Positions 1-64,000 of a DNA stretch of 64,000 nucleotides are shown piece by piece. Numbering within the stretch: position 1 is the stretch's first letter; each line of letters opens with the position of its first letter. The DNA is from Viridibacillus arenosi (GTDB lineage: Bacteria > Bacillota > Bacilli > Bacillales_A > Planococcaceae). Both the position numbers and the translations under genes were made by a program. Under the pieces are notes generated by a model, which saw only the letters and a list, made by a program, of their open reading frames with translations, did no database searches and was not told where the DNA came from. The stretch is taken from contig NZ_MSPW01000004.1 in NCBI RefSeq assembly GCF_001955655.1, positions 248,001-312,000 of the forward strand, read 5' to 3'.

Positions 1-692
1 GTAGCCAAGTGAAAATTGGCTATCTATCACAGCATTTTCAAATTGATAAGCCTAAAGCGCGTCTCATTGATGTTTTCCGTGATGAAGTTTCTGTCACTGA
101 AGTTGATGCTCGTCATATTTTAGCTAAATTTATGTTTTACGGAGCAGATGTTTTTAAGAGAATTGCAGATTTAAGTGGTGGTGAACGTATGCGACTTAGA
201 TTGGCACAGCTCATGCATCAAGACGTCAATTTACTGATCTTAGATGAACCGACAAATCATTTAGATATAGAATCAAGGGAAGTACTAGAAGACGCGTTAG
301 AAGACTTTAAAGGTACTATTTTAGCTATTTCTCATGATCGCTTCTTTTTAAATAAATTGTTTACAAGAACAGTGTGGCTTGAGAATCGGAAGTTAATAAC
401 ATATGAGGGTCCGTACGACTGGGCACGACAAAAGTTTAATGAGAAACAAGCTCTTAACTCACCACAGTCTATAAAACAAGAGAAAAAAACATCTCCAAAA
501 GTAAAAGTAATAAAAAATGATACAAATAAAGAACAAGAAATTGCAAAGATTGAAGCTACTATAAAACAACTGAATCAGAAAATTCATCAAGAGCAGGATT
601 GGAGTTTATATGAACAACTAATAGCTGAGAAAGAAAGAGCAGAGCAGCAACTAGAAGTTTTATTGGAGCAATGGATGGAAGAATTAGAATGA
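1..692 (+). CDS. ABC-F family ATPase, C-terminal part (5' end outside window)
   Basis: The gene runs in from the left edge: the frame is open to base 3, so the GTG at 9 is internal and not a start. The visible part is the second nucleotide-binding domain of an ABC-F protein: signature LSGGERMRLRLAQ, Walker B LLILDEPTNHLD with the ABC-F hallmark PTNHLD, and switch AISHDR. A Lys/Glu-rich coiled-coil tail follows over roughly the last 85 residues. ABC-F proteins are soluble, lack membrane domains and act on the ribosome in translation or antibiotic protection. The subfamily cannot be decided without the N-terminal half. Confidence 0.93.
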   Translation, partial: SQVKIGYLSQHFQIDKPKARLIDVFRDEVSVTEVDARHILAKFMFYGADVFKRIADLSGGERMRLRLAQLMHQDVNLLILDEPTNHLDIESREVLEDALEDFKGTILAISHDRFFLNKLFTRTVWLENRKLITYEGPYDWARQKFNEKQALNSPQSIKQEKKTSPKVKVIKNDTNKEQEIAKIEATIKQLNQKIHQEQDWSLYEQLIAEKERAEQQLEVLLEQWMEELE

Positions 693-697
693 GCATA

Positions 698-738
698 AAA
701 ATAGCCCTTGATTACATAATGTAATCGAGGGCTAAAAT
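698..738 (-). terminator. Rho-independent terminator
   Basis: A 15-bp stem (702-716 with 720-734, one G-T pair) is followed on the minus strand by a T run (697-701). It ends the PdaC-like gene and may also stop the converging ABC-F transcript. Confidence 0.8.
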
Positions 739-759
739 CATTAGTCTTGGGCTATACAA

Positions 760-2133
760 TTATCTTCTTAACTCAGATATGGTTACAAATTCATAACCTT
801 GTTTTTGTAAGTAAGCTAAAACAGAGTCTAAACCTTGAGCTGTTGTAGGTTGAATATCATGCATTAAAATAATAGCGCCATCATGACTATACTGTTTGAC
901 CATAGTCAATAGTGTTTTAGGATTACGATGTTTCCAATCAAGTGTATCAACATCCCATAAGATAACTGGTAGTTTATTTTGTGAACGCACTCTCTCGTTG
1001 ATTGAACCATAAGGTGGACGGAATAACGTTGGTTTTTCTCCCGTAGCTCTTTTAATTTCCTCATTGGTGCGGTTGATTTCAGCTTTAATCTTCTTATTTG
1101 AAAGAGTGACTAAATTTGTATGTGAAAATGAGTGATTGCCAATTTCATGTCCAGCACTCGCAACTTTTTTAGCAAGCTTTTGATTGTACATTGCTTGGCT
1201 TCCAAGCATGAAGAACGTTGCCTTTGCATTGTATTTCTTAAGCGTTTTTAAGATTTTCGGTGTTACTTTTGCGTTAGGCCCATCATCAAATGTTAATGCA
1301 ATTTGTTTCTTTCTTGTACCATCTGGATTTATTCCTGCCATTTTGAACGGTTTAGCCAGTATACTATTTACAGAAGAAAGTGGTATCTTAATCTTAGAGA
1401 TAGCATTACTATTATCGGACAGTTTCGCTCCGTCAAAATAAATGTATAAAGAGCTATCAGTTAAAGAAAAATGCTTATAATTTGAATACGTAGGTGCTAT
1501 AGCATTTTTTAACTTTGTTGTATTGATATATGTTTTAAACTGGTCATCACTTTTTATCTGTTTTTCAACAAAAGGTATAAGTTTTGACAGATTATTTTCG
1601 TTTTTAATAACGTTGTTTAAAAACAACTGTTTCTTATTTTTTTTATCATACATAAAGGTTTGGATTGTTTTTTCTTTACTTCCTGTGCCTTTATATGTAT
1701 TTTGAGTTAAAACAAACGAGTAGTAATTCTTTTTATGATACAAAGTTTTAAATGTTATTGTTAACTTACCAACTTTATTTGCATCATTTTGGAGTACTTC
1801 CTCCATGCTAGCTAAGTAGGTATCGCGCGTCTTATAAACGGCATCTTTCATAACTTTGTTGAATTCTTTATCTTCAGTTTGAGGATATTCAATTGAATAG
1901 GGCATACGATGGTCTTCTGAAATAATAGAGGCAATTTTTATACCGGTATATTTCGAATCCTTTGTTTGATGCTCAGGTGGTGCTGCTAAAGCGACCCCAT
2001 TTGTTACTGAAGATTCTTTGTCGTTTTTTGGTACTAAAAAAAAGAAAAGCAAAACAGCAGATAGTGCTAAAACACTACAAATTAATATTGTGTCAATCCA
2101 AAGCCCTCTTTTTTTAGGGCGTGATGTGGTCAT
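760..2133 (-). CDS. PdaC-like peptidoglycan/polysaccharide deacetylase
   Basis: 457 residues: a short cytoplasmic start, one membrane anchor (about 11-33), an extracellular DUF4163/DUF3298-type region (about 60-255) and a C-terminal NodB deacetylase domain (about 275-457). All five NodB motifs are visible: TFDDGP (281-286, catalytic Asp and metal-binding Asp), NHSFSH (333-338, metal histidines), RPPYG (372-376), WDVDTLDW and LMHD (catalytic His). Length and domain order match B. subtilis PdaC, which N-deacetylates MurNAc in peptidoglycan and confers lysozyme resistance; substrate here is inferred. The ATG has an AAAGGAGGT site 9 nt upstream. It is monocistronic, between a terminator and a divergent ThrE-type gene. 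Confidence 0.92.
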   Translation of the reverse strand: MTTSRPKKRGLWIDTILICSVLALSAVLLFFFLVPKNDKESSVTNGVALAAPPEHQTKDSKYTGIKIASIISEDHRMPYSIEYPQTEDKEFNKVMKDAVYKTRDTYLASMEEVLQNDANKVGKLTITFKTLYHKKNYYSFVLTQNTYKGTGSKEKTIQTFMYDKKNKKQLFLNNVIKNENNLSKLIPFVEKQIKSDDQFKTYINTTKLKNAIAPTYSNYKHFSLTDSSLYIYFDGAKLSDNSNAISKIKIPLSSVNSILAKPFKMAGINPDGTRKKQIALTFDDGPNAKVTPKILKTLKKYNAKATFFMLGSQAMYNQKLAKKVASAGHEIGNHSFSHTNLVTLSNKKIKAEINRTNEEIKRATGEKPTLFRPPYGSINERVRSQNKLPVILWDVDTLDWKHRNPKTLLTMVKQYSHDGAIILMHDIQPTTAQGLDSVLAYLQKQGYEFVTISELRR

Positions 2134-2364
2134 TTCCCCAAGACCTCCTTTAAAACTATTATGTGTTCTATTCTATACGATTAGACGGCGAAGTGGCGCG
2201 AAAAGTTTTGAATTTATGTTAAAAAATCATCTTTTGTTGAAAAATAAGTAAAAATGACGCAAAAGAGGCATTTTGCCATGCAAGATATTACATTTTTTTA
2301 CTAATAATTGGTCTTACATAACGTATTTTTGGTGAATTTTGTTTATGAAGGGCAGGAGAAAGCC

Positions 2365-3114
2365 GTGATTGAAATGGAAGAAGAGGAACTTGCGATAGAT
2401 TGTTTTCTTCTAGCTGGAAGATTACTTATGCAAAGTGGAGCAGAAACGTATCGTGCTGAAGATACGATGTTACGTATGGCGAATTCCCAAGGATTAACAT
2501 CCGCGCAGAGTTTTGTGACACCTACAGGAATAATATTTTCAGCTGGTCATAAAAGGCCAACAAGAATTGTTCAAATACCAAGACGCTCGACAGATTTAGA
2601 GAAAATTGCGCTTGTAAATGGTGTATCACGTCGATTAACTGCAGAGCAAATTACTTTGTCAGAGGCGTTTGAGGAATTACAACGAATAGATCGTTCAAAT
2701 TTATATTTCCCGACATGGCTTCAAATAGTCGCTTCGGCTATTGCAAGTGGATGTTTTTTGATATTATTTGAAGGTGTTTGGAAGGATGTTCCTGCAGCGA
2801 TTTTAGCTGGCGGAATTGGTTTTTTGCTTTTTGTTTTAATGCATGAGTTAACAAAGGTAAAGTTTTTTGCAGAATTCACAGCTGCATTGTTTGTAGGTAT
2901 TACAGCGTTTATAACAGTAAAATTGGGAATAGGTATCCAAATAGATAAAATTATTATTGCTTCTGTGATGCCGTTAGTACCAGGCTTACTTATTGCAAAT
3001 GCAGTGCGGGACTTGATGGCAGGACATTTTGTATCCGGAGTAGCTAAAGGAACGGAAGCTTTTTTAACGGCATTTGCGATCGGTGCGGGTGTTGCACTAG
3101 TATTGTCATTTTAG
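2365..3114 (+). CDS. ThrE-type threonine/serine exporter subunit (YjjP/DUF1212)
   Basis: About 249 residues. The first ~110 residues form the cytosolic DUF1212 domain (LLMQSGAETYRAEDTM, then SFVTPTGIIFS), followed by about five hydrophobic helices ending at residue 249. This is the N-terminal half of the ThrE exporter fold found fused in Corynebacterium ThrE and split in many Firmicutes; substrate is inferred. A TTG at 2308 also opens the frame, but AGGAG at 2354-2358 lies 6 nt before GTG 2365, so that start is preferred. It is followed after 10 nt by its partner gene. Confidence 0.88.
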   Translation: MIEMEEEELAIDCFLLAGRLLMQSGAETYRAEDTMLRMANSQGLTSAQSFVTPTGIIFSAGHKRPTRIVQIPRRSTDLEKIALVNGVSRRLTAEQITLSEAFEELQRIDRSNLYFPTWLQIVASAIASGCFLILFEGVWKDVPAAILAGGIGFLLFVLMHELTKVKFFAEFTAALFVGITAFITVKLGIGIQIDKIIIASVMPLVPGLLIANAVRDLMAGHFVSGVAKGTEAFLTAFAIGAGVALVLSF

Positions 3115-3124
3115 GAGGAATACT

Positions 3125-3589
3125 ATGTTTTGGGTCACCCAAGGAGTTCTTAGTTTTTTAGCAACAGCTGGTTTTGGAATTATTTTTAATGCACCTAAAA
3201 AAACTCTATTCCATTGTGGGTTAGTGGGAGCCATCGGATGGCTAATATACTATTCTCTATTGAAGCATGGTATGGATGCTGTATTAGCTTCATTTGCGGG
3301 TTCGTTTGTTATTTCGATTGTGGCACATATGTTGGCAAGACGTTTTAAAATGCCGATGATTATCTTTAGCGTTGCTGGTATTATTCCTCTCGTACCTGGG
3401 GGAATGGCTTACAATGCAATGAGACATGTCGTTGAAAATGAATATCTTGAAAGCATTCAATATGCAGCAAGGGCATTCATTATTACAGGTGCCATTGTTA
3501 TGGGGCTTGTCTTCGCAGAGGTGTTTATGCAACTCATTTTCAATGTAATACGCAAACGTAAGGCAAAAGCGTTACAAAATGAAATTTAA
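3125..3589 (+). CDS. ThrE-type exporter second subunit (YjjB/DUF3815)
   Basis: 154 residues, four to five transmembrane helices, with the family signature IIPLVPGGMAYNAMR at about residues 91-105. This is the C-terminal half of the ThrE permease; together with the preceding gene it should form one amino-acid exporter. AGGAGG sits 7 nt before the ATG, within the 10-nt gap to the upstream stop, so translation is likely coupled. A strong terminator follows directly. Confidence 0.88.
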   Translation: MFWVTQGVLSFLATAGFGIIFNAPKKTLFHCGLVGAIGWLIYYSLLKHGMDAVLASFAGSFVISIVAHMLARRFKMPMIIFSVAGIIPLVPGGMAYNAMRHVVENEYLESIQYAARAFIITGAIVMGLVFAEVFMQLIFNVIRKRKAKALQNEI

Positions 3590-3597
3590 AGAGATAA

Positions 3598-3636
3598 ATG
3601 GCCATCGCTAATTTGAGCGATGGCCATCTTTTATTT
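3598..3636 (+). terminator. Rho-independent terminator
   Basis: Perfect 12-bp stem (3598-3609 with 3616-3627) then a T-rich tail; ends the two-gene exporter operon. Confidence 0.88.
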
Positions 3637-3669
3637 ACGAACTGTATTTATTGAAATAAATATAAGAAA

Positions 3670-5685
3670 TTATTTTAAAAGGTTTTCAACCTCTTTAGGT
3701 GTAATAGGATGGCTAATATGATAGCCTTGTGCTGCATCACAGCCAAATGATGTAAGTAATTCGAGTTGCTCTGCTGTTTCAACCCCCTCAGCTAAAACAC
3801 GCATATTGATAGATTTTCCAAATTGGATCATACCTTGTATTAATTTTTGCGCTTTCTTCTGATATTGAAGTGTTGAAATAAATGTTTGGTCAATTTTAAT
3901 TTCAGCTAATGGTAAGAGTTGCATGAATCGGAAAGATGCATATCCTGTACCAAAGTCATCAAGGACGAAGACAATACCGTCAGCTTCTAATTGCTTCATC
4001 TGTTGAATTATAGAAGTTTCGGCTTCAGCTTCTAAAGCAAATTTTTCTGTAATTTCAATTTGCAATAGTTTAGCAGGACAATTTGTTTTCTCTAATACTT
4101 TTCTAATATGTTGTACCATGTTTTTATCACGGAATTCTCGTACAGATGAGTTAATACTTACTTTTAAATCTAAGCCTTTTTTGTGCCAAGCTACTGCTTG
4201 TAAACAAGCTTGTTCAAGCATAAAAGCGCCAATATCATTAATCAAACCAGTTTCTTCGGCGATTGGGATTAAGACATCTGGTGTAACGATACCAATTTCC
4301 TCGTCTTCCCAACGTACGAGGGCTTCTACACCAGTAATATTACCTGTCTCTAAATTTAACTGGGGTTGATAGAGTACTTTTAAGTTCTTTTTATCCAGAG
4401 CAATTAGTAGGCGCTTTTCAATAATGGCCTTTGTACTAAGTGCTTTATGATCAGCTTTTGTTAAACTAATAATATTGCCCCCACCATCAGAACGCACTTT
4501 AGAAATTGCTGCATGTGAAGCTTTCACTAAATGTGAGAATGATGACTGATCTTCAGGGTATTTTGTAATACCTCCGCTAATTGAAAGTGGTAGTGCACGA
4601 TTGTTTACATAAATAGGGTGTTGTTTTAGATAGGCAAGGAAACCTTGGATAAACCATTCACCAAGTGGAGTTAATACGACAAATTCATCTATACCGACTC
4701 GAGCCATTGTGCTATCTTGGAAATATATCTTCATACGGTTTGTGAATTCCTGTAAAAGGACGATTTCTGTTTGTTCATCATAAATTTCCTTCAAAGAGTA
4801 AAATTTATCAATGCTTAGGTAAACAAATGTAAAGTGATTCTTTTCTTGAATCATGTCAGTGACAATTTGTTCTAAACGATAGCGATTCATTAAACCAGTT
4901 TCTTGATCGATATAAGCGATTTTTTCTAAGCGGTTTTGTAGCAATTTTTTTTCTGTAATATCATTTTCGAGCAGTATAAAGTAGGAAGGGTTTTTGCATG
5001 TCACGAAAATCGGGATAGCCGTTAAATCGACCCAATAGGATAAACCGTCTTTCGACATTTTTTCAACTTCGCCCTTCCAAGCCTTGCCGTTTTTAAGGGA
5101 TGTCCAAATGTTATTTGCATCAGCAGTTCCGTCATCTGTTTGAGGGAACATTTGCCAAAATGTTTTGCCTATAATTCGTTTTGGTGTCCATTTGCTCCGT
5201 TTTAAGAAATTGTTGTTTGCGAAATTGATTAAACCTTCTTGATCCATCGTTAACATCATAAAGGAGGATTCCAATCCTGATTTCAAGCTAATTAATTCTT
5301 GATAAGGTGATGGGTCTTTTTGAATCTCATCTGTCATTTCAAAATGGAAAAATACATAACGCTCGTTTTCGATAGTAAATGCTTTTGCTAAAGCAGACGA
5401 AAAGATAGCTTCTTTATTTTTTGCTATGAATGCCATTTTATCGAAATGGAAAGGTTCAGGAGAACGTAAAAGCTTTGTCCATCCTTCTTTATGTAGGCCT
5501 GATTTCTCTGCTTCAATGAAGGGGGTAAATTTACCAAGGACTTCATCCGCAGAATAGCCGAAAGTTTTTTCGGCTTGGCGATTCCATGCTGCTACGATTC
5601 CTTCATGATTAACAATCATCATTGGAAATGGCATTTGGTTCAAAACTGAATTGGCTGTACTAAAAATTGTTTGAGTTTCATTCAT
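3670..5685 (-). CDS. PAS-PAS-GGDEF-EAL cyclic-di-GMP protein
   Basis: 671 residues: PAS (about 15-120, MMIVNHEGIVAAWN), PAS (about 140-250), GGDEF (about 255-405) and EAL (about 415-671). The GGDEF signature is degenerate, GIDEF at 331-335, so cyclase activity is doubtful and the domain may only bind GTP. The EAL domain looks complete: EALVRW (454-459), an Asn in SINSS, Glu in EITEKF, DDFGTG, KIDQTF, EGVE and QGY. The likely role is a cytoplasmic c-di-GMP phosphodiesterase whose PAS domains sense a signal. No membrane helices are seen. The ATG at 5685 has AAGGAG 11 nt upstream. It stands alone. Confidence 0.93.
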   Translation of the reverse strand: MNETQTIFSTANSVLNQMPFPMMIVNHEGIVAAWNRQAEKTFGYSADEVLGKFTPFIEAEKSGLHKEGWTKLLRSPEPFHFDKMAFIAKNKEAIFSSALAKAFTIENERYVFFHFEMTDEIQKDPSPYQELISLKSGLESSFMMLTMDQEGLINFANNNFLKRSKWTPKRIIGKTFWQMFPQTDDGTADANNIWTSLKNGKAWKGEVEKMSKDGLSYWVDLTAIPIFVTCKNPSYFILLENDITEKKLLQNRLEKIAYIDQETGLMNRYRLEQIVTDMIQEKNHFTFVYLSIDKFYSLKEIYDEQTEIVLLQEFTNRMKIYFQDSTMARVGIDEFVVLTPLGEWFIQGFLAYLKQHPIYVNNRALPLSISGGITKYPEDQSSFSHLVKASHAAISKVRSDGGGNIISLTKADHKALSTKAIIEKRLLIALDKKNLKVLYQPQLNLETGNITGVEALVRWEDEEIGIVTPDVLIPIAEETGLINDIGAFMLEQACLQAVAWHKKGLDLKVSINSSVREFRDKNMVQHIRKVLEKTNCPAKLLQIEITEKFALEAEAETSIIQQMKQLEADGIVFVLDDFGTGYASFRFMQLLPLAEIKIDQTFISTLQYQKKAQKLIQGMIQFGKSINMRVLAEGVETAEQLELLTSFGCDAAQGYHISHPITPKEVENLLK

Positions 5686-5887
5686 GCATGCGACGACTCC
5701 TTGAAATTACTATATCTATCATTATAGTGAAAAGATTGTCATCCGTCATTAGTAATAGGTAATGTATATAAAAGAAATTCAGAATTATATATTAATATTA
5801 GTGATATATAAAGGATAAAATGGGTAGAAATATGCAAAAAAATATTCAAAATACAGTAAAATATAATTACTATTGAGGGGTTTGGTA

Positions 5888-6805
5888 ATGAATCATCAGT
5901 CACATAGATTAAGAGGGATAATTCTGATTATTTCTGGAGCGATGCTTTGGGGTGCTACTGGGCCGCTTATGGAGTGGGTATTATCTAATAGTGAGTTAAC
6001 TGTACCGTTTATGCTAACAGTCCGCCTCGTTTTGGCAGGTATAATACTATTGTCCTTTTTATTGATAACTAAAAAAGATGTAACAAGTATTTGGAGATAT
6101 CCTGTTTGGTGGAGGAAATTAGTCATATTTGGCGTTTTAGGAATGCTTGGAGTGCAATATTCATTCGTAGCAGCTATTGATGCTAGTAATGCAGTTGTAG
6201 CCACATTACTACAATTTTTGGCACCTATTTTCATTATTATTTTTGTTTCAATCTCATATCGCAAATGGCCACCAAAATACCAAGTATTAGGTATTCTAGG
6301 GACGCTTGTTGGTTTGTTTTTATTACTCACGAATGCTTCCTTTGAGACATTGCTCGTAAGTTCTGAAGCTCTTTTATGGGGAGTTGTGGTTGGGTTAACA
6401 TTTGCTTTTTATACTTTATATCCTGCAGCTATTATGAAGGAATGGGGTGTACTTATTGTAGTAGGATGGGGAATGCTAATCGGTGGTATTGTACTAGGTG
6501 TAATTTCGCGAGTCTGGAGTTCAGATGAATGGAGCCTATTGTTAGACCCGAAAATTGCATTAATGCTAACTGCTATTATTTTCTTTGGAACAGCTGCCTT
6601 TGTATTGTTTTTAAGTAGTATGAAATATATAACAGCTGTAGAAACAAGTGTGTTGTCGAGTATGGAACCATTAACAGCTATGATCATTTCTGTTATTTGG
6701 TTAGGAAGAACACTAGCAATATGGCAAATTGTAGGAATCGTAATTATGCTTGTTTGTGTGACATGGCTTTCCATTGAAGGGGATAAGCAACAAGCAGATG
6801 AATAA
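5888..6805 (+). CDS. EamA/DMT-family transporter
   Basis: 305 residues with about ten hydrophobic helices in two EamA repeats (about 10-145 and 155-295). The repeat signatures are GAMLWGATGPLMEW near the start and SVLSSMEPLTAMIISVIWLG in the second half. The frame opens at TTG 5873, but GAGGGG (5875-5880) overlaps that start and sits 7 nt before ATG 5888, which is chosen. These are inner-membrane drug/metabolite transporters; the substrate cannot be read from sequence. Confidence 0.9.
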   Translation: MNHQSHRLRGIILIISGAMLWGATGPLMEWVLSNSELTVPFMLTVRLVLAGIILLSFLLITKKDVTSIWRYPVWWRKLVIFGVLGMLGVQYSFVAAIDASNAVVATLLQFLAPIFIIIFVSISYRKWPPKYQVLGILGTLVGLFLLLTNASFETLLVSSEALLWGVVVGLTFAFYTLYPAAIMKEWGVLIVVGWGMLIGGIVLGVISRVWSSDEWSLLLDPKIALMLTAIIFFGTAAFVLFLSSMKYITAVETSVLSSMEPLTAMIISVIWLGRTLAIWQIVGIVIMLVCVTWLSIEGDKQQADE

Positions 6806-6915
6806 ATTTGGATAAAAAATAAATACCACTGTGTTTTTAAAGAGGTTTTTTATTAGATACTAAATTAGTGTGAAAAATTGTATTATCTATTTCGAAGCTC
6901 ATTACTTATAAATTG

Positions 6916-6950
6916 CCTCTTTCACTTTTGGAGTGAAGGGGTTTTTTTTA
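6916..6950 (+). terminator. Rho-independent terminator
   Basis: Stem of about 10 bp with wobble pairs (6917-6926 with 6932-6941) followed by eight T; about 110 nt after the EamA gene. Confidence 0.75.
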
Positions 6951-7092
6951 GATATTTATGAGTAAAAAAAATTTATCATATTATCATTCAAAATATTTCG
7001 AGTTTTTATAGCACAAGTTATGTCTATTTTGTGGCATAATAAGGAATAATTAAATAAATTTCGAGAGACGAAATGAATGTGGGGGTTATACC

Positions 7093-8826
7093 ATGAAGAC
7101 AATGTTTTCATACATAAAACCATACAAATGGTTCGCTGTTATTGCTATTTCGCTCATGCTTGTAGAGCTTGCTGTTGAATTAATGCAACCATTAATTATC
7201 AAGAAAATTATTGATGATGGAATCGTTTTACAAGATTCTGCAACTGTTTGGTTATGGGGTAGCATAATGATGTTGATAGCTTTCCTTGGCTTTATTGCAG
7301 GTATTACGAATTCATTTTTTTCAGCACATGCATCACAAAGCTTTGCCTTTGATTTGCGAAATGCATTGTTTAAAAAAGTACAATCATTTACAATGACGAC
7401 GTTTTTGAGGTTTCCAACGGCTGGACTTATTACGCGCTTAACAAGTGATGTATCTCAAGTACAACAGGTCTTATTTATGAGTCTAAGAGTCATGCTACGT
7501 ACGCCTCTTGTTGTGATTGGTAGTTTAATAATGGCGTTTTATGTGAAGCCATCATTAGCCGTATATCTTGTAATAGGTGCACCGTTTTTAGCTATTTTCT
7601 TATTATTAATGGTTCGGAAAGGTATTACATATTTCTCATCCGTTCAAAAGCGTGTTGACCGAGTCAATCGTGTTATTCAAGAGAATTTACAAGCGATGCG
7701 TTTAGTAAAAGCCTATTTGCGTGGTATGTACGAAGCGAGTAGGTTTGAAAAAGTAGCGAATGCTTTGAAGGTAGATACCTCTAAAGCATTACGAACGATG
7801 GAGTATATTCAGCCCATATTGCTGTTTGTTATGAACGTTAGCTTGCTTGTGGTTCTTTGGTTTGGAGCGGGAAAAATTGAGCAAGGAGAAACACAGATCG
7901 GTGAGCTTGTAGCGATAGTCAACTATGCATTACGTATGACAGGGGCATTTTCAATGTTTTCATTTATTATCGTATTTATTTCACGAGCGAAAGCATCAGC
8001 GGATCGCATGGAGGAAGTATTGTTAATTGAAGAAGGCTTAGAAGATGATGAGATGGATAAAGGATTACTGGAAGTTCGACAACGTGGGACTCTACGTTTT
8101 GACAACGTTTCTTTTAAATATCCACAGACAGATGATTTCGTGTTGCGTAATATCTCTTTTAAATGTGAGCAAGGTGAAAAGTTAGCTATTATGGGTGCGA
8201 CTGGCTCAGGTAAATCGACATTGCTACAGCTATTACCTCGTTTTTACGATACGACGTCTGGGGATATCTTTGTGGATGGAGAGAATGTGAAAAACTGGTC
8301 TTTAGAAAAGTTGCGTGAAGAGATTGGTTATGTACCACAGCGGGCATTGTTATTCACAGGTTCTATCCACGATAACGTAACATGGGGCAATACAGCTGCT
8401 TCAATTGAACAAGTGCAAGAGGCAACAATACAGGCACAAATCCATGATTCAATTCAGCATTTTCCAAATGACTACGAAACTAGAGTTGGTCAAAAGGGAG
8501 TAAACTTATCAGGTGGTCAAAAACAACGATTATCAATTGCTAGGGCATTAATACGTAAACCAGAATTTTTGATTTTAGATGATAGTACGAGTGCACTAGA
8601 TGTCAAAACAGAATCGGCATTATGGAGTGCTCTAGAGGGTGAAGATGCAACAATGCTAGTGGTGACACAGAAAATTCGCACAGCAAAAGGAGCAGACCGA
8701 ATTTTGCTTCTAGAAGACGGATTAGTTTCAGCATTTGGTACTCATGAAGAATTGATGGAAAGTTCTATATTATATCGGAAAATTGCGACTTCACAACAAG
8801 AGCAGGGGGTGGATGATAATGCTTAA
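7093..8826 (+). CDS. Heterodimeric ABC exporter, subunit with non-canonical catalytic residues
   Basis: 577 residues: a six-helix ABC exporter membrane domain (about 1-310) and an ATPase domain. Walker A is GATGSGKST (about 367-375) and the signature LSGGQKQR is intact. Walker B reads LILDDSTSALD, with Asp where the catalytic Glu belongs, and the H-loop His is replaced by Gln (VVTQK). This is the pattern of the degenerate-site subunit in heterodimers such as BmrC/BmrD, YfiB/YfiC or TM287/288. The partner overlaps it by 8 nt. Such pairs export lipophilic drugs or metabolites; the substrate is unknown. The start is ATG after GTGGGGG. Confidence 0.93.
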   Translation: MKTMFSYIKPYKWFAVIAISLMLVELAVELMQPLIIKKIIDDGIVLQDSATVWLWGSIMMLIAFLGFIAGITNSFFSAHASQSFAFDLRNALFKKVQSFTMTTFLRFPTAGLITRLTSDVSQVQQVLFMSLRVMLRTPLVVIGSLIMAFYVKPSLAVYLVIGAPFLAIFLLLMVRKGITYFSSVQKRVDRVNRVIQENLQAMRLVKAYLRGMYEASRFEKVANALKVDTSKALRTMEYIQPILLFVMNVSLLVVLWFGAGKIEQGETQIGELVAIVNYALRMTGAFSMFSFIIVFISRAKASADRMEEVLLIEEGLEDDEMDKGLLEVRQRGTLRFDNVSFKYPQTDDFVLRNISFKCEQGEKLAIMGATGSGKSTLLQLLPRFYDTTSGDIFVDGENVKNWSLEKLREEIGYVPQRALLFTGSIHDNVTWGNTAASIEQVQEATIQAQIHDSIQHFPNDYETRVGQKGVNLSGGQKQRLSIARALIRKPEFLILDDSTSALDVKTESALWSALEGEDATMLVVTQKIRTAKGADRILLLEDGLVSAFGTHEELMESSILYRKIATSQQEQGVDDNA

Positions 8827-10642
8827 AGCAATTCGAGAACCTTTTGGCTATAAAAATATTTTGACGAAAGAAGATATACAAAAGAAGCGCAATAAAAAGG
8901 TGGATCGTGCAACAAATTGGGGTTCAACGCTAGGACATATTTGGCGTATTGTGGATGAACAACGTGCGCTATTAATTATTGTTCTATTCATGGTAGTAGC
9001 GAGCTCGGTATTCTCATTACTAGGTCCTTATTTGATTGGGAAAATTATTGATAACCACATTATGAAGGCTCAGTTTGCAGGTTTGTCTAAGCTAATATTT
9101 GGTTTGATAGCCATTTATATAGGTTTGTCATTATCATTGTTTCTCCAAAACTATTGGATGATTGGTATTGCACAACAAACGATTTATCGCATGCGTACAG
9201 GTCTATTCACTAAGCTGCAGAAGTTACCAATTTCCTTTTTTGATAAGCGCCAACATGGCGAGTTAATGAGTCGTATGACAAATGATATTGAGAATGTTAG
9301 TTCGACCTTGAATAGTACATTTATTCAAGTATTTTCAAGTGTTTTAACATTAGTTGGGACATTAGTTGTTATGTTGTCAATGAGTCCATTATTAACACTT
9401 TTGACGATGATCATTATTCCAGTAATGTTCGTAGCTACAAGATGGATTACACGCCGTACTGGCAAATTATTTAAAGAACAGCAGCGTGCATTAGGGGCAT
9501 TAAATGGGATGATTGAGGAGTCGATTTCAGGACAACGAATTGTTAAGGCTTTTTCTCAAGAGCCGCGTATGATTGAAGAGTTTGCAGAGAAAAGCACTAA
9601 GTTACGACAAATTGGCTTTTGGTCTAACGTATACTCAGGTGGCATTCCAAAGGTCATGAACCTATTAAATAATGCAAGCTTTGCCATTGTTGCGGGAGTC
9701 GGTGGTTTATTAGCGTTGAAGGGTCAAGTTACAATTGGGACGATTGTGATATTTTCAGAATATGCGCGTCAGTTTACACGTCCTCTAAACGATTTGGCGA
9801 ATCAGTTTAATAATGTTTTGTCTGCAATTGCAGGAGCAGAACGCGTTTTTGGGATTATGAACGAAGAGGAAGAGAAGGATTTAGCCTCAGATAAAGTAAT
9901 CCATCAACTACAAGGTGATGTAAAGTTCAACAACGTCTCTTTCAAATATGAACAAACAGATGCAACGCATACGATAAAAAATGTTAGTTTTCACGTAGAG
10001 GCAGGACAAACAGCTGCTTTAGTCGGTGCTACGGGGGCTGGTAAAACAACTATTTTACAGTTACTCGCACGTTACTATGAAGTAAATAATGGTGAAATTA
10101 CTATTGACGATACACCTATTCAAGCAATATCACGTCAAAATTTGCGCAGTCAAATGGCATTTGTTTTACAAGATCCGTTTTTATTTGAAGAAACAGTTAG
10201 AGAAAATATTCGATATGGTCAATTAAATGCAACAGATGAAGAAGTGGAGGAAGCCGCACGTAAGGCTAATGCTCATGATTTCATTATGAAATTGAAGAAT
10301 GGTTACGATACATTTCTGACTGCTGATGGTGCTGAAATAAGCCAAGGTCAAAAGCAGTTATTGTCTATAGCAAGAGCGCTTGTTGCAGACCCTGTAATCC
10401 TATTGTTAGATGAGGCAACGAGTAGCATTGATACTGTAACAGAGTTGAAAATTCAAGAAGCTCTAGAACGTTTAATGAAAGGGCGCACAAGCTTTGTAAT
10501 TGCTCATCGATTGAATACAGTACGCCAAGCTGACATCGTCTTTGTCATGCAACAAGGCGAGCTTGTTGAAGCAGGTACCCAGCAAGAGTTAACTGAAAAA
10601 CAAGGGATTTATTATAAAATGTTAGAAGAATCAAATGCATAA
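8819..10642 (+). CDS. Heterodimeric ABC exporter, catalytic partner subunit
   Basis: About 607 residues with a ~55-residue N-terminal extension before the membrane domain, as is usual for the longer partner. The ATPase has Walker A GATGAGKTT, intact Walker B LLLDEATSSID and H-loop IAHR, but the signature is SQGQKQ instead of LSGGQ. That signature faces the degenerate Walker B of the upstream subunit, so the pair would have one hydrolytic site and one binding-only site. The frame opens at TTG 8783, but AGGGGG at 8804-8809 favours ATG 8819, which overlaps the upstream stop (ATGCTTAA), implying coupled translation. Confidence 0.93.
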   Translation: MLKAIREPFGYKNILTKEDIQKKRNKKVDRATNWGSTLGHIWRIVDEQRALLIIVLFMVVASSVFSLLGPYLIGKIIDNHIMKAQFAGLSKLIFGLIAIYIGLSLSLFLQNYWMIGIAQQTIYRMRTGLFTKLQKLPISFFDKRQHGELMSRMTNDIENVSSTLNSTFIQVFSSVLTLVGTLVVMLSMSPLLTLLTMIIIPVMFVATRWITRRTGKLFKEQQRALGALNGMIEESISGQRIVKAFSQEPRMIEEFAEKSTKLRQIGFWSNVYSGGIPKVMNLLNNASFAIVAGVGGLLALKGQVTIGTIVIFSEYARQFTRPLNDLANQFNNVLSAIAGAERVFGIMNEEEEKDLASDKVIHQLQGDVKFNNVSFKYEQTDATHTIKNVSFHVEAGQTAALVGATGAGKTTILQLLARYYEVNNGEITIDDTPIQAISRQNLRSQMAFVLQDPFLFEETVRENIRYGQLNATDEEVEEAARKANAHDFIMKLKNGYDTFLTADGAEISQGQKQLLSIARALVADPVILLLDEATSSIDTVTELKIQEALERLMKGRTSFVIAHRLNTVRQADIVFVMQQGELVEAGTQQELTEKQGIYYKMLEESNA

Positions 10643-10660
10643 CTGTTTGGTAGATAGAAA

Positions 10661-10700
10661 AGGCATTCATCCATTTCAAATGGACGAATGCCTTTTTTGT
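10661..10700. terminator. Bidirectional terminator
   Basis: 16-bp stem (10661-10676 with 10678-10693, a few outer pairs likely open to form the loop) with T6 to the right and A-rich sequence to the left. It serves the converging ABC operon and the acyltransferase gene. Confidence 0.85.
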
Positions 10701-11768
10701 TTATGTGGTAAATAGCTTGCCCTTAAAAAGAAGTGGGCGTTTTGCACGAATATCTCCGATAAAGAATAATCCGTAAGGGATGAATTTCTTTATAACTAAA
10801 GAGCCTATAATAGATACTCCCAGACATAGAACAGTATATCCAACGAGATCGTAGTCAAAGAAATTATTCATCTGTTTATCTACCGAAATATGCATATACA
10901 TGATAGTGATTGACTGCATTTCGATAAAATTCAACGATTTCAATGGTGTGAAGCGCGTAATAAATTGGAATATACCGAAAATGGTAATGATAAAGATGAA
11001 AGGGATGATAAGGTCCAATAAGGCGTGATTGTAACGAATAAACTTCAAGCTTAAATGATAGTCAAATTGATCTATCCAAGCTAGACGCATTACCAAGAGA
11101 GAACTAACTGTACAAACTGTCCATAAGGGCAAACGTATGTGTAAGAACAAATCCTTTGCATAATAGCCAATGGCGAAGTAGACCAAAGTTATGAGCGTAA
11201 CATCTAAATTCCATAGTATAGGAATTGTTTGTGCAGCTTCAGCTGAAGAGCCGCCAATAATATCTATTACATAGTAACTTTGGATATGCGCGATAATATA
11301 GCAAATTGCAAGTACAAGAAATTGATAGAATCGGTTTAAATATTTTGTTAGTAATAAGAATAATAAGTAAGTAAAGAATAAGACTGTTGTAAACCAAAAT
11401 ACACCGTAAGATCCGCGTGCATAACGTCCACCAATAATGAGCGTACTTAAATCCTCCATATACCATGAAATATCGGTATTTCCATAAGCGAATGCCAATA
11501 TATAACGAATGCATGTAATAACCAATAGGAAAAAGAAATAGGGAACCATCAATTGCATAAATCGTTTTTTAACAGCTTTACGAATAGGCTCGTCCTTTGA
11601 TAACGGTTTGAAAAATAATCCACTCAGTACAAAGAAAGCGGGCATGTGGAACCAATAAATATATTGTAAAAGAGGGTAATCCAAGTCGCCAGGAAAATGA
11701 CCTATTACTACTAATATCATTAAAAATCCCTTTGTCACATCAACCCAAGTTAAGCGTTGTTTTGTCAT
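10701..11768 (-). CDS. Acyltransferase 3 family membrane protein
   Basis: 355 residues, about ten transmembrane helices. The N-terminus WVDVTKGFLMILVVIGHF carries the family histidine, and WFHMPAFFVLSG follows, typical of acyltransferase 3 (OafA/YrhL-like) proteins that O-acylate cell-surface polysaccharides or other envelope molecules. GGAGGT lies 7 nt before the ATG. No glycan genes are next to it, so the substrate is unknown. Confidence 0.88.
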   Translation of the reverse strand: MTKQRLTWVDVTKGFLMILVVIGHFPGDLDYPLLQYIYWFHMPAFFVLSGLFFKPLSKDEPIRKAVKKRFMQLMVPYFFFLLVITCIRYILAFAYGNTDISWYMEDLSTLIIGGRYARGSYGVFWFTTVLFFTYLLFLLLTKYLNRFYQFLVLAICYIIAHIQSYYVIDIIGGSSAEAAQTIPILWNLDVTLITLVYFAIGYYAKDLFLHIRLPLWTVCTVSSLLVMRLAWIDQFDYHLSLKFIRYNHALLDLIIPFIFIITIFGIFQFITRFTPLKSLNFIEMQSITIMYMHISVDKQMNNFFDYDLVGYTVLCLGVSIIGSLVIKKFIPYGLFFIGDIRAKRPLLFKGKLFTT

Positions 11769-11882
11769 TGTAAAACCTCCATCTCGATATTCTATACCCC
11801 TAAAAAGCCAAATGATAGTCGCTTAATTTAATAATTTGTTATCATTTAGATGACAAAACAATTACAACAAGGTGGTTTCAAT

Positions 11883-12746
11883 TTGAATATTTTTATAATG
11901 AAAGCAACATATCCTATTGATGGTGAAACTTATCAAGAAGTTTTACAATTATTGAGAAAAGCTGAACTTGAAGATAAACTAAATTACAAAGTGGTGATGA
12001 ACGAAAGTAGCTGGTGCAACCCAGAGGCATATGGCTTTCTAGTGCTGGCTTATGATGATGACAAGGACGAACTTGTTGGTGTAGCTAGTGCAGTTGATAC
12101 GATGGGGTTCAATACTTTTGAATGGTCCGCAGTTGTAGCTCCTATGTATCGTGGGATGGGAATTGGTAAGCTACTAGTTGGGAGCATTGCAACTGGATTT
12201 AATGAACGTAATACTGTTGGAGAATTAGCTCTTACATTAAACGGTGACGAAGGTCGTAAATTCATCGAAGAGCAAGGCTATGAATATAGTTTTTCAGAAG
12301 CAACACTACAGGCAGCTGCTGAATATACAGACGTTCTTAGAGACTTAACAATTCGCTTATATAATGGAGAACGCGATGCACTTGTTCCTATTTTTGGATC
12401 TGCATTTGATGATACTCCAGAAGATACAGATCATCTAATCTCTACGAATACGACAACAGAGGGACGCGTGTTATGGGTTGCGGAAAAAGCGGGTGTAGTT
12501 GTTGGTACTGTGACTTCAGTTGAAGAGAATGATGTCCAGTGGGTAACTGCTTTAGCAGTACATCCTGATTTCCAACGTCAAGGAATAGGAGCTGCACTTT
12601 TAGCATGGGTCAAAAATGTTGCTTCTAAAAAAGGGCAATCGACAGTATTACTTGATGTTGAGATTGAAAATGAACAAGCGCTATCTGTTTATGAAAGAGC
12701 TGGATTTTCGAAAATACAGCAAGTAGATTATTTTGCGAAAAAATAA
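11883..12746 (+). CDS. Tandem GNAT-domain N-acetyltransferase
   Basis: About 287 residues with two GNAT domains. The first (about 5-145) has an acetyl-CoA loop VAPMYRGMGIGKLL and the second (about 155-287) has VHPDFQRQGIGAALL; both keep the Q/RxxGxG/A pattern. The frame opens at ATG 11850, but AAGGTGG (11869-11875) is 7 nt before TTG 11883, which is preferred. The acceptor is unknown. It is followed after 36 nt by the SGNH hydrolase on the same strand with no terminator between, so they may be cotranscribed. Confidence 0.85.
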   Translation: MNIFIMKATYPIDGETYQEVLQLLRKAELEDKLNYKVVMNESSWCNPEAYGFLVLAYDDDKDELVGVASAVDTMGFNTFEWSAVVAPMYRGMGIGKLLVGSIATGFNERNTVGELALTLNGDEGRKFIEEQGYEYSFSEATLQAAAEYTDVLRDLTIRLYNGERDALVPIFGSAFDDTPEDTDHLISTNTTTEGRVLWVAEKAGVVVGTVTSVEENDVQWVTALAVHPDFQRQGIGAALLAWVKNVASKKGQSTVLLDVEIENEQALSVYERAGFSKIQQVDYFAKK

Positions 12747-12782
12747 TCACTAGAAAAGAAAAGAGCAGAAGGGGATTATTAG

Positions 12783-13391
12783 ATGAAAATCATATGTTTT
12801 GGAGATAGTATTACAGCACGAAAAGAAAACTATCCAAAACCAGTGTTAACATCCATGCTAAAGTTGAAAATGAAACAGCATCAATTTATTAATGCTGGAG
12901 TATCTGGTAATACAACGGAGCAAGCTAGAGTTCGTTTTCAGAAAGATGTACTTTCAAAAAATCCTGATGTTGTAACAGTATTATTTGGTGGAAACGATTC
13001 TGCAAAGCATAAATTAATACCGATAGGCACGTTTAAATCTAATATTCGCTACTTTGTTCAGCAAATTGGAGCTGATCGAACTATTCTTATTACATCTCCG
13101 CCAGTCGATGAAGCATTACAACCAAATCGTAAAAATCAAAGGCTAAAGAAATACGGCCAAGCAGTCAAAGATGTCGCGGAAGAAACAGGATGTCATGTCA
13201 TTGATTTTTTTGACATTCTCTACAGTAGGGCAAACTACAAGGAGCTTTTGGTCGGTATAAAAAACGATGGGTTACACTTCGGAGAAGCTGGTTACGAAAT
13301 GTTATCAGACGCGATAATAGTAGAATTAAATAAAATGGAAGATGTGAGTAAAGTGGGTTTTTTCAAAAGAATTTGGAGCATCTTTAAATAA
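12783..13391 (+). CDS. SGNH/GDSL-family hydrolase
   Basis: 202 residues. Block I FGDSITA (catalytic Ser), block II Gly in GVSGNT, block III GGND and block V DGLHFGEAGY (catalytic Asp/His) are all present. No signal peptide is seen, so it is probably a cytoplasmic esterase or lipase; the substrate is unknown. GAAGGGG precedes the ATG. A terminator follows. Confidence 0.9.
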   Translation: MKIICFGDSITARKENYPKPVLTSMLKLKMKQHQFINAGVSGNTTEQARVRFQKDVLSKNPDVVTVLFGGNDSAKHKLIPIGTFKSNIRYFVQQIGADRTILITSPPVDEALQPNRKNQRLKKYGQAVKDVAEETGCHVIDFFDILYSRANYKELLVGIKNDGLHFGEAGYEMLSDAIIVELNKMEDVSKVGFFKRIWSIFK

Positions 13392-13398
13392 TCCGAAG

Positions 13399-13437
13399 AA
13401 TACCAAGCAAATAATAAATTGCTTGGTATTTTTAATT
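13399..13437 (+). terminator. Rho-independent terminator
   Basis: 12-bp stem (13399-13410 with 13419-13430) followed by a T-rich tail; ends the GNAT/SGNH unit. Confidence 0.85.
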
Positions 13438-13440
13438 TAC

Positions 13441-13526
13441 TAAATCATTTTAAGAGGTGTTTAAAATCATAAGTCATTTAAGGATAGTTGTAGTGCGATA
13501 ATAATCTGGATATCATAAATCATTTA
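13441..13526. repeat. Short AT-rich direct repeats upstream of a small gene
   Basis: ATCATAARTCATTTA occurs at 13466-13480 and 13512-13526 (46 bp apart), with a partial third copy at 13441-13452. The 225 bp before the 45-residue gene otherwise hold nothing recognised. They may be regulator sites or chance in AT-rich DNA. Confidence 0.4.
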
Positions 13527-13661
13527 TTTTATAAAATTCAAAATAAAAATTTGAAATCAATAATAATTTTTACTAAAAATATACATATTTAGTCGATAAT
13601 ATTCATAAACTAATGGTAATGTTAAAGGAATACAAAAACCATCGCAAAGGGGAGATCTACA

Positions 13662-13799
13662 ATGAGATTACCTGCACTAGGAAAAGTCGATGAAAAAAAC
13701 GAAAAGCAATTAGTAAAAGAGAAAAAGGGCATCCGCCGAAAGATAATGAATATATTCTCTAAAAAACAAAATTATTATCCTCTCTCTGCGAGGAAATAA
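13662..13799 (+). CDS. Small basic protein, 45 residues, unknown
   Basis: ATG 13662 is preceded by AAAGGGGAGA at 8-nt spacing and the frame runs 45 codons to TAA at 13797, directly before a bidirectional terminator. The product starts MRLPALGKVDEKNEKQ, is rich in Lys, Glu and Arg, and has no membrane segment. A good ribosome site, own terminator and separate placement support a real gene. I do not recognise a family. Confidence 0.6.
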   Translation: MRLPALGKVDEKNEKQLVKEKKGIRRKIMNIFSKKQNYYPLSARK

Positions 13800-13856
13800 A
13801 AAGAGGCTTCCAATTGTCGGCTTGCAAACGACTTTTGGAATGCCTCTTTATTTTTA
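13799..13856. terminator. Bidirectional terminator
   Basis: Long imperfect stem (13801-13819 with 13829-13848) flanked by A and T runs, between the small gene and the converging helD. Confidence 0.82.
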
Positions 13857-16085
13857 TTCTGCTAATAAAAACGCATTGCGTGAAGAGCCTACTAAATGTA
13901 GCTCATGCATGGCACGGGTGACAGCTACATATAAAAGCTTTCGATCAAGTGCTGTATCACGGAAAGGCTTTTCGATGGCTGTTACAATAACTGCATCGAA
14001 TTCAAGCCCCTTTGCTAAATGACTTGGTATGACGAGAAGTGCACCCTGATCAATCTCGGATGATTCAGATAAAGTCTGTGCCATTACACCAGCATTTTGT
14101 AATACTTTCGTATAGTCCATTGCTTCATCAGAGGTTTTACAAATGAGTGCGATGGAGCGGTGCCCTTTTGCTCTAATTTGTTGATGAATATCTTCAATCG
14201 CTGTGGGGTCAATTATTCCCATCTCATGGAAGGTTGGTTCATCTCCATGACGGACAACTGGCTCTACAAGTGGTAAATCTTCGCCCATTTTCGATAAGAT
14301 TTCATTTGCAACAGCCATAATTTCTATTGTAGTACGATAGCTTTTTTGTAAAGTTTTATAAGTAGCGCGAGGGAATAACTCGCGTACGGGCGTCCAGTCC
14401 GTTAAGGAGCGGTAACTATGTATACCTTGGGCCAAGTCGCCTACCATAGTGAACATATCAGTTTCTAGACCTTCTTTTAAAGCAGCTAACTGGAATAAGC
14501 TATAATCTTGCACCTCATCGATGAAAACAACGCGCATTTTCCATTCTTCGTTGACCCCTTTGATTTTGGCATGCAAATAGAAGATTGCAGCCAAATCTTC
14601 TAAGGCCCAAGTTTCTTTTATATGAGCGTTGAAAAATTGCGCATGCTCTTCTTCAGACCATTTGGGAGATAACTCTCTTTGTAAATCATAATTCGTCAAA
14701 AACTCACGATATAAGGATTTGATTTTATGCTTCTTAAAACGCTTCATATAACTTGAACAGGTAGATTTAGCCATCTTTTCAACAGCTGGAATTCGAACAT
14801 CACGTTCATCAATCCATTTTGTAACTGTTTGTTTACGCTTAGCTGCATCTTGAATACCGAACAATGCCTTATCCAACATTTCATCATATCTTTTATTTAA
14901 AGAAAGTAGTATTTGCTTTTTCTTTTGTCGTACATAATTTTGTAGCACAGCTTTAATTCGTTCAATTCGCTTTTCAATGGGCATATAGGCAAAATCTTTT
15001 AAGAAGAGTTTTCTTAAATGAGAGCCTGTTAAAATGCGATATTTTTCGATATAAACGTCTTCGAATTGATCAGCTATTTGGGATTCAATCCTTTTTAAAT
15101 AGCGATCCATAACATCTCGGTATTCTAATGAACCTTTCATTTTGGTCAGCCAAAGCACTGTTTCATCGGTAGTGTCTTCGCTCACGAGTTTTTCAAGCTG
15201 TTCATTTGGATTTTGGATTTTCAGCTTAATATCAGTTGCGTGTTGCACATAATCTGAGTAAGTTGTTTGGCAAATTTGATCAACACCAAGCTCAGGTAAT
15301 ACGTCGCCAATATAGTCTATGAATAGCTGATTAGGTGCTAAAATCATCAGTTCTTTTGCGTTGAAATGCTCGCCCATTGTATAAAGGAAATAAGAGATTC
15401 TATGGAGTGCAATAGTTGTCTTTCCTGAACCAGCTGCACCTTGTACGAGTATCGGTTGTTTTAAGTGAGCACGTATAACATCGTTTTGTTCAGCTTGAAT
15501 CGTTGAGACGATTTCAGTAAGTCGTACATCAGCTTTACCTGCCAGTGCATCTTGTAATAGCTCATCATTTGTTGTCAGGTCAATATCTTGGACGTCTAAT
15601 AGTTTGCCTTCTTCAATTTTATATTGCCGTTTTGAAAAGAGGTGCCCATTGTATTCTTCGTCATGTACTTTATAAGTAAGATCTCCAAGTCGTCCGTCGT
15701 AGTATACGTTAGCGACAGGAGAGCGCCAGTCAACTATGATGGGTTCTTGTGTTTCACGGTCAAATAGAGAGGTCTTACCAATATATAGTTTTTCCGCTGG
15801 TTCGCCTTCTTTTTGAAAATGTATACGTGCAAAATAAGGTTTTTGTTGAACTGCTTCAAGGCCTTCTTTTTGATCACGTGCCATTTCAAAAAAACGAGCA
15901 TTCGTTAAAATATTGAGGTAGCTTAAACTTGAATCTAGGTATTCTAAATCAGCCATCGATTTTCGAATACTGTCCTGTGCTGATTGAACGTCACGTTTGG
16001 ATTCTTCTAAGAGTTTTCGCATATAATGTTTTGTGTAAGCCAGGCGCTGAGCTTCTTGTTCAAAATCGGGATGCTTCTGTGTCAT
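13854..16085 (-). CDS. helD: RNA polymerase recycling helicase HelD
   Basis: 743 residues. An N-terminal charged helical region (about 1-75) is followed by the HelD-specific block (FARIHFQKEG ... IVDWRSPVANVYYDG) and a UvrD/Rep-like superfamily 1 motor. Walker A is GAAGSGKTT at 216-224, the DEVQDYS motif is present, and the C-terminal motif VTRAMHEL is intact. HelD releases stalled RNA polymerase from DNA and nucleic acid in Firmicutes. The length is close to B. subtilis HelD (774). GGAGGA is 7 nt before the ATG. Confidence 0.94.
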   Translation of the reverse strand: MTQKHPDFEQEAQRLAYTKHYMRKLLEESKRDVQSAQDSIRKSMADLEYLDSSLSYLNILTNARFFEMARDQKEGLEAVQQKPYFARIHFQKEGEPAEKLYIGKTSLFDRETQEPIIVDWRSPVANVYYDGRLGDLTYKVHDEEYNGHLFSKRQYKIEEGKLLDVQDIDLTTNDELLQDALAGKADVRLTEIVSTIQAEQNDVIRAHLKQPILVQGAAGSGKTTIALHRISYFLYTMGEHFNAKELMILAPNQLFIDYIGDVLPELGVDQICQTTYSDYVQHATDIKLKIQNPNEQLEKLVSEDTTDETVLWLTKMKGSLEYRDVMDRYLKRIESQIADQFEDVYIEKYRILTGSHLRKLFLKDFAYMPIEKRIERIKAVLQNYVRQKKKQILLSLNKRYDEMLDKALFGIQDAAKRKQTVTKWIDERDVRIPAVEKMAKSTCSSYMKRFKKHKIKSLYREFLTNYDLQRELSPKWSEEEHAQFFNAHIKETWALEDLAAIFYLHAKIKGVNEEWKMRVVFIDEVQDYSLFQLAALKEGLETDMFTMVGDLAQGIHSYRSLTDWTPVRELFPRATYKTLQKSYRTTIEIMAVANEILSKMGEDLPLVEPVVRHGDEPTFHEMGIIDPTAIEDIHQQIRAKGHRSIALICKTSDEAMDYTKVLQNAGVMAQTLSESSEIDQGALLVIPSHLAKGLEFDAVIVTAIEKPFRDTALDRKLLYVAVTRAMHELHLVGSSRNAFLLAE

Positions 16086-16259
16086 TTACAGTCCTCCAAT
16101 TTGGCAATTTTGCGTCCTGTTGAAGATGTTGGGGTTTTGATAGCAATGATAAATATTACTACATGAATTCAGAGAGTACAAGTAAAAGTTTTCAATTGTC
16201 TGGAAAATCTAGAAAGTGTAGCATATAGTTAACGAATAAACCTTTGGAGGAAATAATAA

Positions 16260-16979
16260 ATGAAAATATTTGCACATCGTGGGGCTTCAGGTGATTTCCC
16301 TGAAAATACACTTTGTTCTTTTCGTGAAGCCGCAAGATTACCTATTTACGGTATTGAATTAGATGTCCAACGTACAAAAGATGGTGTTCTCGTTATCAAC
16401 CATGATGAACGTATCAATCGTACTTCAAACGGAGAAGGCTATATCCGTGATATGACGTTTGAAGAATTACGTTCATATGATTTTGGGTCATGGAAAGGTG
16501 AACAATTTGCAGGCGAGAAAATCCCAACTCTGCAAGAGGTATTAGAGCTTTTCAAAGCGACTCATCATATGATTAATATTGAATTGAAAACGGATGTCTT
16601 TTCATATCAGGGGATAGAAGATGAAGTAATAGCTTTGCTAGTAGAAAATGACATGTTAGACAGAGTTGTTTTTTCATCATTTGATCATGAAATGGTGGAG
16701 CGAGTATTAAAAAAAGCACCGCAAAATGAAGTAGGGGCATTATTCATGAAGATATTAGTAAATCTACATGAGTACGGTGTAATGATAGGTACGGATGCAC
16801 TGCATGTTTCATTAGTAGCGGCTAAACGAGAAGCCGTTAAAACGGCGATTGAACGAGGAAATATAGTGCGCGTCTATACTGTGAATACAATAGAAGATTA
16901 TGATTTGATGAAAAAGCTTGGAGTCGAAGCTGTGTTTACAGATTATCCGGAGAAACTCTATATGCATGGGAATAAATAA
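16260..16979 (+). CDS. Glycerophosphodiester phosphodiesterase
   Basis: 239 residues. The GDPD signature AHRGASGDFPENTL holds the catalytic His and Arg, followed by ELDVQRTKDGVLVINHDE with metal-binding Glu/Asp and the second catalytic His. It hydrolyses glycerophosphodiesters to glycerol-3-phosphate and an alcohol. There is no signal peptide, so it should be cytoplasmic, unlike secreted GlpQ. TTGGAGGAA precedes the ATG. Degenerate 21-bp repeats begin 12 bp after the stop. Confidence 0.92.
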   Translation: MKIFAHRGASGDFPENTLCSFREAARLPIYGIELDVQRTKDGVLVINHDERINRTSNGEGYIRDMTFEELRSYDFGSWKGEQFAGEKIPTLQEVLELFKATHHMINIELKTDVFSYQGIEDEVIALLVENDMLDRVVFSSFDHEMVERVLKKAPQNEVGALFMKILVNLHEYGVMIGTDALHVSLVAAKREAVKTAIERGNIVRVYTVNTIEDYDLMKKLGVEAVFTDYPEKLYMHGNK

Positions 16980-16990
16980 AGGATTGGTGC

Positions 16991-17186
16991 TCGCTATTGG
17001 GAAGGAATCAGTGCTAGTCGAGAAGAGATAATCGCTACTGGGAAGGGAATTATCGATACTCAGAGCGAGATTAGCGCTACTCGAGAAGAAAGTATCACTA
17101 CTCAGGGGAGAAGTATCACTACTGGAGAATAGATTATCACTACTCAAGGAGACCATAGCTACTCAAAAAAACTAATCTTACTCAAC
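16991..17186. repeat. Degenerate 21-bp tandem repeat (about 10 units)
   Basis: Units centre on CTACTC/CTACTG, with anchors at 16994, 17014, 17035, 17056, 17077, 17098, 17119, 17140, 17159 and 17178. Six consecutive steps are exactly 21 bp; the ends drift to 19-20. It fills the gap between the phosphodiesterase and the terminator of the converging DUF2804 gene. In one plus-strand frame each unit gives a leucine-rich heptad (SLLxxxL), but no start codon with a ribosome site was found. Confidence 0.85.
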
Positions 17187-17213
17187 GAACGCATTTTTAA
17201 CAACTGCCAAGAT

Positions 17214-17256
17214 AAAAGGACAGCCTCTCAATCAAATCAGAGGCTGTCCTTTTTAC
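17214..17256. terminator. Bidirectional terminator
   Basis: Strong stem (AAAGGACAGCCTCT with its complement, about 14 bp) with A and T runs on both sides, at the end of the DUF2804 gene. Confidence 0.88.
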
Positions 17257-18275
17257 CATTTAGCTAAATGTTCTTCGGCGGTGCCGAGTAGTTGTTGGAT
17301 AGGTAGGTAACAACCGCTGTCTAATCGGACGCGGCCGTTGAAATAGCCTACCATTTGATGTACTTCGGATTTGATAACTTTGGCGTTTGTAGTAGCGATA
17401 CGTTCAAAGAAAGGTGTGAATGTAAGTTGAACATCATCCGTGAATTTAGATTTAATATGCCAAGGTTGCATAAAATCTTTTGTATTGTATTCGAAAATAA
17501 CATCTTCATGGATTTTAGTCATCTTGCCATCTAGAAATATTGCATTTTCCGTCATGCCGGTACCATCTGTCCATTGTCCACCTAAGTTTAGACCGATTCG
17601 GTGTCCTCTACATCTTTGGGAAGCCATAGCCCAGTTCCAAGTTGCTTCACGTGGCCAAACGCCACGACCATAGTCAAGCACTGCGTAGCACTCTTCTTCT
17701 TGAAAATTATAACGTTTTTCTCCTATTTTAACGTAACCGTTAGTTGGTAATGAATGATGTTTTCCAGTAAATTGGAAGGTTTGACGATTCCAAGGGATGA
17801 CGACATTGAGAGAGTCGTCGTTTACAGGGTGTTTGATTGTTAAGTCAGCATGCAGTAAATCGCCATCAAAATCAGGGATAGTGACAGTCATTTGTGTTTC
17901 ATTTTGCGCATATAGCAGTTGGATTTTCATATCATCGTGATTGAAACTTATAGTTTCTAATACGCTTGTAGGCATTTTAACTTTATTGCCCAAGGGAATA
18001 GTGATTGTTTTTTCAAAGTAACGTTGAGTTTCGTAATCTAAGAAGTAGACGAAACAAACAGCAGCATAATCTAAATGGCTAATTGTAGCAGAGAACATAA
18101 TTTCATCTCCGAAAACACACCAATAATTCCATTTCTTTTTACGCATGAAATGGCCTTTCAAATTACTATTGATAATTGGTTTTCGAGCGAATCCTATGGC
18201 AGCGGGATTTAGATTACCCTTCTTGTCACATAATAATGTCGACTCAACAATTTCTTTTTCTGCGTGCTGTGTCAA
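17253..18275 (-). CDS. DUF2804 family protein
   Basis: About 340 residues, soluble, rich in beta-strand-like segments, with YAVLDYGRGVWPREATWNWA and GQWTDGTGMTEN typical of DUF2804. The family has no established biochemical role. The frame opens at TTG 18293, but AAAGGGTG is 7 nt before a second TTG at 18275, chosen here. No partner gene is next to it. Confidence 0.85.
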   Translation of the reverse strand: MTQHAEKEIVESTLLCDKKGNLNPAAIGFARKPIINSNLKGHFMRKKKWNYWCVFGDEIMFSATISHLDYAAVCFVYFLDYETQRYFEKTITIPLGNKVKMPTSVLETISFNHDDMKIQLLYAQNETQMTVTIPDFDGDLLHADLTIKHPVNDDSLNVVIPWNRQTFQFTGKHHSLPTNGYVKIGEKRYNFQEEECYAVLDYGRGVWPREATWNWAMASQRCRGHRIGLNLGGQWTDGTGMTENAIFLDGKMTKIHEDVIFEYNTKDFMQPWHIKSKFTDDVQLTFTPFFERIATTNAKVIKSEVHQMVGYFNGRVRLDSGCYLPIQQLLGTAEEHLAKW

Positions 18276-18293
18276 TTTCGAACACCCTTTCAA

Positions 18294-18573
18294 ACGTAAA
18301 GTAGGAGAAACAAATTAGTTGTTTTTATTGTACCAAATTTTTGACTTATATTGGGCAATTCAAATAAGGAATATTGAAATTGTTGTATAAATGTAAAGAC
18401 ACTGACAAATATCATGGAAATGTAATAACATGAGTAATAGTTTGAGGTTCTTTATAAATAGATAAATTTCGTTAAAAAGACTTTTAATGACAAAATAACT
18501 ACTTTATAAAAATCCTTTACAATAATAGAAATATTCAATCAGGGCAATACATATACATGAGTAAGGAGGTGTG
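18294..18573. other. Intergenic region, nothing recognised
   Basis: AT-rich spacer between two divergent genes; it presumably holds both promoters, but no clear -35/-10 pair, operator or RNA structure was found. Confidence 0.5.
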
Positions 18574-19073
18574 ATGGAGCAGTTTACAATCGACAAGCAG
18601 CTGTCGCTTACGCCGATAAATGGTGGGACAGCTACAATCCAGCATTTCCGCGATTTGATGTGGATTGTACGAATTATATATCGCAATGTCTTTTTGCAGG
18701 AGGCGCACCAATGTGGGGAGCGCCAAACCGATCGGGGGGATGGTGGCTAAAAGGAGGTAATTGGAGTTTTAGTTGGAGTACACCGCATTCATTGCGTTGG
18801 TATTTAGAAACTTCAAAGAAGGGACTGAGGGGAAAGCGAGTTGCATCTGCCTATGACTTAGAACTAGGAGATGTTATTTTTTACGATTTCCAAGATAACG
18901 GAAGAATAGATCATTCTGTCATCGTTACAAGTTTTCAAGATGGTGAACCTCTTGTGAATGCCCACACATCCAATAGCTTTCATCGACCATGGGAATATTT
19001 AGACTCAACTGCTTATACGCCGAATATGAAATACTACTTTTTTCACATAGAAGATGTTATATTACCAATATAA
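18574..19073 (+). pseudogene. Amidase-domain (Amidase_6, NlpC/P60-like) protein, frameshifted near the start
   Basis: AAGGAGG (18563-18569) leads to ATG 18574, but that frame reads MEQFTIDK and does not enter the domain. The domain itself, starting YNRQAAVAYADKWWDSYNPA, lies in another frame with an upstream stop at 18558 and no ATG, GTG or TTG before GTG 18660. One extra T in the TTT run at 18583-18585 would join MEQF to YNRQ and give a 166-residue protein. The domain is otherwise intact: DCTNYISQC with the nucleophilic Cys, GGAPMWG, and IDHSVIV with the catalytic His. It is either a true mutation or a base missed in a homopolymer. Confidence 0.72.
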
Positions 19074-19077
19074 TAAA

Positions 19078-19114
19078 GTACCCGACCTATTCAATGGATA
19101 ATAGGTCGGGTTTG
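19078..19114 (+). terminator. Rho-independent terminator
   Basis: 11-bp stem (19081-19091 with 19100-19110) and a short T tail after the amidase-domain gene. Confidence 0.75.
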
Positions 19115-19159
19115 CTGTGTTTTCAAAAAAAGTAGGCTATTATAATATTGGTTTTTTCA

Positions 19160-19744
19160 TTATTTTTTTGATTTCCAAGCTTTTTCTTGATAGGACTCGA
19201 TAATGTCGAAGCGATGTTTGTAAACAATGATTAAAATAATAAGAATGATTGGCCACGCAACTGGTAAACATCCGCTGTAAATAATTGATCCTATATAACA
19301 TACATAACCAAAAAGCATACTTAGTGTTGCGCTTTTCAGGAAAGGAATTGGAATTAAAAAACCAACGACAAAAGCTAAAAATAATAACGGATTAAAAGCA
19401 AGTGTAACTCCGACAAAGGTTGCAATACCTTTACCACCTTTGCCTTTTAACCAAAAAGGAAATAAATGGCCGATAATGACAAGGGCACCAGCAACTGCGA
19501 TTGAAAATTCCGTTTCGTTCAGCAAGTAGCCGAGTAGAACAATGAGTAATCCTTTGCTACCATCACCAATTGAAGTTAGGAAAAATGCGGATTTACCAAT
19601 AACTGCTCCAGCATTTCTAGCGCCTAAATTCCCGCTGCGATGCTCACGTAAATCGATATTTCGCCATTTACCAACCCACCATGCAGTCATGAATGTACCG
19701 ACGAAGTAACTTACTAGCCAATAACAAATCGTCAAATAAGACAT
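19160..19744 (-). CDS. plsY: PlsY-type glycerol-3-phosphate acyltransferase
   Basis: 194 residues with about five transmembrane helices. The PlsY motifs are visible: SGNLGARNAG, GDGSKG, GHLFPFWLKGKGGKG with the Lys/Gly-rich phosphate-binding loop. PlsY transfers acyl groups from acyl-phosphate to glycerol-3-phosphate in the first step of phospholipid synthesis. The sequence is somewhat diverged (WWVGKWRNIDLREHRSGN), so it may be a second, accessory copy. The ATG follows AGGATTTTGT-type Shine-Dalgarno sequence in the minus strand. Confidence 0.88.
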   Translation of the reverse strand: MSYLTICYWLVSYFVGTFMTAWWVGKWRNIDLREHRSGNLGARNAGAVIGKSAFFLTSIGDGSKGLLIVLLGYLLNETEFSIAVAGALVIIGHLFPFWLKGKGGKGIATFVGVTLAFNPLLFLAFVVGFLIPIPFLKSATLSMLFGYVCYIGSIIYSGCLPVAWPIILIILIIVYKHRFDIIESYQEKAWKSKK

Positions 19745-19840
19745 ACAAAATCCTCCAGACTCTTTTTTACAGTATGTAGGAAAAACAACTATGAAAACAA
19801 CCCTTTTTTAATCGATTATCAAATATTTGGAGGAGTACAA

Positions 19841-21661
19841 TTGAGAAAGATCAGTGCATTAATACTATTTGTATTCATCCTCAGTGGCTGTACATTAGTC
19901 GATTATGAAACTAATTCCCAAATCAAATACGGCTTATTAGTAATCAATCAAACAGATATAGCAGAGAGTTCTATCATTCCATTACGAGGTGAATGGTTAT
20001 TTTTTACTCATGAACTACTATCTAATAGAGAGATAGAGAAGAGGATTATAACATCTAATGTTGATAAAGAATATTTGCCAAGAACTTGGAATGACTCTTT
20101 AAGGAATATAACAGACTATGCAACATTTGCTCTCTATTTGAAAATTCCTAAAGAGCAAATTGGTCATACATTTGCGCTTTCTACTCGTTTCCAATCAAGC
20201 GCCTATACCTTGCTTGTTGATGGAATGCCCATTTCAACGAGTGGTTCTGTTGGTACTTCTAAAGATACATCAGCTCCTTCAATGACACCTAAAATTGGCT
20301 ATTTCGTTCCTAACTCTGATAAGATTTTAGTCGTTTTGCAAGTGTCTAATTTTGAAGACAACGTTGGTGGGCCAAGTGAAGAGATTTTATTTGGACGAGC
20401 AAATGCTATAGTCAATTATCATTCAGATCGGCAAGCAGCTCTGTTATTTATGAATGGCAGTATAATTATTATAGGGATATACCATATAATTATTTTTTTA
20501 TATAGGAAAACTGAACGACCTTTCCTTTATTTTGGCTTGTTGAGTCTATTCATAGCGGTGCGCTCACTTTTCGTAGGGCCAATGCTTTTGCAAATGCAGT
20601 TCTCACATTTGTCTTGGTTTTTACTAAAGCGAATAGAGCACACATTAATTTACGGATCAGTCTTAGTATATATAGGTTTTATTTCTCGACTATTCCCTAG
20701 AGAAGCTGGTAAGAAGATAGTTTATATAGTAATAGCAATAATTATGCCTCTATTATTGCTAACGTGGGTAACACCACCGAGCTTTTTTAAATCTCTTTTC
20801 TTTGACATTTTTCCTCTTGCTTTTATACTTATGATTTTCATAACGATTATATTAGTAAAGGCTTTTGTTAACAAAAGACCTACTGCTCTAATGAACTTAA
20901 TAGCGAATTTATTGTTTTTTATAACGGTGGTGAACGATTATTTGTTTGCAAAGGGTTTAATAGATACACTCATGCTTTCAATTTACGGATTTTTCTTCTA
21001 CGTCATTTTGCAAGCATTCAATTTAAGTCGCAATTACGCAAAAAATTTCCATGAATCTGAATTACTTAGCAAGGAATTAATGACGTTAAATACATCACTT
21101 GACAAAAAGATTCATGAAAGAACATATGAATTACAGTTGAAAAATGAGCGATTGAAGCAACTGACAGAATTAGATGGCTTAACAGGCATTAATAATCGAC
21201 GCTATTTTGAAGATCGACTACCAATCTGTTTCCGAAAAAGTTACAAAGACAAGTGGCCTCTAACAATACTCATGATTGATATTGATGAATTCAAAAAATA
21301 TAACGATACATATGGTCATCTAAAAGGTGACGATCTTATTTGTCATACTGTGAATATAATGAAGGATATCGTAGCTGACCGAGGCGTAATTTCTCGTTAT
21401 GGTGGAGAAGAATTCGCAATCGTTATTCGAGATATGGGCGAGGGTGAGGCAAGGATACTTGCTGAGAAAATACGCAGTTCAGTTGAAAATGCTAAATTTG
21501 AACATAAAGGTAGAAGTGATATACAATTTGCAACTATTAGCATTGGTGGCACTACGACATTTATGCATTCATTTGAATCAGTAAGTGATTTTATCGAAGC
21601 AGCTGATCAAGCACTTTATCAGTCAAAAAATAGCGGCCGCAATCAAACAAACTTTTTATAA
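19841..21661 (+). CDS. 7TMR-DISM diguanylate cyclase (GGDEF), lipobox-like N-terminus
   Basis: 606 residues: an N-terminal signal with lipobox LSGC, an extracellular 7TMR-DISM sensing region (about 25-185), seven transmembrane helices (about 200-400), a coiled linker and a GGDEF domain (about 440-606) with intact RYGGEEF. The RxxD inhibitory site is absent (Ala and Gly at the expected positions), so product inhibition at that site is unlikely. It should make c-di-GMP in response to an external ligand, possibly a carbohydrate, and opposes the EAL protein at 3.7-5.7 kb. The start is TTG 19841 with GGAGGAG upstream. Confidence 0.9.
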   Translation: MRKISALILFVFILSGCTLVDYETNSQIKYGLLVINQTDIAESSIIPLRGEWLFFTHELLSNREIEKRIITSNVDKEYLPRTWNDSLRNITDYATFALYLKIPKEQIGHTFALSTRFQSSAYTLLVDGMPISTSGSVGTSKDTSAPSMTPKIGYFVPNSDKILVVLQVSNFEDNVGGPSEEILFGRANAIVNYHSDRQAALLFMNGSIIIIGIYHIIIFLYRKTERPFLYFGLLSLFIAVRSLFVGPMLLQMQFSHLSWFLLKRIEHTLIYGSVLVYIGFISRLFPREAGKKIVYIVIAIIMPLLLLTWVTPPSFFKSLFFDIFPLAFILMIFITIILVKAFVNKRPTALMNLIANLLFFITVVNDYLFAKGLIDTLMLSIYGFFFYVILQAFNLSRNYAKNFHESELLSKELMTLNTSLDKKIHERTYELQLKNERLKQLTELDGLTGINNRRYFEDRLPICFRKSYKDKWPLTILMIDIDEFKKYNDTYGHLKGDDLICHTVNIMKDIVADRGVISRYGGEEFAIVIRDMGEGEARILAEKIRSSVENAKFEHKGRSDIQFATISIGGTTTFMHSFESVSDFIEAADQALYQSKNSGRNQTNFL

Positions 21662-21798
21662 TAAAAATGATAAGGATTACTTTCGTCATTTTTTGTTTTT
21701 TTTTAGGAATATGGTATGGTGGATAGTGATGCATACATAACTCGTATGATGAAACTTACTGCCAAATTGTAAAAATTTGCAGAGTAGGAGTGATGGAA

Positions 21799-22371
21799 AT
21801 GAAGGAACAATCATTAACAGTAATAGAAGCAATTAAACAACGCCGTTCCATTAAAATGTTCAATGGTCAGCCGATTGATCGTGAAGATTTAATGTCGATA
21901 ATTGACGATGCAGTATGGGCACCTAATCACGGTAACCGTCAACCTTGGCGATTAGTAGTGGCATGCGGTCCTGAATTAGAACCATTAAAAGACCTTATTC
22001 GTGAATTTGCTGTACCAAATTGGAAAGAACTTTCAGAAGATGAGCTTCAAAGCAAGATGAGTAAATTCTCATTACCAGGTGCATATGCATTTGTAGTCAT
22101 TCCAGAAGATGCTCGACAAAAAGAACGTTTAGAAGACTTCGCCGCAGCAAGTAGCTTTATACAAAATATGCAGCTGCTTGCTTGGGATAAAGGAATCGGT
22201 GCATGCTGGAAAACTCCTGCTTGGCTAGATAATCCAAAATTCCGTGAACCAATGGGTGTAAAATCAGGTGAACGCATTATCGGCATGTTACAATTCGGCT
22301 ACTATGATCTTGTACCAAAAGAAAAACCACGTAAATCAGCAAGTGAAATTGTAACGATTTTTGGTGAATAG
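21799..22371 (+). CDS. Nitroreductase family protein
   Basis: About 190 residues. RRSIKMFNGQPIDREDL and WAPNHGNRQPWRLVVA form the FMN-binding N-terminus typical of the family, and the domain continues to GMLQFGYYD near the end. These dimeric flavoproteins use NAD(P)H to reduce nitro, quinone or similar substrates; the natural substrate is unknown. The frame opens at GTG 21790, but TAGGAG (21785-21790) overlaps it and is 8 nt before ATG 21799. Confidence 0.88.
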   Translation: MKEQSLTVIEAIKQRRSIKMFNGQPIDREDLMSIIDDAVWAPNHGNRQPWRLVVACGPELEPLKDLIREFAVPNWKELSEDELQSKMSKFSLPGAYAFVVIPEDARQKERLEDFAAASSFIQNMQLLAWDKGIGACWKTPAWLDNPKFREPMGVKSGERIIGMLQFGYYDLVPKEKPRKSASEIVTIFGE

Positions 22372-22405
22372 AAATATACACTAACCATAGTACTTCTATG
22401 GTATT

Positions 22406-22454
22406 AGAAATCCTGCATGCGTTAACCAAACGTATGCGGGATTTCTTTGATTTT
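22406..22454 (+). terminator. Rho-independent terminator
   Basis: 16-bp stem with one mismatch (22406-22421 with 22431-22446) and T-rich tail after the nitroreductase gene. Confidence 0.85.
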
Positions 22455-22481
22455 GAGGGGAGGGGATGATAAAGAGAGCTT

Positions 22482-22595
22482 GAGTGAAGTAAAAGAGTAG
22501 GCGAGTAGGATAAATGGAAGCCTAAGTAGCAAAAGAAAAGATGAGTAGGTTAAATGCGGCCTCAAGCAATGCAAAAAAAGGAGTTCGAGTAATAT
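22482..22595. repeat. Degenerate ~20-bp repeats with GAGTAG core
   Basis: GAGTAG-like cores at 22482, 22495, 22503, 22524, 22543, 22563 and 22587, mostly 19-21 bp apart; two 40-bp blocks (22503-22542 and 22543-22582) align with each other. The core is the reverse complement of the CTACTC core of the 21-bp array at 17 kb, so the two may be one family in opposite orientation. It fills the spacer between two converging genes. Confidence 0.6.
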
Positions 22596-22637
22596 GAATA
22601 AAGTACTAAATCTCTGATTAAATTAATTTTGCAAATA

Positions 22638-22672
22638 AAAAACGCTCCTTTTTTAAAAGGAGCGTATTTTAT
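22638..22672. terminator. Bidirectional terminator
   Basis: 11-bp stem (22642-22652 with 22655-22665) flanked by A and T runs; directly after the stop of the M20 peptidase gene. Confidence 0.85.
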
Positions 22673-24055
22673 TTATAGGGCATCCTTATCAACTGCTGCT
22701 ACTTCGTAGTAGTAGTCGCTGATAACACGGAGTCCTTTGTCGTAGTTTTCTAGATGGAAGTGTTCGTTTGGTGCATGGAAGTTTTCACTTGAAAGTCCGA
22801 AGCCCATTAAGATTACTGGAGTTCCTAGAATTTCATCAAATGCTGCGACGATAGGAATTGAACCACCACCACGAATATATGCTGTTGGAGTGTTATATAT
22901 TTTTTCGTAAGAACGTCCAGCAGCTTGGATTAGTGGATGGTTCATTGGTGTAATGAATGGTTTACCTTTATCAAAGTCAGTAACTGTAATTTCAACGCCA
23001 GTTGGCTTGTGAGCTGCGATATGTGCGCGTAGCTTTTCTACAATTTCTTCAGGATCTTGATTAGGAACAAGGCGACAAGTTATTTTTGCACCAGCTTCAG
23101 CAGGTAAAACTGTTTTAATACCTTCGCCAGAGAAACCACCGAATACGCCGTTTACTTCAAGTGTTGGGCGCGCCCATGTATGTTCAAGGTAAGTGTAACC
23201 CTTTTCACCGAATAACTCTTTCACACCAATTTCCTCTTTGATACCTTCCTCGTCAAAGTTTAAAGCGCGAAATGCTGAACGTTCTTCGTCAGTAAGAGGA
23301 ACAACGTTATCATAAAAGCCATCCACTGTGATAGTGCCGTGCTCATTATGGAAGGATGTTAAAATATCAGCTAAAGCATGTATTGGATTTTGTACACCAC
23401 CACCATAAAGTCCTGAATGAAGGTCACCTTTCGCTCCACGAATATCTATTTGTACGCCTGTTAAACCACGTAAAGCATAGCAAACAGCAGGTTTCCCAGG
23501 TGCATAAAGACCTGTATCTGAAATTAAAACTAAATCTGCAGCTAGATAGTCTTTATGTTCCTCAACGAATGCCGGTAAGTTTTTACTACCGATTTCTTCT
23601 TCACCTTCGATTAAAAATTTCACGTTAACGGGTAGCTCACCTTTTAGTTGCATTAAAGCTTCAATGACTTTAATATGCATGAACACTTGACCTTTATCGT
23701 CACTTGAACCACGTGCATATAAAATATTGTCACGAATCTCAGGCTTAAACGGTTCGCTATCCCATAAGTTTAAAGGATCAACAGGTTGTACATCATAGTG
23801 ACCATATACTAAAATGGTTGGTTTGCCTTCAGCGTGTAACCAATCTGCAGTAACAGCGGGATGGCCCCCAGTTTCATTAATTGTGATGTTTTCTAATCCG
23901 ACTTTTTTCATAGCATCGCCTAAAAAAGCAGCGGCAGTTTTCATGTCTTCTTTATGTTCAGATAAAGAACTGATACTTGGAATAGATAAAAACTGCTTTA
24001 ATTCTTCCAAATGTTCCTCACGTTTGGTAGTGAAATATTGGTCTATACTATTCAT
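22673..24055 (-). CDS. M20 family metallopeptidase (dipeptidase)
   Basis: 460 residues. Metal ligands are seen in LVYGHYDVQPVDP (His, Asp), ARGSSDDKGQ (bridging Asp), EGEEEIGS (catalytic Glu and metal Glu) and the late ENFHAPNEH (His). The order and length match the CNDP/PepV-like branch of M20 dipeptidases, cytoplasmic zinc enzymes that release amino acids from dipeptides. The frame extends to 24130, but GGGGGA is 6 nt before ATG 24055, chosen here. Confidence 0.92.
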   Translation of the reverse strand: MNSIDQYFTTKREEHLEELKQFLSIPSISSLSEHKEDMKTAAAFLGDAMKKVGLENITINETGGHPAVTADWLHAEGKPTILVYGHYDVQPVDPLNLWDSEPFKPEIRDNILYARGSSDDKGQVFMHIKVIEALMQLKGELPVNVKFLIEGEEEIGSKNLPAFVEEHKDYLAADLVLISDTGLYAPGKPAVCYALRGLTGVQIDIRGAKGDLHSGLYGGGVQNPIHALADILTSFHNEHGTITVDGFYDNVVPLTDEERSAFRALNFDEEGIKEEIGVKELFGEKGYTYLEHTWARPTLEVNGVFGGFSGEGIKTVLPAEAGAKITCRLVPNQDPEEIVEKLRAHIAAHKPTGVEITVTDFDKGKPFITPMNHPLIQAAGRSYEKIYNTPTAYIRGGGSIPIVAAFDEILGTPVILMGFGLSSENFHAPNEHFHLENYDKGLRVISDYYYEVAAVDKDAL

Positions 24056-24216
24056 AATTATCCCCCATTTCGAAATATTCGATAATAAAATAAGTATAGC
24101 ATATCCCTTTAAATAATTTGAAAGGTACACATGAAAAAGAGGTGGATTATCAATAATATGGTATATTGTCTATATGAAAATGTTCTGAATTCGTTTATTA
24201 ACAGGAGGAAGTTTAG

Positions 24217-25470
24217 TTGGAGTTTATAGGTTTAATCATATGTTTGGTGGCGTCATTTTTCTTTTCAGGCAGTGAAACAGCTTTAACAGCTATCAATAGG
24301 ATGAAGGTCCAGTTGCGTGCTGAGCAAGGAGATCGCATGTCTGAAAAATTGTTTTTGCTCATTTCGCATCCGGACCGCATGATTACAACAATTTTAATTG
24401 GAAATAATATTGCGAATATACTTTTGCCAACGTTCTTAACCATCATTGCACTTAGACATGGGTGGCCACTTTCGGTAGCTACTACAATTTTGACAGTAAT
24501 TATCATTATATTCGGAGAAGTACTTCCAAAAACAATCGCTGTAACTTTTGCGGATCGTATTGCTTATATGGTCGCTCCAATCATTGCATTATTAGTGCAA
24601 ATTTTGCGCCCAATTACTTGGATTATCCAAAGTTTTACCAATATTTTTATCCAAATCATTTCAAATGGAGCAGTGAAAGAAGCAATACTGACGAAAGAAG
24701 AACTTCGAACTATGGTGGACATTGCATCAACAGAAGGAACATTTGCTTTTGATGAATCAGAACGCCTTAAAGGTGTTATGGATTTTCCAAATAAAGATGT
24801 ATCAGATGTTCTCGGTACGCACAGAACAGAGGTTATTGGACTATCTATTCATTCAACGTTTGAAGAGGTGCGCGATACCATTTTGGAATACTCGTTTACC
24901 CGTTATCCGGTTTATGATGAAAGTATGGATGATATTGTCGGTATGTTCTATTCAAAGAAATTTATTGAATGGACATTAGATCCTTCGAAAACGCTAGGTG
25001 ATTTCATAGATCGCGAACCACTTTTTGTAGTTTCGAATATCAATGTAGAAAAAGTATTTAAATTAATGCTGGCTAAGAAAAAGCATTTAGCTATAGTTTT
25101 AGATGAATATGGAGGGACGCTTGGGATTATTTCTCATGAAGATATAATAGAAGAAATGATTGGACAAGAAATCGAGGATGAATCGGATGAGGAAGAGGAG
25201 TCGCTCATTTATGAAGTGACTGAAACTAAACTTGTTTGTCATGGTCGTCTTGAAATTGTGGAAGCTAATCGCATTTTTGAAGTAAATATTCCACAGCTCC
25301 ATGATACGTTAGGCGGTTTTGTCCTTGAACAATGCGTACATGTTCCAGAAGAAAATGAATCATTTGATTTTGAGAATCTTCATGTAGTAGTAAATGAAAT
25401 GGATGATAACCGTATTGCTAAGTTAACTATTACAAAAAAGCCAATCGAATCTGATAAAGAGGAAGAGTAA
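24217..25470 (+). CDS. CNNM/CBS/CorC_HlyC-domain membrane protein
   Basis: 417 residues: a CNNM (DUF21) membrane domain (about 1-180, starting with SGSETALTAINRMK), a CBS pair (about 200-320) and a CorC_HlyC domain (about 335-410). Proteins of this family (B. subtilis YhdP, YrkA, MpfA) are linked to magnesium efflux and homeostasis; the ion is inferred. The TTG start at 24217 has AGGAGGAA 6 nt upstream. Confidence 0.9.
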   Translation: MEFIGLIICLVASFFFSGSETALTAINRMKVQLRAEQGDRMSEKLFLLISHPDRMITTILIGNNIANILLPTFLTIIALRHGWPLSVATTILTVIIIIFGEVLPKTIAVTFADRIAYMVAPIIALLVQILRPITWIIQSFTNIFIQIISNGAVKEAILTKEELRTMVDIASTEGTFAFDESERLKGVMDFPNKDVSDVLGTHRTEVIGLSIHSTFEEVRDTILEYSFTRYPVYDESMDDIVGMFYSKKFIEWTLDPSKTLGDFIDREPLFVVSNINVEKVFKLMLAKKKHLAIVLDEYGGTLGIISHEDIIEEMIGQEIEDESDEEEESLIYEVTETKLVCHGRLEIVEANRIFEVNIPQLHDTLGGFVLEQCVHVPEENESFDFENLHVVVNEMDDNRIAKLTITKKPIESDKEEE

Positions 25471-25482
25471 TCGAAAATAAAT

Positions 25483-25518
25483 AAAATCCTATCCAAAATT
25501 TTGGGTAGGATTTTTCTT
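25483..25518 (+). terminator. Rho-independent terminator
   Basis: About 15-bp stem (25483-25498 with 25499-25514, loop formed by opening of the central AAAATTTT) followed by T-rich sequence. Confidence 0.83.
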
Positions 25519-25699
25519 TTGTAATGTAAGCTTTCACTTTAGATAGTTGATATACCAACGTTTTAGAATCTAGATTACATGATTTATATATTAACCTTAC
25601 ATGAATGTAATAAAATTGAAAGAGAATCCGATAGAGTGAAAGGTTTGTTTTTGCGACAATAGGGTTAACAAAGCAAGACGCGAATCGGAGGTAATGAAA

Positions 25700-26272
25700 A
25701 TGAAAACAAATACAAATACAAATACAAATACAACACTAGAAACAGTTTATGAGGAATATAATCGTTATATATATCATTTATGTCTAAAACTAACTCGCAA
25801 TAAAGCAGAGGCAGAGGATTTAATGCAAGAAGTTTGGGTGAAAGTTGTACGTTATGAATCTTATGTAGCAGACGTAGATCACGTCAAAGCTTGGTTAACT
25901 ACAATTTGTATGAACACTTTCCGCGACCGTTATCGCAAAAATGTTCGTCGTAGTAAATACATGATGAACCAACCTGATACTTTAGACGTTCCTGTACTAG
26001 ATTTGGTTCCCAATAATGAACTATCTACTGAGGAAGTTATTGAGCAAGATGCAATCGCTCAAATTGTGCAAGATAAAATTGGTAAATTAGATGCTATATA
26101 TCGCAATACATTAGTATATTTCTATGTAAATCAATACTCACTTGTTGAGATTGCAGAATTAATGAATGTTTCAATCGGTACAGTTAAATCTCGTTTATTC
26201 CGTGCGAAACAACGTCTAAAAGAAATGATGATGGCCGATCAATCTTCAGTTGAGGCAATCATGCCTGCTTAA
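25700..26272 (+). CDS. ECF-type RNA polymerase sigma factor
   Basis: About 190 residues. Sigma region 2 (YNRYIYHLCLKLTRNKAEAEDLMQEVWVKV) and region 4 (NTLVYFYVNQYSLVEIAELMN, then SIGTVKSRLFRAKQRL) are clear; region 3 is absent, as in ECF factors. The N-terminus KTNTNTNTNTT is encoded by four perfect copies of ACAAAT (25706-25729). GGAGGT (25687-25692) is only 1 nt from the ATG at 25694 but 7 nt from ATG 25700, so the latter is chosen. No anti-sigma gene follows, so how it is held inactive is unclear. Confidence 0.92.
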   Translation: MKTNTNTNTNTTLETVYEEYNRYIYHLCLKLTRNKAEAEDLMQEVWVKVVRYESYVADVDHVKAWLTTICMNTFRDRYRKNVRRSKYMMNQPDTLDVPVLDLVPNNELSTEEVIEQDAIAQIVQDKIGKLDAIYRNTLVYFYVNQYSLVEIAELMNVSIGTVKSRLFRAKQRLKEMMMADQSSVEAIMPA

Positions 26273-26348
26273 TCTATAGTTGTCCGTTAATCAAAAGTCG
26301 GGCAATCTATACAGAGATCGCCGCCTTGAAAAACGGTAAATATATAAG

Positions 26349-26382
26349 AAAATAGCTACCCAAATGTGGGTAGCTATTTTGG
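26349..26382 (+). terminator. Rho-independent terminator
   Basis: Perfect 14-bp stem (26349-26362 with 26367-26380), about 75 nt after the sigma factor gene. Confidence 0.82.
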
Positions 26383-26439
26383 TATGGTAGGAAGTATGAT
26401 ATTCCAACTATAGGATTTGGCCAAAATTTTGTTCAAAAT

Positions 26440-26476
26440 AAAACCGCTAACACAATAATTTCATGTTAGCGGTTGT
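26440..26476 (-). terminator. Rho-independent terminator of the spx-like/marR operon
   Basis: 11-bp stem (26442-26452 with 26464-26474) with a T-rich tail on the minus strand, directly at the marR stop. Confidence 0.83.
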
Positions 26477-26904
26477 TATGAACCAAATAAGCATTTAGAG
26501 AAAATCTTACTGAGCGTATGAATTTCTTCTTCGCTGAGCATGCCAAACATTTTTTCGATAATTTCATTTACATGGCGATGTGCCTTTGATAGGAGTTCTC
26601 TACCAGTATCTGTAATTTCAAGTTGTGATGCACGACGATCTGTTTCATTTTGCGTCTTTTTAACAAGGCCAGTTTTTATTAGTTTGCTAGTTAGAACAGT
26701 TACTCCACCTGTTGTCACTTGAAGTTTTTCAGCGATAGCTGAAGGACGTTTTGGACCTTCGTTATTTAGAAGATCTAGTATTAAAATATGCGTTTTAGAA
26801 AAGCCTAGACTGTTCTGGCTATTCCATTCATTTGCCCATTTGCGCTCTAAAGTAGCAACTACTTCAAATAATGAAGAAATGCTTTCTCTTCTAGCATCAT
26901 TCAT
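26476..26904 (-). CDS. MarR-family transcriptional regulator
   Basis: About 142 residues. A winged helix spans roughly 35-105: RPSAIAEKLQVTTGGVTVLTSKLIKTGLV is the recognition region and ETDRRASQLEITDTGREL the wing. The frame opens at TTG 26919, but GGAG lies 9 nt before ATG 26904, chosen here. It is the second gene after the Spx-like gene (25-nt gap). A 22-bp palindrome sits in the promoter of that operon, so autoregulation is likely. The only Cys is near the C-terminus, so it does not look like the OhrR type. Confidence 0.9.
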   Translation of the reverse strand: MNDARRESISSLFEVVATLERKWANEWNSQNSLGFSKTHILILDLLNNEGPKRPSAIAEKLQVTTGGVTVLTSKLIKTGLVKKTQNETDRRASQLEITDTGRELLSKAHRHVNEIIEKMFGMLSEEEIHTLSKIFSKCLFGS

Positions 26905-26929
26905 ATTACTCATCTCCAAAATGTTTCAT

Positions 26930-27334
26930 TCAGCCTTCTAGTGAAAGGCGTTGCATTTCATAAAGCTCATAAGCACGCACCTTGCGTGGGATGAAACGAC
27001 GAATATCCATATCATTATAGCCAACTTGTAGGCGTTTTTCATCGACCAAAATCGGGCTACGTAGCATTTTTGGATGATCCTTTACAATATCATATAGTTC
27101 TTGAATAGAAAGTTGATTTATATCGCAATTTAAGTTTTTGAAGTCTTTAGAGTTTGTAGAAATAATTTCGTCTGTACCATCTTCAGTCATGCTTAAAATC
27201 AATTTGAATTCAGACAATGTTAACTGATCAGAGGTAATTCTCTTTTCAGTGAAAGAAATGTTATTTTCCTTTAGCCACTGTAAAGCCTTTTTTGATGATG
27301 TACAGCTCGTTTGAGTAAAAATTGTAACAGCCAT
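26930..27334 (-). CDS. Spx/ArsC-family regulator with CxxS motif
   Basis: 134 residues. The Spx family is clear: MTEDGTDEIIS, RSPILVDEKRLQVGYN and the RRFIPRKVR stretch that in Spx contacts RNA polymerase alpha. In Spx the redox switch is CxxC at 10-13; here it reads CTSS (Cys11, Ser14), so the intramolecular disulfide cannot form. It may be a redox-insensitive Spx paralogue or use another thiol. It is the first gene of an operon with marR. The ribosome site is weak (AGCGGGA). A plain arsenate reductase is less likely given the Spx-specific blocks. Confidence 0.88.
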   Translation of the reverse strand: MAVTIFTQTSCTSSKKALQWLKENNISFTEKRITSDQLTLSEFKLILSMTEDGTDEIISTNSKDFKNLNCDINQLSIQELYDIVKDHPKMLRSPILVDEKRLQVGYNDMDIRRFIPRKVRAYELYEMQRLSLEG

Positions 27335-27369
27335 CTATTTATCCCGCTTTCTCTACTGATTATTATACT

Positions 27370-27401
27370 TATATCTTACAAGTAAGATATATATAAGTCA
27401 A
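27370..27401 (-). promoter_or_regulatory. Promoter with MarR-type operator
   Basis: On the minus strand TTGACT (27396-27401), a 17-bp spacer and TAAGAT (27373-27378) form a sigma-A promoter for the spx-like/marR operon. A perfect palindrome, TATATCTTAC-TT-GTAAGATATA (27370-27391), covers the spacer and the -10. MarR proteins bind such 20-bp palindromes, so the regulator encoded in this operon probably represses it. Confidence 0.8.
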
Positions 27402-27483
27402 TGGTTTTGATATGAAAAACAAGTTAAATTAACATCTAAAGCAGAAAGTTTGAATTTTCGACAAAAATAGTAGCTGATAAATA

Positions 27484-27524
27484 AAAAAAATCCACTGTAC
27501 TAATTATGCCCAGTGGATTTTGAA
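27484..27524 (-). terminator. Rho-independent terminator
   Basis: 11-bp stem (27487-27497 with 27511-27521) and T8 on the minus strand, after the YitT-family gene. Confidence 0.83.
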
Positions 27525-27536
27525 AGTATGAGTTAT

Positions 27537-28424
27537 TTAGTGAACATCTTTTTTCTTAAAGTTTCCGCCTTGAATTTCAGTCATATTACTGAAAGCAAGG
27601 AATGCAGAAGGATCGACGTCTTCTACAATGTTTTTTAACTTAGCTTCTTCTAAACGGCTGATAACACAGAAAATCACTTGTTTATCATCTTTTGAATAGC
27701 CGCCTTGTCCATTTAAGTAAGTAATACCGCGACCTAAGCGAGACATAATCTGATCTCCAATTTCATCTGCTTCATCACTAATAATCCAGATGGATTTTGT
27801 TTGATTCAAGCCTTCAGAAACAAGGTCAATTGTTTTGAATGCAATGAAATATGAAATAAGCGAATACATAGCGCGGTCAAAACCGAATACGAATCCTGCA
27901 CTACCTAAAATAAATAAGTTCATGAATAAAATAATTTGTCCTACAGAGAAGGGCAACTTTTTATTGAATAAAATGGCTAATGTTTCACTACCATCTAAGC
28001 AACCGCCAGCTCTAATTGCAATCCCAACACCAATACCTAGTAATATACCGCCTAAAACCGTAGCTAATAGAGTATCATTTGTAAATGCTGATGAATTATG
28101 CATAAATGAAGTCGCTATTGATAAAACGACGATACCATAAGCGACTGAAAAGGCAAATGTTCGACCAATTTGTTTATAGCCTAAATATAGAAATGGTAAG
28201 TTAAAGAGGAATAGGAATAACCCTAGTGAAAGATTTGTAAGGTGAGAGGCCATAATGGCAATACCGGTAACGCCACCATCAATCAAGTTGTTTGGGATGA
28301 GTACCATTTCCAACCCAACAGCCATGATAAGTGCTCCTATTGTTAAGAAGAAGAGTTTTATTGCATATTTCTTAAGTTTATTTTTTTTTCTTTGTACTAT
28401 TTTAGCTTTCTTGTCTGAATCCAT
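27537..28424 (-). CDS. YitT-family membrane protein (DUF161 + DUF2179)
   Basis: 295 residues: five to six transmembrane helices in the YitT/DUF161 part (about 20-210, with GGVTGIAIMASHLT) and a cytoplasmic C-terminal DUF2179 domain (about 220-285, ITYLNGQGGYSKDDKQVIFC). B. subtilis has several paralogues of unknown function. AAGGAAGGTG precedes the ATG. It lies downstream of the second ABC-F gene, with a terminator and a repeat array between. Confidence 0.9.
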   Translation of the reverse strand: MDSDKKAKIVQRKKNKLKKYAIKLFFLTIGALIMAVGLEMVLIPNNLIDGGVTGIAIMASHLTNLSLGLFLFLFNLPFLYLGYKQIGRTFAFSVAYGIVVLSIATSFMHNSSAFTNDTLLATVLGGILLGIGVGIAIRAGGCLDGSETLAILFNKKLPFSVGQIILFMNLFILGSAGFVFGFDRAMYSLISYFIAFKTIDLVSEGLNQTKSIWIISDEADEIGDQIMSRLGRGITYLNGQGGYSKDDKQVIFCVISRLEEAKLKNIVEDVDPSAFLAFSNMTEIQGGNFKKKDVH

Positions 28425-28509
28425 AAAAACACCTTCCTTATAATAATTTTTACACGATATGTTGCTGATTTCAAGGGATATCTATGAAACCATGGTAAAT
28501 GTATAGGAT

Positions 28510-28545
28510 TTGAAAAAACTCCGCAAAAGCGGAGTTTTAGTTTTT
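28510..28545 (-). terminator. Rho-independent terminator, likely of the ABC-F transcript
   Basis: Perfect 10-bp GC-rich stem (28515-28524 with 28529-28538) followed by T6 on the minus strand. It is the first terminator after the ABC-F stop at 29187, so the repeat array between would be in that 3'-UTR. Confidence 0.8.
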
Positions 28546-28560
28546 AGAGAAATAATTAAC

Positions 28561-29190
28561 TTTAGATGCTATTAGCTTGCGGATATTCGTTCTCCAACTT
28601 CAGTCGGGCGCTCAAAGTCAAATAGCGACTTTGGCTTCCGCCTTCCAACGACCTCGCAGCTGAACGAGCGCCTTTAGCATTTAGATAGATATCTAGCTTC
28701 AGGCGCTAGACTCTCAGAGCGTTTCGGTCTCTCGGCACAAGACAAAAAGCGTCTTGTGTTCGAGCCCTCCAACGCCAATCGAGTCTAAACGAGCGCCATC
28801 AGCATTTAGATAGATATCCAGCTTCAGGCGCTAGCGGCTCGGGTCGTTTCAGTCGGGCACTCAAAGTCAAAGAGCGACTTTGGCTTCCGCCTTCCAACAA
28901 CCTCGCAGCTGAATGAGCGCCTTTAGCATTTAGATAGATATCCAGCTTCAGGCGTTAGCGGCTCGGGTCGTTTCAGTCGGGCACTCAAAGTCAAAGAGCG
29001 ACTTTGGCTTCCGTCTTCCAACGACCTCGCAGCTGAACGAGCACCATCAGCATTTAGATAGATATCCAGCTTCAGGGGCCAACCCCTCGAGGTCACTTCC
29101 ACTTTCTCGGTCGAAAATTGAAAAGATATTTTCGATTCGAAAGTTCCAGTGCTTGTCGGGGCTGAGCGGGCCGCTTCAGCATTTAGTTAT
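28561..29190 (-). repeat. Tandem array of ~124-bp palindromic repeats (five units)
   Basis: The motif GCATTTAGATAGATATCCAG recurs at 28678, 28802, 28926 and 29050 (exactly 124-bp steps) and in diverged form at 29179. Units 1, 3 and 4 share a CAAAGTC/GACTTTG tip, unit 2 has a CACAAGAC/GTCTTGTG tip (28736-28743 with 28751-28758), and unit 5 has a TCGAAAAT/ATTTTCGA tip and resembles the 46-kb pair. Each unit can fold into one long hairpin; in unit 2 GGCGCT, AGACTC and AGCGTT pair with AACGCC (two G-T or mismatched bases), GAGTCT and AGCGCC. The array lies between the ABC-F stop codon and its terminator. Confidence 0.9.
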
Positions 29191-30749
29191 TGATGTCCAG
29201 TTGAGAACCATTCTGCTACGTCCCATACTTTTGTAACTAGACCTTCGTAAAATTCAGGTTCATGGCTGACTAGGATGATTGTGCCTTTGTATTCTCTCAT
29301 AGCTCGTTTTAATTCTTCTTTTGCATGAACGTCTAAGTGGTTTGTCGGTTCATCGAATAGCATCCAGTTACTTTCATCCATCATTAATTTACAAATACGA
29401 ACTTTTGCTTGTTCTCCACCGCTAAGTTGGCTTAATGGACGTGAGATGTGCTCGTTTTTCAAACCAGTAGATGCTAGAATGGCACGTACTTGGCTTTGCT
29501 CCAAACTTGGATATGCATTCCAAACGTCTTCAATTGGTGTGATGTTACCGGCTTTAACTTCTTGTTCAAAATAAGAAGGGAAGAGGAAGTCACCACGCGT
29601 TACTTTACCACCAAGAGGCTGAACTTTGCCAAGCATTGTTTTAAGTAGTGTTGATTTACCAACACCATTCATACCTACAAGGGCAATTTTTTCACCACGT
29701 TCAATTTCGAAAGTAAGTGGTGGTAATAGTGGTTTGTCCTTGTCGTAGCCAATTAACAAATTTTCAGCTTCTACGACGTAACGACCCGAGCTACGTGATT
29801 CTTTAAAGTTAAACTTAGGTTTTGCTGCTGTTTCTGGACGGTCAATACGTTCCATGCGATCCAATTGTTTTTGGCGCGACTTAGCTCGTCCAGTAGTAGA
29901 ATATCGTGCTTTATTTTTTGCGATAAAGCCTTCTTGTTTTTTAATAAACTCTTGTTGCTTTTCATAAGCATCGATATGTTGACGCTTGTTAATTTCAGCT
30001 AGTTCTAAAAACTTTTCGTAAGTGGCAGTGTAGCGAGTTAGTTTTGAAAATTCTAATTGGAAAATAACATCGACAACGCCATTCATAAATTCTGTATCAT
30101 GTGAAATTAAGAAGAATGCATGTGGGTAACCTTTTAAATAATTTGAAAGCCAAGTTACATGCTCTTCATCCAAGTAGTTGGTAGGCTCATCAAGTAATAA
30201 AACTTTTGGTTTTTCTAATAGAAGCTTCGCAAGTAATAATTTTGTACGTTGACCACCAGAAAGTGCTGTTACATCACGCTCAAGCCCGATTGCATCTAAA
30301 CCAAGTCCACGTGCAACTTCCTCAATTTTCATATCTAATGTATAAAAATCTCCAGCATCTAAAGCATCTTGAATTTCAGCCATCTGTTCTAATAATTCTT
30401 CTAGCTCTTCAGGTGTTGCTTCAGCCATTTTGCCTGTAATTTCGTTCATCTCAGATTCTTTTTGGTAAAGCGGTAAAAAGGCATCGCGTAAAGTTTCACG
30501 CATCGTTTTACCTGGTGTTAACACAGTATGCTGATCCAAGTAACCGTAATGTGTGTTCGGTAACCATTCAACTTTGCCTTGGTCATGGATTAATTGTCCC
30601 GTGATGATACTCATTAATGTGGACTTTCCTACACCATTAGCCCCAACAAGACCAACATGTTCGCCTTCTACGATACGGAACGATACATCTTTAAAAAGTG
30701 TACGGTCGCCGAATGTATGGCCAAGATTTTCAACTGTTAAGATACTCAT
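29187..30749 (-). CDS. ABC-F family ATPase (full length)
   Basis: 520 residues with two nucleotide-binding domains and no membrane part. Domain 1 has GANGVGKST, LSGGQRTK and LLLDEPTNYLDEE; domain 2 has GMNGVGKST, LSGGEQAKV and LFDEPTNHLD. The interdomain linker (about 235-310) is long and charged. Both catalytic Glu residues are present. It resembles the YbiT/YkpA-like branch acting on ribosomes; the exact role is not certain. The frame opens at 30764, but GGAGGA is 7 nt before ATG 30749. The last codons (STGHQ-stop) align with the edge of the adjacent repeat. Confidence 0.92.
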   Translation of the reverse strand: MSILTVENLGHTFGDRTLFKDVSFRIVEGEHVGLVGANGVGKSTLMSIITGQLIHDQGKVEWLPNTHYGYLDQHTVLTPGKTMRETLRDAFLPLYQKESEMNEITGKMAEATPEELEELLEQMAEIQDALDAGDFYTLDMKIEEVARGLGLDAIGLERDVTALSGGQRTKLLLAKLLLEKPKVLLLDEPTNYLDEEHVTWLSNYLKGYPHAFFLISHDTEFMNGVVDVIFQLEFSKLTRYTATYEKFLELAEINKRQHIDAYEKQQEFIKKQEGFIAKNKARYSTTGRAKSRQKQLDRMERIDRPETAAKPKFNFKESRSSGRYVVEAENLLIGYDKDKPLLPPLTFEIERGEKIALVGMNGVGKSTLLKTMLGKVQPLGGKVTRGDFLFPSYFEQEVKAGNITPIEDVWNAYPSLEQSQVRAILASTGLKNEHISRPLSQLSGGEQAKVRICKLMMDESNWMLFDEPTNHLDVHAKEELKRAMREYKGTIILVSHEPEFYEGLVTKVWDVAEWFSTGHQ

Positions 30750-30767
30750 TATTTTGTCCTCCATATA

Positions 30768-30925
30768 AAATACGATAGTTGCACTTTATAAAAAAATATT
30801 CATTTCCAAACGCATGATTGCAAACGAAGCAATTCGTATTTTTTGTTATAGTTAGTAGTTCGATTTTAGGTCAACATGACGTTGATCATGCAACCGTTGC
30901 GACAGGACGTCGCAAACTTAGGTTG
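30768..30925 (-). promoter_or_regulatory. Promoter and inverted repeats upstream of the ABC-F gene
   Basis: On the minus strand TTGACC (30869-30874), 18 bp, TATAAC (30845-30850) form a likely promoter. TCAAC-atgac-GTTGA (30871-30885) overlaps the -35, and a nested hairpin (CAACC 30891-30895 with GGTTG 30921-30925; TTGCGAC 30897-30903 with GTCGCAA 30909-30915) lies just upstream. In the predicted leader, AAATACGA (30768-30775) can pair with TCGTATTT (30834-30841). Regulatory roles are inferred. Confidence 0.55.
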
Positions 30926-30947
30926 CTTTCCTTTAAAAGGCGGTTTT

Positions 30948-31075
30948 GCATTTAGATGAGATATCCAGCTTCAGGCGCTAGCTGCTTGGGTCGTTTCAGT
31001 CGGGCGCTCAAAGTCAAAGAGCGACTTTGGCTTCCGTCTTCCAACGACCTCGCAGCTGAACGAGCGCCATCAGCT
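30948..31075 (-). repeat. Single palindromic repeat unit of the 124-bp family
   Basis: Begins with the shared GCATTTAGAT/GATATCCAGCTTC edge. Arms pair as GGCGCT/AGCGCC (30974-30979, 31063-31068), AGCTGC/GCAGCT (30980-30985, 31052-31057) and GGGTCGTT/AACGACC (30988-30995, 31043-31049), with a CAAAGTC/GACTTTG tip (31009-31015, 31023-31029). It follows the 62-residue gene in the same relative orientation as the other copies. Confidence 0.88.
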
Positions 31076-31082
31076 TTTACAA

Positions 31083-31121
31083 TAAAAAAAACCCGCAGTT
31101 ATGACAACGCTGCGAGTTGTT
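31083..31121 (-). terminator. Terminator overlapping the 3' end of the 62-residue gene
   Basis: On the minus strand AACTCGCAG pairs with CTGCGGGTT and is followed by T8; the first arm lies inside the coding region before the stop at 31099. Confidence 0.75.
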
Positions 31122-31287
31122 TGTTCAATTCGGCTAGTTGTTGCTCCATGTCTTTTAGGCGCTGTTCGGCCTGTTCGACAGCTGATCCGTTACCTATTGA
31201 ATCGAGTTTTTCGATGTCACCTTGATGACGGATGTAGTCGCTTTTTAGTTCTAATATTTGGTATTCTATTTCGGCTTTAGTAGGCAT
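31099..31287 (-). CDS. Small coiled-coil protein, 62 residues, unknown
   Basis: Starts MPTKAEIEYQILELKSDYIR and ends QRLKDMEQQLAELNKQLAALS; heptad-like Leu/Ile spacing and high charge suggest a helical hairpin or coiled coil. AAAGGAG is 8 nt before the ATG, and a terminator overlaps the stop. Ribosome site, codon use and terminator support a real gene. I do not recognise the family. Confidence 0.78.
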   Translation of the reverse strand: MPTKAEIEYQILELKSDYIRHQGDIEKLDSIGNGSAVEQAEQRLKDMEQQLAELNKQLAALS

Positions 31288-31367
31288 GAAAATACTCCTT
31301 TATATAGATTTCGACTATTGTAATGTCTAATTCTGGAACTGCGACTAATTTCAACACAGCTTTTTTA

Positions 31368-32447
31368 TTATTGTATCATACGTGGCGTTTTCTTGGTGTG
31401 ATCTTGTACTAAAAAAGCCTGTGTTTTTGGTGTTCTGTGCGCAAAATTAATGAGCATGGAATAGATGTAATGGTTGTTACTTTGTAGATCGAGCTTTTTT
31501 TGGTTTCGAATGGCGCGGTCGCGACGTGCTTCGTGTAAAAGTAGTTCCATAACAGCATTTTGCAAGTGAGATTGTTTTAATTTGCGACCACTTCCAAGTT
31601 GAATAAAACCATTTTGATCACGAGGGAATGCGTGCATGATTTCTGTTTCATTTTGAGAGATGACGATACATGGGATGCCTACAACAGCAACTTTGTAAGG
31701 GGTATAACTTGCTGCACAAATGACGATTTGGGCTTGGGAAAGTAGAGTTTCAAGCATATCAGCAGCTTGTATAACAGTAATATTCCTACGACTTAAAGCC
31801 ATCATATTCAATTCATCTATATCATGTGCGTATGAAGGATCTACTAATACAGAGATACGTACAGGAATTTGCAGTTGCATTAAGTGGCGCATTGTTCGAT
31901 ACGTTAAATTTTCCGAATCACTACCTTCATATACGACGACAATATGAGGTCTTTCTCCTTCATCTTCAGTAGAAGTAATGGCTGCAATTTTTTCAGGTAC
32001 AACAAATGAAGATGGGCCAGTTAAGTAATGAGGGTCTACCTTTTCTCGAATTTCTCTATAAAGTGTATGCAACACGCAATCAGCTGCTTTACCTCCCTCG
32101 CCAAAATCATCAAAATGAACGAGAGCAGGGACAATTTCTTTTAATTTCTCCGTATCTTCGAGTTCTGTATTTATGCCATCACGTACAAGTAAATCAGGCT
32201 TTAGTTTCGATATATATTGAAGCAACTGTTTTTGATCGCGGTAAGAAATAGGCTCTATTCCTGTCGCTGCTAGCTTTTTCAAGGCTAACTCAGAAGGTTG
32301 CTTAATGAAAATGAGAATTTTTTCATCGCTGAACATCTTAACAAGTGTTGCGATTCTTTCAACAGGGTATAGGTCATTATGTGATGAAACTTCAACCGCA
32401 AATGCAATCGTTTTTTTAGAATGATTTTCTGTTTGGTTATTAGTCAT
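31368..32447 (-). CDS. PseG/SpsG-like GT-B fold protein (nucleotide-sugar related), tentative
   Basis: 359 residues, soluble. The layout, an N-terminal Rossmann-like half (LLVRDGINTELEDTEKL, HFDDFGEGGKAADCVL) and a C-terminal half with ICAASYTPYKVAVVGIPCIVISQNE, resembles PseG/SpsG-type proteins, which hydrolyse UDP-sugars or act in spore coat polysaccharide synthesis. Similarity is by pattern only and the usual PseG neighbours are missing. The start ATG follows AAAGGATGGG. Confidence 0.6.
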   Translation of the reverse strand: MTNNQTENHSKKTIAFAVEVSSHNDLYPVERIATLVKMFSDEKILIFIKQPSELALKKLAATGIEPISYRDQKQLLQYISKLKPDLLVRDGINTELEDTEKLKEIVPALVHFDDFGEGGKAADCVLHTLYREIREKVDPHYLTGPSSFVVPEKIAAITSTEDEGERPHIVVVYEGSDSENLTYRTMRHLMQLQIPVRISVLVDPSYAHDIDELNMMALSRRNITVIQAADMLETLLSQAQIVICAASYTPYKVAVVGIPCIVISQNETEIMHAFPRDQNGFIQLGSGRKLKQSHLQNAVMELLLHEARRDRAIRNQKKLDLQSNNHYIYSMLINFAHRTPKTQAFLVQDHTKKTPRMIQ

Positions 32448-32593
32448 TTAAATCCCATCCTTTCAACTTATCTATCTACTTTATGGTGGAAAATTAATGA
32501 TTATGTCTGTAAAATCACTAGAATGTAAGATACATAGGCTAAACTATCCTTCATTTTGGACGGTATATAGAATAGGAAGGGGCGTGAACAGTT

Positions 32594-33394
32594 ATGTTGA
32601 TGCGTTCAGCAATTGTCGTTGGAGCAACTGGCTTGACTGGACAGGAGCTTGTCAAAGTCCTTTGTGAGAGTGAAGAGTACGCGGAGATTACAGTAATTGC
32701 TCGCCGTGCCTTGAATTTTGAACATCCAAAACTTATTGTGAAAATTCGTCAGTTCGATCAATTGGAAGAAATAGATTTCAAATTTTCCCATGAACTTTAT
32801 TGCTGCCTAGGTACTACACGTAAAAAGGCAGGCTCAAAGGCTATGTTTGAAAAAGTTGACCTTGAATATCCAGTGAATATCGCATCGATAGCAAAAAAAT
32901 GTGGTATCCCGCATATACTTGTTATTTCAGCTATGGGTGCAAATAAAAATTCTAATTTCTATTACAATCAAGTAAAAGGGAAAATGGAACAAAATTTAAT
33001 GGCACTGGAATTACCTCAATTATCGATTTTTAGACCATCGTTACTGTTGGGAAATCGTGAGGAAGTACGCCCAGCAGAGAAAATTAGTGGAGCTGTAATG
33101 AATATCTTGAATCCTATATTCAGTGGTCCACTTAAAAAGTACCGTGCTATCGCTGCCAATACATTAGCAAAAGCTATGTATAGTGTAGCTATAAAAAATA
33201 CAAAACAAAAAGTCAGGGTATTAGAATCTGCAGAAATTTCAATGATTGGAAAGATAGACCCATTAGTTGATGATCATGAGGAAATAATTGACGAAGAACT
33301 TATCTTTAATTGGGAGAAACGTCAAGATATTTTCATTGAAAAGGAAATACTTGAAGAAGAAAAAATAGACAAACCGTTAAATGATAAACAGTAA
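32594..33394 (+). CDS. NAD(P)-binding atypical SDR oxidoreductase
   Basis: 266 residues. VVGATGLTGQELV is the Rossmann nucleotide-binding loop; YCCLGTTRKKAGSKAMFEKVD and ILVISAMGANKNSNFYYNQVKG resemble HTATIP2/YwnB-like atypical SDRs, with Ser and YxxxK-like residues near the expected active site. Substrate is unknown. The ATG 32594 follows AGGAAGGGG at about 11 nt; ATG 32600 is an alternative. It stands alone with its own terminator. Confidence 0.82.
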   Translation: MLMRSAIVVGATGLTGQELVKVLCESEEYAEITVIARRALNFEHPKLIVKIRQFDQLEEIDFKFSHELYCCLGTTRKKAGSKAMFEKVDLEYPVNIASIAKKCGIPHILVISAMGANKNSNFYYNQVKGKMEQNLMALELPQLSIFRPSLLLGNREEVRPAEKISGAVMNILNPIFSGPLKKYRAIAANTLAKAMYSVAIKNTKQKVRVLESAEISMIGKIDPLVDDHEEIIDEELIFNWEKRQDIFIEKEILEEEKIDKPLNDKQ

Positions 33395-33444
33395 TATTCA
33401 AAAACTGTTGAAGATAGTTAATAATTTTGTCAAAAAATAATTTT

Positions 33445-33492
33445 CAAAGTAAACCACCTTGTTTAAGTAGGGTGGTTTACTTTGTTTGGCGA
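33445..33492 (+). terminator. Rho-independent terminator
   Basis: Perfect 14-bp stem (33445-33458 with 33471-33484) followed by T-rich sequence. Confidence 0.82.
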
Positions 33493-33614
33493 AAAATGTA
33501 GTTTTCTGTTCCGTCTAAAGACTGAAATTATGTCGAAATTGTGCTTGTCACCTTATATAAAGAATCTGCATTTGTTACAATAACGATAGGAATTTTGAAT
33601 TGGAGGTAACATCT

Positions 33615-34178
33615 ATGAAGATCTTACTTGTAGACGGTACAATTATCGGAAGAAAAACTGGTGCAATTTTAAAACAAATAGAGACATATATTAAAGAATT
33701 TGATGATAGCTTAGAACTAGAATTATTACATCTAGCAGACTTCGAACATCAATTTGTCGATGGTCGTCCATTTGATCAATATAATACTGATATGAAAACA
33801 CTTGTGAAAAAATTCGAGGAAGCAGACGGTTATATTTTAGCTACACCTATATTCCAAGGATCAATTCCAGGCGTATTAAAAAATGCATTTGATTTCCTAC
33901 ACCCTAAAGCTTTGCGCTACAAACCGGTTTCAATTGTAGCTAATGGTGGTACACAACAACATCACCTAGTTGTAGAAAACCAACTAAAACCAATCCTCGA
34001 CTACTTCCGTGCACTCGTAACTCCAAACTACGTATACACACATGCTAGTCACTTTGATAAAGACAACAACATCATAGATGAAAATGTTCTTGAACGATTA
34101 CAAGAATTAGTACGAGTATTCGGGAAGTACTGCGAACTAAGTAATGATCTTCCGAAGGAACCAATCGACCAACATTAA
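33615..34178 (+). CDS. NADPH-dependent FMN reductase family protein
   Basis: 187 residues, flavodoxin-like. Strand 1 LLVDGTIIGRKTGAIL is the FMN phosphate loop and TPIFQGSIPGVLKNAFDFL the typical second motif of SsuE/YwqN-like reductases. The frame opens at TTG 33600, but that TTG lies in the GGAGGT site and ATG 33615 is the likely start. It probably reduces free flavin or small electrophiles. Confidence 0.88.
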   Translation: MKILLVDGTIIGRKTGAILKQIETYIKEFDDSLELELLHLADFEHQFVDGRPFDQYNTDMKTLVKKFEEADGYILATPIFQGSIPGVLKNAFDFLHPKALRYKPVSIVANGGTQQHHLVVENQLKPILDYFRALVTPNYVYTHASHFDKDNNIIDENVLERLQELVRVFGKYCELSNDLPKEPIDQH

Positions 34179-34516
34179 AAGGAGTGGCTTTTGCCACTCC
34201 TTTTTAGTTTGTATAAATTTTACTGCTGTGCCATATGCACACACATTAACCGTTGCATCTTTCATAAACTCAGATGTATACAGAACACCTATGACAGCAT
34301 CTGCCTCTTTTTCTTTTGCCACCACAATCATTCGATTCTTTGTATCTTCAAGTGCTGTTTTGTCATTTCAGTATACGATTTATTTTCCCCACTCATAGTG
34401 CCTCTTAAAGAGCCAAGAATATCACGACCAATATTTTTGGAAGTTACAATTACCCCCTCTACTACAGTTATCACTTCTTCAATTGTTGTAATAAGTATTT
34501 TTAAATTTTCTTGCAC
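34137..34516 (-). pseudogene. YbjQ/UPF0145-family gene with a -1 frameshift
   Basis: Two frames together make one protein of the YbjQ (DUF74) family. The first (34516 to about 34360) reads ILITTIEEV ... GRDILGSLRG ... YTEMTK; the second reads ALEDTKNRMIVVAKEKEADAVIGV and ends ATVNVCAYGTAVKF. They join if one base is added to the TTTT run at 34358-34361. The start would be GTG 34516 with no visible ribosome site, and the second frame runs through the converging terminator into the end of the FMN reductase gene. It is either a decaying gene or a homopolymer error. Confidence 0.75.
34177..34207 (+). terminator. Rho-independent terminator
   Basis: 12-bp stem with TTTT loop (34177-34188 with 34193-34204) overlapping the FMN reductase stop codon; T5 tail. 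Confidence 0.85.
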
Positions 34517-34527
34517 ACAAAATTAAT

Positions 34528-34561
34528 ACAACTGTACTAATAAAGTAGCACAACTGTATTA
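34528..34561 (+). promoter_or_regulatory. 12-bp direct repeats before the TetR gene
   Basis: ACAACTGTACTA (34528-34539) and ACAACTGTATTA (34550-34561) start 22 bp apart, about two helical turns, between the YbjQ-like gene and the TetR gene. They are candidate binding sites for the regulator, by position only. Confidence 0.5.
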
Positions 34562-34589
34562 AAAACGTTCAATGTGTTATGATTGGGTA

Positions 34590-35183
34590 ATGGAAAAGAT
34601 AAATAAATTTGAAGTACAAAGAGAAAAAATTGTTCGAGCAACTTGGGCAGTTATTCGAAGAGAGGGACTGGAAAATGCAAGTGTGCGCAACGTTGCACAA
34701 GAAGCAAATCTTTCTGTTGGCTCTTTAAGGCACTATTTTTCAACACAAAGTGATCTACTAGTTTATTCAATGGAACTAATTCGAAAAAAATCGGATGAAC
34801 GAATTGAAGCGATGCGTTTATTTGGCAACGGTCCTTCAATAGAAGATATACTAGAAGTCTTACGTCAGTTTTTGCCGTTAGATTTAGAAAGAAAATTAGA
34901 AATGGAGGTTTGGCTATCGTTTTCATCTAAAGCATTAGTGGATGAAGCCATTCGGGCAAAATGTCAGGAGCTTTTAGAAAACTCCTATCAAATTTTGAGA
35001 ACGATACTTGAATTACTAATATTCTTAAAAGAGGCAAGAGAAGATTTGGATATTGATGTAGAAGTCATTCGATTATATGCCCTCCTTGAAGGGATGTCCT
35101 ATCATTGCATCATGCTGCCAGATAAATTTACGCCTGAAATCATTAAGCATGTATTACATGAACATTTACAAACGTTAAAATAA
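34590..35183 (+). CDS. TetR-family transcriptional regulator
   Basis: About 197 residues. The N-terminal HTH (about 15-55) reads ASVRNVAQEANLSVGSLRHYF, the classic TetR recognition pattern; the rest is a helical ligand/dimer domain. The frame opens at 34572, but ATG 34590 (MEKINKFEVQ) is the more usual N-terminus; the ribosome site is weak in either case. topB follows 16 nt after its stop with its own AAGGAGATAAG site, so the two may be cotranscribed. Confidence 0.9.
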   Translation: MEKINKFEVQREKIVRATWAVIRREGLENASVRNVAQEANLSVGSLRHYFSTQSDLLVYSMELIRKKSDERIEAMRLFGNGPSIEDILEVLRQFLPLDLERKLEMEVWLSFSSKALVDEAIRAKCQELLENSYQILRTILELLIFLKEAREDLDIDVEVIRLYALLEGMSYHCIMLPDKFTPEIIKHVLHEHLQTLK

Positions 35184-35199
35184 GGAGATAAGAATTTAT

Positions 35200-37383
35200 A
35201 TGGGAAAAAGCTTAGTTTTAGCAGAAAAACCATCTGTAGCACGCGATATAGCACGTGTTTTAGGGTGTACAAAAAAAGGTAATGGCTTTCTAGAGGGGCC
35301 TCAATATATTGTTACTTGGGCACTCGGCCATTTAGTTACTCATGCTGATCCAGAACAGTACGATCAGAAGTTTAAAGAGTGGAAGATGGAAGATTTACCG
35401 ATATTACCGAATCCTTTCAAACTAGTACCTATTCGTCAAACAACAAAACAATACAATGCAGTGAAAGCACAATTAATACGTCAAGACGTCAATCAGATTA
35501 TTATAGCAACAGATGCAGGGCGTGAAGGGGAGCTAGTAGCTCGCTGGATATTAGAAAAAGCGAAATGCCGTAAACCTGTTAAACGTTTATGGATTTCGTC
35601 GGTGACGGATAAAGCTATTAAAGATGGCTTCAAAAACTTAAAAGATGGCCGTTCTTATGAACATTTATATGAGGCAGCTGTAGCACGTGCAGAAGCTGAC
35701 TGGGTTGTTGGCATTAATGCCACACGTGCTTTGACAGTTAAATATAATGCGCAATTATCCACTGGCCGTGTACAAACACCTACTCTTGCAATGATTGCAG
35801 AACGTGAACAACAAATTAAAAACTTTAAACCAAAAACGTATTATGGCTTACAAGCACATACAAACGAAACAAAATTCACTTGGTTTGACCGTCAAAATAA
35901 TCAATCTCAGTCTTTCCAAAAGGAAAAAATTGAACAGTTATTAAAAAAATTAGACTCTGTAACTGAAGGGGTTATTCAAGATATTCAAACGTCCCCAAAA
36001 CGTCAATCTGCCCCAGCATTATTTGATTTGACTGAGCTACAAAAAGAGGCACATAAGCGTTGGAGCTGGTCTGCAAAAGAAACACTTTCAACGCTTCAAA
36101 ATCTTTATGAGCGTCATAAAGTAGTTACTTATCCGCGTACAGATTCAAAGCATTTAACGGATGATATGAAGAGCACATTAAAGGAACGTATTAAAGCATC
36201 GGCTGTTGGGGATAATCGAGCTGCAGCGAACCTTTTACTTCGTAACAATTCAGTACAACCACAAAAGGGTGTTATTGATAATGCAAAAGTATCTGACCAC
36301 CATGCGATCATTCCAACTGAAGAAGTGGCTATTTTACAAGATTTGTCTGATAAAGAACGTCGCTTATACGATTTAATTGTCAAACGGTTTTTAGCTGTTT
36401 TCTTTGGCCCGTTCCAATATGATCAAACAACGGTTACGTTAGCTGTGGGTAATGAAGTATTTAAAGTAAAAGGCCGTACAATTCGTGATGAGGGCTGGAA
36501 ACGTGTATATCAACAAGATGATGATGACGACACAGATGAGCGTTCACTACCGAGCTACAATAAAGGTGATAAAATCGCTATCCGCGCCATTGCAATGACA
36601 CAAGGTGATACAAAGCCACCAGCCTATTTCAACGAAGGAACATTACTAGCTGCGATGGAAAATCCAGCACAATTTATGAGTGGTGAGTCGAAGGACTTAA
36701 TCAAAACGTTAAGTGAAACAGGTGGTATTGGCACTGTAGCAACACGTGCAGATATTATTGAGAAGCTATTTAATTCATTTTTAATTGAGAAAAAAGGTAA
36801 GGACCTACATGCTACTTCTAAAGGTCGTCAGCTTTTAGAATTAGTACCGACAGATTTAAAATCACCTGCTTTAACTGCAGAGTGGGAACAACAATTAACG
36901 AAAATTGCAAAAGGTTCAGCAAAAAAATCGGATTTCATTAATGATATGGTTAATTTTTCTGAAAAAGCTGTTAGTGATATTAAGAAGAGCGATCAAAAAT
37001 TCAAGCATGATAATGTTACAGGGAAAAGATGTCCAGATTGTGGGAAATTATTACTTGAGGTGAATGGTAAACGTGGTAAAATGCTTGTCTGCCAAGATCG
37101 AGCTTGTGGTCACAAGAAAAAAGTATCAATGGTGACGAATGCGCGCTGTCCAGTTTGTCATAAGAAATTGGAACTTCGTGGTGAAGGAGAAGGACGCATT
37201 TTCGTTTGCTCATGTGGCCATCGTGAAAAATTATCGGTATTTGAGAAACGTAAGAAGGAAACTGGTAATACAAAGGTTTCTAAAAAAGAAGTCCAAAAAT
37301 ATATGAAAAAACAAGATGATCAACCACAAAACAATGCAATGGCAGAGGCACTGAAGAAACTTTTAGGAACAAAAGATGAATAA
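35200..37383 (+). CDS. topB: DNA topoisomerase III
   Basis: 727 residues, the same length as B. subtilis TopB. The TOPRIM domain (about 1-150) has LAEKPSVARDIARVLG (catalytic Glu) and ATDAGREGELV. The catalytic Tyr is in VVTYPRTDSKHL. The C-terminal part (about 610-690) has paired Cys motifs (CPDCGKLL, CQDRACGH, CPVCHKKL, CSCGH) forming zinc ribbons. It is a type IA enzyme that decatenates DNA. The ATG has an AAGGAGATAAG site. Confidence 0.96.
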   Translation: MGKSLVLAEKPSVARDIARVLGCTKKGNGFLEGPQYIVTWALGHLVTHADPEQYDQKFKEWKMEDLPILPNPFKLVPIRQTTKQYNAVKAQLIRQDVNQIIIATDAGREGELVARWILEKAKCRKPVKRLWISSVTDKAIKDGFKNLKDGRSYEHLYEAAVARAEADWVVGINATRALTVKYNAQLSTGRVQTPTLAMIAEREQQIKNFKPKTYYGLQAHTNETKFTWFDRQNNQSQSFQKEKIEQLLKKLDSVTEGVIQDIQTSPKRQSAPALFDLTELQKEAHKRWSWSAKETLSTLQNLYERHKVVTYPRTDSKHLTDDMKSTLKERIKASAVGDNRAAANLLLRNNSVQPQKGVIDNAKVSDHHAIIPTEEVAILQDLSDKERRLYDLIVKRFLAVFFGPFQYDQTTVTLAVGNEVFKVKGRTIRDEGWKRVYQQDDDDDTDERSLPSYNKGDKIAIRAIAMTQGDTKPPAYFNEGTLLAAMENPAQFMSGESKDLIKTLSETGGIGTVATRADIIEKLFNSFLIEKKGKDLHATSKGRQLLELVPTDLKSPALTAEWEQQLTKIAKGSAKKSDFINDMVNFSEKAVSDIKKSDQKFKHDNVTGKRCPDCGKLLLEVNGKRGKMLVCQDRACGHKKKVSMVTNARCPVCHKKLELRGEGEGRIFVCSCGHREKLSVFEKRKKETGNTKVSKKEVQKYMKKQDDQPQNNAMAEALKKLLGTKDE

Positions 37384-37503
37384 ATGGGTATTTTTTACCA
37401 ATAAAATTTTATGAACATTTGAGAACAACGACCTTTTGAATTTTCAGATAACGGTGTTAAAATAGGTTTTAACTATAATGGTATTAGAAAAGAGGTGATT
37501 TGC

Positions 37504-38154
37504 ATGAAATTAGCTGCTCGATTAAACAATCAGTATACAGACATTGAAAATCGTAAGCGAGCTCTTAGGCAAAAGAATGCAGGTGATGCTTATCGTAAAA
37601 CAGCTCAGTATTTTCAACCAAAGTCGAATCCAGCTTTGGAAGAGCTAATGGATTTGCTAACGGGTAAAAAGGAAAAACAACATCAGCCGCAAGTCCAAGC
37701 TGCTATTCGTGAGCTTCAACAAAAGGACCATGAATTCCGTGCTAAAGCAAAAGATAACATGGAACAGACATCACCATTAGTTGAGACCTCAGTTGCAGTT
37801 AGTCAGGTTATTGAGAAAATGCGTTCCTCTACTAGTGCTACGCTCGAAAAAACAACTGGAGTGTTAGAGAGAGTTCACCATTCAGCATTAGAACCAATGA
37901 GACAAGATGTACGTACTGAAGACGAAAATGAGATAATCCAGCAAACTCGTGATCAAATCACCAAAGTAAAACAACCAGTTACAACAGAAGATTCTACTAA
38001 TCAATTTGGGCAAGTAACAAATTCAACACAAACTTTAGAGCAAAAGCTTAAACAGCGTCTATTTGATCGAGCAATTTCTCGCTATTCATATCATGTGCAG
38101 ATGGCGAAATCAGGATTTAGAGTGACGCAGCCTAGCTTTTATCGTATTGCTTAG
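37504..38154 (+). CDS. Conserved-looking hydrophilic protein, unknown
   Basis: 216 residues, no membrane segment, rich in Gln, Lys and Glu. It reads as mostly helical: [20 protein letters not shown], then a long charged middle and a C-terminal block [21 protein letters not shown] do not recognise a family. The frame opens at GTG 37495, which is part of the AAAGAGGTG site; ATG 37504 is 6 nt after it. The stop overlaps the ribosome site of the YbaK gene, so the two are probably one operon. Confidence 0.75.
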
Positions 38155-38168
38155 GAGAAGTGAATGTT

Positions 38169-38654
38169 TTGGCTAAAAATGCAAAAGTACAAAAAACAAA
38201 TGCAGTGCGCTTATTGGACCAAAAAAAAGTCCCATACTCATTGACAGAATATGAAATCACAGACGGTCAAGTCGATGGTATTTCAGTTGCAGGTAAAATT
38301 GGGCAACCTGTCGAGAGTGTTTATAAAACGCTCATTTCTACAGCTAGTAAAGGGAGATTTTACGTTTTCGTCATTCCGGTAGCAGCAGAGCTTAATCTAA
38401 AGGCTGCTGCAAAGGCTGTTGGGGAAAAGAAGATAGAGATGCTACCTGTCAAAGATTTATTGCCAACTACAGGGTATATTAGAGGTGGCTGTTCGCCTAT
38501 TGGTATGAAAAAGTTATTCCCAACCTTCATAGATGAATCAGCAAAAACGATTGACCGTATCTTTGTTAGTGCAGGGAAAATAGGCATGCAAATATGTATC
38601 CAACCGGCCGTTTTAGCAAAAATCATCGATGCGAAATTCGCAGCTATTATATAA
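38169..38654 (+). CDS. YbaK/EbsC-family aminoacyl-tRNA deacylase
   Basis: About 161 residues. [20 protein letters not shown] and [18 protein letters not shown] match the YbaK/Cys-tRNA(Pro) deacylase family, including the conserved Lys after [21 protein letters not shown] is the second hallmark. It removes cysteine wrongly attached to tRNA-Pro. The GTG at 38160 is only 2 nt from AGGAG; TTG 38169 (11 nt) is preferred, but the start is not certain. Confidence 0.9.
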
Positions 38655-38711
38655 ATCTAGGACAGTATTATTTTAAATAGGAACGAATTTTGTTATAATA
38701 GTTTAGTTATC

Positions 38712-38760
38712 ATTGAAAAGCCACTTTATGCTTGTTGCGTAGAGGGCTTTTCATTTTTCT
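38712..38760 (+). terminator. Likely Rho-independent terminator
   Basis: GAAAAGCC pairs with GGCTTTTC across a long loop, followed by ATTTTTC; lies between the ybaK-like gene and the YczE-family gene. Confidence 0.6.
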
Positions 38761-38778
38761 GTAGAAAGAAGGATTCTA

Positions 38779-39420
38779 GTGAATAAAATAAATAGTTGGC
38801 GCTGGGGATTTTTTATGACGGGACTTATCGTCATTGCGCTCGGTGTTTCGTTAACAATTAAAGGGCAAACCTTTGGGGTAGGCTCATGGGATGTACTGCA
38901 TATAGGTCTATTCAAAAACTTCGGTTTTTCCATTGGTAGTTGGTCAATTATTACTGGCATAATTATTATTGGTATTACAGCAATTGGTACTCGTCAATTG
39001 CCTAAGATAGGGACCTTTATCAATATGGTGTGTATCGGTATTTTTATTGATTTCTTCAATTGGTTATTGCCTGATGTTGATCATTTAGCACTACAATTTC
39101 TTAGCTTCGTAATCGGTATTATTTTAATAGGTTTAGGTGGCGGAATGTACATCTCAGCAAATCTTGGGGCAGGTCCTCGTGATAGCTTGATGCTTTTAGC
39201 TGTAGACAAGCTGGGTTTAAGTATTACTAAAGCCCGTACAATTATGGAAATTGCAGTTGCTGTAGCAGGATGGTTACTTGGTGGTCCTGTAGGTCTTGGT
39301 ACTGTCCTTATGGCATTTGGTCTTGGTCCTATTGTTCAATTTTCGCTTGCGTATAGCCGCAAATTATTATTGAAATGTATTGGCGAAGAACAAGTAACAT
39401 TTTCAGAGTTAACGAAATAA
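38779..39420 (+). CDS. YczE-family membrane protein
   Basis: 213 residues with five to six transmembrane helices. GVSLTIKGQTFGVGSWDVLHIGL and GGGMYISANLGAGPRDSLMLLAV are the internal repeats of the YczE (DUF6198) family. B. subtilis YczE is needed for surfactin production by an unknown route; here no synthetase is nearby, so function is unknown. The GTG start follows AAGGA at 6 nt. Confidence 0.87.
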   Translation: MNKINSWRWGFFMTGLIVIALGVSLTIKGQTFGVGSWDVLHIGLFKNFGFSIGSWSIITGIIIIGITAIGTRQLPKIGTFINMVCIGIFIDFFNWLLPDVDHLALQFLSFVIGIILIGLGGGMYISANLGAGPRDSLMLLAVDKLGLSITKARTIMEIAVAVAGWLLGGPVGLGTVLMAFGLGPIVQFSLAYSRKLLLKCIGEEQVTFSELTK

Positions 39421-39422
39421 GT

Positions 39423-39460
39423 AGAAAGTGAGTAGATAATTGTCTACTCACTTTTTTAAT
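39423..39460 (+). terminator. Rho-independent terminator
   Basis: Perfect 12-bp stem (39425-39436 with 39442-39453) ending in T6. Confidence 0.86.
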
Positions 39461-39734
39461 ACTCTAGAATAAGATGAGTGAGTCATAACAGAGAAATTTA
39501 GAAGAGGTTATGAATGATGAATTACTTAATAGAATGTACTGTTTCCATCAAAATAATCTAGAAAAGTAAGTATTCTAATTTTTCTGAGTGTACAACTGTG
39601 TTTCTTGTAAGGACAGTATGTCTAGTTATTGCAATGAATTTCATATCGCTGTTGGTAATAGTTCTTTTCAGATGTACAAATAACGATGAAAGTATGCTAC
39701 AATATTTTTATCGAAAATTGAAAGGATGATATTC
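39461..39734. other. Intergenic region upstream of kbl
   Basis: About 270 bp without a clear gene. TATGCTACAAT at about 39694-39704 looks like an extended -10 for kbl, without a convincing -35. Nothing else recognised. Confidence 0.4.
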
Positions 39735-40925
39735 TTGTCAAACGTACTGAACACATTCGTAGACGACAACTTGCAACAACTGCGCGACCAAGGCTTATAC
39801 AACGAAATAGATCCAGTAGAAGGCCCGAACGGTTCAGTTATTCAAGTGCGTGGCAAAAATTTGGTCAACCTATCTTCAAATAACTATCTTGGCTTAGCAA
39901 CAAATGATAAATTAAAGAAAATTGCTCAAGAAGCAATCGAAAAATACGGCGTAGGTGCTGGAGCAGTCCGCACAATCAATGGTACACTCGATCTTCACGT
40001 TAAATTAGAAGAGAAACTAGCAGAATTTAAAGGTACAGAAGCAGCCATTTCATATCAATCAGGATTCAACTGTAATATGGCAGCCATTTCGGCTGTTATG
40101 GATAAAAATGATGCTATCCTTTCTGATCAACTAAATCACGCATCTATTATAGATGGTTGTCGCTTATCAAAAGCAAAAATTATTGCTTTTAATCACTCTG
40201 ACATGGACGATTTACGTGCCAAAGCAAAAGCAGCAACTGAATCAGGCTTATACAATAAAGTAATGGTCATCACTGACGGTGTGTTTTCAATGGATGGAGA
40301 TATCGCAAAACTTCCTGAAATCGTAGAAATTGCGAAAGAATTTGACCTTATTACATATGTGGATGATGCTCATGGATCAGGTGTAACAGGTAAAGGGAAA
40401 GGTACTGTGAAGCACTTCGGTTTAGAAAAAGAGATCGACTTCCAAATCGGTACACTGTCTAAAGCAATTGGTGTAGTAGGTGGTTACGTAGCTGGTAAGA
40501 AGAATTTAATTGATTGGTTAAAAGTACGTTCTCGTCCATTTTTATTTTCAACAGCTTTACCACCAGGTGATGTTGCTGCAATCACTGCAGCTGTTCAAAT
40601 GTTAATTGATTCAACAGAACTTTGCGATAAACTGTGGGAAAATGGCGATTATTTAAAAGCGGGTCTGAAAAAACTTGGTTTTAACATCGGCGCATCTGAA
40701 ACACCGATTACACCGTGTATCATTGGTGACGAAAAACTAACTCAAGCCTTTTCTGCTCGTCTCTTTGAAGAAGGCGTATACGCTAAATCAATCGTCTTCC
40801 CAACTGTACCAAAAGGCACTGGACGCGTACGTAATATGCCAACTGCCGCACATACAAAAGAAATGCTAGACGAAGCTTTAGCGACTTATGAAAAAGTAGG
40901 TAAAGAGCTAGGCGTAATTTTTTAA
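39735..40925 (+). CDS. kbl: Glycine C-acetyltransferase (2-amino-3-ketobutyrate CoA ligase)
   Basis: 396 residues, alpha-oxoamine synthase family. [11 protein letters not shown] and [15 protein letters not shown] are family blocks; VDDAHGSG and [13 protein letters not shown] (PLP-binding Lys) complete the active site. It converts 2-amino-3-ketobutyrate plus CoA to glycine and acetyl-CoA, the second step of threonine degradation; the first enzyme, a threonine dehydrogenase, is encoded at 50.4 kb. The frame opens at ATG 39726, but AAAGGA ends at 39725, favouring TTG 39735. A related BioF-type activity is possible but the long N-terminus fits Kbl. Confidence 0.93.
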
Positions 40926-40927
40926 TA

Positions 40928-40967
40928 TAAAAAATGCTCAGCGCTATGTGTGCTGGGCATTTTATTA
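40928..40967 (+). terminator. Rho-independent terminator
   Basis: About 14-bp stem with wobble pairs (40930-40943 with 40949-40962) and T-rich tail after kbl. Confidence 0.82.
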
Positions 40968-41043
40968 GGAAATTTTCTTTGTTAAATCTATAACCATCTG
41001 TGATTATGTGACTGTTTTATTGATATATTTATTAAACCCATGC

Positions 41044-41082
41044 ACTGAAAAGCTAACTTATGAAATAAGTTAGCTTTTCAGT
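41044..41082. terminator. Strong hairpin after mtnE
   Basis: Perfect 18-bp stem (41044-41061 with 41065-41082) 11 nt after the mtnE stop; T run is only moderate, but position fits a terminator. Confidence 0.7.
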
Positions 41083-41092
41083 TTATAAATAC

Positions 41093-42256
41093 TTAAAATA
41101 AATTTAGTTTTGAGATACGAGTTATTGCTTCATGAAGCCTGTCCTCATCAACAAGTAAGCCAACACGTACGTACCCTTCTCCATATTCACCAAAACCATT
41201 ACCCGCAGCAACTGCTACATCAGCCTGTTCTAGCAATAAATCAGCAAATGTTTCACTCGTATATCCTTTTGGTACAGGAAGCCATGCAAAGAATGATCCT
41301 TTTGGAGCTGTCACTGCCCAGCCAATACGATCGCAAGCGACTTTTAATGCGTTCCGGCGGCTTTCATACATAGCCACTAACTCAGTTACACAATCTTGTG
41401 AACTAGAAAGTGCTGCAATACCAGCCTCTTGCACAGCAGGAAATAGGCTGACAAATAAATGGTCTTGTACTAAATTTAATGCTTCAATTAACTTTGCGTT
41501 ACCAACGGCAAAGCCGACCCGCCAACCGGCCATATTATACGTTTTCGATAAAGTATACAACTCAACCCCGACATCTTTAGCACCTTCAGCTTGTAAAAAG
41601 CTCACTGGTTTTTCACTATCAAATCCAATTGCTCCATATGCAAAGTCATGCATTACTGCAATATCGTGATCTTTCGCAAACTGCACAGTTTCATCGAAAA
41701 ATGATAAATTAGCAACAGCACCAGTTGGGTTGTTTGGGTAATTTAAATACATTAATTTCGCACGAGCTTTTACCTCATCTGACACAGTTGTGTAATCAGG
41801 TAGGAAGTTGTTTTCCGCTAGTAATGGAAGTGTATCGAACTTGACATCCGCTAGTGCTACGCCTGACCAATAGTCCGGATAACCAGGGTCTGGGAGTAGC
41901 ATTGAATCACCAGGGTTCATAATAGCTAAAGGTAATTCAACTACACCAATTTTTGTGCCGAAAAGTATGGCTACTTCCGTATCTGTATCAATTTCAACGC
42001 CGTATTCTCGCGCATAAAATTCAGCAATGGCTTCCTTGAATTTTGGCAAGCCACGGAATGGAGAGTATTTATGAGTTTGCGGATTAATAACAGCTTCCTG
42101 CATAGCTTTTATAATATGAGGAGGCGTTGGTTGGTCTGGATTTCCTTGGCCTAAATTGATGACATCTCTACCTTCCGCAACTGCGGCACCTACTTTTTGT
42201 ACTAAAGTTGCGAAAAACTGCTTCGGCAACTGTTGTAATCTCGTTGAAAATTCCAT
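41093..42256 (-). CDS. mtnE: PLP aminotransferase, MtnE-like (methionine salvage)
   Basis: 387 residues, class I/II fold. INLGQGNPDQPTPPHI at the N-terminus, LNYPNNPTGAVA, TLSKTYNMAGWRVGFA (PLP Lys) and a late Arg (GYVRVGLL) are present. MtnE in Bacillus transaminates 4-methylthio-2-oxobutanoate to methionine with glutamine. The divergent neighbour is an MtnU-like amidase, as in the B. subtilis salvage locus, and the methionine transporter follows; this supports the assignment over generic PatA. The ATG 42256 has GGGGG 11 nt upstream. Confidence 0.82.
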   Translation of the reverse strand: MEFSTRLQQLPKQFFATLVQKVGAAVAEGRDVINLGQGNPDQPTPPHIIKAMQEAVINPQTHKYSPFRGLPKFKEAIAEFYAREYGVEIDTDTEVAILFGTKIGVVELPLAIMNPGDSMLLPDPGYPDYWSGVALADVKFDTLPLLAENNFLPDYTTVSDEVKARAKLMYLNYPNNPTGAVANLSFFDETVQFAKDHDIAVMHDFAYGAIGFDSEKPVSFLQAEGAKDVGVELYTLSKTYNMAGWRVGFAVGNAKLIEALNLVQDHLFVSLFPAVQEAGIAALSSSQDCVTELVAMYESRRNALKVACDRIGWAVTAPKGSFFAWLPVPKGYTSETFADLLLEQADVAVAAGNGFGEYGEGYVRVGLLVDEDRLHEAITRISKLNLF

Positions 42257-42297
42257 CTTCGAACAAACCCCCTTGAATTATTTTCTTTAATAACTTG

Positions 42298-42354
42298 TTA
42301 TCCACAAAATCTTTCTTATAAAAACGCTATACACAACAACTACTTTGTGGATAA
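42298..42354. promoter_or_regulatory. DnaA-box group in the mtnE/mtnU divergent region
   Basis: TTATCCACA (42298-42306) and TGTGGATAA (42346-42354) are perfect DnaA boxes in opposite orientation; CTATACACA (42327-42335) between them has one mismatch to TTATNCACA. The region also carries both promoters. Confidence 0.65.
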
Positions 42355-42436
42355 AATAGACGTATGTATAAAATAGTCGCAATAATAAGAGAAATATTAT
42401 AACCTTTTTAAGAAAATGTCTACAGGTGGTGGAGTT

Positions 42437-43225
42437 ATGAAAATTGCATGTATACAATTAAATGTTGCCTTCGGGGACATCGAAAAAAATTTTACAAACG
42501 TCGAAAAGTTTATCAGGGAGGCCGCTGATAAGGGGGCGGAACTCGCAATTCTTCCCGAAATGTGGAATTCTAGCTATGCTTTAGAGAAATTAGAAGACCT
42601 TGCAGATCCGAACGGGGAACGCACAAAGAATTTTCTACAAAAGCTTTCAGAAGAATTACAAATTCATATTGTTGGTGGCTCGGTATCAACGAAAAAAGAT
42701 GGTAAATTCTATAATACGATGTACGTATATAACAACAAAGGGGAGCTTGTCAGCGAATATGATAAAGCGCATCTTTTCCGTCTAATGGACGAGCATTTGT
42801 ATTTATCAGCTGGCGATAAGCAAAATAACTTTGAACTGGGTGATATTCCAGCAGCTGGTGTTATCTGCTACGATATTCGTTTTCCAGAGTGGTTACGTCT
42901 TCATGCATTGAACGGAGCGAAAGTAATTTTCGTTTCTGCACAATGGCCAACGCCACGTATTGATCATTGGAAAACGTTATTACAAGCACGTGCAATTGAA
43001 AGCCAGTGTTTTGTTATTGCAGTAAATAGAATTAGCCATAAAAAACAAAATTTCAACGGTCAATCGATGGTTATTGAACCTTGGGGTGAAGTGTTATGGA
43101 CTGGTGGAGAAGATGAAGAAATGGCGATTATCGATGTCGATTTCTCTATAGTGGATGAAATTCGCCAACGAATCCCGGTATATGATGATCGTCGTCCTGA
43201 ATTATATAAAGATATTTTGAAATAA
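42437..43225 (+). CDS. mtnU: Nitrilase-superfamily omega-amidase, MtnU-like
   Basis: 262 residues. The Glu-Lys-Cys triad is visible: LPEMWNSSY, EYDKAHLF and GVICYDIRFPEW. It probably hydrolyses alpha-ketoglutaramate, the by-product when MtnE uses glutamine as amino donor, to 2-oxoglutarate and ammonia. The divergent mtnE supports this. The frame opens at ATG 42416, but AGGTGG lies 7 nt before ATG 42437. No terminator is seen before the S-box promoter. Confidence 0.87.
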   Translation: MKIACIQLNVAFGDIEKNFTNVEKFIREAADKGAELAILPEMWNSSYALEKLEDLADPNGERTKNFLQKLSEELQIHIVGGSVSTKKDGKFYNTMYVYNNKGELVSEYDKAHLFRLMDEHLYLSAGDKQNNFELGDIPAAGVICYDIRFPEWLRLHALNGAKVIFVSAQWPTPRIDHWKTLLQARAIESQCFVIAVNRISHKKQNFNGQSMVIEPWGEVLWTGGEDEEMAIIDVDFSIVDEIRQRIPVYDDRRPELYKDILK

Positions 43226-43246
43226 TTCAAAGTTTCAAAAAAGTGT

Positions 43247-43275
43247 TTGACATCTACATTATTTCACAGTAATAT
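43247..43275 (+). promoter_or_regulatory. Sigma-A promoter of the met riboswitch transcript
   Basis: TTGACA (43247-43252), 17-bp spacer, TAATAT (43270-43275). Transcription would start near 43282, about 27 nt before the S-box. Confidence 0.88.
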
Positions 43276-43308
43276 TTAGTTCATAACTTACAAACGAATA
43301 TTGAATTT

Positions 43309-43463
43309 TATCTAGAGAGACCGAGGGATAGGCCCTATGACGTCCGGCAACCCCCTGCCAAAGGGAAGGTGCCAATTCCTACAGAATGAGTACATTCTGG
43401 AAGATAAATCGCCAATTTACACTTACGATGCTTCTTTCAGATAACCGAAAGAAGCGTTTTTTA
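43309..43463 (+). promoter_or_regulatory. SAM-I (S-box) riboswitch with terminator
   Basis: The S-box core is clear: TATCTAGAGAGACCGAGGGA at 43309, GGCCCTATGA, CCGGCAACC, AAGGTGCCAATTCC and the closing AGATAA near 43401. A terminator follows: GCTTCTTTC (43430-43438) pairs with GAAAGAAGC (43447-43455), then T6. With SAM bound, transcription of metNPQ should stop; when SAM is low, the operon is made. Confidence 0.96.
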
Positions 43464-43528
43464 ATACAGCAAATTCCAAGTATTTCTATAGAAGTTACAT
43501 AATTTAAACAGATTTGAGGGGATACAAT

Positions 43529-44542
43529 ATGCTCGAGATTCAGAATCTTACAAAAGTATATAAAACCAAGAAGGGTACGGTAACGGGTGTAGACAACGTA
43601 TCGTTGACAATCGATGAAGGTGAAGTTTTCGGTATTGTTGGCTATTCTGGCGCAGGAAAAAGCTCGCTTCTACGTTGTATCAATTTATTAGAGCGACCAA
43701 CAAGTGGCAGTATCGTAGTAAATGGTCAAGATTTAACAAAATTAAAAGGTGAACAACTTCGTAAAGCGCGTTTGAAAATCGGAATGATATTCCAACATTT
43801 TTACTTAATCAGTCAAAAAACGGTTGGCGAAAATATTGAATTTGCTTTAAAAGCAGCGGCTACACCACCGAAGCTGATTAATGCTCGTGTAAAAGAATTG
43901 CTTGAAATGGTAGGTTTATCTGAGAAAATAGACGTTTACCCAGCACAATTAAGTGGTGGTCAAAAGCAACGTGTCGGCATTGCCCGCGCACTTGCAAATA
44001 ATCCATCCGTACTACTTTGTGATGAAGCGACATCAGCACTTGACCCAAAAACAACGGTTTCCATTTTACGCTTACTAAAAAAGATCAATCGTGAGCTAAA
44101 TATTACAATCATCCTTATCACGCACGAAATGGATGTTGTGAAAGAAATTTGTGATCGAATGGTTATTATGCAAGATGGAAGAGTCATTGAAGAAGGGGCA
44201 GTTTACGACGTTTTTGCAAATCCGGTTGAGCCATTAACACAAGAATTTATTAGCAGCGTTGTATCATTTGAACTGCCACCAACGATTCTTAAAGGTGTGA
44301 CAGGGGAAATTGTGAAAGTACTATTCAAAGGAGATGTAGCTGGAGAGGGCGTCATTTCAGATATGATTCAAAACTTTGAAGTACGTGGTAATTTCTTGCA
44401 CGGCACAATTGAATATATTCAAGAAAAACCTCTTGGCATTTTCTTAATGGAGCTACAAGGTCAACCGGATAATGTAGGGAGAGCTATTTCTTATATGGAA
44501 GGACGCGGTGCGTTTGTGGAGGTGATTAACAATGCTATTTGA
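43529..44542 (+). CDS. metN: Methionine ABC importer ATPase MetN
   Basis: 337 residues: ATPase domain with GYSGAGKSS, LSGGQKQRVGIARAL, LLCDEATSALDP and ITHEM, and a C-terminal NIL domain (about 260-337) that binds methionine for feedback inhibition in this family. The frame opens at TTG 43514, but GAGGGG sits 8 nt before ATG 43529. First gene of the S-box operon; it overlaps metP by 11 nt. Confidence 0.96.
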   Translation: MLEIQNLTKVYKTKKGTVTGVDNVSLTIDEGEVFGIVGYSGAGKSSLLRCINLLERPTSGSIVVNGQDLTKLKGEQLRKARLKIGMIFQHFYLISQKTVGENIEFALKAAATPPKLINARVKELLEMVGLSEKIDVYPAQLSGGQKQRVGIARALANNPSVLLCDEATSALDPKTTVSILRLLKKINRELNITIILITHEMDVVKEICDRMVIMQDGRVIEEGAVYDVFANPVEPLTQEFISSVVSFELPPTILKGVTGEIVKVLFKGDVAGEGVISDMIQNFEVRGNFLHGTIEYIQEKPLGIFLMELQGQPDNVGRAISYMEGRGAFVEVINNAI

Positions 44543-45203
44543 TTTCGAGCACTTTATTAGTATGCTTCCAGACATTTGGAAAGCATTTGGTGAAACGTTA
44601 CTGATGATTGGTATTTCACTTAGCATTTCACTAATTATTGGTTTACCACTTGGAATTATACTATTTGTTACAAGCAAAGGTTTATTTTTACGTAATCGTT
44701 TTTTTAACGGAATTTTAGGGTTTATCGTCAATCTAGTTCGTTCCGTTCCGTATATCATTCTATTAGTAGCGTTGTTCCCGCTAACAAAAATACTGGTTGG
44801 AGATACAATTGGTCCCGTAGCGGCAAGTGTTTCATTATCTGTAGCAGCCATTCCGTTCTTTGCGAGACTTGTAGAAACGTCTATGCGTGAAGTTGATAAA
44901 GGTGTCATCGAGGCATCAATAGCTGTCGGTGCAACACCGTGGATGATTATACGAGATGTGCTATTACCTGAAGCGAAATCGGGTATTATCCAAGGTGTGA
45001 CAATGACGATTATTAGTTTAGTCGCATATTCCGCAATGGCTGGTATTGTCGGCGGCGGTGGAATTGGCGACCTAGCTATTCGCTTTGGTTACTACCGCTA
45101 TGACAACACAATTATGATTGCGACAGTTGTCATTTTAATTGTTATTGTCCAAATTATTCAACTTTCAGGCGATGCCATTTCAAAAGCAATTGATAAACGA
45201 TAA
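44532..45203 (+). CDS. metP: Methionine ABC importer permease MetP (MetI)
   Basis: 223 residues, five to six helices, with the permease EAA loop EASIAVGATPWMIIRDVLLPEA. It forms the membrane channel of the MetNPQ importer. GGAGGTG lies 8 nt before the ATG inside the end of metN, so translation is coupled. Confidence 0.95.
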   Translation: MLFDFEHFISMLPDIWKAFGETLLMIGISLSISLIIGLPLGIILFVTSKGLFLRNRFFNGILGFIVNLVRSVPYIILLVALFPLTKILVGDTIGPVAASVSLSVAAIPFFARLVETSMREVDKGVIEASIAVGATPWMIIRDVLLPEAKSGIIQGVTMTIISLVAYSAMAGIVGGGGIGDLAIRFGYYRYDNTIMIATVVILIVIVQIIQLSGDAISKAIDKR

Positions 45204-45218
45204 AGGGGAGATTTGAAA

Positions 45219-46037
45219 ATGAAAAAGTTTTTACTAGCAGCGTTATTATTCGTATTAGCAACAGTTTTAGTTGCATGTGGTAACAAAGATGAAAGCAAAC
45301 CAAAAGATTCAAAAGACATTAAAATTGGCGCAACTGCAGGGCCGTATAGTGACATGTTAAATAAAGCAATCATCCCGCAATTAGAGAAAAAAGGGTATAA
45401 AGTAAAAACAGTTGAATTCAGTGACTACGTACAACCAAACAAAGCATTAGATTCTGGTGATATTGATGCAAACCTTTTCCAACATTCAATTTATCTTGAA
45501 AACTTTAATGAACAAAATAAAATGAAATTAACTGGTCTAATTAACGTACCAACTGCACCAATGGGCTTCTTTGCAAAAGATTTTAAATCAATTGATGGTA
45601 TTAAAGACGGCGCAAAAGTAGCAATTGCTAATGATCCATCAAATGCGGCACGTACATTATTAGCGTTACAAGAACAAGGTCTTATCAAAATTGACCCGAA
45701 CATCGAAGAACTAAAAGCATCTGAAAAAGACGTTGTTGAAAATCCTAAAAACTTAGTGTTCCAACCAATAGAAGCGGCGGGGCTGCCTCGTGCAATCGAT
45801 AGCGCTGACCTTGTTGGTGTCCCAGGAAACTTTGCACTTGCGGCGGGACTGAATCTACAAGATGCACTCTTCTTAGAAAACATGCCTGATAAATTCCGTA
45901 ATGTTATTGCGGTTAAGGAAGAAAACAAAGATTCACAACTAGCAAAAGATATACTAGAAATCGTTAAATCGGAAGAATTTGAAAAAATCATCGATGAAGA
46001 ATTTAAAGGTTTCGGCAAACCTGACTGGATGAAGTAA
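45219..46037 (+). CDS. metQ: Methionine-binding lipoprotein MetQ
   Basis: 272 residues. A lipoprotein signal ends at the lipobox LVACG (Cys about residue 20); the NlpA/MetQ fold follows (IGATAGPYSDML, LFQHSIYLENFN). It captures methionine outside the membrane. The frame opens at TTG 45213, but GGGGAG is 8 nt before ATG 45219. Its stop codon is also the first bases of the palindromic repeat that follows. Confidence 0.96.
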   Translation: MKKFLLAALLFVLATVLVACGNKDESKPKDSKDIKIGATAGPYSDMLNKAIIPQLEKKGYKVKTVEFSDYVQPNKALDSGDIDANLFQHSIYLENFNEQNKMKLTGLINVPTAPMGFFAKDFKSIDGIKDGAKVAIANDPSNAARTLLALQEQGLIKIDPNIEELKASEKDVVENPKNLVFQPIEAAGLPRAIDSADLVGVPGNFALAAGLNLQDALFLENMPDKFRNVIAVKEENKDSQLAKDILEIVKSEEFEKIIDEEFKGFGKPDWMK

Positions 46038-46295
46038 ATGTTGAAGCGGTCCGCCTAGACTCGACAAGCGCTGGAACCTTCGAATTGAAAACGTACTTTC
46101 AGTTTTCAACCGAGAAGGTGGAAGTGACCTCGAGAGTCTGACCGCTGAAGCTGGATATCTCGAGTAAATGCTGAAGCGGTCCGCCTAGACTCGACAAGCG
46201 CTGGAACCTTCGAATTGAAAACGTACTTTCAGTTTTCAACCGAGAAGGTGGAAGTGATCTCGAGAGTCTGACTGCTGAAGCTGGATATCTCGAGT
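46036..46295 (+). repeat. Two tandem 130-bp palindromic repeats after metQ
   Basis: Units 46036-46165 and 46166-46295 differ at about three positions. Each folds as a long hairpin: AGCGGTC (46045-46051) with GACCGCT (46140-46146), AGACTCGA (46057-46064) with TCGAGAGTCT (46130-46139), TTGAAAAC (46085-46092) with GTTTTCAA (46102-46109). In the second unit GACCGCT is GACTGCT, turning a G-C into a G-T pair. The edge GAAGCTGGATATC is shared with the arrays at 28 and 31 kb. Confidence 0.93.
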
Positions 46296-46318
46296 AAATG
46301 TTTCGAGCATTTTTCTAA

Positions 46319-46362
46319 AGAGACTACTGCACACTTTTAAGTGTGCAGTAGTCTCTTTTTAT
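46319..46362 (+). terminator. Terminator of metNPQ, downstream of the repeats
   Basis: 18-bp stem (AGAGACTACTGCACACTT and its complement) then T5. It is the first terminator after metQ, so both repeats should be in the mRNA. Confidence 0.9.
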
Positions 46363-46453
46363 TATGAAGTCCTCCTAGTAAAACTTATACTCACTACTCA
46401 TTCACAATACCTGATATTCCCACTTGCCATCTCACTCATCTCAATTTAAAATA

Positions 46454-46467
46454 AGAACAAACGTTCT
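46454..46467 (+). promoter_or_regulatory. LexA (SOS) box
   Basis: AGAACAAACGTTCT matches the Bacillus LexA pattern GAAC-N4-GTTC with symmetric arms. It lies 19 nt before the polymerase start codon, where it would block transcription until DNA damage. Confidence 0.88.
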
Positions 46468-46485
46468 CTATTGGAGGATAGGTGT

Positions 46486-47742
46486 ATGTACGAAAACATG
46501 CCAAGGCGATCAATTATGTGTATCGATATGCGTTGCTTCTATGCGAGTTGTATTGCAACATTGGAGCATTTAGATGTGATGAAAACGCCGATTGCGGTAG
46601 TTGGTAACTTCAATCAAAAGGGAAGTATCGTGCTAGCGGCATCGCCGATGATGAAAAAACGTTTCCAAGTAAAAACGGGCACACGCCTCTATGAAATTCC
46701 GAAGCATCCGGATATTCGCCTATTTGAACCTAAAATGGACTTCTTCATCCGCGTTTCAATGGAAATTACACGCTTACTCAACAGTTATGTCCCAAAGGAA
46801 GCTATCCATATTTATAGTGTTGACGAAAGTTTCGTTGATTTAACAGGAACAGAAAAATTATGGGGACCAGTTGAACAAACCGCGAAGAAGATACAACGAG
46901 ATATTTACAATCAGTTTGGAATTCCAAGTGCCGTCGGCATGGGGCCTAATATGTTGTTATCAAAGCTAGCGCTTGATTTAGAAGCGAAAAAAACGGGCTT
47001 TGCTAAATGGGTATATGAAGATGTGGAAGAAAAGTTATGGCCTACATCACCACTCTCTAAGATGTGGGGTATTGGGTGTCGGACAGAACGCACGCTTAAT
47101 CATATGGGGATTTTTTCAGTAGGAGATTTAGCGAAAGCAGATTTAAAAACACTAGAAGCTCGTTTTGGTATTATGGGTAATCAGCTTTATCATCATGCGT
47201 GGGGAATTGATCTTTCTGAGCTCGGTTCACCGATAATTGAAGGGCAAATCAGTTATGGTAAAGGACAAATTTTAATGCGCGATTATAACAAAAAAGAAGA
47301 AGTGCTTGCAGTTGTTTTAGAGATGTGTGAAGACATCGCAAGGCGTGCGCGTGAAGCATTTAAAGTAGGGCGTACCATTTCACTAGGACTCTCCTACAGT
47401 AAAAATGCATTTGGTGGAGGCTTTCATCGTTCACGCACAATCGATGAGCCAACAAATGAAACGATGAAAATTTATCAGGTCTGCCAGCAGTTGCTTGATG
47501 AACACTATATAGAAGATAGACCGGTACGCCAGCTGACGATTAGTATTACAAAGCTTGAATCTGAACGTTCAATGCAGCTTAGTTTGTTCGATACTGACCG
47601 CTTTCGTCGTCGTAAGCTCGGAGCTACCATGGATCAACTACGCTCTCGTTACGGCCCTACTGCACTTTTACGTGCGGTCTCTTATACAGAAGCTGGCACC
47701 GCTGTCTCACGTTCAAAATTATTAGGAGGTCACAAAAAATAA
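46486..47742 (+). CDS. Y-family error-prone DNA polymerase (UvrX/YqjW type)
   Basis: 418 residues. CIDMRCFYASCIATLEHLD holds the first catalytic Asp and the steric-gate region; YSVDESFVDLTG holds the catalytic DE pair; a little-finger domain fills the C-terminal third, which ends with a likely beta-clamp motif (MQLSLFD). It performs translesion synthesis. The frame opens at TTG 46471 within the ribosome site; GGAGG is 8 nt before ATG 46486. A LexA box precedes it and a YolD-like gene follows, the usual pairing. Confidence 0.93.
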   Translation: MYENMPRRSIMCIDMRCFYASCIATLEHLDVMKTPIAVVGNFNQKGSIVLAASPMMKKRFQVKTGTRLYEIPKHPDIRLFEPKMDFFIRVSMEITRLLNSYVPKEAIHIYSVDESFVDLTGTEKLWGPVEQTAKKIQRDIYNQFGIPSAVGMGPNMLLSKLALDLEAKKTGFAKWVYEDVEEKLWPTSPLSKMWGIGCRTERTLNHMGIFSVGDLAKADLKTLEARFGIMGNQLYHHAWGIDLSELGSPIIEGQISYGKGQILMRDYNKKEEVLAVVLEMCEDIARRAREAFKVGRTISLGLSYSKNAFGGGFHRSRTIDEPTNETMKIYQVCQQLLDEHYIEDRPVRQLTISITKLESERSMQLSLFDTDRFRRRKLGATMDQLRSRYGPTALLRAVSYTEAGTAVSRSKLLGGHKK

Positions 47743-47835
47743 AGTAATGTATATTTATTCAATATCCATTTAATTGATATACACTATTTGAATAATAGTT
47801 GTATGACACGGCAGGGTGGTAATGTCTTGCGGACA

Positions 47836-47891
47836 TGTGGATAACTAAGTGTTAGTTGCAAATAGGTCTAGTTATGCACAACTTATGCACT
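47836..47891. promoter_or_regulatory. DnaA-box group between the polymerase and yolD genes
   Basis: TGTGGATAA (47836-47844, perfect), TTATGCACA (47872-47880, fits TTATNCACA) and TTATGCACT (47883-47891, one mismatch) within 56 bp of a 285-bp gap. Confidence 0.6.
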
Positions 47892-48027
47892 AAATACACA
47901 GGTTGAAGCAGTTCGCATAAAAAGACTGACGTAATATTGAATGCGAAGAAATTAATTTAAAGTATGTTTTAGTATGTTCTTTTATATCATGTCATACAAA
48001 ATATAATGGAAAAGCAGGTGTTTTAAG

Positions 48028-48369
48028 ATGATTCGTGACAGAGGTAATGTTAAATGGGTTTCGATGATGTTACCAGAACATGTGCAGCAAATTAGAGTGT
48101 GGAAACATGAATCAGAAGAAGAATTACCGAATGAATTGACTGAATGGGAATTAGAAGAACTGCAACAGGTTATTCAACTCGCGTATGACCAAAAGTTAAT
48201 TGTTACGCTTAAAATTATGGTTGATCATAATTTAAGTCACTATACAGGTATTATTACGGATCTTAAGGCATCCACTCGTGAGCTATCATTAGAAATGGAT
48301 ACAATCATTCGGCGTATACCATTGGATGCTGTTTATAGAGCGCAATTAGAAAATAACTATTGTGATTAA
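48028..48369 (+). CDS. YolD-like family protein
   Basis: 113 residues. MIRDRGNVKWVSMMLPEHVQ at the N-terminus and the later YTGIITDLK and IIRRIPLDAVYRAQ blocks fit the YolD family (B. subtilis YolD, YqjX), encoded beside UvrX/YqjW-type polymerases. The molecular role is not established; association with the Y polymerase in the SOS response is likely. Unlike the B. subtilis pairs it is separated from the polymerase by 285 bp. A weak GCAGGTG ribosome site precedes the ATG; no clear second LexA box was found. Confidence 0.87.
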   Translation: MIRDRGNVKWVSMMLPEHVQQIRVWKHESEEELPNELTEWELEELQQVIQLAYDQKLIVTLKIMVDHNLSHYTGIITDLKASTRELSLEMDTIIRRIPLDAVYRAQLENNYCD

Positions 48370-48399
48370 TCTTTAAAATAAAAATCAATTACATTAGAT

Positions 48400-48432
48400 G
48401 GCCCCTATACCAATGTATAGAGGTCTTTATTG
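48400..48432 (+). terminator. Rho-independent terminator
   Basis: 11-bp stem with wobble pairs (48400-48410 with 48415-48425) then T-rich sequence after the YolD gene. Confidence 0.75.
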
Positions 48433-48659
48433 TTATATAAAAAACAATGAAATCAATAATGTTTTCTGAAAATCACTTTTCGTGACAATTACGACAATAA
48501 TCGTTGCTGTGTAATATTGAACAGGGATAAACTACTATCACTCCTCACAGCGTTACAGGTGGGGCATTAATTCATCGAATGATTCTATTTTAGAGCTCGT
48601 ATAAATCACCTAAATATAGAGTTATAATAGGTATTTTGTGCAACGAGGGGAATTAATTT

Positions 48660-48752
48660 ATTACACTGAAATTTCACGTATTATCTATTGAAGAACAAAT
48701 GCTCAAAATGCAAAGTTATGTATCATACACTAATGATGACGACGTAAATTAA
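48660..48752 (+). CDS. Possible 30-residue peptide with ATT start
   Basis: GAGGGG (48645-48650) is followed after 9 nt by ATT 48660 and 30 codons, reading TLKFHVLSIEEQMLKMQ and ending YTNDDDVN, to TAA 48750. TATAAT at 48623-48628 could be a -10. The RDD gene follows after 24 nt. The composition looks protein-like, but the start codon is rare and there is no family evidence. Confidence 0.3.
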   Translation: MTLKFHVLSIEEQMLKMQSYVSYTNDDDVN

Positions 48753-48776
48753 TAGAAGGGAAAGGAGAAAGTAGAA

Positions 48777-49223
48777 GTGAATTATGGAGGGTTTTGGATC
48801 CGTTTCTTAGCGTCAATTATTGATGCTGCTGTGGTGGCTGTGGCAACAGCGCTAATTGGGGGCGTTTTAAAAGTTCCAAAAGGGGTCATATCTGAAATGA
48901 TATTTGGTGATGAACTATATCTAACAACTTACCCTTTATATAGCTGGATTCTCATTATCGTAGGTATATTATATTTCATCGGACTACCGGCAACGCCATG
49001 GAGAGGTACCGTCGGGAAAAAAGTGCTAGGCATAGAAATTGTTGATAAGAACGGTGATACAATCTCTATTTTCCGAAGCGTCATTCGGAATGTCGCTCGA
49101 ATCTTTAGTGGACTTCTCCTCGGACTTGGTTACATAATCGCCGCATTCCACCCGCAAAAGCGTGCCTTGCATGATTTGGTTGCAAACACTTATGTGATTG
49201 ATGCTAGGAAGATTGATAAATAA
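48777..49223 (+). CDS. RDD family membrane protein
   Basis: 148 residues, three hydrophobic helices. The family Arg and Asp residues occur in FWIRFLASIIDAAVV near the start, and TPWRGTVGKKVLGIEIVDKNG and KRALHDLVANTYVID match RDD proteins. Some RDD proteins have been linked to ion transport; the role here is unknown. GTG start with GGAG 9 nt upstream. Confidence 0.88.
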   Translation: MNYGGFWIRFLASIIDAAVVAVATALIGGVLKVPKGVISEMIFGDELYLTTYPLYSWILIIVGILYFIGLPATPWRGTVGKKVLGIEIVDKNGDTISIFRSVIRNVARIFSGLLLGLGYIIAAFHPQKRALHDLVANTYVIDARKIDK

Positions 49224-49474
49224 TACAACAGAAGATTTACTACTAGTTGGTGAAAAGTGGTGTGGGATTGAGTGACTTTATAAAATTGTTAGGCAGGTAA
49301 ACGTAAGAGCTAGCTGATTTGAAATCTTAAAGTCGTGAGAAAAAGATAAAGTTTATACTAATTAATGAGGTAATCTTAACTAAAATAAATGAATTTTTAA
49401 AGTAATGTATAAAACCCACCCGAAATGCCTAATACTATACCAACTCCCCATTGGAATGTAAAAATTCCATCCTT
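49224..49474. other. Intergenic region, nothing recognised
   Basis: AT-rich spacer of about 250 bp between converging genes with no ORF, repeat or structure that I could support. Confidence 0.5.
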
Positions 49475-49504
49475 AAAAAACCACCCTCCCCCGGGTGGTT
49501 TTTT
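49475..49504. terminator. Bidirectional terminator
   Basis: Perfect 12-bp stem (49475-49486 with 49493-49504) made of A6-CCACCC and its complement, between the RDD gene and the converging membrane-protein gene. Confidence 0.9.
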
Positions 49505-50144
49505 ATTTTGCCTCTAATCTTGCCTTCATTTCTTTGAAAGAATAAAACAATAAATGTTTTTGTAATCCTCTTACTTTTGCGGTGGCTGCATGTGCTTCTT
49601 TTTCGAATGTCTGGAAATCATGCTGTTCATAGGCGATCAAACCCTCAATGGCGTGTGGCATCCATTCTTTTTTTAGGTTTGGGATGAGCGATTTTGCTGC
49701 CTCGAAGTTGCCGAGTAAAGTTTCAATATGTGCGATAGTGTAGCTACGAATAGGTTCTTTTTGAAGTTGCTTCGCTTCTACTAAAGCAAGTTCGAAATCT
49801 TTGTCCAGAGTAGCTAGCAAAGAACGGTAGTTGTGTTGAACATCTTGTTTTTTATAACTGCTTAGTATTTTTTGTACGCTTATTTTTTGCTCGGTTACTG
49901 TTTCATGTGCAACCGCGTATGGGTAGGCAAATACGGGTTTTGTTTTATGCTTTGTTATAAAGCGATCCATTTTACTAATGTTGTTAGACCAAAACAAAGT
50001 GTTGAGGTATGGGAACATTGTGAGAGCGAAGACATACATAAATAGTAAGAGAAATACTACGACTATAGGTAAGTCCATTATAAGTAGGAATGTGCAGCTG
50101 ATGATGGCGACCAAATAAATAAAAGTTAGTTTAAATAAATGCAT
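49503..50144 (-). CDS. Two-helix membrane protein with helical cytoplasmic domain, unknown
   Basis: 213 residues: two adjacent transmembrane helices (about 5-50), then a soluble helical region with TPR-like spacing (LATLDKDFELALVEAKQLQ, IETLLGNFEAAKSLIPNLK). I do not recognise a family. The frame opens at GTG 50153, but AAAGGAG is 9 nt before ATG 50144. It stands alone. Confidence 0.8.
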   Translation of the reverse strand: MHLFKLTFIYLVAIISCTFLLIMDLPIVVVFLLLFMYVFALTMFPYLNTLFWSNNISKMDRFITKHKTKPVFAYPYAVAHETVTEQKISVQKILSSYKKQDVQHNYRSLLATLDKDFELALVEAKQLQKEPIRSYTIAHIETLLGNFEAAKSLIPNLKKEWMPHAIEGLIAYEQHDFQTFEKEAHAATAKVRGLQKHLLFYSFKEMKARLEAK

Positions 50145-50299
50145 CGATTCCACTCCTTTTGTTTATTATAAAATAAACAATGAATAATTGTATTGTAAAC
50201 AAACTGTCCTTTGTGTGAAAACGATTATTGTGTTTTAGAAACATACATTGTATAATCTAATTATTAAAAACATTGATAAATCAACGTATTATTGTTGTT

Positions 50300-50363
50300 A
50301 TTTGTATTTTCTAGAAATACATTTGTAACACTCGGGAGAATGTGTTTTCTGTAAATACAAATG
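50300..50363. promoter_or_regulatory. Inverted TTTGTATTT repeats upstream of tdh
   Basis: TATTTGTATTT (50300-50310), AAATACATTTGTA (50315-50327) and GTAAATACAAATG (50351-50363) give two overlapping inverted repeats; ACATTTGTA and TACAAATGT are exact complements. They lie 25-90 nt before the tdh start and may be an operator or an mRNA hairpin. Confidence 0.5.
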
Positions 50364-50388
50364 TTTATTGGGTGAGGAGGATTTTTAA

Positions 50389-51336
50389 ATGAAAAAAATT
50401 ATGATAACCGGTGCGTGCGGTCAAATAGGGTCAGAGTTAGTATCTAAGCTGCGCGAAACATATGGAACGGAAAATGTTTTAGCAACAGATATTCGCAAAC
50501 CGGATACACAAAAGGGACCTTTTGAAACACTGGATGTTATGGATGCTGGTCGCATGAATGATATGGCGAAGGATTTTGGAGCAGATACTTTAATGCACAT
50601 GGCTGCATTATTATCAGCAACTGCAGAATCTAAACCGTTATTTGCTTGGAATTTGAATATGGGTGGACTTGTTAATGCTTTAGAAGTTGCGCGTGAACAA
50701 AATCTGCAGTTTTTCACACCGAGTTCAATCGGTGCATTTGGACCTTCTACGCCCAAAAATAATACACCACAAGATACGTTGCAACGCCCTACTACGATGT
50801 ATGGTGTAAACAAAGTAGCGGGTGAACTATTATGTGATTACTATTACCAACGCTTTGGTGTAGATACTCGTGGAGTACGTTTCCCAGGATTAATTTCTTA
50901 CGCAACTCCTCCTGGTGGTGGTACAACAGATTATGCGGTTGATATATACTATAAAGCGATTTCTGAAGGGAAGTATACTTCATATATCGCACAGGGCTCA
51001 TACATGGATATGATGTATATGCCAGACGCGTTGCAAGCTATTGTAGATTTGATGGAAGCAGATCCTACGAAGTTGATACATCGCAATGCGTTCAATGTGA
51101 CAGCTATGAGTTTTGAACCTGAAGAAATTGCGGCATCAATCCGCAAACATATCCCTAATTTTAAAATGGCTTATGAAGTGGACCCAGTACGTCAAGCCAT
51201 TGCAGATAGTTGGCCAAATTCTATTGATGCAAGTGCTGCAAAAGAAGAATGGGGCTTTAAAGCAAAATATGACTTAGATGCAATGACAGCAGATATGTTA
51301 AAAAAGTTAAAAGAGAAAGAAACTAAAACTGCTTAA
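50389..51336 (+). CDS. tdh: L-threonine 3-dehydrogenase, extended SDR type
   Basis: 315 residues. [16 protein letters not shown] is the NAD-binding loop, and SSIGAFGP with YGVNKVAGE supplies Ser and the Tyr-xxx-Lys pair. [23 protein letters not shown] and [13 protein letters not shown] match short-chain threonine dehydrogenases, which oxidise L-threonine to 2-amino-3-ketobutyrate. Kbl at 39.7 kb would complete the path to glycine and acetyl-CoA. GAGGAGG is 7-8 nt before the ATG. Confidence 0.9.
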
Positions 51337-51351
51337 TGGATAGGCATTAAT

Positions 51352-51391
51352 AGAGCCGTACCTTCTTAATTGAAGGTACGGTTTTTTTATT
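51352..51391 (+). terminator. Rho-independent terminator
   Basis: About 11-bp stem (CCGTACCTTC with GAAGGTACGG) and T7 after tdh. Confidence 0.88.
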
Positions 51392-52000
51392 GGAGAAGAT
51401 AAGTATTTTAATAGATAGAACTGCATATTGTAATGAGATGATAGATTTAAGAATATTCTCTTTTAATTAATATTTTTCTCAAAAATATTCCATTTTAATA
51501 GTTTCATAATAGCGCTTACATGTATAATTGTGTAAAATGTATTTATTGGAAAAGTTTGAATATTTATGTTTTGAAAAGATAATCTATAGATTTGACTATT
51601 CTATTAGTATTAAATAGCATCATGAAATTTTGGATGCTACAAAAATTGACTTGTCAGATAAAAAATGAGGGAATCGCCTTAGGTATTATCGAGTCAAAGG
51701 ATAATCGAACTTTAAGTGAGCAAATGTATTAAAGCTTCAATAGCAATAGTAAGAGGTTAGCGGCAAATAAGGTTCTGAAGAAAGTTTTATACACACAAGT
51801 GTTACCCCGCAATGCTTCTAGGATACAGGTGGCTATGTTATATGGAAGTAATAAGGTTGATAAAAGCTTCCGAGACAGCCATAGTAGCATCTATTTACGC
51901 AGATACAAATGAAGTCATGAAAATGATTATTGCAAAGAATCTCGGTTTATAAGCATTTGTTTTTAAATAAAATCATATTACTTAATTAAAGGGGAGTTGG
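51392..52000. other. 600-bp region without an intact gene; possible decayed coding sequence
   Basis: Only short frames are present. One (51634-51732) reads MLQKLTCQIKNEGIALGIIE before a stop; another near the right end reads ETAIVASIYADTNEVMKMI. Neither has a ribosome site. The first loosely recalls ALGxIETK of microcompartment shell proteins, but this is weak. No hairpin or repeat explains the region. Confidence 0.3.
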
Positions 52001-53614
52001 ATGAGTATGATGCAAACGCCATTAGTACTAACTGATTTTGTGAAACGTGCAGAGAGATATTTTCCGAAAAAATTAATCATTTCTAGAACGAGTGAAACGA
52101 TGATTCACCGTATTACTTATAAAGAGTTTGGACAGCGGACACGAAAATTATCTGAAGCATTAACGAAATTGGGGATGAAAAAAGGTACAAAAGTAGGCTC
52201 ATTAGCGTGGAATCATCACCGCCATTTAGAAGCATACTTCGGTGTACCATGTGCAGGAGCAGTACTCCATATGATCAATATTCGCCTATCACCAGAGCAT
52301 ATAGTATATATTATTAACCATGCTGAAGATGAAATTTTACTTGTAGATAGCGATATTTTCCCGTTAATTGCTCAAGCTGCACCTTTACTAAAAACGGTGA
52401 AACATTTCGTTGTTATGCAAGATGGAACAGACTTACCTGAAACTAACTTAGAAAACGTTCATTCTTATGAAAAACTGCTAGAAGAGGCATCAGATTCCTA
52501 TGAATTCCCTGATGATTTAGATGAAAATATGCCGGCCGGAATGTGTTACACAAGTGCCACAACAGGCTTCCCAAAAGGTGTTGTTTACACGCACCGTAGT
52601 TTAGTACTACACAGCTTAGCACTTGGTTTAGCAGATTCACTTGGTATTCGCGAGAGCGATGTAGCTATGCCAGTCGTACCGATGTTTCATGTAAATGCCT
52701 GGGGTATGCCATTTGCAGCAGTAAATTTTGGCACAACACAAGTATTGCCAGGCCCAATGTTCAACCCACAGCTCTTACTCGATTTAATCGAACAAGAAAA
52801 AGTGACATTAACAGCAGGTGTACCGACAATTTGGCTTGGTGTGTTAAACGAACAAGAGCAAAATCCACGAGATTTATCGTCATTACGTGCCATAGTTTGT
52901 GGTGGATCAGCTTCACCAAAAGGTCTAATCCGTGCTTTCGAAGAAAAATACAAAGTACCATTTATCGTTGGTTACGGTATGACTGAAACTACGCCGATTG
53001 TAAGTCTTTCCACGTACACAAAGGAAATGGAGAACTGGTCTGCAGAAGAGAAACTTAATATTCGTGCAACACAAGGATTGACGACAACTCTTGTTGAAAC
53101 ACGTGTTGTCAACGAAAATGGAGAAGTGCCTTGGGATGGTAAGACTATGGGTGAGTTAACTGTTCGAGGCCCCTGGATTGCAGATGAATATTATAAGGAT
53201 GACCGCACGGAAGAAGCGTTTAAAGGCGGTTGGCTATACACAGGTGATATTGCTGTCATAACACCAGAGGGGTATCTCAAAATTACAGACCGAACAAAAG
53301 ATTTAATTAAGAGCGGTGGAGAGTGGATTTCATCTGTAGATTTAGAAAATGCACTCATGACACATGAGGCTGTATTTGAAGCGGCTGTAATCGCAGTTCC
53401 AGACGAAAAGTGGCAAGAACGTCCACTAGCTTGTGTTGTCTTGAAAGAAGGTAGTAGTGCAACGAAGGAAGAGCTTCTTTCGTATTTAGAAGGGCAATTT
53501 GCAAAGTGGTGGGTACCAGATCATGTTGTCTTTTTAAAAGAAATCCCAAAAACATCCGTCGGCAAATTCTTAAAGGCAAAATTGCGTGATGAAGTGAAGG
53601 ATTACCAATTATAA
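52001..53614 (+). CDS. Fatty-acyl-CoA ligase (AMP-binding)
   Basis: 537 residues, ANL superfamily. The P-loop reads YTSATTGFPKGVVYTHRS (Ala where Gly is usual in SGTTG); GYGMTETTP, GWLYTGDIAVI, DRTKDLIKSGGEWIS and the C-terminal catalytic Lys (PKTSVGKFLKAKLR) are all present. It activates a medium or long fatty acid to acyl-CoA via an acyl-AMP. The chain length cannot be told. GGGGAG lies before ATG 52001. Monocistronic. Confidence 0.92.
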   Translation: MSMMQTPLVLTDFVKRAERYFPKKLIISRTSETMIHRITYKEFGQRTRKLSEALTKLGMKKGTKVGSLAWNHHRHLEAYFGVPCAGAVLHMINIRLSPEHIVYIINHAEDEILLVDSDIFPLIAQAAPLLKTVKHFVVMQDGTDLPETNLENVHSYEKLLEEASDSYEFPDDLDENMPAGMCYTSATTGFPKGVVYTHRSLVLHSLALGLADSLGIRESDVAMPVVPMFHVNAWGMPFAAVNFGTTQVLPGPMFNPQLLLDLIEQEKVTLTAGVPTIWLGVLNEQEQNPRDLSSLRAIVCGGSASPKGLIRAFEEKYKVPFIVGYGMTETTPIVSLSTYTKEMENWSAEEKLNIRATQGLTTTLVETRVVNENGEVPWDGKTMGELTVRGPWIADEYYKDDRTEEAFKGGWLYTGDIAVITPEGYLKITDRTKDLIKSGGEWISSVDLENALMTHEAVFEAAVIAVPDEKWQERPLACVVLKEGSSATKEELLSYLEGQFAKWWVPDHVVFLKEIPKTSVGKFLKAKLRDEVKDYQL

Positions 53615-53616
53615 AA

Positions 53617-53658
53617 ACAAAGAGAGAGTCTTCATTAGGGACTCTCTCTTTGTTTTGG
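53617..53658 (+). terminator. Rho-independent terminator
   Basis: About 15-bp stem (AACAAAGAGAGAGTC and its complement) with T-rich tail after the acyl-CoA ligase gene. Confidence 0.85.
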
Positions 53659-53685
53659 TCTGAAAAATTTTATTGTGAGCGTAAA

Positions 53686-53727
53686 ACAAAAAACCACCCA
53701 TCCGCAAAAATGCGACTAGGTGGTTAT
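53686..53727 (-). terminator. Rho-independent terminator of queT
   Basis: AACCACC (53692-53698) pairs with GGTGGTT (53719-53725) and encloses a CGCA/TGCG inner stem; T6 follows on the minus strand. Confidence 0.8.
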
Positions 53728-53731
53728 AATA

Positions 53732-54220
53732 TTAATCTTCAATTAGCTTACTAAAGTTAATACGCTTGTTCAGTGCTAGCATAATCGGAATACCAAGTCC
53801 CATCACAACTAATTCACCGACAGCAACTGTTAGCCAAGTATATAGAAACGGTAGCTGGAATGCGAGATTCAATTCGATGGCAATTAAGAACATCGTAAAT
53901 GTAAATACAAGTGTACCGAAAATCATTTGCTTAACATGTCCTTTAATAAAACGTTTCGCAAAGATTGTGATGCTTAAGGCTAAGACAGATTGACCAAGGC
54001 CAAAGATTAAATCATACATACCAAGTGGTGAAAATAGATTTGTAATCAATACACCGATCACGATACCTACAAAAAATTTCTTGTTGAAGACAACAAGATG
54101 ATTGAACACTTCAGCAATACGGAACTGTATAGCACCGAATGCGAGTGGGGCAATTAGCATAGACACAGCTATATAAAGCGCTGCGATAATTCCGCTAGTA
54201 GCCAAAGATTTTACTTTCAT
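53732..54220 (-). CDS. queT: QueT-type queuosine precursor transporter (ECF S component)
   Basis: 162 residues with about five transmembrane helices. GAIQFRIAEVFNHLVVFNKKF and NLFSPLGMYDLIFG are typical of QueT (PF06177), the substrate-binding subunit that works with a shared ECF energizing module to import a queuosine precursor such as preQ1. GGGGGA is 8 nt before the ATG and forms the end of a preQ1 riboswitch, which supports the substrate strongly. Confidence 0.94.
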   Translation of the reverse strand: MKVKSLATSGIIAALYIAVSMLIAPLAFGAIQFRIAEVFNHLVVFNKKFFVGIVIGVLITNLFSPLGMYDLIFGLGQSVLALSITIFAKRFIKGHVKQMIFGTLVFTFTMFLIAIELNLAFQLPFLYTWLTVAVGELVVMGLGIPIMLALNKRINFSKLIED

Positions 54221-54231
54221 TATTCATTTCC

Positions 54232-54267
54232 CCCTAGTTTTTTTTCGTGGGATGGTTACGAACCACG
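54232..54267 (-). promoter_or_regulatory. preQ1-I riboswitch controlling queT translation
   Basis: On the minus strand CGTGG and CCACG form P1, enclosing TTCGTAACCATC, followed by an A8 tail and CTAGG, which matches the class I preQ1 aptamer base for base in layout. The tail runs into GGGGGA, the queT ribosome site, so ligand binding should hide it. About 36 nt. Confidence 0.9.
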
Positions 54268-54384
54268 TTATAAAAAGTCTACACTACACCCTATCATAGC
54301 GAATTTAAATTGTACATGTATAAATTAACCTTTCACTACAACTTTTATATTCAAATTTAAGCTAAGTAAATCAATAAAAAAAAC

Positions 54385-54434
54385 AATAGATTCCATATTT
54401 TTCGGATACCTATTGTAGAATTTTTTTCATGAAT
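54385..54434 (-). terminator. Orphan terminator-like hairpin
   Basis: ACAATAG and CTATTGT with an inner TTCC/GGA(T) stem, followed by T8 on the minus strand. No minus-strand gene lies upstream before 64 kb, so the transcript it would end is unknown. Confidence 0.45.
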
Positions 54435-54502
54435 CAAGATGTAAATTGTTTATAACCCTCTAAAAACAATGGGGATTTTAAAGAGACGTTCTCCACAATG
54501 AC

Positions 54503-54604
54503 ATGGCTAAATGGAAAATTCAAAGTCGTTTATTATGTATTTTAAGTTTTATGCCATTACTTATTATTGGCCACTTCAACATCTATAATACCCAAAAATT
54601 ATGA
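54503..54604 (+). pseudogene. Vestigial N-terminus of a membrane sensor protein
   Basis: ATG 54503 opens 33 codons: MAKWKIQSRLL, a hydrophobic stretch ILSFMPLLIIGHF, then NIYNTQKL and TGA 54602. This looks like the first transmembrane segment of a chemotaxis or sensor protein, with nothing after it. There is no ribosome site. Likely a gene remnant. Confidence 0.4.
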
Positions 54605-54675
54605 TGAAAGAATGAAAAGGGTGGATGTATCTTCCTTTTATATCCTACTATTCTATAGTATAGTAGTGGTGATAT

Positions 54676-54690
54676 TGATAATCATTATCA
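54676..54690 (+). promoter_or_regulatory. Fur box upstream of the btr-like gene
   Basis: TGATAATCATTATCA, a perfect 7-1-7 Fur palindrome, 74 nt before the regulator start. Confidence 0.92.
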
Positions 54691-54763
54691 TCATTGTCAT
54701 GTAAGTTGTTAATGAAGGAAATAGGTAAGTTTTCTTTTACTAGTAAAGCATAGGAGGAACAGT

Positions 54764-56371
54764 TTGTTGATCAAAAGTGGAAAATACATAAAGTTAATCA
54801 ATGTTCTAAAAGATATAAAAATAACAGAAATAAAGCCTAAGAATGTATTGATATTTAATACTATTAAGTCACCTACTCTCATTTTAGTAGTAAAAGGAGA
54901 AGCTGAAGCAAACTTAAATGAGTTACAGTCTTCAATAGTGGAGGGGAATCTTATTAGCATACATCCTGGATCTCTTCTACGTTTAAAAAATAGTTTATCT
55001 GATGATGTTTTTGAATATTATCAAATGACACTAGAGCAATATGAATTGACCAGTATTTTGGACAGTGAATTAAAATATCATCTTCAATATAATAATCTAC
55101 CTCAAAATGGATTTCTAACAGAAAAACTCCCTCATAGAGCTTTTATGATTATGAAAGAATTAATGGATTGTTTTTCGTCAATGGAAGAGGATGATCGAAT
55201 TCATTATTTATTAAAAGAATTCTTAGAGCTCTACTTTTCTACAGATACTAGATATCCGAGTACAGTATTTAGCTCTACTTGTGCTTATATAGACGAGCAT
55301 TTTCATGAAAAGATAACGCGTACTTTTATAGCTGAAATGATTGGTTATAATCCACGCTATTTTTCGGCATTTTTCAAAAAACAAATGGGTTGGAATTTTT
55401 CTGATTATTTGGCATACGTAAGGGTGAATAAAGCAAAGGAATATTTACTTACTAGCGATTCGCCCTTAAACGATATTGCTTATAAAGTTGGATATGCTGA
55501 TGGTAGTTCGCTTAGTAAAAAATTTAAAAGTTTGGTAGGCATGTCACCAAGTGATTTTCGATTAAAACGTAAGCCAGAGAGAATTATAGCGTTACAATTT
55601 TTAGGAGATATGCTTGCGTTAGGAATTAAACCAATAGCATCTACAGCTGAAGTCTTAAATGATTCGCAACTTCTACAAGCTGAGTTAAACGGTGTTATTG
55701 ATGTAGGAAAAGTCCCTTTAGATGAACTCGCTGCAGATTTAATCATTGTCCCAACTTATTACTATTATGCTAACCCGGAAAGGATAGGGCAAATGGAGAA
55801 AATTGCACCTGTTTTGATGGTTAATTGGGGAAACAGTGATTTACTAAAGGAGTTACGTTTTTTTGGAGAGCTTCTTGGGAGAGAGAAACAGGCAGAGGAT
55901 TGGATAATAGCATTTAAAGAAAAGGTGCAGCAGTCTAAACGAAGAATTGAACAGGTAAAAAAACAAAATGAAACAGTAGCATTATATGAGTTTTGGGACG
56001 ATCAATACATAAGAATATGGGATCGAACAGCTAGAGCGGCCTATAATTTGTACGACATGCTTGAATTAGCAGCACCAGAACGAGTTCAGAGAGAAGTGTT
56101 GGATGCTCAAAACCATTTAGTGATTCCAGAGGATCGTTTACCAGAATATGCAGCAGATCATATGTTTATCATTGCATGTGAAAAAAGTGGATATTTGCAT
56201 AGAGTGAAAAAAACAATAGAAAATCACCCCATTTGGAGTTCAATCCCTGCTGTTCAAAAACAGCAGATTTATTTTTTGAAGCAAGAAGAATTTAGATTTT
56301 GTGAAGCATATGCATTGGAAAAACAATTAGAGATTCAAGTGAGACACTTGTTAAAGGAAAAAGAGGACTGA
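54764..56371 (+). CDS. btr: Btr-like AraC regulator fused to a siderophore-binding domain
   Basis: 535 residues: an N-terminal cupin-like region (about 1-150), an AraC double HTH (about 165-270; ITRTFIAEMIGYNPRYFSAFFK and NDIAYKVGYADGSSLSKKFK), and a C-terminal periplasmic-binding-type domain (about 270-535; PERIIALQFLGDMLALGIKP). The same fusion occurs in B. subtilis Btr (about 529 residues), which binds Fe-bacillibactin in the cytoplasm and activates its uptake genes. The ligand here is unknown. TTG 54764 is 6 nt and TTG 54767 9 nt from GGAGG; either may be the start. A Fur box precedes it. Confidence 0.9.
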   Translation: MLIKSGKYIKLINVLKDIKITEIKPKNVLIFNTIKSPTLILVVKGEAEANLNELQSSIVEGNLISIHPGSLLRLKNSLSDDVFEYYQMTLEQYELTSILDSELKYHLQYNNLPQNGFLTEKLPHRAFMIMKELMDCFSSMEEDDRIHYLLKEFLELYFSTDTRYPSTVFSSTCAYIDEHFHEKITRTFIAEMIGYNPRYFSAFFKKQMGWNFSDYLAYVRVNKAKEYLLTSDSPLNDIAYKVGYADGSSLSKKFKSLVGMSPSDFRLKRKPERIIALQFLGDMLALGIKPIASTAEVLNDSQLLQAELNGVIDVGKVPLDELAADLIIVPTYYYYANPERIGQMEKIAPVLMVNWGNSDLLKELRFFGELLGREKQAEDWIIAFKEKVQQSKRRIEQVKKQNETVALYEFWDDQYIRIWDRTARAAYNLYDMLELAAPERVQREVLDAQNHLVIPEDRLPEYAADHMFIIACEKSGYLHRVKKTIENHPIWSSIPAVQKQQIYFLKQEEFRFCEAYALEKQLEIQVRHLLKEKED

Positions 56372-56437
56372 CTATCTAACATATGAAAATACTGACTTAT
56401 TGACATCGACTATAAATATGTAAACTGATATCCTAAA

Positions 56438-56458
56438 TGAGAATGATAATCATTAACA
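56438..56458 (+). promoter_or_regulatory. Overlapping double Fur box
   Basis: TGATAATCATTAACA (56444-56458, 14/15 match) overlaps TGAGAATGATAATCA (56438-56452, 13/15) with a 6-bp shift, the usual arrangement for two Fur dimers. It ends 11 nt before the start codon of the first binding-protein gene. Confidence 0.88.
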
Positions 56459-56469
56459 GGAGGATAAAG

Positions 56470-57429
56470 ATGTTAAAAAATAAATCAATTTTCTTGTTTT
56501 GTTTACTATTAATCATGTTTTCAATTGTTATGGTTGCGTGTAACAAAACCGAAGATAGTACAAGTAAACAACAAAATAATGAGAATAAAGAGGAAAAGGT
56601 AACAAGGGTTGTAAAAACTATACATGGAGATATTGAAATACCATCCAAACCAAAAAGAATCGTTGTAGATGGCTATTTACCAACCTTGCTTTTATTAGAT
56701 GAAAAACCAGTAGGAGCAACTGATTCGGATCTTGAAAATATCCATATTCAAAATTTAGTCACCGGAATTGACAGTATCGGGGAAAACTCTAAAGAAAAAA
56801 TATTAGAGTTGAATCCAGATTTAATAATAAGTGCCAACTCTGAAAATAGCGCGTTTGAAGATTTTTCGAAGATAGCACCTACAATAATAATTCCTTATGA
56901 AACTTACAAAGATGCTCATGAGGAAGTAACAGCATTTGGAGAAATGCTTGGAAAGGAAAAGCAAGCACAAGAATGGCTTGCTTCATTTGATACAAAAATT
57001 GAAGAACAGCGAGAGAAAATTAAAAAAGTAATAAGTGCCAATGAAACTGTTTCAATCTTTGGTGCTTATAATAAGGACTTCTACATATACGGAGATGGTA
57101 TTTATAGGGGTGGACAGGCAATATACAAGCAACTTCAACTCACACCACCTGAAAAAATAAAAAAAGAACTGATCGATACAGGCGATACATTTAAACAAAT
57201 ATCGTTTGAGGCTTTAAATGATTATGCAGGTGACTATATCTTTTTGGATCAATCATATGGTGGCAAATTGGACAAGAAAAATAGTATGTGGAATTCAATG
57301 GATGCAGTAAAAAACGACCGAGTTTTTGATCTTGATCCTAAGAGATTTTGGCCATATGACCCTATCTCAGTATTAGCTCAGTCTGAAGAAATAGCTGATT
57401 TACTAGTATCGAAGAATCAGGAAAAGTAA
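56470..57429 (+). CDS. Fe3+-siderophore-binding lipoprotein 1
   Basis: 319 residues: lipoprotein signal with lipobox MVACN, then a class III binding-protein fold starting HGDIEIPSKPKRIVVDGYLP and continuing ATDSDLEN. It belongs to the FeuA/FpuA/YxeB-type group that passes ferric siderophores to FecCD permeases. The frame opens upstream at 56437, but GGAGGATAAAG leads to ATG 56470. It is downstream of a double Fur box. Confidence 0.92.
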   Translation: MLKNKSIFLFCLLLIMFSIVMVACNKTEDSTSKQQNNENKEEKVTRVVKTIHGDIEIPSKPKRIVVDGYLPTLLLLDEKPVGATDSDLENIHIQNLVTGIDSIGENSKEKILELNPDLIISANSENSAFEDFSKIAPTIIIPYETYKDAHEEVTAFGEMLGKEKQAQEWLASFDTKIEEQREKIKKVISANETVSIFGAYNKDFYIYGDGIYRGGQAIYKQLQLTPPEKIKKELIDTGDTFKQISFEALNDYAGDYIFLDQSYGGKLDKKNSMWNSMDAVKNDRVFDLDPKRFWPYDPISVLAQSEEIADLLVSKNQEK

Positions 57430-57452
57430 GACAATATTAATTTTATTTCCAT

Positions 57453-57506
57453 TGATGAGAGGCTTTGCCTGGAGCAGTTTGATATAGTGGAGTCTCTCTT
57501 TTTATC
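57453..57506 (+). terminator. Weak terminator-like hairpin
   Basis: AGAGGCT pairs imperfectly with AGTCTCT across a 35-nt loop, followed by CTTTTTATC. Support is weak. Confidence 0.35.
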
Positions 57507-57617
57507 TCAATAGCTAATAAGAGTTCATTTGAATTTTCGTGTTCGTTATCATATCCATTGAACAATATATGGATTTGGCATAAAGAAAAATATTGCTGAG
57601 TAGGGGTGTATTTAACA

Positions 57618-59333
57618 ATGTTAAAGCGATTTTTTTCCTATTATAAACCGTATAAAGGTTTGTTTATATTGGATTTTTCTTGCGCAATCATTGCAGCGTT
57701 ATTGGAGCTTGCTTTTCCATTAGCCGTAAATCGCGTAGTAGATGATTTATTGCCATCAGGAAATTTGGCGTTTATCTTATGGGCGTGTGTCGGATTATTT
57801 GCAATTTATATCGTCAGTTCAGCCCTTCACTATGTAGTTACTTACTGGGGACATAAGCTTGGTGTGAATATTGAAACAGATATGCGTAAGGAGTTATTTA
57901 CACATATTCAAAAGCAACCATTTAGATTTTTTGATAACAATAAAACAGGTCATTTAGTTTCACGGATGACAAATGATTTAATGGATATCGGAGAAATTGC
58001 CCATCATGGGCCAGAAGATTTGTTTATAGCACTGATGACATTAACGGGTGCGTTTGGTTTAATGCTATCAATTAATTGGAAATTAGCTATTCTGACATTT
58101 ATCATCATTCCACTGATCATCTATTTATCATTGTACTTTAGCCGGAAAATGTCTCGGGCATTCGATCGAATGTTTGCTGATATAGCTGACTTCAATGCAA
58201 GAGTAGAAAATAATGTGAGTGGTATGCGAGTGGTACAGGCTTTTACAAATGAAGATCATGAAATTGCTCAGTTCACAGAAAATAACAGTCGCTTTCGTAA
58301 TACAAAATTGATTGCTTATAGAATAATGGCTTGGAATTCATCTATTAGTTACATTCTTATGAAAGTTGTTTCCATTTTTGTTCTATTATGTGGAACTTGG
58401 TTTGTTATACAAGGGAATATGTCATATGGAGAGTTTATCGCCTTTGTACTTCTGTCAAATGTATTTCTTCAGCCGATTCAACAAATAAATTCAGTAATTG
58501 AAATGTATCCAAAGGGTATTGCTGGTTTTAGACGTTACTTAGATTTACTTGAAACAGAACCGGAGATTGCAGATGCTTCAGAAGCAGAAGATGTCACACA
58601 ACTACAAGGGAATATTAACTATCAAAATGTATCATTTGGTTATGAAAATAAAGAAAATGTGCTAGAGAAGATTAATTTATCAATCCGTGCAGGTGAAACG
58701 GTAGCACTTGTAGGTCCATCTGGTGCAGGTAAAACAACGATTTGTAGCTTACTACCTCGTTTTTACGATGTCAAAAACGGCAAAATTACGATTGATGACA
58801 TTGATACGAAGAAAATGACTTTAGAATCTCTTCGATCGCATATAGGGGTAGTTCAGCAAGATGTTTTCCTTTTTGATGGAACGATTCGTGAAAATATTGC
58901 CTATGGTAAATTAGGAGCTTCAGAAGAGGAAATTTGGGAGGCGGCCAAAAAAGCACAGCTTGAAGATATTATCCTTTCCCAATCAAATGGACTAGACACA
59001 ATGATTGGTGAAAGAGGGGCCAAGCTATCTGGAGGGCAAAAGCAACGTCTTTCAATTGCTCGTATGTTTCTGAAAAATCCATCTATTCTTATTTTGGATG
59101 AAGCCACTTCTGCACTTGATACAGAGACAGAAATCGCTATTCAGAAAGCTCTAGCCAATCTATCGAAAGGACGTACAACGCTTGTTATTGCCCATCGTCT
59201 AGCAACGATAAAAAATGCTGATCGTATTATTGTTGTAACGGAAGAGGGTATCAAGGAACAAGGGAATCATAGTGAATTATTGGAGATGAAAGGTGCATAC
59301 AGCAGACTCCATGAAGCACAATTTGGCTATTAA
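57618..59333 (+). CDS. ABC exporter (fused membrane and ATPase domains) in the iron locus
   Basis: 571 residues: a six-helix exporter domain (about 1-315) and an ATPase with GPSGAGKTT, LSGGQKQR, LILDEATSALD (catalytic Glu present) and IAHR. All catalytic motifs are intact, so it can act as a homodimer, unlike the pair at 7-10.6 kb. Placed between siderophore-binding genes, it may export a siderophore or remove it after iron release, but no siderophore synthesis genes are in the window. The frame opens at GTG 57606; AGGGGTG favours ATG 57618. Confidence 0.9.
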   Translation: MLKRFFSYYKPYKGLFILDFSCAIIAALLELAFPLAVNRVVDDLLPSGNLAFILWACVGLFAIYIVSSALHYVVTYWGHKLGVNIETDMRKELFTHIQKQPFRFFDNNKTGHLVSRMTNDLMDIGEIAHHGPEDLFIALMTLTGAFGLMLSINWKLAILTFIIIPLIIYLSLYFSRKMSRAFDRMFADIADFNARVENNVSGMRVVQAFTNEDHEIAQFTENNSRFRNTKLIAYRIMAWNSSISYILMKVVSIFVLLCGTWFVIQGNMSYGEFIAFVLLSNVFLQPIQQINSVIEMYPKGIAGFRRYLDLLETEPEIADASEAEDVTQLQGNINYQNVSFGYENKENVLEKINLSIRAGETVALVGPSGAGKTTICSLLPRFYDVKNGKITIDDIDTKKMTLESLRSHIGVVQQDVFLFDGTIRENIAYGKLGASEEEIWEAAKKAQLEDIILSQSNGLDTMIGERGAKLSGGQKQRLSIARMFLKNPSILILDEATSALDTETEIAIQKALANLSKGRTTLVIAHRLATIKNADRIIVVTEEGIKEQGNHSELLEMKGAYSRLHEAQFGY

Positions 59334-59403
59334 AATTGAAATAATATGTAGGCGATATAGTAAATACAAACTTAGAATTACGCGGATAGAGGGGAATATT
59401 ATA

Positions 59404-60387
59404 ATGTTCAATAAATTGAACTTAAAGGTAATTTTGCTGATGGTACTTAGTTTGATGCTTATTTTAACAGGATGTGGAGCGACTAAGAGTAATAAAGCAC
59501 AAGAAGAACAAAAAAATGAAAACGTACAAGCTGAAACGGGAACTCGTACGATTACTGACGATATCGGTCGTAAAGTTGAAGTGCCAAATAAGCCTGAACG
59601 AATAGTGACGGATTGGTATTTAGGACAATTGCTAGCACTTGATGTCATGCCAGTAGGAGCTGTTATGGCAAACCTGGATTATGCAGCATATTTGAAAGAC
59701 TATTATAAAGAAGATGCAATTGAAAATATTGGTGATGGTGAAGCGTCTTTAGAAAAAGTTATGGAATTAAATCCTGATTTAATTATTACATGGGATAAAG
59801 AAGCAGTTGAAAAATACGAAAAAATAGCTCCAACAATTGTTTTTTCAGATACTAATTATAAATCTATTCACGAAGAAATCAAAGCAATGGGGGAATACCT
59901 TGGACGTACAGATAAAGCGGAGCAATTTCTTGGAGATTTTGATAAACGTATTGCAGTAGCTAAAGAAAAAATTAACAAAGTAATCAGCAAAGATTCTACC
60001 TTTACTATTTTCGATTTAGGGAAAAAGAACCTTTCAGTTATTGCTCCGAACGGTGTTGTTGGAGGACGAGCATTATATGAAACATTAGGAATGACACCTC
60101 CACCAAAAGTAAAAGAGTTGTTTGATACGAAAGAAGCGGATGGCAGCCGTTACGAAATATCATATGAAGTTGTAAATGACTATGTAGGAGATTATGTAAT
60201 AGAGATGAACTACTTTAATAAGGGCGGTTCATTACCAGCGACATGGACAAATCTTGATGCAGTTAAAAAGGGAGAAGTAATTAGTTTAGCGCCCGAATAT
60301 TATTTCGCTTCTGATCCCGTTTCAGTACTGCACCAAGCTGAAGATTTAGCAACTAAAATTGAGAAATTAACTAAGGAAAAAAAATAG
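59404..60387 (+). CDS. Fe3+-siderophore-binding lipoprotein 2
   Basis: 327 residues. Signal with lipobox LTGCG, then DDIGRKVEVPNKPERIVTDWYL and the binding-protein fold. The frame extends far upstream into the exporter gene, but GAGGGG before ATG 59404 and the signal peptide set the start. It lies 70 nt after the exporter gene with no terminator between, so the two are likely cotranscribed. Confidence 0.92.
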   Translation: MFNKLNLKVILLMVLSLMLILTGCGATKSNKAQEEQKNENVQAETGTRTITDDIGRKVEVPNKPERIVTDWYLGQLLALDVMPVGAVMANLDYAAYLKDYYKEDAIENIGDGEASLEKVMELNPDLIITWDKEAVEKYEKIAPTIVFSDTNYKSIHEEIKAMGEYLGRTDKAEQFLGDFDKRIAVAKEKINKVISKDSTFTIFDLGKKNLSVIAPNGVVGGRALYETLGMTPPPKVKELFDTKEADGSRYEISYEVVNDYVGDYVIEMNYFNKGGSLPATWTNLDAVKKGEVISLAPEYYFASDPVSVLHQAEDLATKIEKLTKEKK

Positions 60388-60510
60388 TGTAGTAGTAAAT
60401 AATCTCAATTATAAAAAGAAAATTATATTTTATATCGCTAGAATTTAGTGTTTGATAGAGTTTGCATTATTAAGTAACTAACAGGATGTAATAGACAAGG
60501 GGATATTAAT

Positions 60511-61491
60511 TTGTATATACAACAATACCGCAATCGAAATTGGAAATTAGGAATAGTAGTAACCCTATTTGTATTAATGGTTTTAGCCCTATCTGCTTGT
60601 AGTAGTACAAATAATGATAAAACAGTAGAAGATACAACTAAGAGTTCAGATGTTAAAGAGAGTAAAACAACAAAAACAATAAGTACAATAAATGGAGAAA
60701 TAGAGATTCCTACACAACCAAAACGCATTGTGGCAGAAGAATATTTAGGTAGTTTAATCGCTCTAGATGTTATTCCTGTTGGAGCACCCGAATTGACACT
60801 TAAAAACTATTATTTCAAAGATAAATTAAAAGGTGTTTCTGATACAGGAGTTTATGGGAAACCATCTGCAGAAAACATACTAGCAATGAATCCTGATCTA
60901 ATTATTACCGGGAACAATGAAAGCTACAAGATTTTAAGCAAAATTGCCCCTACAATTGTTATTCCTTATGGTGATTTAAAAAATGCTCACGAGGAGTTAA
61001 CTTATTTTGGGGAGCTATTAAATAAGGAAGATGAAGCAAAAGTTTGGTTAGAAAAATACGACCAACAGATTGCAGATGCTAAAGCCAAGGTAGACGCAGC
61101 TATTAAAGAAGATAGCAGCTTCTCAATTATGGAAGACGCAGGAAAGGTGACATATGTGTACGGTGACAATTTTGGTCGTGGCGGCCAGGCAGTCTATCAA
61201 GCTTTTGGAAGGAAACCTCCAAAGAGTATTGCTGAAGAAATTATGAAGAAGCAATGGGCAGAGCTTTCAGAGGAAATGATACCAGAATACGCTGGTGACT
61301 ATATTATCATGACTTCCAACGGTCGAACAGTTGAAGATTTTAAGAAAGATCCAATTTGGGGCAGTTTGGAAGCGGTTAAGAACGACCGTCTATATATTTG
61401 GCCAGAAGAACGCTCTTGGTATTATGATCCCATTGCAACACTTGCACAAGTTCAAGAACTGACTAATTGGCTTACTAATCTTAAACAATAG
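60511..61491 (+). CDS. Fe3+-siderophore-binding lipoprotein 3
   Basis: 326 residues. Signal with lipobox LSACS (Cys about residue 30), then NGEIEIPTQPKRIVAEEYLG and GVSDTGVYGKPSAENILAMN. It is the third paralogue in the locus and closest to the first in layout (RGGQAVYQAFGRKPPKSI compared with RGGQAIYKQLQLTPPEKI). The start is TTG 60511 after AAGGGGAT. No Fur box was found directly upstream. Confidence 0.91.
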   Translation: MYIQQYRNRNWKLGIVVTLFVLMVLALSACSSTNNDKTVEDTTKSSDVKESKTTKTISTINGEIEIPTQPKRIVAEEYLGSLIALDVIPVGAPELTLKNYYFKDKLKGVSDTGVYGKPSAENILAMNPDLIITGNNESYKILSKIAPTIVIPYGDLKNAHEELTYFGELLNKEDEAKVWLEKYDQQIADAKAKVDAAIKEDSSFSIMEDAGKVTYVYGDNFGRGGQAVYQAFGRKPPKSIAEEIMKKQWAELSEEMIPEYAGDYIIMTSNGRTVEDFKKDPIWGSLEAVKNDRLYIWPEERSWYYDPIATLAQVQELTNWLTNLKQ

Positions 61492-61610
61492 AAAAGGGTG
61501 GTCCCTGCCTACTTAATGGTGAGGGAACATCTTTCTTTTTATAGAAAACTTTTAAATTGATCATTATTCAGTAGTAGTTCGACAGGAATGTTTAAGCTAA
61601 CGGAAAAATG

Positions 61611-61668
61611 TTGTAAATATTTTCAACATACTTTATACTGAAATAAATGACAATGATAATCATTATCA
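61611..61668 (+). promoter_or_regulatory. Promoter with double Fur box before the fecE-type gene
   Basis: TTGTAA (61611-61616), 17 bp, TATACT (61634-61639), then TGACAATGATAATCA (61648-61662) overlapping the perfect TGATAATCATTATCA (61654-61668) with a 6-bp shift. Fur bound over the start region would block the importer operon when iron is plentiful. Confidence 0.9.
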
Positions 61669-61708
61669 ATTGAATTGTCATAAGGCAAAGGAAGGATGAT
61701 AAAAAAAT

Positions 61709-62524
61709 ATGTCAGTTCTTACTGTTGATCATGTGGCAGTTGGGTATACAAACACTGTAATTATAGAAGAGTTAAGTGCCGCAATTCCTGAAAAAAAAAT
61801 TACGACCATTATTGGTCCAAATGGATGTGGTAAATCAACGCTCTTAAAAGCAATTGCAAGGGTTTTAAAGACACAAAAGGGTGCAATTTTTCTAGATGGG
61901 CGTGCAATTCAACAAGTTTCCACAAAAGAAATTGCAAAGAAAATGGCAATCTTGCCACAAAGCGCCGAAGCACCATCAGGACTTACAATATTTGAATTAG
62001 TCTCATACGGCCGATTTCCACACCAAAGAGGCTTTGGTACATTAAGAAAAGAAGATTTACAACATATTCATTGGGCAATTGAGGTCACTGGACTAGGTGA
62101 GCTAAGAGATCGCCCCGTAGAAGCGTTATCAGGAGGACAACGACAGCGCGTATGGATTGCAATGGCCCTTGCACAAGATACGGAAATTTTAATATTGGAT
62201 GAACCAACAACGTATTTGGACTTAGCCCATCAACTTGATATTCTCTTATTGCTTAAAAAGTTAAACGAAGAGGAAGGGAAAACGATTGTAATGGTACTGC
62301 ATGATTTGAATCATGCATCACGTTTCTCGCATTATATGATTGCGATGAAGGACGGTAAGATTATTACAGAGGGAAAACCGGAAAAAGTAATGAAAAGTGA
62401 AAATTTAAAAGCAGTTTTTGATATTAATGCAATATTAATGACATGTCCTTTTAGCCAGAATCCAATTTGCTTATCTTATCAATTGAATAAAGAAACGGAA
62501 TGCTTATTGCAAACTGTTGAATAA
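61709..62524 (+). CDS. Siderophore ABC importer ATPase (FecE/FhuC type)
   Basis: 271 residues. Walker A GPNGCGKST, signature LSGGQRQRVWIAMAL, Walker B LILDEPTTYLD, switch HDL. The PTTYLDL and QRVWIAMAL stretches are typical of ferric siderophore importers. It is followed after 17 nt by the permease genes. The ATG has an AAGGAAGGATG-type site. Confidence 0.95.
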   Translation: MSVLTVDHVAVGYTNTVIIEELSAAIPEKKITTIIGPNGCGKSTLLKAIARVLKTQKGAIFLDGRAIQQVSTKEIAKKMAILPQSAEAPSGLTIFELVSYGRFPHQRGFGTLRKEDLQHIHWAIEVTGLGELRDRPVEALSGGQRQRVWIAMALAQDTEILILDEPTTYLDLAHQLDILLLLKKLNEEEGKTIVMVLHDLNHASRFSHYMIAMKDGKIITEGKPEKVMKSENLKAVFDINAILMTCPFSQNPICLSYQLNKETECLLQTVE

Positions 62525-62541
62525 AAGTAAGGAGAAAGAAG

Positions 62542-63588
62542 ATGTCAGATTCAGTAGAAGAATCAATAGATTTAAAGAAAGTATATAAGGGCTCACGTCC
62601 AATTATTGCAACTGTCATATTACTGGGTGGAACGATAGGCCTTTTATTCGCTATAGGATTATCAGTATCATTTGGTGCAGCAGATATTGATTTTGGAACT
62701 GTTTGGTCTGCTGTTTTTCAATTTAACCCCAATTTAACTACACACCAAATTATTCAAGATATAAGACTACCAAGAGTTCTTGGGGCAGGTTTAGTAGGAG
62801 CGTGTTTTGCTGTAGCAGGTTCTATTATGCAAGGAATGACACGAAACCCATTGGCTGACTCAGGTCTATTGGGATTAAATGCAGGTGCTGCTTTCATGCT
62901 TGCTATCTGCTTTGCTTTCTTTCCTGGCTTACCTTATATGTATATTATTTTATTTTCATTTTTTGGAGCAGCTTTAGGTGCTGGCATTGTTTATGGAGTG
63001 GGTTCTTTAGCAAAGGGTGGTTTAACACCTATGCGTCTTGTATTAGCAGGAGCAGCAGTCAGTGCTTTGCTCGGAGCGCTTAGTGAAGGAATTGCAATTT
63101 ATTATCGCATTGGTCAAGATTTGGCGTTTTGGTATGCAGGTGGTGTTTCGGGTACAAAGTGGGAGCATCTTAAAGTTATGTCTCCTTGGATAATAGCAGC
63201 AATTATTGGTGCAATCATGCTGTCAAAATCAATCACTTTGCTTAGTCTAGGAGACGAAGTGGCGATTGGACTTGGACAACGAACAGGGAGGATAAAATTC
63301 TTTGGATCAGTTGTCGTATTAGTGTTGGCAGGTGCAGCCGTTTCAGTTGTAGGTGCCGTTGGATTTGTTGGATTAATTGTTCCTCACTTAACGCGTTTTC
63401 TTGTAGGAAGCGATTATCGTTGGATTGTACCTTGTTCAGCAATTTTAGGTAGTCTATTAGTTATATTAGCTGATTTTGCTGCGAGGATGATAAATCCACC
63501 TTATGAAACACCTATAGGAGCATTGATTGCTTTGATTGGCGTTCCATTCTTTCTTTACCTTGCTCGTAAAGGAGGAAAAGAGTTGTGA
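62542..63588 (+). CDS. Siderophore ABC importer permease 1 (FecCD family)
   Basis: 348 residues, about nine to ten helices. LPRVLGAGLVGACFAVAGSIMQGMTRNPLADSGLLG and VGFVGLIVPHLTRFLVGSDYR are FecCD signatures, the second being the loop that contacts the ATPase. AAGGAGAAAG precedes the ATG. Its TGA stop overlaps the GTG of the next permease. Confidence 0.95.
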   Translation: MSDSVEESIDLKKVYKGSRPIIATVILLGGTIGLLFAIGLSVSFGAADIDFGTVWSAVFQFNPNLTTHQIIQDIRLPRVLGAGLVGACFAVAGSIMQGMTRNPLADSGLLGLNAGAAFMLAICFAFFPGLPYMYIILFSFFGAALGAGIVYGVGSLAKGGLTPMRLVLAGAAVSALLGALSEGIAIYYRIGQDLAFWYAGGVSGTKWEHLKVMSPWIIAAIIGAIMLSKSITLLSLGDEVAIGLGQRTGRIKFFGSVVVLVLAGAAVSVVGAVGFVGLIVPHLTRFLVGSDYRWIVPCSAILGSLLVILADFAARMINPPYETPIGALIALIGVPFFLYLARKGGKEL

Positions 63589-64000
63589 CTGAGGAAAATT
63601 ACATATCTGCTTATCAACAAAAAAAACATCGGAAGAATATCTTGCTTATTCTCACTATTTGTCTACTCATCATTATAATGTTCATGATAAGTATGGGTAC
63701 AGGTTTTATAAGGCTTACCCCAATTGAATTAGTTCGAACATTATTTGGAATGGGGACGGATAAACAGAATATAATCTTGTTTGATTTCAGATTACCACGA
63801 ATCGTTATCTCCATTTTAGTAGGGATGGCATTAGCTGTATCGGGGAGCATATTACAAGGAGTTTCAGGGAACGCATTAGCTGATCCAGGAATTTTAGGTA
63901 TAAATTCAGGAGCAGGTTTAGCAGTCATGTTATTTATTTCGTTCTTTCCAACTACAACAGCAGCACCGGTTTTTTTTCTTCCTATATTAGCGTTTGTAGG
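63585..64000 (+). CDS. Siderophore ABC importer permease 2 (FecCD family), 3' end outside window
   Basis: GTG 63585 overlaps the upstream TGA by 4 nt (GTGA) and has AAAGGAGGAAAAG just upstream. The frame stays open to the window edge, 138 codons. It reads FRLPRIVISILVGMALAVSG and then ILQGVSGNALADPGILGINS, a second FecCD permease. With the preceding gene it should form a heterodimeric channel. Confidence 0.94.
   Translation, partial: MTEENYISAYQQKKHRKNILLILTICLLIIIMFMISMGTGFIRLTPIELVRTLFGMGTDKQNIILFDFRLPRIVISILVGMALAVSGSILQGVSGNALADPGILGINSGAGLAVMLFISFFPTTTAAPVFFLPILAFV

Follow-up and report, generated by a model that had tools for sequence, protein, structure and literature searches.

Two long imperfect hairpins stand directly behind metQ in a 64,000-nt stretch of Viridibacillus arenosi DNA (hereafter the window), and a longer array of such hairpins lies behind an ABC-F gene on the opposite strand. 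What kind of element are these repeats, are they carried in the 3'-UTRs of the genes that precede them, and what might they do there?

Repeat arrays behind metQ and the ABC-F gene

The first-pass annotation had placed two 130-bp units between the metQ stop codon and the first terminator, and a five-unit array in the equivalent position behind the ABC-F gene. Both placements were borne out. The metQ units, each 130 nt long and arranged head to tail, are followed by a strong intrinsic terminator with none in between, and the ABC-F array, whose fifth unit is truncated, is followed by a terminator hairpin (Table 1). The predicted 3'-UTRs of 260 and 630 nt stand as repeat-made tails, but the distances from stop to terminator end are slightly longer (~325 and ~670 nt), because non-repeat sequence and the terminator are counted in. 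Compared with shuffles, the predicted folds reach -96 kcal/mol (z -4.3) for the metQ unit pair and -269 kcal/mol (z -8.4) for the ABC-F array.

Table 1. Positions of the repeat units, their host genes and other features of the window
Feature	Position	Strand	Remark
Imperfect 21-nt tandem repeat	17013-17152		6.7 copies
Terminator hairpin	28515-28538	-	3' of ABC-F array
ABC-F array unit 5	28595-28683	-	truncated; array end ~28595
ABC-F array unit 4	28684-28808	-	
ABC-F array unit 3	28809-28932	-	
ABC-F array unit 2	28933-29056	-	GGTGCTC subtype
ABC-F array unit 1	29057-29185	-	metQ-like subtype; begins 1 nt behind stop codon
ABC-F gene	29187-30764	-	ribosome-protection-like ABC-F family; stop at 29189-29187
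Bacillaceae-1 RNA (RF01690)	30871-30937	-	module accompanying arrays; downstream of single unit 31079-30949
Single further unit	30949-31079	-	begins just behind terminator of SE1832-family gene; not a pre-terminator 3'-UTR copy
Small SE1832-family gene	31099-31287	-	
SAM riboswitch	43305-43410	+	ahead of metNIQ operon
metQ	45219-46037	+	last gene of metN-metI-metQ; stop TAA 46035-46037 is first three bases of unit 1
Repeat unit 1 behind metQ	46035-46164	+	TAAATG plus imperfect hairpin
Repeat unit 2 behind metQ	46165-46294	+	98% identical to unit 1
Weak terminator-like hairpin	46289-46307	+	6 pairs with T-tract; overlaps unit 2 end, so also 3' of repeat hairpins
TAAATG after last metQ unit	46295-46300	+	possible target-site copy or remnant of further unit
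Strong intrinsic terminator, met operon	46317-46358	+	downstream of both units
preQ1 riboswitch	54228-54272	-	

The same arrangement occurs in related genomes. Array followed by terminator was seen directly at metQ in all three Viridibacillus species, with two, three and five units; the nearest named metQ loci are those of V. arvi (97%) and V. soli (95%). Orthologous metQ and ABC-F arrays in the two other species likewise abut the stop, with a terminator after the array and none between. No promoter-like site was found on the sense strand when both window arrays were scanned. At these two genes, the sequence arrangement supports a 3'-UTR location of the arrays well.

A structured repeat family and its Bacillaceae-1 module

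The window hairpins are members of one large repeat family of the Bacilli. Units across the family are ~118-131 nt long, start with TWAATG(C) and form natural arrays of 1 to 8. With a first covariance model built from 21 copies, we identified 34 copies in this 4.43-Mb genome, 58 in V. soli and 41 in V. arvi (E ≤ 0.01); within the same taxonomic family, 23 of 37 genomes gave matches. A broader model matched at least 70 of 398 sampled Bacilli genomes in at least 38 of 146 genera, both lower bounds, with eight candidates scored per genome; named carriers beyond Viridibacillus include Lederbergia species and Bacillus sp. 03113. The unit matched no Rfam family, with nothing credible at lenient thresholds, and gave no match in plasmid and phage collections. 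A literature search by unit sequence returned no description, and one by subject returned only REP, bcr, BOX and stem-loop surveys. The family is apparently undescribed so far. We considered and rejected an identity as intrinsic terminators: units end in GGATATCT, with no GC-rich stem running straight into a U-tract, and separate terminators lie downstream.

Several lines of evidence indicate that the fold of the unit is real. Among 80 distinct copies, 96.6% of pair cells hold standard pairs, and two-sided changes occur at 29 of the 30 pairs. The alignment, which was fitted to the model and is biased towards structure, reaches a covariation score of 0.829; shuffled versions reach 0.228 and slid ones at most 0.157. 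An independent MAFFT alignment of 21 copies recovered the same helices, with compensation at 21 of 30 pairs. Non-standard pair states are mostly G·U (60, versus 21 A·C). Mutation alone would make the two equal, so the excess identifies the host-gene sense strand as the one that folds. In seven same-site unit pairs, where numbers are small, paired bases change at roughly half the rate of unpaired ones (5% versus 9%), and a G-U pair is gained or lost in 8 of 15 one-sided changes.

The ends of the unit pair, with conserved purine mismatches. Internal loops also retain such mismatches (GGA opposite GAA, UGAA opposite UGAA) in both window subtypes and most copies, although a plain DNA inverted repeat would not need them. 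These loops could form a platform for an RNA-binding protein that acts on decay or localisation. We consider this highly improbable, as no candidate protein emerged and purine mismatches also simply stabilise stems.

Some arrays carry a second element. The window's single further unit is accompanied by a Bacillaceae-1 RNA, and of the 11 RF01690 copies above threshold in this genome, 10 lie next to, or overlap with, a same-strand unit, as judged by comparison of coordinates. Modules were present in 13 of 20 loci examined, sometimes inserted in the 5' arm of a unit (several cases, e.g. L124 4095-4160); besides the window copy, they lie inside or beside arrays at L022, L023, L096, L099, L101, L104 and others. 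RF01690, filed in Rfam as a stand-alone sRNA, is a module of repeat arrays in Viridibacillus. The Rfam entry covers the two-hairpin RUCCU module only: the accompanying module matches it at the gathering score and the main unit does not. Matches barely above threshold to tsr31 (RF02580, an S. aureus sRNA family) were also detected near an array at L023 4545-4613 and L104 1892-1960.

The embedding of a filed sRNA suggests that arrays and modules could be processed from mRNA tails, or transcribed from promoters of their own, into sRNAs acting in trans, and the starts of some arrays do lie past a terminator or close to divergent promoters. The lack of promoter-like sites in the two window arrays weighs against such a source, and variable unit number and sequence seem ill suited to a single trans target. 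We regard this role as improbable.

Placement at stop codons and turnover of the arrays

The main new result concerns the address of the family. We counted open frames of at least 80 codons with a stop near the array start, a measure independent of gene calls. In Viridibacillus, 34 of 69 arrays begin -6 to +4 nt from a sense stop, compared with 2 of 69 in a mirrored-end control, and 22 of 60 arrays in other Bacilli are so placed (mirror control 1). By species the Viridibacillus counts are 7/20, 16/30 and 10/18 (leaving out the pnp locus, which was fetched twice); because the species share sites, a pooled P overstates the case and these values are fairer. The stop is TAA in 33 of the 34 cases and is itself shared with the array in 17. 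The stop-abutting arrays belong to 19 distinct host genes, including metQ, ABC-F, pnp, RNase J, argS, tyrS, purH, mgsA and a carboxylase subunit (named by eye from sequence).

We rejected a plain preference for TWAAT as the cause of this placement. Only 7.3% of the TWAAT sites in non-coding DNA are adjacent to a stop, and no Viridibacillus array starts 7-59 nt behind a stop despite plentiful TWAA there (263 near, 357 far; Fisher P 7e-13).

For 23 of 30 stop-abutting arrays, a predicted terminator falls within the following 250 nt. The count is weak alone, because terminators of convergent regions work both ways, and the opposite strand of the same DNA gave 21 of 30. Taken together, stop-codon position, sense-strand folding and the absence of an intervening terminator make it likely that these arrays are transcribed as 3'-UTR.

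Other arrays lie elsewhere. Some sit just behind a terminator U-tract (the single window unit, 31079-30949, and L029, L067, L102, L019, L076 and L092), and some are antisense to both neighbours (e.g. L027, L070, L093; L025, L081, L100); placement of both kinds is consistent between species. The 3'-UTR is therefore the commonest address of the family and not its sole one: placement there is a real tendency and not universal. The first-pass proposal that the repeats reside in 3'-UTRs accordingly stands for metQ and ABC-F and is only half right as a general rule.

Further observations concern these sites. The post-terminator arrays starting at window position 31079, L029 3008, L067 4031 and L102 2957 share their location across the three Viridibacillus species. 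Antisense arrays at L027, L070 and L093, at L025, L081 and L100, and at L063 and L090 begin ~86-139 nt upstream of a start codon. In L068 and L094, an array begins directly beside a Spo0A-box-like sequence. The sequence TATGACTCAAGC and similar ones, which are repeat-like, occur downstream of several V. soli arrays (L077, L089, L068, L079).

Comparison between species points to mobility. The pnp stop and terminator of V. soli are separated by four units, which the other two species lack. Behind this array the sequence picks up again with TAAAT, the pattern that entry at the stop codon with duplication of a few bases would leave. At rnj, V. soli has an array and the other two species only a short tail and terminator. 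The metQ product of outgroups ends in ...WMKNR or ...WMQNR before the stop, and that of the three Viridibacillus species in ...WMK followed by the TAA(ATG) of the repeat; the repeat therefore took over the metQ stop, leaving a protein two residues shorter. Units plus a Bacillaceae-1 module follow purH in this genome, with the module alone in V. arvi, and a gene ending ...KHGNIPL has the element or its remnant in all three species. Of 41 arrays, 26 have a further TWAA after their last unit, compared with 6 of 41 in the control.

At least ten sites are occupied in all three species. The nearest unit in another species is at the same site for 32 of 107 units (6.8 expected) and at another site for the remaining 75. 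These comparisons indicate that sites persist and that the units in them are exchanged or re-amplified. No parent transposon, which a MITE reading would call for, was found. We also rejected a RAYT as mobiliser: the only Y1-type (RAYT) transposase match in this genome is a single partial one to PF01797, a broken fragment that covers 44 of 121 positions and is interrupted by a stop.

How are these properties best explained? We give an even chance to a mobile, tandem-growing RNA repeat that lands on stop codons and has a REP-like effect on the host mRNA. On this reading, structured repeats of ~120-130 nt reach fresh sites and expand there into tandem arrays. They favour stop codons, where the leading TAA(ATG) becomes, or directly follows, the stop of the sense gene. 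With no terminator in between, the array would form the first part of the 3'-UTR on the transcript. A stable stem so close to the stop could keep 3' exonucleases away from the coding sequence and may delay the ribosome during termination. By analogy, mRNA decay or termination could plausibly be affected. Counting against this explanation, half of the arrays lie away from stops, some of them post-terminator and some antisense near promoters, and sense orientation at stops could simply follow from a target that contains TAA.

Alternatively, the unit may be a selfish structured repeat whose hairpin is needed for spread via an ssDNA or RNA intermediate, with stops serving as TWAAT target and harmless address and no benefit to the host. 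We give this rather less than an even chance. Units nearest to units at other sites (75/107) are what a spreading selfish repeat would show, and copy numbers that vary by species, the empty sites at pnp and rnj, the TWAA behind last units and the half of copies outside 3'-UTRs all fit. However, a search for an autonomous partner among Y1-type transposases yielded only the broken fragment in this genome, and sites persist in three species. The common TWAA sites 7-59 nt behind stops go unused, and the slower change of paired bases and the one-sided changes involving G-U in same-site pairs, small as their numbers are, also argue against a purely selfish repeat. We favour the REP-like effect over it, giving that effect roughly even odds.

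A bolder version would make the repeat a portable, Bacilli-wide 3'-UTR cassette that picks the stops of actively used genes, brings an in-frame stop and tunes the mRNA by hairpin number, perhaps choosing stops via a process coupled to translation termination or via an RNA intermediate. We think this unlikely.

The family matters in several respects. Long 3'-UTRs in Bacilli are poorly understood, and a stop-codon repeat in many genera bears on them. With 1 to 8 units each, the arrays would serve as a ready-made allelic series relating 3' structure to mRNA lifetime and termination. They also provide a context for RF01690, an orphan RNA family, and their placement at stop codons poses the question of how a repeat chooses its site.

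Comparison with known repeats

BOX elements are modular interspersed repeats with a variable number of an inner module, and they are not known for stop-codon placement. Those of pneumococcus (PMC3049150) differ from the present units in sequence and host. Bhal-1 of B. halodurans is, like the present unit, an intergenic stem-loop repeat of a Bacilli genome but, compared by description only, is 74 bp long and present in 36 copies (PMC2267715).

The bcr1-bcr18 repeats of the Bacillus cereus group are 100-400-bp intergenic structured repeats of Bacilli, located partly in UTRs, and have a short A/T motif tied to mobility (PMC6542083). B. cereus transcripts bearing bcr3 have longer half-lives, with housekeeping genes as a confounder that the authors themselves point out (PMC3446304). 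Compared by description, bcr repeats are reported from the B. cereus group only and have a TTTAT motif, whereas the present repeat occurs in at least 38 Bacilli genera, including Viridibacillus and Lederbergia, and has a stop-codon address.

Among the closest known parallels are the REP/BIME elements of E. coli and relatives, imperfect palindromes that occur at high copy number in 3'-UTRs and frequently lie no more than 15 nt from a stop (PMC12306157). REPs that close to a stop stall ribosomes in E. coli, and REPs protect mRNA (PMC12306157). We rejected classification of the unit as a REP on length, tag and transposase: REPs are 20-40 nt long, carry a GTAG or CGTC tag and are linked to RAYT transposases, whereas the Viridibacillus units are ~120-130 nt long, start with TWAATG, form head-to-tail arrays and coexist with only a Y1 transposase fragment in the genome. 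At most, the repeat would work like a REP, with which it shares a 3'-UTR position near the stop (34/69 and 22/60 arrays, and 0 at 7-59 nt in Viridibacillus).
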